Assembly: GCA_026394775.1 (NCBI GenBank)
Contig: JAPLZY010000031.1
Span: 1-33,684 of the forward strand
Origin: Candidatus Zambryskiibacteriota bacterium
GTDB lineage: Bacteria; Patescibacteriota; Minisyncoccia; Phycocordibacterales; DATDWN01
Length of the DNA stretch: 33,684 nucleotides
Direction: 5' to 3'
Positions 1 to 33,684 of the stretch are shown piece after piece (positions within the stretch are counted from its first letter, which is position 1; each line of letters begins with the position of its first letter). Made by a program: the position numbers and the translations under genes. The notes beneath the pieces are model-generated. The model was given only the letters and a program-made list of their open reading frames with translations. It made no database searches and was not told where the DNA came from.

Positions 1-99
1 CATTCTCAACTTAATCCTCTGATTTTAAAGAAAGAAATTGAACGATTGAAAACCTCGATGTATGATATCCAAAGGAAACTCGGTGGACCTCAGATCTAA
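1..99 (+). CDS. C-terminal end of an unidentified protein (partial)
   Basis: The window opens inside a rightward reading frame that stays open for 32 codons and stops at TAA (97-99). The visible tail is charged and probably helical (for example LKKEIERLKTSMYDIQRK), with nothing recognisable as a family motif. It converges on prfA, which is read from the opposite strand, and the 127-nt spacer between them holds the AT-rich hairpin repeat. It could also be an accidental open frame, since the start lies outside the window. Confidence 0.4.
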   Translation, partial: HSQLNPLILKKEIERLKTSMYDIQRKLGGPQI

Positions 100-162
100 T
101 CAGTTGGGTAACAGTTAATTATTATCTATTACGGAGAAGACTGGGTTAGATTAAGGTAGCAG

Positions 163-225
163 GATTAAAGATTAAGGAATGGGAAACGAGTCTTTTTCTT
201 ATTCATTAATCCTCAATCTTTAATC
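163..225. repeat. AT-rich hairpin repeat, copy 1 (downstream of prfA)
   Basis: The segment folds on itself: gattaaagatt (163-173) is complementary to aatctttaatc (215-225). The 24 nt at 163-186 are also an exact inverted copy of 1253-1276 on the other side of prfA. It may act as a terminator-like structure for the converging genes, or be a dispersed repeat family member. Confidence 0.6.
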
Positions 226-226
226 A

Positions 227-1198
227 TTAATCTTCCCCCTCTGTTCCTTCCACAGCCTCCCCGTTAAAGTCCTTAAAAGCCTCTAAAACAGGCTCTATTT
301 CTCCTGCCAGGATCTTGGTGATATTGTGCCAAGAAACTCGAATACGATGGTCTGTAATACGGTCTTGGAGGATATTGTATGTACGTATCTTCTCAGAACG
401 GTCAGCTGTTCCCACCTGGTCTTTACGGTCAGCTGAGTACTTCTTAGCCTCCTGCTCGTCTTTGAGGACCTGGAGCTTTGCAGTCAAAATAGAGAGAGCC
501 TTTTCTCGGTTTTTAAGCTGACTTCGCTCTGCCGTAGAACGCACGTCGAGCCCTGTTGGTTTGTGGATAATACGCACCGCAGTTTCCACCTTGTTTACGT
601 TTTGCCCTCCCGCTCCTCCTGAACGAGAAAACTCCATCTCGAGGTCAGTTGGATTTATATAAATATTTGTTTTTTTTCGTACTGGAAGTATCGCGACAGA
701 GGCGGTAGAGGTGTGCACACGGCCCATTTTTTCTGTTGCAGGCACTCTCTGAACTCGGTGCACTCCTGTCTCATATCTCAAGAGCTTGTAGACATCTTTC
801 CCTCTAATCTCAAATGCCGCTTCTTTGTAGCCACCTACAGCACTTCGAGACTCATCTACCACAGCCATACTCCAACCCCTGATCTCTGCGTATCGAGCGT
901 ACATACGAGCAAGCTCCTCTGCAAAAAGTGATGCTTCTTCCCCTCCCGCTCCTGCTCTTACTTCCAAGATAATTTCATTAGGGAATTCTTCTTCTTTTTT
1001 CTCTACCTCAATAATCTCTTTCATTTGAGACATCAGTGCATCCTTCTGGGCATCAATATTTGCTCGTTCAGTTTTTACCATTTCGGCCATGCTCGGGTCA
1101 GCTTCGAATACAGCAAGTTCCTCCCCATCTTTCTGGAGCTTTGAATACATCTCATAGAGATATGCTGTTTTTGAGTTTTCTTTAAACTGATCGTCCAT
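227..1198 (-). CDS. prfA: Peptide chain release factor 1
   Basis: RF1 recognises UAA and UAG in the ribosomal A site and triggers hydrolysis of peptidyl-tRNA. The catalytic GGQ motif is at residues 197-199 ([11 protein letters not shown]). The tripeptide anticodon is PAT (153-155, in RVPATE), which marks RF1 rather than RF2 (SPF). At 323 aa it is shorter than the usual ~360 aa; the shortening is in the N-terminal domain, while the decoding and GGQ domains are intact. The start was chosen because no upstream ATG fits and the sequence [10 protein letters not shown] begins a plausible helical domain. No Shine-Dalgarno is visible. It lies upstream-to-downstream next to bL31, a common bacterial pairing. 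The flanking spacers carry inverted AT-rich repeats. Confidence 0.95.
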
Positions 1199-1212
1199 AA
1201 GTAGAGACTTGA

Positions 1213-1276
1213 GATTAAAGATTAAGGATTAATGAATAAAGACACAGGATTATTTCCCATTCCTTAATCTTTAATC
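1213..1276. repeat. AT-rich hairpin repeat, copy 2 (upstream of prfA)
   Basis: A 16-bp perfect inverted repeat (gattaaagattaagga at 1213-1228; its complement at 1261-1276) encloses a 32-nt loop. The right arm, extended to 1253-1276, is an exact 24-nt inverted match to copy 1. A shorter relative, gattaaagatta, occurs at 7440-7451 at the 3' end of the aldolase gene. Confidence 0.65.
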
Positions 1277-1304
1277 TTATTACTTTAATCACTCAAAGAA
1301 AAGC

Positions 1305-1565
1305 TTAGCTATTCTTTGAAGCCTTTGCCTGCTTTGCCTTAAAGCGTTCTACACGTCCAGCGGTGTCGAGTGACTTTTCGTTTCCAGTATAAAAAGGGTG
1401 AGATGCGCTTGAGATTTCAACTCGAGATACAGGATATTCTTTGCCGTCTTTAGCGATCCCTTTCTCTGTAGTCTTTACAGTAGACGCGATAATAAACTCA
1501 ACACTGTTTGAGTTGTCGATAAACAAAACGTCTCGATAATTTGTAGGATGGATGTCTTTTTTCAT
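1305..1565 (-). CDS. rpmE2: 50S ribosomal protein bL31 (zinc-free, type B-like)
   Basis: A structural protein of the large subunit near the central protuberance. The 86-aa sequence begins MKKDIHPTNYRDVLFID and contains SSASHPFYTG, both diagnostic of bL31. It has no cysteines, so it is the C-minus (zinc-independent) form, which in many bacteria is the type B paralogue; here it may be the only copy. It is transcribed in the same direction as prfA, with about 100 nt between them. Its promoter is described separately: the -10 box is 9 nt from the ATG and no Shine-Dalgarno is present. Confidence 0.93.
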   Translation of the reverse strand: MKKDIHPTNYRDVLFIDNSNSVEFIIASTVKTTEKGIAKDGKEYPVSRVEISSASHPFYTGNEKSLDTAGRVERFKAKQAKASKNS

Positions 1566-1574
1566 TGCCCGAAT

Positions 1575-1603
1575 ACTCTACCAAGAATTCTCGTTTTTTG
1601 CAA
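1575..1603 (-). promoter_or_regulatory. Promoter of bL31 gene, leaderless type
   Basis: On the minus strand TTGCAA (1598-1603), a 17-nt spacer, then TAGAGT (1575-1580), followed after 9 nt by the ATG. Transcription would start at or within a few nt of the start codon. Confidence 0.6.
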
Positions 1604-1674
1604 CTCTCCGTAGTAGAGGGGTTTACGTCACTTCTTGTTTCCCAAAATCGTCCTCGCCTTTTATCAACCAAAGC

Positions 1675-1755
1675 GCAATTTTCTCTGCCTTACCGCAAAC
1701 TCCCTCTGGTCGGTCCTGAGTACAGGACTTAGTGCTCACGGCTAGAGAAAATTGC
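1675..1755. other. Structured spacer element, possible small RNA or mobile palindrome
   Basis: A perfect 12-bp stem (GCAATTTTCTCT 1675-1686 with 1744-1755) is extended by GCC/GGC (1687-1689 with 1740-1742). It encloses a second perfect hairpin, GTCCTG-agta-CAGGAC (1713-1728). The surrounding 1566-1880 stretch contains no convincing gene on either strand. I do not recognise a known RNA family (no tmRNA, RNase P or SRP signature). It may be a non-coding RNA or a dispersed palindromic element. Confidence 0.45.
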
Positions 1756-1881
1756 TGCTGTTTGAACTAAAAGCCTGCGAATGCTTTTGAAAAGCAAGAA
1801 GATGAACTAAATGTAGGTGAGTGGAGGCTGTGCAATGTTGTTTGAAAATTGTATTTTCGCCCTGATGCTTATAAAACAAAA

Positions 1882-1920
1882 ACCCCGTCCAAACAGGCAC
1901 GGGGCTTGTTTGGACGGGGT
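1882..1920 (-). terminator. Rho-independent terminator of the 1927-2517 gene
   Basis: A perfect 14-bp stem (accccgtccaaaca, 1882-1895, with 1907-1920) with an 11-nt loop is followed on the minus strand by a T-rich run. It begins 7 nt past the stop codon. Confidence 0.9.
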
Positions 1921-1926
1921 ACTGCA

Positions 1927-2517
1927 CTACTTAGTCGAATCTATCACGGTGTACATTCTCTTGATGAAATGTCGCTGGACGACGATAGTACTAATCGCTC
2001 TTTGTAACCACAATCCTTCAATACAATGATCAGTTTCAAACACAAGTTGATTACTGTCTCGTCCAACCCAACGATCATTGTATGGAGGGTAGCGCTTTGC
2101 GACAGCGACAATCTCGGCCGGATGAATGCCCAACTGGGTGATACGAATATTGATAATCTTTATCATCCGCTCACCTACCTGCTCCATGATAGCCTGCCTA
2201 TCAAAATCCCCCTGTGGTACATCCTTCAGACCAGAAACAAGTCCAACCTTAATGAGATCATGCTCGTCATAGCAGGTAAAGCAATCTTTACCCAACCACT
2301 CGAAGAATTCTTTCACAGCTTCGACTGTCGGCATCTTGTCGATGTCGATCTTGTGTTTTTCAATAGCCGCTATGTGTGGCGCAAGTGACATCACGATCTT
2401 GAAAGCTCTCTCACTCTGAGCAAGAGAACCCCAAAAGTGAGAGTCTGCAGCAACCTTACGGCCAGTGATTACTGCCTCATGAAGAACACCGAGATCTTTT
2501 CCAAAATCTAAAGCCAT
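1927..2517 (-). CDS. Orphan protein of unknown function, 196 aa
   Basis: I do not recognise a family. The protein appears soluble, with no signal peptide or membrane segment, and has a few cysteines (CFTCYDEHD near residue 78). The gene is well formed: it has a consensus promoter, an AGGAGG Shine-Dalgarno 8 nt before the ATG, a leader of about 90 nt and a strong terminator immediately after the stop. Its GC looks higher than that of the flanking genes, and its SD-led start differs from the leaderless genes around it. It is transcribed alone. These features suggest a recently acquired single gene. Function cannot be inferred from context. Confidence 0.8.
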   Translation of the reverse strand: MALDFGKDLGVLHEAVITGRKVAADSHFWGSLAQSERAFKIVMSLAPHIAAIEKHKIDIDKMPTVEAVKEFFEWLGKDCFTCYDEHDLIKVGLVSGLKDVPQGDFDRQAIMEQVGERMIKIINIRITQLGIHPAEIVAVAKRYPPYNDRWVGRDSNQLVFETDHCIEGLWLQRAISTIVVQRHFIKRMYTVIDSTK

Positions 2518-2605
2518 TTCAAATTACCTCCTGCGACACACTCCATTTCTGGGACACACCGCAGCCTACTGTTTAAGGCACAGTCGCCAAATTATTTCCA
2601 AAAAA

Positions 2606-2635
2606 ATTATAACACATTCAATACAACAGTGTCAA
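2606..2635 (-). promoter_or_regulatory. Strong consensus promoter of the 1927-2517 gene
   Basis: On the minus strand a perfect TTGACA (2630-2635), an 18-nt spacer and a perfect TATAAT (2606-2611). The leader to the ATG is about 80-90 nt and contains AGGAGG at its end. This is the strongest sigma-70 promoter in the window. A second TATAAT lies just upstream at 2637-2642. Confidence 0.8.
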
Positions 2636-2698
2636 ATTATACTAAACTTTAACTTAAGACTCTTTTTGGTAAAGATACAATACACTCGGATCGTGGTA

Positions 2699-2760
2699 TT
2701 TACAGGTTGGAAATTGCCTCAGATACTAGGCGCATAATAATTTTGAGGTGAGGCGTACTA
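2699..2760 (+). promoter_or_regulatory. Possible rightward promoter and ribosome binding site without an intact gene
   Basis: TTTACA (2699-2704), a 17-nt spacer and GATACT (2722-2727) are followed by GAGGTGAGG and ATG at 2761. The open frame from this ATG runs for about 22 codons before entering the antisense of the transglycosylase gene, so no plausible full gene follows. It may be the front end of a truncated gene. Confidence 0.3.
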
Positions 2761-2827
2761 ATGTACGATGAGCATCAAAATTTGATATGCAACAACGTAG
2801 ATGAGGTGATTTTACGAGCTGTTAACG

Positions 2828-4192
2828 TTAAAAATTCAAAGGGTCGATCATCGTTTCCTGGATGTTCTTCGCCTTCGCCATCACCTGATTCCCATAAAAA
2901 GCATTCGCTGGTTTGTTCCAGTTCCCTCCTGCATAGTACCTCAGTGCCGCTGTTCGCTCTGCTGTGTAGGCTTGGCTTCCTGCTCCTAAGTCAGTAAGGA
3001 AAAGTGATGATGCCATAAACGCATCTTCTGCATTCCACGGGTTTGCTATGCTTTTTCCGAGTGCTTTAGCCACTCTTGGTGCATAAGACTCCCATGTCGT
3101 AGGGATAAACTGAGATGGACCCATCGCACCTCCCCAACCCACCCCTCCAATCTGACATGAGAGCACTCGATCACGCGGACCAATACCCAAAGACTCTACA
3201 ATACGCAAAAATGCACTTTCATCATCACGTCTTGAAAGACCTGCTTTAATATCATCAGGTCCAGGCATAATAGCCTGCCACTGTTTTTCTATTGGACTGT
3301 CTGGCTTATTACATGCCCCGAGGTTTTTCCCGAGATTCGTCTCTTGGGTTAAAATAGCAAGAAGAAACGCAGGTCTGATACCTGTCGCTTTCTCTGCTTC
3401 CAGTGCGTATTGATAGGCAGTACCAAAAGGGATCGCTGCAGTGTCACGCAATGCAAAAAGTGCTGCACGTATTTCAGCAGCTTTCTTCTGCCGTTCTTTG
3501 ATCACTTGTTCGTAGCTTTTTTCTTGGGTCTTGTTTACCGTGATCAAATACTGCTTTTCTTTTTCATTTTTCTCTACCCGACTTTTTTCAGCTTCAATAG
3601 TGGCTTTAATGTCTGCCTCTTCGTTTCTCTTTTTTGACAAAAGTTCACGCTCTTTTTCTGTCAGATTTTTTGTCTCTCTAATAGTATCAAGAAGCTCCTT
3701 AAGTGACCTGTTTATCGTGCGAAACGAATCTGCATCACTAAAAAATTCTGATAAATCTTTCTTTGCTAAAATAACTTCAGGGAGTGTGTACGAGTCTATC
3801 TCATGAGTTTTACGCAACAGCTGTGCCAAAGAATCTTGGCTGTTTCCTATCTTTTCTTCAAGCGTTACTATGGCCCTGTTTTTTCCATCAATATCGAGCC
3901 TTAGTTTTTCGATCGCTATATTTCTTTTTTTAATAAAAGCTTTCGCCTCGTTAATTTTAGCATTTAAAATACTCGCCTCTTTCTGTAAAGACGCCGTGCC
4001 TTTTTTAGTATTATTTAAAACATCTTGCCATTTGGCAATATCACGCTCTGTTGCTTCGAGCTCTATTTTCCACTGTGCTTCTTGAGCCGCCACCTCTTCT
4101 GGTGTTTTTTGTTGTGCGGAAACAAAAACGGGAAAAAAGCCTGAGAACGCAAAAACAGAGAAACAAAGTAAGGTGATGGATTTAAATTTCAT
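2828..4192 (-). CDS. Secreted coiled-coil lytic transglycosylase, MltB-like
   Basis: Predicted to cleave peptidoglycan glycan strands outside the membrane. The start at 4192 (454 aa) is preferred over the longest frame because MKFKSITLLCFSVFAF begins a typical signal peptide ending near VSAQQ. Residues about 30-250 form long charged coiled coils like those of EnvC/PcsB-type hydrolase regulators. The C-terminal part is a transglycosylase domain, with the probable catalytic Glu at residue 284 (ILTQETNLG) and the MltB-like signature GGAMGPSQFIPTTW (355-368). The combination suggests a cell-division or envelope-remodelling hydrolase whose coiled coil controls or positions the enzyme. No convincing terminator follows. 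Confidence 0.85.
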   Translation of the reverse strand: MKFKSITLLCFSVFAFSGFFPVFVSAQQKTPEEVAAQEAQWKIELEATERDIAKWQDVLNNTKKGTASLQKEASILNAKINEAKAFIKKRNIAIEKLRLDIDGKNRAIVTLEEKIGNSQDSLAQLLRKTHEIDSYTLPEVILAKKDLSEFFSDADSFRTINRSLKELLDTIRETKNLTEKERELLSKKRNEEADIKATIEAEKSRVEKNEKEKQYLITVNKTQEKSYEQVIKERQKKAAEIRAALFALRDTAAIPFGTAYQYALEAEKATGIRPAFLLAILTQETNLGKNLGACNKPDSPIEKQWQAIMPGPDDIKAGLSRRDDESAFLRIVESLGIGPRDRVLSCQIGGVGWGGAMGPSQFIPTTWESYAPRVAKALGKSIANPWNAEDAFMASSLFLTDLGAGSQAYTAERTAALRYYAGGNWNKPANAFYGNQVMAKAKNIQETMIDPLNF

Positions 4193-4286
4193 AGATTTAA
4201 GTGGTTGAAACAAAGAATACAGACAAGAGAGAAGAAGAAAACAACCAAGCTCTATTATACACCAACCCATAAGCCTGGTCGATAGC

Positions 4287-4316
4287 AAAAAAGAGCCTTT
4301 CTAGGAGCTCTTTTTT
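4287..4316. terminator. Terminator between L25 and transglycosylase genes
   Basis: aaaaaagagc (4287-4296) pairs with gctctttttt (4307-4316). A-rich and T-rich flanks let it work in either direction; on the minus strand it follows the L25 stop. Confidence 0.75.
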
Positions 4317-4339
4317 GATTAGATTGAGATCTATTGAAA

Positions 4340-4984
4340 TTATTCTGCGGAAGCACCTTCTTCGTCTTCTTTTTTACCTTTTTTCGCTACTTCAATAGTT
4401 GAGAGATCTGGAGCTGCTACTGGTTCATCCACCTCTTCTGCTTTTGGAGCAGATACTGACACAACCACATCTTCTGAACTATCTACGAGCGTTACTCCAT
4501 TTGGCAACACAAGGTCTGATGCGAGTATTTGTGAATCAAAATCAACAAGTGAAGAAATATCGATAGAAATGTCGTGTGGTAGGTTTTCAGGTGAGGCTTC
4601 GATATTTACTTCATGCATCACTTTAACCAAGTTACCTCCAAGATCTTTAACCGCAGGACTCACACCAACAAAGATAAGTGGAATAGATACTTCGATTTTT
4701 TTACCTTTTTCGAATACATAAAAGTCTGCATGCCGAGGCATCTCAGAAACTGGGTGAACATCGACATCATGAATCAATACATCTATCTTTCCCAAAGATC
4801 CAGATAAAGACACAACACTTGACTCACCAGCCTGTTTCCAAGTTTTAATAAACTCACTTGTCTTAACAGCCACAGATGTAGTGGCTTGTTTTTTACCATA
4901 AAATACCGCAGGAATATAGCCTGTTTCTCGCAAGCTTGTACTATCCCCAACGTCTTTTCGTTCGATGTAATTAAGAGTTATCAT
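4340..4984 (-). CDS. rplY: 50S ribosomal protein bL25, CTC/TL5 type
   Basis: Binds 5S rRNA in the large subunit. The 214-aa length fits the two-domain CTC/TL5 form: an N-terminal 5S-binding barrel (residues ~1-90, including TGYIPAVFYGKK) and a C-terminal TL5 domain (~95-185, with SPENLPHDISIDISSL). A charged Glu/Lys tail follows. It is transcribed alone, between a terminator and an upstream leaderless-type promoter. There is no Shine-Dalgarno before the ATG. Confidence 0.92.
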   Translation of the reverse strand: MITLNYIERKDVGDSTSLRETGYIPAVFYGKKQATTSVAVKTSEFIKTWKQAGESSVVSLSGSLGKIDVLIHDVDVHPVSEMPRHADFYVFEKGKKIEVSIPLIFVGVSPAVKDLGGNLVKVMHEVNIEASPENLPHDISIDISSLVDFDSQILASDLVLPNGVTLVDSSEDVVVSVSAPKAEEVDEPVAAPDLSTIEVAKKGKKEDEEGASAE

Positions 4985-4991
4985 AGGGCCA

Positions 4992-5019
4992 ATTATACAG
5001 AAAAATAGAGTTTATGCAA
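4992..5019 (-). promoter_or_regulatory. Promoter of rplY, leaderless type
   Basis: On the minus strand TTGCAT (5014-5019), a 16-nt spacer and a perfect TATAAT (4992-4997), then 7 nt to the ATG at 4984. The expected transcription start coincides with the start codon. Confidence 0.75.
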
Positions 5020-5035
5020 GAGTTACTAGAGTGTA

Positions 5036-5578
5036 CTACCAAGTTACTCCTGCTCCACGGTAAATTTTCCAAGACCATATTCCTGCACCATCAACAATTG
5101 AAGCATTTGAGCCACCATCTCGAGCCGGATCAACAAGCTCTGGATATGTGCTATAGGTAAAAGGGGATGTTCGCAAATCAGCAACATCATGGTCTAAAAG
5201 TGCGTAATTTACCCCATCTGATGCATATAAGTAACAACTTGTATTCGCTGCTTTATCCATTCCTGGGTCACTTGGCATATTACTCATATAGTTTGGAACA
5301 AGTCCCGGGATCACAGCACTTGGCGCATATCCACCCCAAGCAGAGCATTCACTTCTCCAAAATCCGGATGTTGTTGGGTACGATTTGCTTACCGCATAAT
5401 AAAATTCTAATGCATTTTGAATATTCTTTATATCTGTCACGCGTTTTGAAACACGAGCTCTTTCCTGAGACTGGGCAAATGATGAAAACGTAACTGCACT
5501 CAAAAGCCCAATGATTGCTATTGAAACGAGAAGTTCTACTATAGTAAAACCTTTTTTTAAGTTATTTTTTTGAAACAT
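5036..5578 (-). CDS. Type IV prepilin-like protein
   Basis: A 180-aa pseudopilin-like protein. A short basic leader (MFQKNNLKKG) is followed by the prepilin peptidase site and hydrophobic helix GFTIVELLVSIAIIGLLSA; cleavage would be after the Gly and the mature protein starts with Phe, Glu at +5. The globular part has a WGG..PSAVIPGL segment and paired cysteines. It is a clear paralogue of the next upstream gene: both end with PELVDPARDGGS and IVDGAG. Only 12 nt separate them, so they form an operon. It probably contributes to a type IV pilus for attachment or DNA uptake, as reported in CPR bacteria. Confidence 0.9.
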   Translation of the reverse strand: MFQKNNLKKGFTIVELLVSIAIIGLLSAVTFSSFAQSQERARVSKRVTDIKNIQNALEFYYAVSKSYPTTSGFWRSECSAWGGYAPSAVIPGLVPNYMSNMPSDPGMDKAANTSCYLYASDGVNYALLDHDVADLRTSPFTYSTYPELVDPARDGGSNASIVDGAGIWSWKIYRGAGVTW

Positions 5579-5590
5579 GTATTTTTAATA

Positions 5591-6136
5591 CTACCACACC
5601 CGTGCTCCAGGTGAAGAAACTTTCCATGCCCACACTCCTGCACCATCAACAATCGAAGTGCTCGAGCCACCATCTCGAGCTGGGTCAACAAGCTCTGGAT
5701 ATTTTAAGTAAGTTGCTCCAGAATTTCCCGCTTCAAGCTCAGTAACCCAGTGATCTAAAAGTGCATAGTCAGTACCGTTTGAAGCATAAATGTAGCAATT
5801 GCTGTTTGAGTTGGCCGCAGTTTGAGGATCAACAGGTATTGTATTTATATATGCTGGAGCAAGGCCAGGAATAACTGCATTAGGACTCAGTCCTCCCCAA
5901 GCTGGACAGACACTTGACCATGTTTGACCAACAGATACTGGATACGACTTATTGTTTGCATAATACCTCTCAAGAGCACCTTGAACCTGTTTCAAATCTG
6001 CTATTCGCTGCAACACACGAGCACTTTTTCTTGTACCTGCAACACCAGAAAGCACAAGAGTCGACAAAAGCATGATAATAGAGATGGAAACCATCAGCTC
6101 TACAAGAGTAAAACCTTTTGTGCGTAGTTTAAACAT
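5591..6136 (-). CDS. Type IV prepilin-like protein (paralogue)
   Basis: 181 aa with leader MFKLRTKG and the N-methylation/peptidase motif GFTLVELMVSISIIMLLS. It shares the whole architecture of its downstream neighbour, including WGGLSPNAVIPGLAPAYI and the PELVDPARDGGS tail, consistent with tandem duplication. Its ATG overlaps the stop of the small membrane-protein gene upstream (TAATG), implying translational coupling. The globular domains have diverged between the two copies more than the ends, so they may be major and minor pilins with different partners. Confidence 0.9.
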   Translation of the reverse strand: MFKLRTKGFTLVELMVSISIIMLLSTLVLSGVAGTRKSARVLQRIADLKQVQGALERYYANNKSYPVSVGQTWSSVCPAWGGLSPNAVIPGLAPAYINTIPVDPQTAANSNSNCYIYASNGTDYALLDHWVTELEAGNSGATYLKYPELVDPARDGGSSTSIVDGAGVWAWKVSSPGARVW

Positions 6137-6372
6137 TAGCGTTGCGAGGTCGGTGCATTTTTAAATGCTTTATCTATTTGTTCTTGAGAGACTGTAGAGG
6201 AAGTGGTCTTAAAATTCTGATACGCAAGCACAAATGTAATTGCAAAAACAACAACAGCTATAAAAAAAAGTACAGTTTTTGCTTGTTGTGCGTCTTTTGC
6301 CAAACCAAGACGCATAACTAATACACCCAACACACCCGCTTCTTCTTGATTTGAATATTGTTGATTATTCAT
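6136..6372 (-). CDS. Small single-pass membrane protein, first gene of pilin operon
   Basis: A 78-aa protein starting at MNNQQYSNQE; this start fits the -10 box just upstream better than the longer frame. It has one strongly hydrophobic helix (~35-55, VLFFIAVVVFAITFVLAY) and a short polar tail. I do not recognise a family. Its stop overlaps the pilin start (TAATG), so it is co-translated with the two pilins and may be an accessory membrane factor for their assembly. This is inference from position. Confidence 0.7.
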   Translation of the reverse strand: MNNQQYSNQEEAGVLGVLVMRLGLAKDAQQAKTVLFFIAVVVFAITFVLAYQNFKTTSSTVSQEQIDKAFKNAPTSQR

Positions 6373-6381
6373 GATGAACTC

Positions 6382-6387
6382 AGTATA
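6382..6387 (-). promoter_or_regulatory. -10 box of the pilin operon
   Basis: TATACT on the minus strand, 9 nt before the ATG at 6372. No good -35 box is evident. Confidence 0.45.
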
Positions 6388-6453
6388 CACCACAATGCAG
6401 CACTCTTTCTATGTAGTTTTCCACTTTTTTTGTATGCAATCCTTTGGAACAGC

Positions 6454-7425
6454 CTACACCTTAACAGCATTTTTTGGTTCTCTGCCTTCAAAAAAGTCTA
6501 TAATATTAGTTACAGCCAGCACGGCCATCTCGTCACGAGCTTTTACGGTAGCAGATGCAATATGCGGAGTAAGAACTACGTTTGAAAGTTCAGAGAGGCC
6601 AAGAGCAAGTGACGGCTCATGTTCGAATACATCGAGACCTGCTCCGGCAATGACTTTGTTTTTTAGTGCATCAACAAGCGCTTCCTCGTCGACTACTGGT
6701 CCACGAGCAGTGTTAATGAGAAATGCTGTTTTCTTCATCAGAGAAAGTCTCTCTTTATTGATAAGATGATGTGTTGTATCCATAAGTGGCACATGGAGAG
6801 AGACAATATCAGCAATAGGTAAAATACTATCTATTGAGTCATAGAAAGTTGCATTCAAATCTTTTTCAAACATTTCATTTCTCACCACATCGTAGTAGGC
6901 AATATTCATTCCAAAGCCTTTACCTAAAATATGACCTGCTCGATAGCCAATTCGCCCTCCACCGATAATAGCTACAGTCTTATTTTCAAGATCAGTCCCC
7001 ATCAAAAGCATCGGGTCCCAGCCTTTATACTTCCCCGCTCTTACATAGGTATCACCCTCTACAATGCGTCCTGTGAGCGCCAAGAGGAGTGCCACTGTGT
7101 GCTCACCTACTGTGTCAGCGAGTGCTCCGGGAGTATTTGTAATAGTAATGCCCCTCTCTTTTGCACCAGGTAAGTTTATATTATTGAAACCAACCGCATA
7201 GTTTGCAAATATTTTAGCAGTAGGTACGGCATCAAATACTTCTTTATCAATTTGATCAGTCAGGAGAGAAAGTACTGCATCGTATGGTTTCAGAGAAACC
7301 ACATGGATCAATTCTTCTTTTGTAAGAATTCTATTTTCTAGATTGATATCTACTTCATATCCCTTTTCTTTCAACATACTGATACCGATTTCCGGGATTC
7401 TCCGTGTTATGTAGACTTTTTTCAT
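6454..7425 (-). CDS. D-isomer-specific 2-hydroxyacid dehydrogenase (glyoxylate/hydroxypyruvate reductase type)
   Basis: NAD(P)-dependent reduction of a 2-keto acid to the D-2-hydroxy acid. The nucleotide-binding motif GGGRIG is at 155-160. The catalytic Arg (TARG, R241), Glu (FEHEP, E270) and His (TPHIAS, H288) are all present. At 323 aa with this overall sequence it resembles GyaR-type glyoxylate/hydroxypyruvate reductases, but D-lactate, phosphoglycerate or phosphite dehydrogenases share the fold, so the substrate is uncertain. It lies 16 nt downstream of the aldolase gene in the same direction, suggesting one operon. Confidence 0.9.
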   Translation of the reverse strand: MKKVYITRRIPEIGISMLKEKGYEVDINLENRILTKEELIHVVSLKPYDAVLSLLTDQIDKEVFDAVPTAKIFANYAVGFNNINLPGAKERGITITNTPGALADTVGEHTVALLLALTGRIVEGDTYVRAGKYKGWDPMLLMGTDLENKTVAIIGGGRIGYRAGHILGKGFGMNIAYYDVVRNEMFEKDLNATFYDSIDSILPIADIVSLHVPLMDTTHHLINKERLSLMKKTAFLINTARGPVVDEEALVDALKNKVIAGAGLDVFEHEPSLALGLSELSNVVLTPHIASATVKARDEMAVLAVTNIIDFFEGREPKNAVKV

Positions 7426-7441
7426 AAAGCGTCTGTTGAGA

Positions 7442-8308
7442 TTAAAGATTATTAAACATGCGAAGCTTTGCTTCAGCTACAGTTTGCACCTCTTTAACAG
7501 CTTGTCGTAAAAATTTGTATGGGGCTACTTCGTCCGGGTTTTCCTGAAGAGCGAGCTGTAGGCCTTTTTTGTAAGCAACACGGATCTCAGTGTTAATATG
7601 TACAATAGAAACACCGTTAGCAATCGCTTGTTTAAAGTCTTCTTCTGAATTTCCTGAACCTCCATGAAGTACTAGCGGCACCCCTACAGCTTCTTTAATA
7701 CTCTTTACAACGTCGATACGGAGCTTTGGGTCAACACCTCCACGGAGCATACCGTGCACATTACCTACTGCTGGTGCAAGCATGTCGATACCAGTAAGCT
7801 CTATAAATTCTTTTGCTTTCGAAGGTGAAGTAAGTGAAGCGTCATCAAAAGACACACCTTCAGGGATTTCATCCAAAATTTTGGATGATTGACCGATAAA
7901 ACCAAGCTCACCTTCAACAAGTACATCACGACCGCATGCCCGTGCATAATCAACGCATTGTTTTGCCAAGCGTACGTTTTCTTCAAATGAAATATTAGCG
8001 CCATCAAAGATCACTGAGTCATAGCCAGCGTCGATCACTTCTTTAACACGCTCAAATGAATACGTGTGATCGGCATTGAGGAAAATAGGATAGTCGTATT
8101 CTTTTTGTATCGAATCAACAAGAGCTTTTACCTGTCGCACACCCATAAAATCTCTTTCACCTTCTGAGACCCCGATAATAACAGGGACATTCAAAGACTG
8201 CGCTGCTCGAAACACTCCCCAGAGTCCCTCAAGGTTTGAAATATTAAAATGTCCGATGGCTACTTTTTTTTCTTCTGCTTCCTGTACTGCTTCTCGTAAT
8301 GTTTTCAT
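7442..8308 (-). CDS. fba: Class II fructose/tagatose-bisphosphate aldolase
   Basis: Zinc-dependent aldolase that interconverts fructose-1,6-bisphosphate and the two triose phosphates. The start at MKTLREAVQ (8308, 288 aa) is chosen over the longer frame because it is the usual family start and sits 6 nt past a TACAAT box. Likely metal ligands are H81 (NADHT), H185 (GNVHGM) and H215 (LHGGSG), with E132 (EGELG) nearby and catalytic D80. Tagatose-bisphosphate specificity cannot be excluded. It is divergent from the PfkB-family kinase, with 44 nt shared between them, and heads an operon with the hydroxyacid dehydrogenase. Confidence 0.92.
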   Translation of the reverse strand: MKTLREAVQEAEEKKVAIGHFNISNLEGLWGVFRAAQSLNVPVIIGVSEGERDFMGVRQVKALVDSIQKEYDYPIFLNADHTYSFERVKEVIDAGYDSVIFDGANISFEENVRLAKQCVDYARACGRDVLVEGELGFIGQSSKILDEIPEGVSFDDASLTSPSKAKEFIELTGIDMLAPAVGNVHGMLRGGVDPKLRIDVVKSIKEAVGVPLVLHGGSGNSEEDFKQAIANGVSIVHINTEIRVAYKKGLQLALQENPDEVAPYKFLRQAVKEVQTVAEAKLRMFNNL

Positions 8309-8352
8309 CTCAGTATTGTAGCATAGTAAAAATTCTCTGCTATACTGTTTGT
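8309..8352. promoter_or_regulatory. Compact divergent promoter, leaderless in both directions
   Basis: Only 44 nt separate two divergent start codons. The minus strand has TACAAT (8315-8320), 6 nt from the aldolase ATG. The plus strand has TATACT (8341-8346), 6 nt from the kinase ATG, with a possible TTGTAG -35 (8316-8321). Neither side leaves room for a Shine-Dalgarno. Confidence 0.65.
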
Positions 8353-9336
8353 ATGAAAAATATTGATATCTTAGCAATTGGAGACATCGTTACCGATGCA
8401 TTTATTAAAATTAAAGAAGCAACAGTTACCTGTGAAGTGGATCATAAAAACTGCAAACTCTGCGTTGCGTTTGGAGAAAAAATCCCCTATGAATCTGTTG
8501 ATGTTTTAAAAGCAGTGGGTAACAGTGCAAATGCAGCCGTATCCGCAAGTCGTCTTGGCCTCTCTTCAGCACTTCTTTCGTATGTAGGAGATGATATGGA
8601 TGGAAAAGACTGTATCCTTGAGCTTGAGAAAAATAATGTCATTACCGATTATGTTCGCACTGAAAAAGGAAAAAAGACCAACTACCATTATGTACTCTGG
8701 TACGACGTTGAGCGCACAATCCTCATCAAACACGAACAGTTTAGCTATAGTCTAGGAGATATTGCTGCCCCACGTTTTATTTACCTTTCTTCTCTTGGAG
8801 AAAACTCCCTCCCTTTTCACACTGAAATCGTAGAGTTTGTAAAAAACAATCCTGAAACAAAGCTTGCATTCCAACCAGGTACATTCCAAATTAAACTTGG
8901 TAAAGATGCACTTAAAGAAGTGTATGCTCACACCGAAGTATTTTTCTGTAATGTAGAGGAAGCTCAGAAAATCCTTTCTGTCACATCGAGAGATATAAAA
9001 TCTCTTATGAAGAGCATAGGAGAATTAGGACCAAAATATGTTTTTATTACCGATGGTATCGAAGGTGCCTACGCATACGACGGCACAGAATACTGGTTTA
9101 TGCCCGTATTTCCACACACACCTTTTGAACGCACTGGCGCAGGAGATGCATTTGCATCTACTGTAGTTTCAGCTCTCCTTCTTGGACTTTCAACCAAAGA
9201 AGCACTCATGTGGGGACCAATCAACTCAATGTCAGTAGTGCAACAGGTAGGTGCGCAGAAGGGACTTCTTTCAAGAGAAGCTCTCGAAGAGCATTTAAAG
9301 AATGCGCCAGACACTTACAAAGCTCAACAAATATAA
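8353..9336 (+). CDS. PfkB-family carbohydrate kinase
   Basis: ATP-dependent sugar kinase of the ribokinase/PfkB family, 327 aa from MKNIDILAIGDI; this start begins the first beta strand and lies next to the -10 box. The C-terminal signature RTGAGDAFAS supplies the catalytic Asp and anion hole, and GNSANAAVSASRLG is the N-terminal signature region. A CxxC-bearing insert near residues 27-40 (NCKLCVAFGEKI) is unusual and may bind a metal or form a disulfide. The substrate is unknown: fructose-6-phosphate, ribose or a nucleoside are all possible. Pairing with aldolase makes a sugar-phosphate role attractive. Confidence 0.88.
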   Translation: MKNIDILAIGDIVTDAFIKIKEATVTCEVDHKNCKLCVAFGEKIPYESVDVLKAVGNSANAAVSASRLGLSSALLSYVGDDMDGKDCILELEKNNVITDYVRTEKGKKTNYHYVLWYDVERTILIKHEQFSYSLGDIAAPRFIYLSSLGENSLPFHTEIVEFVKNNPETKLAFQPGTFQIKLGKDALKEVYAHTEVFFCNVEEAQKILSVTSRDIKSLMKSIGELGPKYVFITDGIEGAYAYDGTEYWFMPVFPHTPFERTGAGDAFASTVVSALLLGLSTKEALMWGPINSMSVVQQVGAQKGLLSREALEEHLKNAPDTYKAQQI

Positions 9337-9550
9337 TATGAAAACCGCATCCCTTAGGATGCGGTTTTTTTGACGGTCTCATTTCTTTGTACTTGCTCTT
9401 AAAAACTGACATTTCGATTAAGCGAACGGTCATACCTGGCCCATCGAGTGTCACGAAGCCCTGATCCTTTCGTTTAACTTTTCTCAAAGTATACTTGTCT
9501 TTTGTAGATATCTTCCGATAAACCAGCACTGGCTCTGTAATTGATGACAT
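9221..9550 (-). CDS. Possible small basic orphan protein overlapping the kinase 3' end
   Basis: An ATG at 9550 has a good AGGAG Shine-Dalgarno 5 nt upstream and lies about 28 nt past the transketolase C-subunit stop, so it could be the last gene of that operon. The first ~60 residues are basic and plausible (SSITEPVLVYRKISTKDK). The frame then reads through the kinase terminator hairpin and about 115 nt into the antisense of the kinase gene. Either the protein really ends there, or a stop was lost and only the 5' part was once a gene. No family is recognised. The alternative GTG at 9556 is less likely. Confidence 0.4.
   Translation of the reverse strand: MSSITEPVLVYRKISTKDKYTLRKVKRKDQGFVTLDGPGMTVRLIEMSVFKSKYKEMRPSKKPHPKGCGFHIIFVELCKCLAHSLNALRELLLKEVPSAHLPVALLTLS
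9341..9370. terminator. Terminator of the PfkB-family kinase gene
   Basis: aaccgcatcc-ctta-ggatgcggtt followed by a T run on the plus strand, 5 nt after the stop codon. It also lies inside the leftward 9221-9550 frame. Confidence 0.88.
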
Positions 9551-9577
9551 GAACACTCCTATCTTTTACAATACCCT

Positions 9578-10573
9578 CTATTTCCTCTTGAGTACAGCCT
9601 TCACTGCATTTGTAATAGAAAATTCACCCATACCATAATATTCAATGAGCTCATCTGGCGTACCCGACTGACCAAACTGATTATGCACGCCAATAAATTC
9701 AATTGGTGTAGGGCGCACTGTTGCTAAGTACTCTGCGACTGCTCCACCGAGTCCTCCAGTGATCTGATGTTCTTCAACAGTAACGAGAGCCCCACAATCT
9801 TTTGCAAGTGTGAGCACCGCATCTTCATCGAGCGGCTTGATCGTATGTACATTTAAAACTTTTACAGAAATTTTTTCTTTCTTGAGTGCTTCTGCAACCA
9901 AGAGTGCTTTGTATACCAGAGCTCCTGTTGCAACAATACCTACATCAGCTTTAACATCTGGAGTTCCGTACAGAAGATTTGCTTTTCCAATTTCAAATGG
10001 AGATTCATCTGTCGTGATAACTGCAGTTTTTTCTCGAGCAAGGCGAAGGTAGACCGGAGTACCTAAATTGGCAACAGCGAGTGTTGCTTTCCGAGCCTCA
10101 ATATGGTCGCAAACAGATATAACTGTCATGTTTGGTATGACTCGAGTGATTGCAAGATCCTCAATCGCTTGATGTGTTCCCCCATCGGGACCCACAGACA
10201 CTCCTGCATGAGAGCCAACAATAATGACCTGGCGATTGTTGTAGCAAATAGTCGTACGAATCTGTTCCCAGTTTCTCCCTGGACTAAACATTGCATAACT
10301 TGATATAAATGGAATTTTACCCATAGCTGCCATACCAGAGGCTACCGATGCGAGATTTTGTTCTGCTACGCCAATCTCTACAAAACGCTCCGGAAATTTT
10401 GCTTTAAACAAATGCATTTGAGTTGACTCAGTAAGGTCAGCGCACAATCCCACCACCTGTGAATTTGCTTCACCAGCCAATACCAAACCTTCTCCAAAAC
10501 CTTTTCGGATTGGAACCTTTTCAACATCTTTGTCAAAAATTTTTGGATTCAAATGTTGGAGAGAATTTTTCAT
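9578..10573 (-). CDS. Transketolase, C-terminal subunit
   Basis: Carries the pyrimidine-binding and C-terminal domains of a split transketolase, which moves two-carbon units between sugar phosphates using thiamine diphosphate. The start at MKNSLQHLNP (10573, 331 aa) is chosen because it leaves a single nt after the TAA of the N-subunit gene. Recognisable features are FVEIGVAEQNLASVASG, with the conserved Glu that activates TPP, and the later GGLGGAVAEYL region. It must pair with the adjacent N-terminal subunit. DXP-synthase-like proteins share this fold, but the two-subunit form matches archaeal and CPR transketolases. Confidence 0.93.
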   Translation of the reverse strand: MKNSLQHLNPKIFDKDVEKVPIRKGFGEGLVLAGEANSQVVGLCADLTESTQMHLFKAKFPERFVEIGVAEQNLASVASGMAAMGKIPFISSYAMFSPGRNWEQIRTTICYNNRQVIIVGSHAGVSVGPDGGTHQAIEDLAITRVIPNMTVISVCDHIEARKATLAVANLGTPVYLRLAREKTAVITTDESPFEIGKANLLYGTPDVKADVGIVATGALVYKALLVAEALKKEKISVKVLNVHTIKPLDEDAVLTLAKDCGALVTVEEHQITGGLGGAVAEYLATVRPTPIEFIGVHNQFGQSGTPDELIEYYGMGEFSITNAVKAVLKRK

Positions 10574-10574
10574 A

Positions 10575-11471
10575 TTATTCGTGTTCGCTCTTAATCTGCC
10601 CTCCAAGGGTACGCAATTCATGAAGTGCGATTTTTACTTGCTCAGCTTTTGGCGGCTCTCCCTTCATATCAGAAATTCCCGGAGGTGCGCCATGCCATTT
10701 GAAATCTCGCTCCATGTAGCTTACGCCCTTTCCAGGTATCGTGCGTGCAACGATAACACTCGGACCATCAAAGACTGCCTGGGCCCGCCCTACAGCCTCC
10801 ACAATTGAGCTAAAGTTATGCCCATCAATCTCCTCTGTGTGCCATCCAAAACTTTCAAATTTATGACTCAGAGACTCAAGTGGCATAATATCTTCAGTGT
10901 ATCCATCAATTTGAATATTGTTACGATCTACAAACACAATGAGTTTTCCGAGGCGCTCTTTAGCAGCGAGCATGATCGCTTCCCAGTTTTGCCCTTCATT
11001 GAGTTCACCATCTCCAACGAGACAGTAGAAAAAACGGTCACTAGAAACGCCATTGTCCATGCGGTCTGCCAAAGCCATCCCTACTGCCTGAGAAAGTCCT
11101 GCTCCGAGTGGTCCTGAGCTCGTTTCTGCATACGGGTAAAACTCACGATGCGGGTGACCCTGCAAACGAGATTTAAATTTACGTAATGTTAAAAGCTCTG
11201 ACTTTGGAAAATATCCTGCATGTGCCATCGTGGCATACATGACCGGGCAAATATGTCCATTTGAAAGAATGAGTCGGTCACGTTCTTCCCAAAATGGGTT
11301 TTTTGAATCGTGTTTTAAAATATGAAAATAGAGTGTCGTGAAAATATCTGCCATACCGAGGGGCCCAGCTGAGTGTCCAGAGCCTGCAGCAACAAGCATT
11401 TCGATGATTGAAATGCGAATGTCATTTGCTTTTTCTTTTAGAAATTGAACTTTACCTGGAGTGAGATCCAT
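10575..11471 (-). CDS. Transketolase, N-terminal subunit
   Basis: The TPP diphosphate-binding half of the split enzyme, 298 aa. The TPP/Mg motif GDGELNEGQNWEA starts at residue 153, and the substrate-binding His residues lie in SGHSAGPLG and GHPHR. It is translated just before the C-subunit gene (TAA, one nt, ATG), so the two are made in equal amounts. It supplies the non-oxidative pentose-phosphate pathway together with the epimerase and isomerase genes located just upstream on the same strand. Confidence 0.94.
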   Translation of the reverse strand: MDLTPGKVQFLKEKANDIRISIIEMLVAAGSGHSAGPLGMADIFTTLYFHILKHDSKNPFWEERDRLILSNGHICPVMYATMAHAGYFPKSELLTLRKFKSRLQGHPHREFYPYAETSSGPLGAGLSQAVGMALADRMDNGVSSDRFFYCLVGDGELNEGQNWEAIMLAAKERLGKLIVFVDRNNIQIDGYTEDIMPLESLSHKFESFGWHTEEIDGHNFSSIVEAVGRAQAVFDGPSVIVARTIPGKGVSYMERDFKWHGAPPGISDMKGEPPKAEQVKIALHELRTLGGQIKSEHE

Positions 11472-11479
11472 ACCTACTT

Positions 11480-11485
11480 AGTATA
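11480..11485 (-). promoter_or_regulatory. -10 box of the transketolase operon, leaderless type
   Basis: TATACT on the minus strand, preceded by a T-rich ggt context and followed by 8 nt then ATG. The same ttttggTATACTaa block occurs before the DUF192 gene. Confidence 0.6.
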
Positions 11486-11527
11486 CCAAAAAAGAACACA
11501 AGGTGTATTACGTATGTGGATTAAAAA

Positions 11528-11556
11528 TTGACGACAACTATATTTAAATATATTGT
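11528..11556 (+). promoter_or_regulatory. Promoter of the 44-aa membrane peptide gene
   Basis: TTGACG (11528-11533), a 17-nt spacer and TATTGT (11551-11556), ending 10 nt before the ATG at 11567. Confidence 0.55.
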
Positions 11557-11566
11557 AGAGAAAGAT

Positions 11567-11701
11567 ATGCTACTTGAGCCGACATACTTTTACACAAAGA
11601 TCGGACTGATATGCCTTGGATGTACAGTCATTGGAATACCTCTCTATGGTTGGTTTCTCCTTAAAAAATGGGAGACTCAATCAAAAAAACAAAAGCCATA
11701 A
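11567..11701 (+). CDS. Small single-pass membrane peptide, 44 aa
   Basis: This gene is too short for the ORF track. It encodes a short polar start (MLLEPTYFYTK), one hydrophobic helix (residues ~12-32, IGLICLGCTVIGIPLYGWFLL) and a Lys-rich tail, which fits a small membrane protein with its C-terminus in the cytoplasm. It has its own near-consensus promoter and is followed at once by a hairpin. It is the only rightward gene between the transketolase and epimerase genes. I recognise no family. The agreement of promoter, frame, hydrophobic profile and terminator supports it as real. Confidence 0.6.
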   Translation: MLLEPTYFYTKIGLICLGCTVIGIPLYGWFLLKKWETQSKKQKP

Positions 11702-11733
11702 AGCCCATCTTGATTTACATCGATGTGGGCCTT
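11701..11733. terminator. Possible bidirectional terminator between the 44-aa gene and epimerase
   Basis: gcccatc pairs with gatgtgggc with a small bulge, flanked by A- and T-rich ends. It sits between two converging genes. Confidence 0.45.
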
Positions 11734-12400
11734 AACCTTGTCTAAGATTTTCAATCGCTTCTGCGATATTTTCTGCATCAAAGATAGCAGATCCGGCGAT
11801 GAGCGTATCTACACCTGCATCAATCAAACTCCCTGCAGTATCAGCATGGACTCCGATATCAATTGCTATAGTCATGTCTGGATACTTTTCTCGCAATATT
11901 TGTATTTTTTCTAAGACAGATACATCAAGTGGTGCACCGTGACGGCCAAGCTCTGCGTTTCCCATACACTGAATACAACTTATGTCTTCGATGTAAGGTG
12001 TTAAAAGTTCAATGTCTGTAGCGGGTTTTAATGCAATTCCTACCTCAACTGATGTAGCTTTACAGAGGTCAATAATCTCCTGCATTTTCTCTGTACTTTC
12101 AATCTGAATAATAATTCGAGAAGCTCCCATTTTAATCCACTCAGATACAGTCTCCTCGGGCTTTTCTATCATCAAGTGAAATTCATAGTCTACTTCTTCC
12201 CAAAAAGGTAAGCCCACTTCTTCAGTTGCAAGTTGTGCATATTCACCGTTATCTCCAACATATGGCCAGGTGGTATTGTGTGTAAACTCTCCATCAGTAA
12301 TATCCACCTGCACAAAATTGCAATAGTCTTTTACTAAAGCAATTTTTTCATCAAGCTGCTTAAAATTTTTTACAATAATTGCTGGAATAATTTGTATCAT
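11732..12400 (-). CDS. Ribulose-phosphate 3-epimerase family protein
   Basis: Expected to interconvert ribulose-5-phosphate and xylulose-5-phosphate. The 222-aa TIM barrel shows the family landmarks VDITDG (D33), FHLMIEKPE (H75), GIALKPAT and IDIGVHADTAG (D181), and the phosphate-binding GVDTLIAGSAIF. The first metal-binding His of standard epimerases is replaced by Gln (Q31 in FVQVDITDG), and an insert follows it, so metal binding or substrate may differ. Its ATG overlaps the rpiB stop (ATGA), giving translational coupling with the enzyme that supplies its substrate. Another phosphosugar epimerase remains possible. Confidence 0.85.
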   Translation of the reverse strand: MIQIIPAIIVKNFKQLDEKIALVKDYCNFVQVDITDGEFTHNTTWPYVGDNGEYAQLATEEVGLPFWEEVDYEFHLMIEKPEETVSEWIKMGASRIIIQIESTEKMQEIIDLCKATSVEVGIALKPATDIELLTPYIEDISCIQCMGNAELGRHGAPLDVSVLEKIQILREKYPDMTIAIDIGVHADTAGSLIDAGVDTLIAGSAIFDAENIAEAIENLRQG

Positions 12401-12843
12401 ATATTTTCAATTTGTTTTATTCTTCGCATATGACGCTCATCCCCCGTAAATTTTGTTTCAAGCCAGAGTTTTGTCGCTTCTTTCGCTTCATTTTCACCTA
12501 CGAACCGAGCCCCGAAGGAGAGAATGTTTGCATCATTATGCTCTCGAGAAAGAGTAATAATATTCAATGGTCCACCGTAAAAAACAGTTGCCCTTACACC
12601 CTGAAATCTATTTGCAACCATCGCTTCGCCCTGCCCTGAACCACCAAAAATAATTGCTCTGTTGTCGTTCGGATTTTCTGAGACTTTTCTTGCTGCACGT
12701 GCCATTATTTCCGGATAATCATCTTCTGGAGTTTCATTGTGTGCACCCATATCTTCAACCTCATACGAAAGTTCACCTAGATACTTTTTAATTACTTCTT
12801 TCTGCTGGAACCCCGCATGATCAGATGCTAAATATATTTTCAT
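12397..12843 (-). CDS. rpiB: Ribose-5-phosphate isomerase B
   Basis: Interconverts ribose-5-phosphate and ribulose-5-phosphate. Family markers are SDHAGFQ (D8, H9) and the GGSGQGEAMVAN loop (67-78). The loop lacks the catalytic Cys of E. coli-type RpiB; the Glu at 73 matches the actinobacterial type (GSGNGE), where Glu is the base. The gene ends in TGA overlapping the epimerase ATG and starts 2 nt after the stop of a prepilin gene, so pilin, isomerase and epimerase appear to form one transcript. This is also evidence that TGA is a stop codon here. Confidence 0.92.
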   Translation of the reverse strand: MKIYLASDHAGFQQKEVIKKYLGELSYEVEDMGAHNETPEDDYPEIMARAARKVSENPNDNRAIIFGGSGQGEAMVANRFQGVRATVFYGGPLNIITLSREHNDANILSFGARFVGENEAKEATKLWLETKFTGDERHMRRIKQIENI

Positions 12844-12845
12844 AT

Positions 12846-13301
12846 TTATATGCTAACACAATAATTGTAGATCGCACCCCCTGCACAGCCAGAATAGTTA
12901 TACGACTGACCGGTTGATTGTTCTAGGTTTGCACATAATGTAAAATTACCCGCTGCATTGTTGACATTGTAGTACAAATAATCACCCACTTGGTTTGATG
13001 TAGTTGGATCAAGTGGTACTGACTTTATATACGTTGGACTAATATCTGCCTGGAAACTTGGCCCCCAACTGTTTGTTGGATTTGAAATATATGTACACCA
13101 CCCACTTCCATTTCGTGGCAAATATCCAAATGCGTCAAAGTACATAATGGCTGCTCGCTGTATTTGACCAATATCTTGTTTTCGTTTTGCATCTCGAGCT
13201 TTAGCTCGAGCTTGATTAAGAGAGCCAAGCACTACTGAAGAAAGCATCCCAATAATTGCAATCACAACAAGTAATTCAATAAGAGTAAATCCTTTCTTCA
13301 T
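12846..13301 (-). CDS. Type IV prepilin-like protein (third, distinct)
   Basis: 151 aa with a minimal leader MKKG and the classic FTLIELLVVIAIIGMLSS helix, followed by basic ARAKARDAKRKQDIGQIQ, typical of type II/IV pseudopilins. The globular domain contains four cysteines and is Tyr/Asn-rich. It is not a close paralogue of the 5036-6136 pair. It heads a transcript with rpiB and rpe, an unusual mixture of surface and sugar-phosphate genes. Its -10 box overlaps the stop codon of the GAPDH gene just upstream. Confidence 0.9.
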   Translation of the reverse strand: MKKGFTLIELLVVIAIIGMLSSVVLGSLNQARAKARDAKRKQDIGQIQRAAIMYFDAFGYLPRNGSGWCTYISNPTNSWGPSFQADISPTYIKSVPLDPTTSNQVGDYLYYNVNNAAGNFTLCANLEQSTGQSYNYSGCAGGAIYNYCVSI

Positions 13302-13309
13302 TTTTTTGT

Positions 13310-13315
13310 ATTATA
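13310..13315 (-). promoter_or_regulatory. -10 box before the third prepilin, overlapping gap stop codon
   Basis: TATAAT on the minus strand, 8 nt from the ATG. The box includes the TAA stop of the GAPDH gene. No clear -35 box is visible, so readthrough from gap is also possible. Confidence 0.45.
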
Positions 13316-14339
13316 GAAAAGAGCCAGTTTTTACTACGTGTTCTACCAAGCTATGTGTATACCCCATTTCATTGTCATACCAAGCCATGACTTTCACGAG
13401 GTTTCCGTCTACTACACGAGTGAGCCCGAGGTCTGCAATAGATGCATACGGAAGTCCCAAGACATCAGAAGAAACAACAGGGTCTTTAGTAACTGTAAAT
13501 GTTTTTTTCCAATGGTCAGTCCCTGCCGCTTTTTCTAGAATACTATTTACTTCTTCGACAGTTGTATTTCGTTTTGCGATAAAGGTAATATCAGCAATAG
13601 ATCCAGCAATTACTGGTACGCGAATTGAAATCCCATCAAATTTTCCTGCAAGTTCTGTAATTACTTTTGTTACAGCAATCGCAGCACCTGTTGAAGTTGG
13701 AACCATATTGTGAGCACCTGCTCGCCCTTCTTTAAAGTCCTTTGCATTCGGACCATCAACAATACTCTGACTTGCTGTGTATGCATGAGTGGTATTGAGA
13801 ATTGCTTTTTCAATCCCAATTTCTCGATTCAAGATATCAATCACCGGACTTCCTCCATTTGTTGTACACGATGCATTTGAAGTCACCACCATATCCTTGA
13901 GAGTGTCACAGTTGATCCCCATCAAGATAGTTCCCTCATCCGCTGCAGAGGTGCCATCTTTTGCAGGAGCAGAAATCACCACTTTTTTAGCACCCGCGGT
14001 TACATGCATGCGAGCTTTTTCAAATGAAGTAAAGAAACCAGTTGACTCCACAGCCACATCGATATCGAGATCTTTCCACGGCAAAAGAGATGGGTCTTTT
14101 TCTGACAAGAACTTTACTTCTCGTCCGTCAATTATCAAACTTTTTTTATCATCGGATACTTTTACATCAAGACCTGATCGTCCGTAGGCAGTATCGTATT
14201 TCAAAAGATACGCAATATTGTCGATGTTTCCCAGGTCGTTGATTGCTACCACCTCAACATCTTCTCGTTTTTCTGCAATCTTAAGAAACGCTCGCCCTAT
14301 CCGCCCTGCACCATTGATACCCACTTTGATTTTTTTCAT
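13311..14339 (-). CDS. gap: Glyceraldehyde-3-phosphate dehydrogenase
   Basis: NAD-dependent oxidation and phosphorylation of glyceraldehyde-3-phosphate. The start at MKKIKVGINGAGRIGR (14339, 342 aa) is the only ATG; the longer frame would start at TTG. It has the Rossmann motif GINGAGRIGR, an Asp (NDL) at the end of the second strand that favours NAD, catalytic Cys158 in SNASCTTN and catalytic His185 in THAYT. The usual second Cys of the SCTTNC motif is Gly. A TATAAT about 40 nt upstream and a TTGACG further up indicate its own promoter with a short leader, unlike the leaderless neighbours. Confidence 0.95.
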   Translation of the reverse strand: MKKIKVGINGAGRIGRAFLKIAEKREDVEVVAINDLGNIDNIAYLLKYDTAYGRSGLDVKVSDDKKSLIIDGREVKFLSEKDPSLLPWKDLDIDVAVESTGFFTSFEKARMHVTAGAKKVVISAPAKDGTSAADEGTILMGINCDTLKDMVVTSNASCTTNGGSPVIDILNREIGIEKAILNTTHAYTASQSIVDGPNAKDFKEGRAGAHNMVPTSTGAAIAVTKVITELAGKFDGISIRVPVIAGSIADITFIAKRNTTVEEVNSILEKAAGTDHWKKTFTVTKDPVVSSDVLGLPYASIADLGLTRVVDGNLVKVMAWYDNEMGYTHSLVEHVVKTGSFL

Positions 14340-14402
14340 TCCGTATTTCAAATTAAAATTAAATATGCCGATATTATATCACGTCAAACTATTTTTTGTG
14401 TG

Positions 14403-14430
14403 CAAAAGGCCTGCGTATGCAGGCCTTTTG
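14403..14430. terminator. Terminator of the nrdB transcript
   Basis: aaaaggcctgc pairs perfectly with gcaggcctttt around a short loop. It lies 14 nt after the nrdB stop on the minus strand and is symmetrical. Confidence 0.88.
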
Positions 14431-14443
14431 ATTTTCTATATCT

Positions 14444-15469
14444 CTATTCTGTAGCTTGCAATACCGGTACTTCTTCTTTCTTTTTAGTCTGATGTGCATG
14501 ACCATCTACTTCATAACTCGTGTTTTGTGCTTCAAAGAAGTTTACGAGTTCAAACACATCGGTCGCAGTCGACATCCATTTTGCTGGGTTTGTCGCTCCG
14601 TAATGCTTTGGAAGACCGAGCTCTTCGAGTCTTCGGTCTGCTACATACTGTACATACTGATTTACATAATCAGCATTAAGTCCGAGAATTCCATTTGGGA
14701 AAAGATCTCTGTTGTAGTCAACTTCTCGATCTACTCCCTCAATCACAATATTTCGAATCTCTGCTGCAAACTCTTCAGTTAAGAGCTCTGCATTTTCTTC
14801 CAAGATATTGTGGATCAAATTCATCCCGAACTTGAGGTGAAGTGACTCATCTCTGAGTACCCAGTTGATCATTGAGCCAAAGTTTCGAAGTTGATTTCGC
14901 TGTCGGAAAGAAAGAGCCACCATGAAGCCCGAGTAAAACCAGATCCCTTCCATTACAATGTTTGTAGCAACCAGGTTTCTGATAAAATCTTTCTTCCCTT
15001 CTACAGTCTCAATATCAAGCGAGTCTTCAGTCATTCGCTTCATGTACTTGTTGATATAGTTTTCTTTTGCAAGCATTGATGGCACTTCGAGGTGAAGTCC
15101 AAAAATAGTCTCACGGTCAAAAGGAAATGTTTCAAGTACGTATTCAAAAGCCACACAGTGGTTTGCCTCTTCCCACATTTGCTTTGCAAGATAAAGGTGA
15201 CACTCAGGAGACTTGATATACGGATACACTCCGAGCGCAAGCGAACGGTTTACGATAAGTTCTGCAGGGTTGAAAAACGCCATCAGAAACTTTACTGCGT
15301 GTTGCTCGTCTGGTGTCATCTTTTCAAAATCCTGCAAGTCTTCGTTGAGCGCAATCTCGTGTGGAAACCATGTGTTTCGCACTGCTTGATTATAGAGATC
15401 ATACGCCCACTTATACTTAATAGGGTGCAAGTTCATATCTTCAGGTGATGCTTTTCCAATTAATGCCAT
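14444..15469 (-). CDS. nrdB: Class I ribonucleotide reductase beta subunit, class Ic-like (Phe in place of radical Tyr)
   Basis: Generates the oxidant that starts ribonucleotide reduction in NrdA. The six carboxylate/His metal ligands are E70 (FFNPAE), E101 and H104 (MWEEANH), E174 (VMEGIW), E208 and H211 (RDESLH). The residue four after H104, where the radical Tyr stands in class Ia/Ib, is Phe108. The first ligand is Glu rather than Asp. As I recall the Chlamydia trachomatis class Ic protein (E89, E120, H123, F127, E193, E227), every ligand spacing matches. A Mn/Fe cofactor is therefore likely. The gene follows nrdA after a 190-nt spacer with a large hairpin. Confidence 0.93.
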   Translation of the reverse strand: MALIGKASPEDMNLHPIKYKWAYDLYNQAVRNTWFPHEIALNEDLQDFEKMTPDEQHAVKFLMAFFNPAELIVNRSLALGVYPYIKSPECHLYLAKQMWEEANHCVAFEYVLETFPFDRETIFGLHLEVPSMLAKENYINKYMKRMTEDSLDIETVEGKKDFIRNLVATNIVMEGIWFYSGFMVALSFRQRNQLRNFGSMINWVLRDESLHLKFGMNLIHNILEENAELLTEEFAAEIRNIVIEGVDREVDYNRDLFPNGILGLNADYVNQYVQYVADRRLEELGLPKHYGATNPAKWMSTATDVFELVNFFEAQNTSYEVDGHAHQTKKKEEVPVLQATE

Positions 15470-15539
15470 ATGTTTTTTGTTTAATGAATAATTGACTTTT
15501 TTGTCTTAAATTTTAAGGAACCATGTAAGCACTTTGTGA

Positions 15540-15658
15540 GACATCCAGATTTGAGCAAAGTTCTAGGCGGACTAGAAAAATAATTTGAGCCTGCCTGAGT
15601 GTGCAGGTGAGAATTATTTTTTGAAGTCCAACAACGAAATTTGCCAAATATGGATGTC
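15540..15658. repeat. 119-nt imperfect palindrome between nrdA and nrdB
   Basis: The element starts directly beside the nrdA stop codon. Its outer arms GACATCCA/TGGATGTC, middle arms around ATTTG/CAAAT and GGACT/AGTCC, and inner arms AAAATAATT/AATTATTTT closing on GCCTGC/GCAGGT pair almost continuously over ~55 nt each side. No run of T follows on the minus strand, so it does not look like a simple terminator. It may be a mobile palindromic element or an mRNA structure that separates or tunes nrdA and nrdB expression. The 65-aa frame across it is an artefact. Confidence 0.7.
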
Positions 15659-15659
15659 G

Positions 15660-18464
15660 CTACTGGCAACTGTCGCACTGGGCTCGTTCAGCGGGGTCTA
15701 TCGGACAAACTTTCGCAGCGTCTGAAGATTGGACAACAGCTGCAGGCTTCGCTACATGCACTTTCTCTTCTTCAAACGATGCCTGCATAACCGGACTCAC
15801 TGGCTCAGGCATTTGTATAGCAGACATACTCTGATACCCTGTGGACACCACTGGTGCTGGTGCCACTTTCGCAAAACCACCTACAGTCGGTTTGACCGCT
15901 TGTGTGCCAGGTGTCTGCACGGTATACACTGGGGCATTTTGTAATATTTTTTCTGCTGTTACCAACGCTTCACTTTCTTTCACTACTATTGTTGGTACTG
16001 CTCCTGGTACAACCACCGGCACTTCGACAGACGCATCGAGAGATTTCTGTAATGGCAGTGCAAATGCACCACTCTGTTTGGTAAGCCCAAGTGCCCCGAA
16101 ACCACTCTTACCGATCTGTTGACCTTTGTTTACAGTCACAGTCGACTGCTCTGCAGTATGTCGAGGCTTCATGTGCAAGTAGTAAGTAGTCTTCACGCCT
16201 TTCTCCCACGCTGTACTGTATATCTTCATTGTCTCGTCAATATCGCGAGTTTCAAGATACATATTTCGAGAAAGTCCCTGGTCTACCCATTTTTGTGCTC
16301 GGGCAGCTACCTCGATATACGCATAGGGCGATGTCGTAAATGAAGTCTTATAAATATCTTTGATATGCTGTGGGATACCTCCAATATCTGCAATATCTCC
16401 CTGTCGTTCTACTATCTCATCTTTTACTTTTTCCCAAATACCCATGTTCTTCAAATCTTTCACCAAGTTATGGTTGATATCAATATATTTTCCTGAAATC
16501 TTGTTTCGAGAAAAGATCTGCGCAAAACGTGCGTCGATACCTGGAGTTGTTGCAGCCACAAGACCAATGTTTGCATTAGGAGCCACCGCCATAAGTGTCG
16601 CATTTCGTATACCCATTTTCACTTTCGCTCGCAACACATCCCAATTCAGTCCTTTGTGCTTACTTTCTTTATCCACAGTCAACGGTCGTCCTCGCTCTGC
16701 TTCTACTTTTGCAAGTGTGTCATAAGGTACTTTTCCTTTTGACCATTCTGAACCTGCAAAATTTGTGTAGCTACCGCGCTCTTGTGCCAAGTTTGCAGAC
16801 TCGTCTATTGCCATGTATGAGATAAACTCAAAGATACGATCAGCAAAATTCCATGCATGTTCAGAGTCGTATGACATACCGAGTTGTTCTATCGTATCTG
16901 AAAAGCCCATCACCCCAAGACCAATCGCTCTGTTTTCTTTGTCAGACTTTGCCGCCTCAGGGATCGGAAGAACATTGATATCGATGAGGTTGTCGAGCTG
17001 TCGTATCGCAAGACGTACAGACTCTTCAAGCAAAGACCAGTTGATCTCTTTGTTTTTAATATGTGCTGCAAGATTGAGTGATGCCAAGTTACATACCGCT
17101 ACATTGTCTTTATCTTGAGGAAGACAGATTTCAGTACACAAATTACTCATGTGAATTGTCCCTGTATTGTTGTTGAGTGCTCGAAGATTTACGGTGTCTT
17201 TCCATGTAAGCCATGGGTGTGAAGTGGTCTGGAGTGCCACCAAGATCTGTCGATACTGTTCTTTTGCCGGTACTTTTTTAAATGTTCGAAGCTTTCCTGC
17301 ATCCGCCATAGCTACGTATTCAGCATAGCGTTTTGAAAACGCTTGTCCATAGAGTTCATTTAAATCTGCAGTCTCTGCAGGGTCAAACATATACCACTCT
17401 GCTCCATTGTGCACTCGAGTCATAAATTCATCTGACATCCACACTGCTGTGTTGGCAGTTCGCATTCGCATATAGTCGTCTCCTGCATTGTGTTTCCAGT
17501 CAAGAAATTCAGGAAAATCAATATGCCAATTTTCCATGTAAAAACAGAGCGCACCTTTTTTCTTACCTCCACGCTGGATCGCACGGATCGCTGTATCAAT
17601 GATTTTAGCAAACGGAGTAGGGCCTGTTGAAATACCGTTGTTAGATTTCAGCGGTGAGCCTGATGCTCGAAGCTTGGTGACTGATGCCCCAATTCCTCCA
17701 GAACCTTTTGAAAGCATCATTACATCTGACACTGACTTTGCAATATGAGCCATGTCGTCGTGGATTTCAAGAAGATAGCAGTTTGAAAGAGCTGGATTAA
17801 TAGTCCCCGCTGCGAGGTTTGTCGAGCCTCCTGCTACGTACTGAAGCTTTGACATTTTGTTGTAAAACTTGATCGCCATTTCTGTCGGACTAGCTTCATT
17901 GTATGCCAGTCCCATTGCAATGCGCATAAAGAAAAACTGAGGAGTCTCCCGTGGAGTCTGATTCATATTTTTCATTGCATATCGAGAAAGCAGACTGTCG
18001 AGGCCGGCGTACTGGAAAAGCTCGTCTCGCTCCACCTTGAGTGCAGAAGCGATTGTTTCGAGGTTGAATCGGTCTTTCATTGCAGGATGCAGTCGTCCAT
18101 CTGCCACACCTTCGGCGATAAACTGCAAGAAAGCTTGCTTATGCTTGAGTTCCAAATCTGCCGCATCGTCTTTATTGTATTCACCAACCACTCGTCGATA
18201 CACTGTCTTCAAGAGAAGTCTTGTTGCTACAACATCGTATTCAATATCAGAGATGATATTTTGCACCGCTGCATTGATCGTCGCCTGATCCATCTCGTCT
18301 GTCGTAATACCATCGTAGAGCGTGAGTCTCGTTTCTGTTGCTATTTGAGTGACCTTTGCTACAGGATCAAAAAGCCCTTTACATGCTCGTTCGATAGATC
18401 GGTTGATCTTGTCTGCATTAAAGGGTGCCATAGTGCCGTCGTGTCGTTTGATTGAAATATCCAT
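15660..18464 (-). CDS. nrdA: Class I ribonucleotide reductase alpha subunit
   Basis: Reduces ribonucleoside diphosphates to deoxynucleotides. An ATP-cone regulatory domain occupies residues ~1-95. The redox cysteine pair is C229 (SNCYL) and C459 (CNLAS). The active-site triad N441, C443, E445 is in NLCTEICLP, and the radical-transfer tyrosines are in GVKTTYYLHM. A long Pro/Val/Ala-rich linker (~770-915) leads to the C-terminal CDSC (930-933) that re-reduces the active site. The linker makes the protein (934 aa) longer than E. coli NrdA (~760 aa). Partner nrdB lies downstream. The ATP cone indicates dATP feedback control. Confidence 0.96.
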   Translation of the reverse strand: MDISIKRHDGTMAPFNADKINRSIERACKGLFDPVAKVTQIATETRLTLYDGITTDEMDQATINAAVQNIISDIEYDVVATRLLLKTVYRRVVGEYNKDDAADLELKHKQAFLQFIAEGVADGRLHPAMKDRFNLETIASALKVERDELFQYAGLDSLLSRYAMKNMNQTPRETPQFFFMRIAMGLAYNEASPTEMAIKFYNKMSKLQYVAGGSTNLAAGTINPALSNCYLLEIHDDMAHIAKSVSDVMMLSKGSGGIGASVTKLRASGSPLKSNNGISTGPTPFAKIIDTAIRAIQRGGKKKGALCFYMENWHIDFPEFLDWKHNAGDDYMRMRTANTAVWMSDEFMTRVHNGAEWYMFDPAETADLNELYGQAFSKRYAEYVAMADAGKLRTFKKVPAKEQYRQILVALQTTSHPWLTWKDTVNLRALNNNTGTIHMSNLCTEICLPQDKDNVAVCNLASLNLAAHIKNKEINWSLLEESVRLAIRQLDNLIDINVLPIPEAAKSDKENRAIGLGVMGFSDTIEQLGMSYDSEHAWNFADRIFEFISYMAIDESANLAQERGSYTNFAGSEWSKGKVPYDTLAKVEAERGRPLTVDKESKHKGLNWDVLRAKVKMGIRNATLMAVAPNANIGLVAATTPGIDARFAQIFSRNKISGKYIDINHNLVKDLKNMGIWEKVKDEIVERQGDIADIGGIPQHIKDIYKTSFTTSPYAYIEVAARAQKWVDQGLSRNMYLETRDIDETMKIYSTAWEKGVKTTYYLHMKPRHTAEQSTVTVNKGQQIGKSGFGALGLTKQSGAFALPLQKSLDASVEVPVVVPGAVPTIVVKESEALVTAEKILQNAPVYTVQTPGTQAVKPTVGGFAKVAPAPVVSTGYQSMSAIQMPEPVSPVMQASFEEEKVHVAKPAAVVQSSDAAKVCPIDPAERAQCDSCQ

Positions 18465-18652
18465 AAAAATATGATGCGTCAGATTTTACGTTTTATCTGT
18501 TAATAATTTTGTTTTTTTCAACTTTTTAGTCTAAAAAACAATTGGACAATTATTTTACCTTAAAACAGTCTAAAAAATCTCCAAAAAATAGTGGAAAAAC
18601 CCCTCTTCTTCCCACCGCGATACAAAAGTAAAGTGATGTAAAATTTTTCGTC
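18465..18652. promoter_or_regulatory. AT-rich upstream region of nrdA with direct repeats
   Basis: No gene is seen. AGTCTAAAAAA occurs twice (18528-18538 and 18567-18577, 39 nt apart), and AGTGGAAAAA occurs at 18590-18599 and again at 18700-18709. A TAAAAT box lies ~20 nt before the nrdA ATG on the minus strand. I do not see a convincing NrdR box pair. The repeats could be binding sites for a regulator of nrdAB. Confidence 0.4.
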
Positions 18653-18676
18653 AAAAAAAGCCCCTGTTCAGGGCTC
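18653..18676 (-). terminator. Terminator of the DUF192 gene
   Basis: On the minus strand agccctg-aa-caggggct followed by seven T. It lies 52 nt after the stop of the DUF192 gene. Confidence 0.75.
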
Positions 18677-18727
18677 GTCGTCGGTGAACGAAATTTGAAA
18701 GTGGAAAAATGTATAAAAATGACCTAC

Positions 18728-19207
18728 TTATAGACCTACCGTATCCCCCACTTTCAAACCCGCTCGCTTTGCTTCCCCTGCAGGGATTTCGATTACGTAC
18801 TGAGTAAGGGTTTCCGGTCCAAAAGAGTCTGGGTAGGTAGACGGCGCAACATCATGTTCGATCAGTACCACTTTTTTATTTGCATCAAGCCAAATGATAT
18901 CAATCGGGAAATTCATATCTTTCATCCAAAACTGGTAGACGTCGGGCTCTGCGAACATAAAAAGCATACCGGTATTCGGAGCAAGTGTTGGGCGATATGA
19001 GAGACCGGTTTCTTGGAGTGCAGGTGTATCAGATATTTCCAGAGTAAAAGTTGAATTACCTAACACAACCTCTTTCTTTTTGTATGTAGCACCTGTTTCT
19101 CCAGAAGGAGTCAAAGTCACTTCTTCTCTAGCTACAGGACGTCGAAGAAAATACAAACCGCCAGCCACAAAGAGCCCGCAACACACAATAATTACTATTT
19201 TTTTCAT
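18728..19207 (-). CDS. DUF192 family protein, membrane-anchored or secreted
   Basis: 159 aa. An N-terminal hydrophobic segment (residues 4-20, IVIIVCCGLFVAGGLYFL) exports or anchors it. The DUF192 domain follows (~45-158), with the family patterns QETGLSYRPTLAPNTGMLF, FWMKDMNFPIDIIWL and GLKVGDTV. DUF192 proteins are small beta-barrel extracytoplasmic proteins of unknown biochemical role. A TATACT box 6 nt before the ATG indicates a leaderless transcript, and a terminator hairpin from the gene upstream overlaps its expected -35 region. It is transcribed alone. Confidence 0.88.
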   Translation of the reverse strand: MKKIVIIVCCGLFVAGGLYFLRRPVAREEVTLTPSGETGATYKKKEVVLGNSTFTLEISDTPALQETGLSYRPTLAPNTGMLFMFAEPDVYQFWMKDMNFPIDIIWLDANKKVVLIEHDVAPSTYPDSFGPETLTQYVIEIPAGEAKRAGLKVGDTVGL

Positions 19208-19213
19208 TTCTTT

Positions 19214-19219
19214 AGTATA
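19214..19219 (-). promoter_or_regulatory. -10 box of DUF192 gene, leaderless type
   Basis: TATACT on the minus strand, 6 nt before the ATG, in the context ttttggTATACTaa that also occurs before the transketolase operon. Confidence 0.55.
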
Positions 19220-19221
19220 CC

Positions 19222-19246
19222 AAAATCCCGACAGATGTCGGGATTT
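19222..19246. terminator. Terminator of the SulP transporter gene
   Basis: aatcccgaca-gatgtcgggatt stem with T-rich 3' side on the minus strand, 6 nt after the transporter stop. Confidence 0.8.
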
Positions 19247-19252
19247 GTATTT

Positions 19253-20884
19253 CTATATAGTGTATCCGAGGCTTTGCAGAGCTTCTCGTGTGTGAGGGAA
19301 AATATGCTTTGCTTCCCGTATGCGTCTAAACGCTTTACTTTCTTCGAGTGACTTTTCAATGAGTGGGTTGACCCCTGTCAAAAGCACCTGCTTTCCTTGA
19401 GACTCAATGAGGTTTACAATCTCTTCGAATGCATCCACTCCATCGAGGTCGATAAAGAAGAGTTCTCTCATACGCAATACGACATGCTCGTATTTTGCAC
19501 TGAGCTTGGTTTCAAATCGAGAAATATGTGCTTGAGCATTTACATACGCAAGCTGACCTTTGATCGAGTACACGAGCGTATGGCAGTCTTTACACAAATC
19601 ACTGTCTTCAATATCATCTCCAAACACATGGTCTGTCATTTTCTTTTCAGTGTTGTTGACCATGAGCTCAAACTGACCCTTGGAAAGTTTTTCTACAAAG
19701 AGCAAAAGTGAGATAGCCGTACCGAACAAGATTCCCACGATCGGGTCTTCATAGATAGTGACGAATGCCACAAGGATTGAAATCCCAAAACTTTTCTTGT
19801 CGAGTGTAAACATGCGAGAAAAGTGTACTATCTCCACCATACGTACCGCTACGAAAACCAAGATAGCTGCCACTACTGCAAGTGGAATATATTTAAAGTA
19901 AGTTAAGAAGACAAAAGAAATAAGCGCGATACAGATACTCGAAACTGTCGCCGACATCTTGTCAGTTGCCCCTGTCTTTACGTTTAAAGAAGTACGGGCA
20001 AGTGCTGCGGTCGCAGGGATACCACCCATGAGACCAGAGACTGCATTTGCAATACCAAGACCAAACACTTCTTTACGTGGATTGTATTTACTTCCTGTCA
20101 TACCATCTGCAATCTTTGCTGAGATCATGGTCTCAAGTACCGCTACCACAGCTACCGTAAGTGCAGGTAGGAAAAGTGAGGAATCGAGGAAAAAGTGAAA
20201 GGGCTGGAAAAGCTTTGGGGCAATATCTGCATACTGCATGCCCAAAGTCTTGAGCTGGAAAGGTAATGCTCCTGTGGTTGAAAAATATCCCAAGAGAATA
20301 CCGATCGGTGTAAGCGTGATTGCTCCAGGAAGTTTTGGAGTAAGCTTTAAGAGTGTAAACAGACCAACTAAGAACAAGAGGAAAATCCCAAGTGTTGGTA
20401 GAGAGGTTTGAGAAATATGTGAAAACGTCTCAAGTACATTTTTAATAAACTCCGGATGCTTTGTAAGGCCTGAGAGACCAAATGCAAAGTTCATTTGATT
20501 GAGGCCGATAATAAAGGCAACACCGAGAGTAAAACCATGGACAGTCGAAGCTGGGATAAAGACAAGATAGCGTTCGAGTTTGAAGATATAGGAAATAAAA
20601 ATAAACACTGCTGAGACGATAGCCATCATCGAGAGAGCATCTGCTCCATGAACAAGTGCATACGCTGCCAAAATACCTGACAGCGCCCCTGTAGGACCTA
20701 CAATATTAAACTTACTTCCTCCAAAAAAAGAGGCCATCAAACCCGCCCAGATAGCGGTAATGATACCTGCGGTCGGCGTACTGTTTGATGCCACCGCGAG
20801 AGACACTGAAAGTGGTATAGAAACCAAAGCTACTGTTAAACCCGACTGCCAATTGGCCTTCATTTTCGAAAGTATTGATTGCAT
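19253..20884 (-). CDS. SulP-family anion transporter with STAS domain
   Basis: An integral membrane transporter, probably for sulfate, bicarbonate or another anion. The start at 20884 (543 aa) is the ATG two codons into the frame, whose first codon is TTG. About 11 hydrophobic helices span residues ~12-405, including the SulP signature region ASNSTPTAGIITAIWAGLM and FGGSKFNIVGPTGALSG. A cytoplasmic STAS domain covers ~440-540 (FIDLDGVDAFEEI). The linker contains CKDCH, an uncommon CxxCH motif. It is single-gene, with an inverted-repeat region upstream. The substrate cannot be told from sequence; a bicarbonate role is possible. Confidence 0.9.
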   Translation of the reverse strand: MQSILSKMKANWQSGLTVALVSIPLSVSLAVASNSTPTAGIITAIWAGLMASFFGGSKFNIVGPTGALSGILAAYALVHGADALSMMAIVSAVFIFISYIFKLERYLVFIPASTVHGFTLGVAFIIGLNQMNFAFGLSGLTKHPEFIKNVLETFSHISQTSLPTLGIFLLFLVGLFTLLKLTPKLPGAITLTPIGILLGYFSTTGALPFQLKTLGMQYADIAPKLFQPFHFFLDSSLFLPALTVAVVAVLETMISAKIADGMTGSKYNPRKEVFGLGIANAVSGLMGGIPATAALARTSLNVKTGATDKMSATVSSICIALISFVFLTYFKYIPLAVVAAILVFVAVRMVEIVHFSRMFTLDKKSFGISILVAFVTIYEDPIVGILFGTAISLLLFVEKLSKGQFELMVNNTEKKMTDHVFGDDIEDSDLCKDCHTLVYSIKGQLAYVNAQAHISRFETKLSAKYEHVVLRMRELFFIDLDGVDAFEEIVNLIESQGKQVLLTGVNPLIEKSLEESKAFRRIREAKHIFPHTREALQSLGYTI

Positions 20885-20926
20885 ACACAAACGATTAAAA
20901 TAATAATTTTTTACTTAAGAGCTTTA

Positions 20927-20976
20927 CTTCACATTCACAAAGTGTGAATACTACTCCTTTTTTTAAATTTGTGAAG
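20927..20976. promoter_or_regulatory. Nested inverted repeats upstream of the SulP gene, possible operator
   Basis: An inner ATTCACA-aag-TGTGAAT (20933-20949) lies within an outer CTTCACA (20927-20933) and TGTGAAG (20970-20976). All share the half-site TTCACA. The arrangement resembles multiple sites for a dimeric regulator, or an RNA hairpin in the leader. Confidence 0.4.
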
Positions 20977-20991
20977 TCTTTTCGGTGGACA

Positions 20992-21021
20992 ACAAAAAGC
21001 ACCCTCTCGGGTGCTTTTTGT
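20992..21021. terminator. Terminator of the RRM protein gene
   Basis: acaaaaagcaccc-tct-cgggtgctttttgt, a symmetrical strong hairpin with T run on either strand, about 52 nt after the RRM gene stop. Confidence 0.88.
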
Positions 21022-21072
21022 TAAACTAAGTTAGTTTAATGGATCTCATAACTAAACGTTATGGAAGTCCAA

Positions 21073-21390
21073 TTACCAAGAACGACCGCCTCGATCATTT
21101 CCTCGATCGAAAGATCCTCCTCCAGTTCGTGGTGCTCGTGGTTCCATTGGTCGAGCCTCGTTTACTGTAAGCTTTCGTCCGTCAAGTTCTTTTCCGTTCC
21201 ACATATCAATAGCTGCCTGTGCTTCCGCATCAGATGCCATTTCTACGAAACCGAAACCTTTTGATCGGCCTGTCATTTTGTCCATGATAATAGCAGCTGA
21301 TACTACATTACCTGCCTGAGCAAATGCGTCTTTTAATGATGCATCGCTTGTTGCATATGCAATACCACCAACATATAACTTCTGTGCCAT
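21073..21390 (-). CDS. RRM-domain RNA-binding protein
   Basis: 105 aa. A single RNA recognition motif covers residues 1-80, with RNP-2 (LYVGGI, 5-10) and RNP-1 (KGFGFVEM, 44-51) aromatic residues intact. A short Arg/Gly-rich tail (RTGGGSFDRGNDRGG) follows, as in bacterial and cyanobacterial Rbp proteins and eukaryotic GRPs, many of which respond to cold. A near-consensus promoter and a leader of about 90 nt precede it, which is exceptional in this window and suggests post-transcriptional control of its own mRNA. Confidence 0.93.
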   Translation of the reverse strand: MAQKLYVGGIAYATSDASLKDAFAQAGNVVSAAIIMDKMTGRSKGFGFVEMASDAEAQAAIDMWNGKELDGRKLTVNEARPMEPRAPRTGGGSFDRGNDRGGRSW

Positions 21391-21481
21391 TTTCTTATTT
21401 ACCTAGTCTTTATTTTAAACTGTAAGGCGACTAGTGTCTCTCCTTTTCTCACGAAAACTACGAGAACTTACATTACCTATA

Positions 21482-21510
21482 ATAATACGGCATATGTACT
21501 TATAAGTCAA
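21482..21510 (-). promoter_or_regulatory. Promoter with long leader for the RRM gene
   Basis: On the minus strand TTGACT (21505-21510), a 17-nt spacer and TATTAT (21482-21487). The start codon is at 21390, leaving a ~85-nt untranslated leader with a GAGAAAAGGAGAGA stretch in its middle. Confidence 0.65.
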
Positions 21511-21528
21511 ATACGGCTCCAAAGAAGG

Positions 21529-21990
21529 CTATTTGAGCGTAACTGTCTTAATAGTCACCGGACTGACTGGTAGGTCATTTGCGCCCACCTTTACATTTGC
21601 AATCTTGTCCACTACATCTTGACCTGCTGTTACACGGCCAAAAATAGTGTATGCATTTGGAAGCGGATAGTCTGCATGCATAATAAAGAACTGACTACCG
21701 TTGGTATTTGGTCCTGAGTTTGCCATCGCCACCACCCCTTTCTTGTAGCCTGCTTTGTAAGACGCTGTGTTCGGGTTTAATTCGTCTTCAAACTTGTATC
21801 CCGGACCACCTGTTCCATTACCATTTGGATCCCCACCTTGGATCATAAAACCTTTGATCACTCGATGAAAAGTTAGGCCATTGTAAAAACCTTTTTCTGC
21901 GAGTGTTGCAAAGTTTGTAGTAGTCTTCGGTGCGTCATCTCGATAGAGCTCGATTGTGATATTTCCGTAATTTGTTTCTAGGGTTACCAT
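21529..21990 (-). CDS. ppiB: Peptidyl-prolyl cis-trans isomerase, cyclophilin type
   Basis: Catalyses proline isomerisation during protein folding. At 153 aa it is a compact single-domain cyclophilin. The catalytic FHRVIKGFMIQGGDP (41-55) with active-site Arg, the GSQFFI core (98-103) and the NAYTIFGRV segment (112-120) are present; the Trp of human CypA is replaced in the latter. No signal peptide is present, so it is cytoplasmic. It lies 37 nt after the YceI gene in the same direction; the two may be co-transcribed. No terminator is visible after it. Confidence 0.94.
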   Translation of the reverse strand: MVTLETNYGNITIELYRDDAPKTTTNFATLAEKGFYNGLTFHRVIKGFMIQGGDPNGNGTGGPGYKFEDELNPNTASYKAGYKKGVVAMANSGPNTNGSQFFIMHADYPLPNAYTIFGRVTAGQDVVDKIANVKVGANDLPVSPVTIKTVTLK

Positions 21991-22027
21991 TTTTGCTTTT
22001 GTATTATCCTGATTATTTGGTTGTGTA

Positions 22028-22729
22028 TTATTGGATACTACTGGGAGGCGCCGATATTTCGATCGGCATTGTGATGAGATTAAGAGTAAGTTCGATCTTG
22101 TCTGATATTACTTTGTCACCGAGTCCTTTAAAGAAAGAACTTGAGCCGTACTTCACATTGAAGTCTGCTCGGTTAAATGTAATTTTCCCTACTGCACTGA
22201 TCATGTTTGGCTCAACCACAGTTAATACTACAGGGAAAGAAAAATCTTTTGTCACATCGCGGATCGTGAGCTTACCTTTGGCAGTAAATGTATCTTTTGT
22301 TGTAGCTGCTACAAGTGACGTTAATTCAAATTTTGCTTCAGGATACATTTCTGCATTAAAGAAGTCATCTGATTTCAAATGTGTCTCAAGTTTTTCGTCA
22401 CCAGTAGATTCTTTGATTGAAGACATGTCGAGTACAAATGTACCTGATGTGATCATGCCATTTTCAAATTTACCTCCACTCTGCTTGAGAGCGATTGTTC
22501 CTGTGTGAGACTTTGCCCCTGATACAAAGCTTCCTTTCCACCCAACTGTGCTTTTTGATAAGTCGATTGCGTATGTATCTTTTGCGACCACTGGCGCTGT
22601 ATCTGCCACCACTGGTGTTGTTGTTGCCATCTGGTCTTGTGGAGCTTTCACTTCTTTAGATCCAAACAGTTTGTATCCGCCAAAACCCACGAGGGCAAGG
22701 ACGACAATACTTAAAATAATATTTTTCAT
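22028..22729 (-). CDS. YceI-family protein with N-terminal membrane anchor
   Basis: 233 aa. A hydrophobic N-terminus (ILSIVVLALVGFGGYKLF) anchors or exports the protein, followed by a Thr/Val/Ala/Pro linker. The YceI lipocalin-like barrel (residues ~50-222) shows the conserved IDLSKSTVGWKGSF, THLKSDDFFNAEMYPEAKF and GKLTIRDVTKDFSFPV patterns. YceI proteins bind polyisoprenoids or other amphiphilic lipids. A TTATAG box 7 nt from the ATG suggests a leaderless mRNA. A role in quinone or lipid-carrier handling at the cell surface is possible, and would fit the NDH-2 gene nearby. Confidence 0.92.
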   Translation of the reverse strand: MKNIILSIVVLALVGFGGYKLFGSKEVKAPQDQMATTTPVVADTAPVVAKDTYAIDLSKSTVGWKGSFVSGAKSHTGTIALKQSGGKFENGMITSGTFVLDMSSIKESTGDEKLETHLKSDDFFNAEMYPEAKFELTSLVAATTKDTFTAKGKLTIRDVTKDFSFPVVLTVVEPNMISAVGKITFNRADFNVKYGSSSFFKGLGDKVISDKIELTLNLITMPIEISAPPSSIQ

Positions 22730-22736
22730 TTTGCGT

Positions 22737-22742
22737 CTATAA
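22737..22742 (-). promoter_or_regulatory. -10 box of the YceI gene
   Basis: TTATAG on the minus strand, 7 nt before the ATG. Confidence 0.4.
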
Positions 22743-22788
22743 CTAGCTTCTAATGTACAGCCCGCAAAACAAATTAAATGAATTAATT

Positions 22789-25605
22789 TTATTTATTTTT
22801 GCGTCGTGTAGAATAGTATACACTACCCGATACAATAATGAGAAGAAGTATCCACAACCAGTAAGTATTGTCCCAATTTCCTGTGAAAAATACTGAAGCA
22901 AGACGATTTTCTTTCTTTACTGTTTCTTTAGTTTCAGTTGCCACGTCTTCAGTTGAAGAAGCGCTTGAAGAGTCAGAGAGCGAACCTGTTTCTGTAGTAC
23001 CAAAAGCTACTTGTGTTTTTACTGATTCGGAATAGTTTTTAGTTGTTGTTGGTGTAGATGTTGATGCTGATGCAGCTGGAGTTTTTTCTGCAGTTTGAGG
23101 TGCAGTATCATCTGCAATACCCCCCACCCCAAGAGCATTACCTCCTGCTGTCGAAGGGTTGCTTGGTGAACTAGCGCCTCCACCTACAAAGCTACCTACA
23201 ATAGGACCATTACCTGCTGGTGCCGGAGTTTCTTTTGAAGAAGGTGTGCCACCTGTTGAGTCTCCGCTGTTGCCTCCACCATTTCCACCTGTTTCAGGGG
23301 TTGGTGTGATTGGGGCTATTGGTGCAACATACACATACACACCAAAATTTTTCTGAAGATAGATATTGCCCGACTCTACAATAAGAGAATATGTACTTGA
23401 AGCAGGAACACTGTACAGAGAACCGGTAGGTGCCGTAATAGAGATTGAGTAAGTAGCAGGAACAAGGTCTGTAAAGACATACTCTCCTGATGCATTTGTC
23501 GTTGTAGTTTGAGAACCAAGAGACACTGCAATATTTGGAAGCACTGCTTCACCTTCATCTTTTACTCCATCTTGGTCAGTATCAGTAAATACAATACCGC
23601 TCACCTGCCCTTTACTCCAGTTTCCGAAATGTCTAGTTACTACATCTCCGAAAGCAAGTGTGACGAAATGTCCCTGTGAACCTCCACAGTCTTCACCTGA
23701 GGCAGGATAAGACTGTGTAAAATTAGGTTGCACTTCTTCACATACTTTATATATTCCCGGATTAAGCTGACCGAAGACATAGCCTGCACCCGTAGTTATC
23801 TTTGAACCAAGATATGTGACCACTTGCATTGAAGTGCTTGTAACAGTAGACTCACCTCCCTCTTCTTCAGAAGGTACAATACTTTCTACTATTTCTTCTG
23901 TAATTTTAAATAGTTTAACAGTCCATCCTGGAATAGAAACATCACTTACTTCAAGCACGCCGTTTGCATTCAGATCGTTAGATACATTTCCTTGGATTAC
24001 TGCAAACTCACCATGGTTGTATGTACATTGAATCTGCGCACCAGGTGCGATAACTAAAGATTCCGCTCTTGGGTCAACAGCCTGACCACCGACAATACAC
24101 ACCGCAGTCTCACCTACTGGCGCTCCATCGAGTATTTCAAGAAGATTGTAGGTGCCTGGAATAATATTTCCAAAGACATGAGACTCACCATTACCAAGTA
24201 CTACCGGTTCAAATGCAATTGGTTCACCGAGTACTCCTGGCTGTGACAAAGTAAATGAATACGTACCTTGTACTGGTTCAATATAATTTGTAACAGAAAG
24301 AGATGCTTTTTTTAGATTTGAAACTGTACAGGTCACCTCTTCTCCAGATGCGAGAGAGATCGAAGAAAGTGTAGTTGACTCTCCAGTATTTGAAATACAA
24401 GTAGTCTCTCCTTGTGCCCACCACGAAGGAAGAGTTTGGTTAAGTGAATATTCACCTGCTACCAAACCTCCAAAAACATATTCTCTCTGACCCGCAAAGA
24501 AAGTATGTGAAGTTGTGGTTGCTGCGTCTTTAAGCAAACTAAATTCAAACGCATCTTCAGTGAGTGTTGGATTTGTTTGGAGTGCTACTTTTACTGCACC
24601 ACCAACAGACACACCGAAATCAGGACCACTTACCATAGCTCCAGACACAGTCACTCGTGCACCATATGTATTACCTGGACAAAGAGCTCCAGACATTGGA
24701 AACTTTTGATATGTTGTATTTAAAGTACTTCGACACACCTTGTATTCACCTGAAGGAAGATTTGGCACAGAATACACTCCATTACTTGTTGTTGTAGCAG
24801 TGATAACACCTGTTTCATTGTAAACCCATATAAGCTCATCTGCTTGAGGTAGTTCACCTTCATCTTTTACTCCATTTAGGTTAAAATCATTCCATACGTT
24901 TCCTGTAATACCTCCTGCATTGTGACGATAGGTAACTTCAAGATATGGTTTACATGACTCACTTGGAGTACCGGCACAAAGACCAGTTTGGTCTGTATAT
25001 TCTCGTGATCGGAAAATTCCAAAATTTGTAGAACCTGAGGCACTTTCAAATCTATCTTTAATAACCCATCCGTTATTTGTAGATACTCCCGCAAGGATAT
25101 CTTTAACATCTGCAGTTACGTCAAATAGAACCCATGTATTTATACCCGGAGCAATACCAGTTACAGAAATAGGAATACCAAGTGTGTTTGGTTGATTATT
25201 CCAGTTAATTAGTGCTTCTGTCCACGCAGTATTAAGCTTACTAATACTATAAATTCGATAGTTTTGCATACTTTGCATATACATATGCAATTGCACAGAC
25301 TCAATGACTGCACCAACTGGAAGTACTGGCGTATTTGCTTGTATAAAAACCCTCTGGTTTTTACCCCTCAATGAATTTACTTGAATATTCTCTGCAGTGC
25401 CGTAGTTTAGAGTATTTTTGTCTCCTGCCACATCTTGATCTACGTATGAGTCCTGAAGGAGAGTTGTATCGTACACAGTATGAAGATCGGGATCATTTAT
25501 TGGCGCTATTGCATATACAACAAGAGGACTTGCTTGTGCAAAGAGCATAACAAAGAAACCTACGAAGGCGAGACCTTTTTTGATAGATGCTGGAAATGTG
25601 TTCAT
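22789..25605 (-). CDS. Large cell-surface protein with DNRLRE-like and SdrD B-like domains
   Basis: 938 aa. A signal peptide (residues ~8-32) is followed by a DNRLRE/CBM96-like beta domain (~45-227). At least three SdrD B-type (prealbumin-like) modules follow, starting near 231, 535 and 668, each with a Ca-binding loop such as DFNLNGVKDEGE or DTDQDGVKDEGE. A Gly/Ser/Pro/Thr linker (~765-900) leads to a C-terminal membrane helix (WLWILLLIIVSGSVYY) and RRKNK. No LPXTG motif is seen, so it is held by its C-terminal helix. It probably mediates adhesion, perhaps to a host cell. Transcribed alone. Confidence 0.9.
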   Translation of the reverse strand: MNTFPASIKKGLAFVGFFVMLFAQASPLVVYAIAPINDPDLHTVYDTTLLQDSYVDQDVAGDKNTLNYGTAENIQVNSLRGKNQRVFIQANTPVLPVGAVIESVQLHMYMQSMQNYRIYSISKLNTAWTEALINWNNQPNTLGIPISVTGIAPGINTWVLFDVTADVKDILAGVSTNNGWVIKDRFESASGSTNFGIFRSREYTDQTGLCAGTPSESCKPYLEVTYRHNAGGITGNVWNDFNLNGVKDEGELPQADELIWVYNETGVITATTTSNGVYSVPNLPSGEYKVCRSTLNTTYQKFPMSGALCPGNTYGARVTVSGAMVSGPDFGVSVGGAVKVALQTNPTLTEDAFEFSLLKDAATTTSHTFFAGQREYVFGGLVAGEYSLNQTLPSWWAQGETTCISNTGESTTLSSISLASGEEVTCTVSNLKKASLSVTNYIEPVQGTYSFTLSQPGVLGEPIAFEPVVLGNGESHVFGNIIPGTYNLLEILDGAPVGETAVCIVGGQAVDPRAESLVIAPGAQIQCTYNHGEFAVIQGNVSNDLNANGVLEVSDVSIPGWTVKLFKITEEIVESIVPSEEEGGESTVTSTSMQVVTYLGSKITTGAGYVFGQLNPGIYKVCEEVQPNFTQSYPASGEDCGGSQGHFVTLAFGDVVTRHFGNWSKGQVSGIVFTDTDQDGVKDEGEAVLPNIAVSLGSQTTTTNASGEYVFTDLVPATYSISITAPTGSLYSVPASSTYSLIVESGNIYLQKNFGVYVYVAPIAPITPTPETGGNGGGNSGDSTGGTPSSKETPAPAGNGPIVGSFVGGGASSPSNPSTAGGNALGVGGIADDTAPQTAEKTPAASASTSTPTTTKNYSESVKTQVAFGTTETGSLSDSSSASSTEDVATETKETVKKENRLASVFFTGNWDNTYWLWILLLIIVSGSVYYSTRRKNK

Positions 25606-25668
25606 AAACAGTGGACAAATATTAACTCTGATTGTGTAATGAATCCCACCTTACTATGAAATAGATTA

Positions 25669-25780
25669 TTGTCAAGCACTTTACAAGTTTTAAATACTAT
25701 GATAGGGTCCTCTCCAGACATCAGGAGGGACCTTAATTCGAAAAAGGTCCCAAAATACAACCTGATACGAGGAGTTTGAA
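25669..25780 (+). promoter_or_regulatory. Promoter and structured leader of the PEP-CTERM gene
   Basis: TTGTCA (25669-25674), an 18-nt spacer and AATACT (25693-25698) form a plausible promoter. The ~75-nt leader can form two exclusive hairpins sharing GGGACC (25727-25732): with GGTCC (25706-25710), reinforced by CTCC/GGAG, or with GGTCCC (25746-25751). The Shine-Dalgarno GAGGAG lies 7 nt before the ATG. Confidence 0.5.
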
Positions 25781-26488
25781 ATGAAAACATTGAAAAAGAT
25801 GAGTGCAATCTTTGCACTCATGACAGCTTCTGTTGTAGGCGCTTTTGCGGCGCCTTGCCAGATGAGTGCGACGTACGACGTGTTTATGTCCGGCGGTGCT
25901 TGCACTGTCGGAAATATTGAGTTCTCGCTCTTTACATTGGTCTCGACGGCCAACCCCAATGCGAACATTATTCCAGCAAACAGCATCAATCTCACGCTCA
26001 ACAACCTCATTGCCGGCCAGATCGGCATGCAATGGAATCTGGGAATGACTGCGAGTGGCGCCGGAAACTTTCAGGACACCTATTTCACCTTTATGCTAAG
26101 AGGCCTCAATGGCCTCATGTTTACTGGTGACCAACTGTCGTTCAACGGCAGCGCGACAAACGGTGGGACAACAGGAGTTTCTTCTGTGGTTTGTACCGGA
26201 GGTGCACCCGTTAACGGCTGTGCTCCGGGGAACACCTACCAAGCATCGGTTTTCAACCCACCGGTGGTGCTGACAGATACGGTGATGTTTCCGGCGTCCA
26301 GCATCATCAATGCTTCCAAAGACTTTATAGTCGCAGGAGCAGGAAGTGGACAAAATGTCGGGACAGGGCAAATCTCCCGGGTCAACAACAACTACTTTTT
26401 TGTTGAAACCGCGGTCCCCGAACCGGCCACCTACGCCCTCCTCGGCGCCGGACTAGTCGCTCTCGGACTTTTCCGGAAACGCAAATAA
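25781..26488 (+). CDS. Secreted protein with PEP-CTERM sorting tail
   Basis: 235 aa. A signal peptide (1-23) ends AFA-APC. The middle is Gly/Asn/Ser-rich, likely beta-structured and of no known family. The C-terminus has the PEP-CTERM tripartite tail: VPEPATYAL, a hydrophobic stretch (LLGAGLVALGL) and basic FRKRK. Such tails are cut by exosortases, normally in bacteria with an outer membrane such as Acidobacteria, Verrucomicrobia and Proteobacteria. The gene is about half G+C, above its neighbours, has its own promoter, Shine-Dalgarno and terminator, and is converging with ndh. It looks foreign. An assembly chimera cannot be excluded. No exosortase gene is in the window. Confidence 0.88.
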   Translation: MKTLKKMSAIFALMTASVVGAFAAPCQMSATYDVFMSGGACTVGNIEFSLFTLVSTANPNANIIPANSINLTLNNLIAGQIGMQWNLGMTASGAGNFQDTYFTFMLRGLNGLMFTGDQLSFNGSATNGGTTGVSSVVCTGGAPVNGCAPGNTYQASVFNPPVVLTDTVMFPASSIINASKDFIVAGAGSGQNVGTGQISRVNNNYFFVETAVPEPATYALLGAGLVALGLFRKRK

Positions 26489-26513
26489 ACGAAGGACTAA
26501 TCCTTCCCAACCA

Positions 26514-26550
26514 ACAACCCCTCGGCTTCACCGCTCAGGGGTTGGTTTTT
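26514..26550 (+). terminator. Terminator of the PEP-CTERM gene
   Basis: CAACCCCT pairs with AGGGGTTG around a loop and is followed by six T, about 26 nt past the stop codon. Confidence 0.88.
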
Positions 26551-26563
26551 TATACAAAAAAAA

Positions 26564-26582
26564 ACATAGGGGACCCCTATGT
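26564..26582. terminator. Second symmetrical terminator-like hairpin
   Basis: acatagggg-a-cccctatgt, a perfect palindrome with an A run on its left and T-rich sequence on its right. On the minus strand it could stop leftward transcription from ndh. Confidence 0.65.
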
Positions 26583-26647
26583 ATTTTTAGCTTTTTAAAG
26601 ACAGGACCCTTTACTATCTTGATTGAGAAAATAAAATCGCTTTTTTA

Positions 26648-26852
26648 AGAACTTTCAGATTTGACACCACAAGAGTACTTCTTGTTTTCTAAGAAGATTA
26701 CTTCTAAGAAACCAAAGTCGGACAGGGGTCGCGTATAAAATTTAAAAAAGATCGGAGACGTGCTTACTGGTACGTTGAGAACTTTTTTAAATTTTATACC
26801 ACAAGGGTACTTCTTGTTTTCTAAGAAGAGTACTTCTAAGAAAACAAAGTCG
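26648..26852. repeat. Repeat cluster: two 55-nt direct repeats plus an 18-bp inverted repeat
   Basis: Direct copies at 26666-26720 and 26798-26852 differ at only 3 of 55 positions; similarity extends weakly ~20 nt to the left. Each copy can fold (CTTGTTTTCTAAGAAG with the following CTTCTAAGAAAACAAG-like arm). Between them, 26733-26750 and 26782-26799 form a perfect 18-bp inverted repeat with a 31-nt loop. The 95-aa leftward frame across it is periodic only because the DNA repeats. Likely a palindromic dispersed element, and a transcription barrier between the converging genes. Confidence 0.75.
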
Positions 26853-26879
26853 AACTGAGATTGACTAAATGTGGAAGTT

Positions 26880-28130
26880 CTATCGAAGCTTGGTAATATC
26901 TCTGGGAAAAAAGAGAGCCCTGGTCCACTCAAACATAATCCCCCAGCGTTTGTTCCATGAATTAAATTTAAATAAATAGACTGTTCGCCAGATCCACCAC
27001 ATCAGTCTTCCTGAAAATGCCATACCGAAAATAGTACCTACTGCATACCACTGACCCAGAGAAACCAGAGTTCCTTTGGATGCATAGGTAAATGCTTTGA
27101 GAGGTCGGTTTTTTAGAGATGCAATAATGTTGTATGCCACCACCTCTGCTTGTTGGACAGCCACTTGAGCAACTGTAGGGTACCCTTTGCCATCTGGAGA
27201 TTCCACTAAAGCTACGTCTCCCAAACCAAAAACATCAGCATGCTCTACAAGAGCAAGCTCTTTTGTTACTTTGACATGCCCCATCGCCATCAAAACCTCT
27301 TCTTTAAATGGCGGAAGTATCGGTGTCACTCCGGCAGACCAGAAGATAAAGCGAGCAGAGAGCATCTCATTTGGAGAAAAAAGTATTTTGTCTTTTTGCA
27401 CTTCTGTTACCGGCATTCCGAGATGAAGCACCACACCCAACACGTCGAGGCGTTTTTTTGTCTGTATGCGCAATGACAACGGAAGCATACTCAAAAGCTC
27501 TGGGCCGGTGTTGAGCAAATGCAGGCTGTAGTCGCCTTCTTCGATACGAGTGCTTCCCTTAAAATGTCTGGTGTATAGTTCACAAGTAAACTCTGCAAGT
27601 TCGGAGACCATCTCCACACCGGTCGCACCTCCACCCACCACCACAAAAGTGAGCTGTTTTTTACGCTCAAGAGTGTCTTCCATGCACGCTGCATCTTCAA
27701 AAGCATCAATGATTTCTTCTCGAATTGAGAGAGCGTCTGAAAGAGTTTTGAGCACCCGTGTGTACTCTTGCGCACCAGGGATATTGTAATAGTTGGTCTG
27801 TGCACCGGTCGCCACCACAAGCCTGTCGTAAGACATCATGTGTCCATCAACAGAAAGATTTTTATCTGCCAGATGTATCGCATCTACAACACCCTGGATA
27901 ATACGCACACCTGTCCCTTTAAAAATTTCTCTTAAAGACTCAGTAGTCGAATATGAACCCAGTCCCCCTGTAGCTACTTCGTGCAAAAGCGGAGTGAAAA
28001 GAAAATAGTTTGTCTTGTTTATGAGCGTAACTTCGATCAAACCTTGTTTTACAAAAGGAACAAGCATTTGTGCCGTATACACTCCACCAAACCCCCCTCC
28101 GACAATAACTACGTGTGATTTTTTCATCAT
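26880..28130 (-). CDS. ndh: NADH dehydrogenase type II (NDH-2)
   Basis: A single-subunit flavoprotein predicted to oxidise NADH and reduce a quinone at the membrane without pumping protons. FAD-binding GGGFGGVYTAQ lies near the N-terminus, the NADH-binding GGGATGVEMVSELAE near residue 170, and the second FAD motif ADVFGLGDVA near 300. The C-terminus is hydrophobic and aromatic (~360-400), as expected for membrane association. The start at ATG 28130 (416 aa; 28127 also possible) follows a TATACT box. It is divergent from the sigma-factor gene. Quinone use in a CPR organism is noteworthy; another acceptor is possible. Confidence 0.9.
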   Translation of the reverse strand: MMKKSHVVIVGGGFGGVYTAQMLVPFVKQGLIEVTLINKTNYFLFTPLLHEVATGGLGSYSTTESLREIFKGTGVRIIQGVVDAIHLADKNLSVDGHMMSYDRLVVATGAQTNYYNIPGAQEYTRVLKTLSDALSIREEIIDAFEDAACMEDTLERKKQLTFVVVGGGATGVEMVSELAEFTCELYTRHFKGSTRIEEGDYSLHLLNTGPELLSMLPLSLRIQTKKRLDVLGVVLHLGMPVTEVQKDKILFSPNEMLSARFIFWSAGVTPILPPFKEEVLMAMGHVKVTKELALVEHADVFGLGDVALVESPDGKGYPTVAQVAVQQAEVVAYNIIASLKNRPLKAFTYASKGTLVSLGQWYAVGTIFGMAFSGRLMWWIWRTVYLFKFNSWNKRWGIMFEWTRALFFPRDITKLR

Positions 28131-28139
28131 ATGTTTTTT

Positions 28140-28145
28140 AGTATA
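28140..28145 (-). promoter_or_regulatory. -10 box of ndh, leaderless type
   Basis: TATACT on the minus strand, 9 nt before the ATG at 28130. A weak TTGTGC lies about 19 nt upstream. Confidence 0.5.
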
Positions 28146-28202
28146 ACAAGAAAACACTCCAGGTGCACAAAAACGCAATTTTTACGCAAGACCAATTTCA
28201 GT

Positions 28203-28231
28203 AGTGAAAGAAAAAACCTCCCATCTTCGTA
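28203..28231 (+). promoter_or_regulatory. Putative ECF-sigma promoter of the sigma gene
   Basis: AGTGAAAGAAA (28203-28213), 14 nt, then CGTA (28228-28231), ending 13 nt before the ATG. The identical motif and spacing lies upstream of the secreted protein gene at 29582-29610. A TATACT (28232-28237) directly after it could be a housekeeping -10, giving dual control. Confidence 0.6.
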
Positions 28232-28244
28232 TATACTAGAGACA

Positions 28245-28808
28245 ATGGATTCTCCTCTAACACTTTCTGATGAAGAAGTTTTGAGACGCTCTAGCACAGA
28301 AAGAGAGCTTTTTGCCCATATTATCCAAAGATACGAGCACAAACTCCGCCTCTATATACAGAGAAAGTCACATGCCTCCCCAGAAGACATCGACGACCTG
28401 CTTCAAAATATCTTCATCAAAGTCTACAGAAACATAAAAGGATTTGATCCATCACTTCGTTTTTCTTCATGGATTTACCGTATCGCGTATAACGAAATGG
28501 TGGACTGGTATCGAAAAGAAAAAAGAACCCCTCATATTTCTTTTGATGCAGACGAAAGCATTCTCTATACTATTGCCGGAGATCAAGACACTACAGAAAA
28601 AGCTCTGAAAGAAGAACAGAAAAAAGTAGTGAGCACTGCCCTTTCTTCACTCGACCAAATCTACCAAGACATTGTTGAACTGCGGTTTTACGAAGAAAAA
28701 AGTTATGAAGAAATAGGAGATATTTTACAGATACCTCCCGGTACGGTCGCTATCCGGATCAGTCGAGTCAAGAAAATTCTTAAAACACTTTTACAAAACC
28801 ATGCATAA
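28245..28808 (+). CDS. ECF-type RNA polymerase sigma factor
   Basis: 187 aa from MDSPLTLSDEEV, a start that fits the promoter; the longer frame overlaps ndh. Region sigma-2 spans ~15-90 (DIDDLLQNIFIKVYRNIKGFDP and SSWIYRIAYNEMVDWYRKEKR, the core-binding and -10 recognition parts). Region sigma-4 spans ~130-182 (RFYEEKSYEEIGDILQIPPGTV, a helix-turn-helix for the -35). The spacer and sigma-4 are typical of the extracytoplasmic function family. Its stop overlaps the start of the membrane-protein gene by 8 nt. The shared upstream motif indicates that it activates itself and the secreted protein gene. Confidence 0.93.
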   Translation: MDSPLTLSDEEVLRRSSTERELFAHIIQRYEHKLRLYIQRKSHASPEDIDDLLQNIFIKVYRNIKGFDPSLRFSSWIYRIAYNEMVDWYRKEKRTPHISFDADESILYTIAGDQDTTEKALKEEQKKVVSTALSSLDQIYQDIVELRFYEEKSYEEIGDILQIPPGTVAIRISRVKKILKTLLQNHA

Positions 28809-29580
28809 CACCAAAGACAACTTCACACAGCACATCCTTCAGAAAATTGAGGATGAACATATCACACCTATCCCTCGGTGGCGTTTCGTTGTTCATCACA
28901 CACTACTCTGGGTTCCAGGTGCCTGTGTCACCCTGATCGGTGCATTTGCATGGGCAGGACTTTTGTTTGGTATCGAGCACGCAGGACTTGAATACCAGTC
29001 TATTGCAGCAAGTAAACTCAGACTTTTAGTAAAAACCATCCCTCTCATCTGGGCAACTTCTTTCTTACTCTTTACGGCAGTTATAGTAAAAACACTTCGC
29101 ATGACTCCAAAAGGCTACACCTTTAACTCACGAAAAATTTTGGGTGCGAGTCTCGGTATCAGTATTATATGTGGGACCATGCTCTACATTATCGATATGA
29201 GAGTCTATCAAAACCCGATCATACGCTACCCTGTGTTACGCCAGCAAAAAGAACTCTGGTCACACCCCGAATCCGGGCGTATCGCAGGACTGGTAAGTAT
29301 AGAAGACGATGGTGCATTTTTGACCGACCTCAACGGTAAAGAGTGGCTTCTTAATACTGTGTTTCTTTCTACAACCACAACACTCAGACACGAGACTATG
29401 TTTCGTATTGTAGGAAAAAAAATAGATGAAGATAATTTTCTCGTCTGTGCAATATTCCCATGGAAACTTTCTTCTGTGTCTCCACGTAAACACCTTACCC
29501 CTCCACAAAATATTTTTGTTTCTTTTTCCACAAGCACACAAGTTGGTCCCTGCAATGCAAACAGAGAGCCTGTATTTTAA
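28801..29580 (+). CDS. Three-helix membrane protein, candidate anti-sigma factor
   Basis: 259 aa with no family I recognise. A soluble N-terminus (~1-28) precedes three hydrophobic helices (~32-58, ~75-97, ~112-130). A C-terminal domain of about 120 residues follows, which would lie on the opposite side from the N-terminus. The gene starts inside the last codons of the sigma gene (ATGCATAA), implying coupled, stoichiometric synthesis. That is the classical arrangement for a membrane anti-sigma factor, but the short N-terminus lacks an obvious zinc-binding anti-sigma motif. An alternative is a stress sensor acting through another mechanism. Confidence 0.8.
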   Translation: MHNTKDNFTQHILQKIEDEHITPIPRWRFVVHHTLLWVPGACVTLIGAFAWAGLLFGIEHAGLEYQSIAASKLRLLVKTIPLIWATSFLLFTAVIVKTLRMTPKGYTFNSRKILGASLGISIICGTMLYIIDMRVYQNPIIRYPVLRQQKELWSHPESGRIAGLVSIEDDGAFLTDLNGKEWLLNTVFLSTTTTLRHETMFRIVGKKIDEDNFLVCAIFPWKLSSVSPRKHLTPPQNIFVSFSTSTQVGPCNANREPVF

Positions 29581-29581
29581 A

Positions 29582-29610
29582 AGTGAAAGAAATATGGGGC
29601 GCTATACGTA
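29582..29610 (+). promoter_or_regulatory. Putative ECF-sigma promoter of the secreted repeat protein
   Basis: AGTGAAAGAAA (29582-29592), 14 nt, then CGTA (29607-29610), the same as before the sigma gene. The expected transcription start leaves a leader of about 50 nt containing TGTTGG/CCAACA, a potential hairpin. Confidence 0.6.
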
Positions 29611-29666
29611 GTAGTATATGTTGGAGAGATATCCCCCAACAGACATTACTATTCTAAAAATTATCT

Positions 29667-30305
29667 ATGAAAAAAAGAAAAGCTCTCATGACACTTGTTT
29701 TTGTAGGCGCCGCGTCTCTTCCATTTCTTGTCAGTGCTGCGTCTTCCGACACGTCTAACAAGTCTCGTTCAAACAAAACAGCATTCGAAAGTGCACTTGA
29801 ATCAGGCGATTACACTACATTTAAAAGCCTAACTGCTACCATGCCCAAACCAGCGGGTGCACCAGAAATTACAGAAGAAATATTTCAAAAACTTGTAGAA
29901 GCAAACAAGCTTCGAAAAGCTGGCGACAAAGAAGGTGCGGAAAAAATAATGACTGAACTTGGACTCAAAAAACCAAATCATGCTCACATGGAAAAGTTTT
30001 TCAACACTCTCACTCCTAAACAAAAAGAAATACTGAAGCAAGCAAAAGCTTTGACTGACGCAGGTAAACCCGAAGAAGCAAAAACCCTCCTTACAGACGC
30101 AGGTATCAAGATTCCTGAACACAAAGGACCATTTCTTGGTGAGGCACATCCTCGATTTGCAAACCTGACTGAAGCTCAAAAAACCGCAATGAAAGAAGCT
30201 CGTGCTTTAATCAAAGCAGGAAAAAAAGCAGAGGCAAAAGCGCTTCTTGATTCAGCGGGAATCATACACCCAACTTCATCTGCAACATCAACACAAAAAA
30301 ACTAA
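29667..30305 (+). CDS. Secreted helical-repeat protein, probable sigma-factor target
   Basis: 212 aa with a signal peptide (1-24, ending SAASS). The mature part has three related ~37-residue helical repeats starting near residues 65, 114 and 166. The latter two begin LTPKQKEILKQAKAL and LTEAQKTAMKEARAL, and each ends with a GKxxEAKxLLxxAGI segment. The LTxxQ pattern recalls CpxP/Spy-type extracytoplasmic chaperones, but homology is not established. It follows the sigma and membrane-protein genes and shares the sigma promoter motif. It is therefore a likely effector made under envelope stress. A strong terminator follows. Confidence 0.85.
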   Translation: MKKRKALMTLVFVGAASLPFLVSAASSDTSNKSRSNKTAFESALESGDYTTFKSLTATMPKPAGAPEITEEIFQKLVEANKLRKAGDKEGAEKIMTELGLKKPNHAHMEKFFNTLTPKQKEILKQAKALTDAGKPEEAKTLLTDAGIKIPEHKGPFLGEAHPRFANLTEAQKTAMKEARALIKAGKKAEAKALLDSAGIIHPTSSATSTQKN

Positions 30306-30323
30306 TTACTCTCCTTACTCTCT

Positions 30324-30360
30324 AAAAATCCCCCCAGGCTATGCCTAGGGGGGATTTTTT
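30324..30360. terminator. Strong bidirectional terminator
   Basis: aatccccccaggc-tat-gcctaggggggatt with A run and T run on either side. It ends both the rightward secreted-protein transcript and the leftward oxidase transcript, whose stop codon it touches. Confidence 0.9.
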
Positions 30361-31909
30361 ACCTATCTAACCACCGGCGGATATTTTCTTCAGTTCCTCC
30401 TGTCTTTTTATACGGATTTAAAATATGCATTGGATCAAACAATTCTTTAATCGTATGAAAAACATCAAACATATCCTCACCGTAAAATTCTTTCAAGAAA
30501 GGTGAGCGGATAATCCCGTCACTATGGTCCGCACTTGGGTTTCCTCCGAGCCTTGAAAGCAAGCTCACCACTTCTCGAGTGAAGGAAATAATAGTATCAG
30601 CCACATCTTCTTTTCTCATATCAAAAATAGGGATCACTCGCAGAGCACCTTCACCAATATGCCCATGATATGCATACGACAGGTTATACCGAGCCAGTAT
30701 CTCTATCAAACCTCCGACAAATACATCAAAAACCGCAAGTGGCACGATACTATCTTCAATACACGGCACTGCACGAAAACCACTTTCATTGTTGTCTCGC
30801 ATCAGGCTAAACGAGTGACGTCTCACATTCCACGCAGAAGCAAATAACACCTGGTCGTCAACATAGTGCACCCGAACAGAAAGTTTCTCGAGGTCAACTA
30901 CACACTGACGCGCCACACGGTCAGTCTCTTCTTGTGTATCTTCACTGAGCTCTACGAGCACAAGAGCATGAGTTTCATCTGCAAAACAAAATTTAATTCG
31001 TGATGCATCTTCTGCAAGATACTGCTCGGCACGTTTAAACGTATTCACATCAAAAGTCTCTACGCATTCAGGGTTGTGCGTGAGTACAGTTTTTAACACA
31101 GCAGGCAAAGCCTCAAGTGAATCAATAGAAACCAAAAGAAGTCGTGTGTATGTAGAGATAGGTACCAAACGCAACACTGCATGAGTAACAATACCCAAAG
31201 TCCCTTGTGCTCCGACAAAAAGAGGTGCTATATCAAACATGTTGTCGTGGACAATACGGTCCAAGCGGTAGCCCGAAGAAGTCTTCCGTACTCCTTTGAG
31301 ACGCTCTGCAAGACGTGACGCAAACTCAGCATGCAGATCAACAAGTATTTTGTCTGCCGAAGAATTCACTTTATCTAAAGAGACTTTTGTTGTATGTAAA
31401 AGTGATCCGTCAGCAAGCACCACCTGCAAAGAAATCACATTGTCGATGGTCGCCCCATGTCGAAGACTTTGTTCTCCTGATGCATTATTGCCGATCATCC
31501 CCCCAATACCGCAAATCATTTTTGAAGATGGGTATGATGCAAACATGAGGCCATGTTTTAAAGCTTCAGCTTCAATATCTCTAAAATACGCACCCATCTC
31601 CACAGTCGCAGTCAGAGCCTCTGGGTTCACTTCGATCTTATTCATGTATCGAGTGAGGTTTAAGATATATCCCGGATGCAAAGATCCCCCGCTCATACAG
31701 GTCCCTCCTGCGCGCACAGAAAGAGATACATCTTCACCCCCTTTTTTCTTTTCATGTAGTGTTTTTACCACCAGAGAAATATCTTCGACAGACCGTGGAT
31801 ACAGCACACCTTGTGGTCGTACCTTAAACACACTCGCATCTGTCGAGTGCTTAGTGAGCACCGCATCAGAATTTTCATAATCCCCCTCAAATCCAGAAAA
31901 AATATTCAT
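30359..31909 (-). CDS. FAD-linked oxidoreductase, D-lactate dehydrogenase (GlcD/Dld) type
   Basis: 516 aa. An N-terminal FAD-binding PCMH domain has RAGGTCMSGGS and the GMIGNNASGEQSLRHG motif typical of GlcD/D-lactate dehydrogenase flavoproteins. The C-terminal FAD-oxidase cap contains HGHIGEGALRV and the final FDPMHILNPYK signature. It probably oxidises D-lactate or another 2-hydroxyacid and passes electrons to a quinone or electron-transfer protein. The ATG at 31909 is favoured because the TATACT box ends 6 nt before it, while the in-frame ATG at 31915 directly abuts the box. It may work with NDH-2 and the 2-hydroxyacid dehydrogenase in this window. Confidence 0.88.
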   Translation of the reverse strand: MNIFSGFEGDYENSDAVLTKHSTDASVFKVRPQGVLYPRSVEDISLVVKTLHEKKKGGEDVSLSVRAGGTCMSGGSLHPGYILNLTRYMNKIEVNPEALTATVEMGAYFRDIEAEALKHGLMFASYPSSKMICGIGGMIGNNASGEQSLRHGATIDNVISLQVVLADGSLLHTTKVSLDKVNSSADKILVDLHAEFASRLAERLKGVRKTSSGYRLDRIVHDNMFDIAPLFVGAQGTLGIVTHAVLRLVPISTYTRLLLVSIDSLEALPAVLKTVLTHNPECVETFDVNTFKRAEQYLAEDASRIKFCFADETHALVLVELSEDTQEETDRVARQCVVDLEKLSVRVHYVDDQVLFASAWNVRRHSFSLMRDNNESGFRAVPCIEDSIVPLAVFDVFVGGLIEILARYNLSYAYHGHIGEGALRVIPIFDMRKEDVADTIISFTREVVSLLSRLGGNPSADHSDGIIRSPFLKEFYGEDMFDVFHTIKELFDPMHILNPYKKTGGTEENIRRWLDR

Positions 31910-31915
31910 GCACAT

Positions 31916-31921
31916 AGTATA
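31916..31921 (-). promoter_or_regulatory. -10 box of FAD oxidoreductase, decides the start
   Basis: TATACT on the minus strand, followed by ATGTGC and then ATG. Transcription should begin at or beyond the first ATG, so the second (31909) is the likely leaderless start. Confidence 0.55.
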
Positions 31922-31970
31922 CTATGTTTTTTATTTGAACTGAAAGTGGTGTGTGTATAAATTTTGCACA

Positions 31971-32008
31971 AAAAAACCGCATGGTGCCCTTACAGGCGCA
32001 CCACACGA
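31971..32008 (-). terminator. Terminator of the 428-aa orphan gene
   Basis: On the minus strand GTGTGGTGC pairs with GCACCATGC, with two mismatches, and is followed by ggttttttt. It lies ~17 nt after the stop. Confidence 0.75.
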
Positions 32009-32024
32009 TTACTCACATAAAGAA

Positions 32025-33311
32025 CTACAGCTTCCAAACCTTGAGAGTTCGGGCTTCGTCGGTATTACACCAAACGAACTTCCCGACACCCTCAATACGG
32101 ACGTTGTCGTACCGCGACACATTATCTATGTCACAATACACAGTCACTCCTTCCGCTACTAACACATGCTTTTGTCCATCATGGGGCGTTGTGTTGATGA
32201 GTTTTACCTCGTTGCCTAGCTCGGTTGCCCGAGCCAGAACCTCCTTTAAAAAGAGGTCTTTCTGCTCGTACGGCCTGTTGAAGACCGCCATCAGTCCGAC
32301 CGGGCAATAGCCCAGCATCTGCACATCGACCAACATCCCGTTTTCATAGTCGAACATCAGTCGACCATCCACGGTGAATGTTTTAGGTGCGAGCCATTCC
32401 AGACCTTTGGTAGGGTCAAGGAGCGCCTCGGCGAACTTTTTCTGTTCGCCTCCCAATATTCCGATCTGCGTCTGGTACGGGAGATTATTAAACCCCCGTG
32501 CCACTGCGTCTCGTTGTTCGGGACGCAAATAATACTGCCCCATCAACTTTAAGTTGCCCTCATGAAGAAAAATTGAGAATTTTTTCTCCCCTATTTTGAC
32601 CCCACAGGGATCTGTGCTCATTTGAACCCGGGAGGCGACCCATGCCCCCAGTGCACCAGCCTCTTGGGCTTCCCGCATTTCCAGAGTTGCCCCTGGACCG
32701 AATAAGTGCTCGACCATTTTCTGGCCGAGCTCCTTGACGTTGGTTTTATCTGTGACGTACACTTGCCCCACGAATGGAGCAAGCGAACTTCCTCCAGTTG
32801 TTCTCCAGCCAAAGGTAAACGCGTAGGAAAAATTCGAAATTTTTCCTTGTACCTTTTCCCCATAACAATGCTGGCTCTTGCGCCAGCTCTCACCCTCGCT
32901 CATCACTTTTTTTCCGTCCGTGGCCCATTCCCAATTTGCGTGGCCGCTACTAAGGTAGCAGCCGAGATTCTCTTTCTCTTCCGTAATCTCCAACGGCATG
33001 CCGCTGGAGATCTTAATATTAGAAAGCGGAACCTCACAAAGACGTAACACGCGCCGGATCGGGTCCGCCTCCTCGGAGGCTGGTTTGACCCGGCGCCCAC
33101 TCTCGGAGCTGAGAATATACTCACCATCCTTTATCATCTGGAGGTGATATGTCTGGTTACCTGTACGCGAAAACCTTACAACCGAGGGGCACTCCTCTCC
33201 ACGAAGGAAGAAAAACGTTCCCATCCCTACGGGATAGTGAAAGGCATACTTCACCTCTTCACCATTCATCAAAACACATCCGAGCCGAACATTTACATTA
33301 AGGTTAGACAT
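32025..33311 (-). CDS. Large orphan protein of unknown function, 428 aa
   Basis: I do not recognise a family. The start at MSNLNVNVRLG (33311) has AAGGAG 8 nt upstream. The protein looks soluble and cytoplasmic, with mixed alpha/beta character, many Gly and aromatic residues and no signal peptide, membrane helix or clear catalytic motif. G+C looks close to half, above the core genes. It is transcribed alone, has its own terminator and a ~300-nt upstream region with hairpins, and lies next to the IS30-type transposase. Together these suggest acquired cargo. It resembles the 1927-2517 gene in organisation, not in sequence. Confidence 0.8.
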   Translation of the reverse strand: MSNLNVNVRLGCVLMNGEEVKYAFHYPVGMGTFFFLRGEECPSVVRFSRTGNQTYHLQMIKDGEYILSSESGRRVKPASEEADPIRRVLRLCEVPLSNIKISSGMPLEITEEKENLGCYLSSGHANWEWATDGKKVMSEGESWRKSQHCYGEKVQGKISNFSYAFTFGWRTTGGSSLAPFVGQVYVTDKTNVKELGQKMVEHLFGPGATLEMREAQEAGALGAWVASRVQMSTDPCGVKIGEKKFSIFLHEGNLKLMGQYYLRPEQRDAVARGFNNLPYQTQIGILGGEQKKFAEALLDPTKGLEWLAPKTFTVDGRLMFDYENGMLVDVQMLGYCPVGLMAVFNRPYEQKDLFLKEVLARATELGNEVKLINTTPHDGQKHVLVAEGVTVYCDIDNVSRYDNVRIEGVGKFVWCNTDEARTLKVWKL

Positions 33312-33341
33312 GATAGATTCTCCTTTTCCCGTTAACGCCAC

Positions 33342-33611
33342 ATACTATCAAAGTGTGACCGGGTATCGATCTGCTGCAAGTAAAGCTAATTCTTGCAAGT
33401 CAGAAGAGTATGTTTATGGTTACATACTTACCGGTGCGCATTAAGGCTGCACACCATTCACCAAGACTTTACGCCTCTTTTTAACAAGAATATTTCCAGA
33501 CAAAAAGAGACGTAAAACCTTTCATATATTTAGTTTTCAACGAACCCCTAGCCACCTTTGAAGTAGGACAGTTAGAATTAATGTATTAGCCGAAAATTAA
33601 TTTTAATTGTC
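33342..33611. other. Non-coding region with hairpins upstream of orphan gene and transposase
   Basis: No gene is seen. TTTACGCCTCTTTTT (33468-33482) pairs with 33502-33516 at 14 of 15 positions around a 19-nt loop. AGTATGT/ACATACT (33408-33429) and TGCAAG/CTTGCA (33373-33396) form smaller hairpins. The segment before the transposase ATG (about 33570-33611) is AT-rich and may contain the left end of the insertion sequence; I could not define its terminal repeat. Confidence 0.45.
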
Positions 33612-33684
33612 ATGAAAAAGAAATATGAACATTTGAAAGATACAGAGCGATTTGTCATCGAGACTCTGTATCAAGCTGGTACGC
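33612..33684 (+). CDS. IS30-family transposase, N-terminal fragment (runs off the window)
   Basis: The first 24 codons read MKKKYEHLKDTERFVIETLYQAGT. The pattern KKYEHLxxxERFxIExLxxxG matches the start of IS30-type transposases, whose N-terminal helix-turn-helix recognises the insertion-sequence ends. The DDE catalytic domain would lie beyond the window. The reading frame is open to the end. The family assignment rests on this short stretch only. Confidence 0.7.
   Translation, partial: MKKKYEHLKDTERFVIETLYQAGT

Follow-up and report, generated by a model that had tools for sequence, protein, structure and literature searches.

Class I ribonucleotide reductases (RNRs) can be told apart by two positions of the beta subunit, the radical-tyrosine position and the first metal ligand, the pair being Tyr/Asp in classes Ia and Ib, Phe/Glu in class Ic and Tyr/Glu in class Id, as summarised by Ruskoski and Boal (PMC8463856). 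In the Phe/Glu enzyme of Chlamydia trachomatis (R2c), the activation electron is delivered through Tyr222 and Trp51; for R2c, stability to H2O2 and activation by it are reported, and a nitric-oxide hypothesis has been put forward (PMC4118035). In class Id, superoxide acts as the activator (PMC8463856). The R2c enzymes were found to be polyphyletic by Lundin et al., according to the summary of that work in PMC3824934, and the enzyme of the actinobacterium Tropheryma whipplei was given as class Ic by Torrents (PMC4009431). With respect to the architecture of the catalytic subunit, Burnim et al. presented the splitting of domains as a strategy that is distinct to class II (PMC9669993), and the NrdJa/NrdJb pair shows that a separate chain can perform disulfide exchange (PMC4520616).

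A class I beta subunit with a Phe/Glu signature

The window analysed here is the whole stretch of 33,684 nucleotides, and the features discussed below are collected in Table 1. The plus-strand reading of 14444-15469 was ruled out by the stops it contains. The minus-strand product matches Pfam Ribonuc_red_sm (E=9.7e-77) and reaches a score of 358 with NCBIfam NF007186 (PRK09614.1-5), against a curated cut-off of 237; it also barely meets the cut-off of NF005550. The neighbouring alpha subunit scores 1223 with NF005101 (PRK06539.1), against a curated cut-off of 988. Both NF007186 and NF005101 are named generically as RNR, the metal subclass being no part of the name.

Table 1. Positions in the window of the two RNR genes and of their functional residues.
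Feature	Position	Strand	Remark
RNR beta subunit (NrdB/R2), Phe/Glu class Ic-like	14444..15469	minus	341 aa, ATG start
Tyr319 codon	14513..14515	minus	C-terminal radical-transfer Tyr, Y356-type
His211 codon	14837..14839	minus	metal ligand
Glu208 codon	14846..14848	minus	metal ligand
Trp203 codon	14861..14863	minus	at activation-relay Tyr222 position of C. trachomatis (alignment)
Glu174 codon	14948..14950	minus	metal ligand
Phe108 codon	15146..15148	minus	radical-tyrosine position; equivalent to Phe127 of C. trachomatis and Tyr122 of E. coli
His104 codon	15158..15160	minus	metal ligand
Glu101 codon	15167..15169	minus	metal ligand
Glu70 codon	15260..15262	minus	first metal ligand; equivalent to Asp84 of E. 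coli and Glu89 of C. trachomatis
Trp34 codon	15368..15370	minus	radical-transfer Trp; equivalent to W48 of E. coli and W51 of C. trachomatis
RNR alpha subunit (NrdA/R1)	15660..18464	minus	934 aa; ATP-cone, all-alpha domain, catalytic barrel
C-terminal redox-active CxxC arm of alpha	15666..15677	minus	CDSC, residues 930-933, fused
Tyr761-Tyr762 of alpha	16179..16184	minus	equivalent to Y730/Y731 of E. coli, radical path

By measuring the distances along E70-E101-H104-F108-E174-E208-H211, we obtained spacings of 31/3/4/66/34/3, which are those of C. trachomatis R2c; in E. coli NrdB, which carries Asp and Tyr, they are 31/3/4/82/34/3. A sequence-only reading of this stretch had claimed that Phe108 takes the place of the radical tyrosine, that Glu70 takes the place of the usual Asp ligand and that the spacings equal those of the chlamydial Mn/Fe enzyme. 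All three claims hold, and both substitutions are invariant across the 104 rows of the clade to which the window belongs (102 complete rows plus two that end before Tyr319, one of them being the window locus again). As Trp203 shows the same invariance as Phe108 and Glu70 over these 104 rows, neither chance nor a sequencing error explains the signature. More broadly, in a column table of 150 betas, the set W34-E70-E101-H104-F108-Y110-E174-F178-W203-D207-E208-H211-Y319 is present in 102/102 complete rows of the window clade. The chlamydial-type rows (C. trachomatis, 6y2n, haloarchaeal plasmids, Aureimonas and a separate Patescibacteria group) are Phe/Glu with Tyr or Phe at position 203, this residue being Phe in the chlamydial-like betas of Patescibacteria, and the remaining rows are Tyr/Asp, or Tyr/Glu for class Id.

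Then, we compared the beta subunit with the described subclasses. First, it is class Ic-like by its signature, with Phe at the radical site, Glu as first ligand, the five other ligands at the same spacing, the radical-transfer residues leading toward alpha (the W51-type Trp and the C-terminal Tyr) and an intact alpha partner. Its best PDB relatives by sequence are C. trachomatis R2c (E ~4e-73) and 6y2n. An AF2 model predicted from a 30-row clade alignment (pLDDT 74, pTM 0.77, against pLDDT 41 for the single-sequence version) likewise has C. trachomatis R2c as its top 13 PDB fold matches, followed by 6y2n. With the chlamydial protein (1syy, 4d8f, 4m1i) the window beta shares the radical-site Phe, the Glu ligand and the spacings, as well as equivalents of W51, F197, Y129 and the C-terminal Tyr. 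However, identity is only 38%, and Tyr222, an R2c-conserved relay residue (PMC4118035) that is no part of the Ruskoski and Boal class definition, is not kept but replaced by Trp203 throughout the window clade. Thus, of the earlier label “class Ic-like”, the published signature and the closest solved relatives stand, whereas a specific grouping with the chlamydial enzymes does not, the window beta falling into a clade of its own.

Second, alignment and phylogeny placed no Tyr at the radical position and gave no grouping with class Ia, Ib or Id. Classes Ia and Ib have the Tyr/Asp pair where the window has Phe108/Glu70, and no NrdI was found in the window genome, an absence that speaks against a system of the Ib type activated by NrdI. 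The class Id enzymes (NrdBi; Leeuwenhoekiella, Flavobacterium johnsoniae) share Glu as first ligand but keep the Tyr and have a Lys near the site, which in the characterised subgroup lies four residues past the Glu, where the window has Asn74; at 20-22% identity, they are the most distant group from the window beta in the tree.

Third, we considered whether the protein might be no RNR subunit at all but an R2lox-type oxidase, or else a metal-free class Ie enzyme. R2lox proteins likewise lack the radical Tyr and bind Mn/Fe (PMC3824934), but they have no C-terminal Tyr, no alpha partner and a small residue at the F197 position. The window beta has a conserved Tyr319, an adjoining conserved alpha and Phe178 where R2lox has Ala; since Phe178 is the counterpart of C. 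trachomatis F197, the substrate-channel residue of R2lox is missing, and the R2lox models score far under their cut-offs. Class Ie enzymes have replaced metal ligands and a modified Tyr radical, in contrast to the six intact ligands and the missing site Tyr found here. Either identity is therefore highly improbable.

The alpha partner and the genome

The alpha gene is on the same strand, 190 nt upstream of the beta gene, and the two genes adjoin each other clade-wide. No Rfam match was obtained in the 190-nt gap between them (15470-15659), and neither an Rfam RNA element nor a tRNA was found in the whole window. The catalytic landmarks of alpha are complete, with equivalents of C225, N437, C439, E441, C462, Y730 and Y731, and the C225-, C439-, C462-, Y730- and Y731-type residues are intact in 37/37 alphas compared.

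The window genome is Parcubacteria-type, with 752,968 bases and a completeness of 99.7%. Its searches gave one PF00268-type gene and one PF02867 gene, and neither a second PF02867 gene nor NrdD was found in it, so that the alpha/beta pair appears to be the organism's sole RNR and should be functional. The genome also contains one Fe/Mn superoxide dismutase (SOD), and searches for a heme-copper oxidase found none.

Several other ORFs of the window were recorded alongside. The region 26880-28178 encodes a type II NADH dehydrogenase-like protein, and 19253-20890 a SulP-family transporter that has a STAS domain, in this genome without heme-copper oxidase. Three pseudopilin-like ORFs, two of them adjoining, were picked out by visual inspection of the translations in 5036-6136 and 12846-13301; their N-termini carry GFTLVELMVSISII-type motifs. 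Two minus-strand ORFs, 1927-2517 (196 aa) and 32025-33341 (438 aa), have no Pfam match, and the 196-aa ORF has no NCBIfam match either.

Proposed storage and transfer of the oxidant

Since all six ligands are kept while no oxidisable Tyr is present at the radical site, the stored oxidant is most likely the metal cluster. Modelled on C. trachomatis R2c, O2 or H2O2 would oxidise Mn(II)/Fe(II) to Mn(IV)/Fe(IV), and one electron, passing here via Trp203 and Trp34, would yield a stable Mn(IV)/Fe(III) state, which would reversibly oxidise the alpha cysteine. The route would run through Trp34, Asp207 and Tyr319 of beta to Tyr762/Tyr761 of alpha and on to the active-site Cys443, and after each turnover the CxxC arm at the C-terminus of alpha would reduce the Cys229/Cys458 disulfide again. 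Together, these features suggest, with good though not full confidence, that the two genes encode a functional aerobic class I RNR with a metal-centred oxidant, probably Mn/Fe.

Several observations count against Mn/Fe. The relay Tyr222 is replaced by Trp and identity to C. trachomatis is low; Tyr/Asp enzymes stand between the window and chlamydial clades in the best trees; no Nramp transporter, the importer type sought, was found in the window genome; and a Glu first ligand also occurs in the Mn-only class Id. The last point would fit an Mn-only oxidant, a Mn2(IV,III) cluster like that of class Id, with superoxide or peroxide as the activator. Such a cofactor does not need a tyrosyl radical (PMC8463856), and the SOD in the genome makes exposure to reactive oxygen possible. 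Against it, class Id retains the Tyr and, in its characterised subgroup, the Lys, whereas the window has Phe108 and Asn74, and its betas share 20-22% identity with the window beta and lie farthest from it in the tree. We consider this reading quite improbable. A di-iron enzyme, with Tyr110, Trp203 or Trp34 as stored or transient radical and with the Phe/Glu pair not tied to Mn/Fe, also seems unlikely. Trp203, which is redox-active and specific to the clade, lies five positions ahead of Glu208, and the rules linking structure to metal are far from resolved (PMC4118035); yet C. trachomatis R2c also has equivalents of Tyr110 and Trp34 while its metal cluster stores the oxidant, and its high activity is obtained only with Mn/Fe (PMC4118035). 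A metal-centred and probably Mn/Fe oxidant thus remains our preferred reading.

The earlier reading had further proposed that a tyrosine-free, “superoxide-resistant” cofactor would suit an organism meeting oxidants. We found no support for resistance to superoxide, as the R2c literature speaks of peroxide stability and of the nitric-oxide hypothesis (PMC4118035). In the window's family, SOD is present in 15/17 genomes, whether or not an RNR of the window type is present.

Distribution of the window clade

The named relatives closest to the window, with 79-87% beta identity, are Parcubacteria-type MAGs (Taylor-, Zambryski-, Nomura-, Staskawicz- and Kaiserbacteria). At 63-67% identity, the clade also includes Saccharibacteria, Actinomycetota (Microbacteriaceae, Demequinaceae, Nocardioidaceae, Jiangellaceae and Dermacoccaceae) and one Ktedonobacteraceae MAG, and it is therefore not confined to candidate phyla. 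The actinomycetotal members (Demequina, Salinibacterium, Microcella, Flexivirga, Aeromicrobium, Jiangella) share the Phe/Glu/Trp signature and the neighbouring alpha with the window. The Tropheryma whipplei enzyme may belong to the same clade. Both subunits of the Ktedonobacteraceae MAG (L125) group with those of Saccharibacteria, and its detached arm (see below) is 69 aa long; horizontal transfer or a mis-binned contig would account for this placement.

Within the window's phylum, a PF00268 beta is present in 57/380 genomes, and these betas are of at least five kinds: the window clade, the chlamydial-like Phe/Glu enzymes, the Tyr/Asp neighbours of the latter, other Tyr/Asp enzymes and ATP-cone-bearing Tyr/Glu enzymes of class Id. 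In the window's family, 8/17 genomes have the beta together with the same alpha, and one further genome has NrdD. In six others (G001, G004, G008, G011, G012 and G015), we found no convincing PF02867 or PF13597 (class III) RNR, although completeness is 92% or more for G001, G004 and G011. The RNR-negative genomes possibly rely on imported deoxynucleotides.

Origin of the Phe/Glu state

By building beta trees with the diagnostic columns removed, we recovered the window clade with a support of 100/100 or 100/99, and its support was also 100 in the alpha tree. The Phe/Glu enzymes of C. trachomatis, haloarchaea and Patescibacteria of the chlamydial type fall together with patescibacterial and proteobacterial Tyr/Asp enzymes (97/97 or 94/78 for beta, 93/95 for alpha), while 6y2n and Aureimonas nest apart, among proteobacterial Tyr/Asp enzymes. 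Placing all sampled Phe/Glu enzymes in one clade was rejected (AU p=0.0028, log-likelihood 60.7 worse). This polyphyly agrees with that of R2c reported by Lundin et al., as far as it is summarised in PMC3824934.

The window clade stands apart from the chlamydial clade in the best beta and alpha trees. When 6y2n and L073 were left out, however, the AU test did not reject a union of the two clades (p=0.149 for beta, 0.085 and 0.070 for alpha, and 0.136 for the concatenated alpha and beta, the last being a weaker test with no outgroup). Because the best trees separate the two clades while their union is not rejected, a separate origin of Phe/Glu in the window clade is likely and goes no further than that. 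A single inheritance shared by both clades, their apparent separation being a tree error, is a real but less probable possibility: it fits the AU values of the restricted tests, and it runs against the supported grouping of the chlamydial enzymes with Tyr/Asp enzymes and against the rejection of a single origin for all sampled Phe/Glu enzymes.

A detached CxxC arm in relatives of the window

In the window, the CxxC arm is fused to alpha, unlike in its Saccharibacteria and Microbacteriaceae relatives. By comparing alpha ends, we found that the terminal CxxC is missing from every examined clade alpha of Saccharibacteria, of Microbacteriaceae and of the Ktedonobacteraceae MAG, and that the active-site cysteines are retained in those arm-less alphas that are within the alpha alignment. 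A small nearby ORF ends in the missing CxxC motif. In Saccharibacteria-type loci (L112, L113, L117-L119, L122, L144, L145, L148, L172-L184), it encodes 57-59 aa of the form MNASTIINDxMTLEEKLAAIDAAM...APLDPADLTMCEGCQ; in Microbacteriaceae loci (L120, L124, L126, L128, L129, L132, L135-L142, L146, L149, L151-L153), it encodes 21-33 aa, MN...YFVPVDPMDDLQCDSCQ or MN...VPVDPMDDLQCDSCQ, and often overlaps the alpha stop as ATGA. Across all clades and outgroups, with several genomes counted twice via two loci, 92 alpha rows have a fused arm, 32 a detached one and 2 neither; the detached case L019 is probably a frame break and not genuine.

Three observations bear on the arm ORF as a gene. First, the 57-aa ORF is present in 13/380 Patescibacteria genomes, which are exactly the 13 genomes of a Saccharibacteria family (f34) with a window-type beta, and in 0/367 others. 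Second, its median pN/pS is 0.257, with values below 1 in 120/120 pairs (16 distinct ORFs). Third, no Pfam or NCBIfam model recognises it. Assembly error was rejected as the cause of the missing arms because named isolates (Salinibacterium amurskyense, Microcella alkalica and Aurantimicrobium minutum) show an arm-less alpha. Programmed frameshifting was rejected as well: relative to alpha, the ORFs occupy each of the three frames, with offsets of -1 to +84 nt; they have start codons of their own and, in the case of Saccharibacteria, also G runs resembling Shine-Dalgarno sequences; and three Saccharibacteria genomes have the ORF downstream of beta. On the alpha tree two changes are needed: either the arm was detached twice, or it was detached once and fused again once.

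Like the detached arm, the Pseudomonas aeruginosa NrdJa/NrdJb system carries its redox Cys pair on a separate chain (PMC4520616); it is however a class II enzyme with a large folded NrdJb, whereas the class I arm is only 21-59 aa long. The open-access literature that we searched yielded no description of a class I arm in detached form, which does not in itself prove novelty.

Implications

The evolutionary setting of this locus is other than the sequence-only reading implied, and more interesting. The full proposal would be that the window clade is a second independent invention of a Tyr-free (Phe/Glu, probably Mn/Fe) class I enzyme, with a Trp relay, and that its alpha arm was detached in Saccharibacteria and Microbacteriaceae as an exchangeable 21-59 aa mini-protein, the first in class I; taken as a whole, we regard this as evenly balanced between right and wrong. 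The Phe/Glu signature treated as “class Ic” comprises more than one lineage, and the culturable Actinomycetota of the clade offer accessible, non-pathogenic material for asking whether Mn/Fe use has arisen repeatedly and how the metal is chosen. If true, the detachment of the CxxC arm would have made a diffusible mini-redoxin out of what is otherwise a swinging arm within the same chain. Finally, Parcubacteria are usually described as fermentative. A Parcubacteria-type genome in which class I is the only detected RNR would depend on O2 or H2O2 for its synthesis of DNA precursors, and this makes the oxygen relations of the organism testable.
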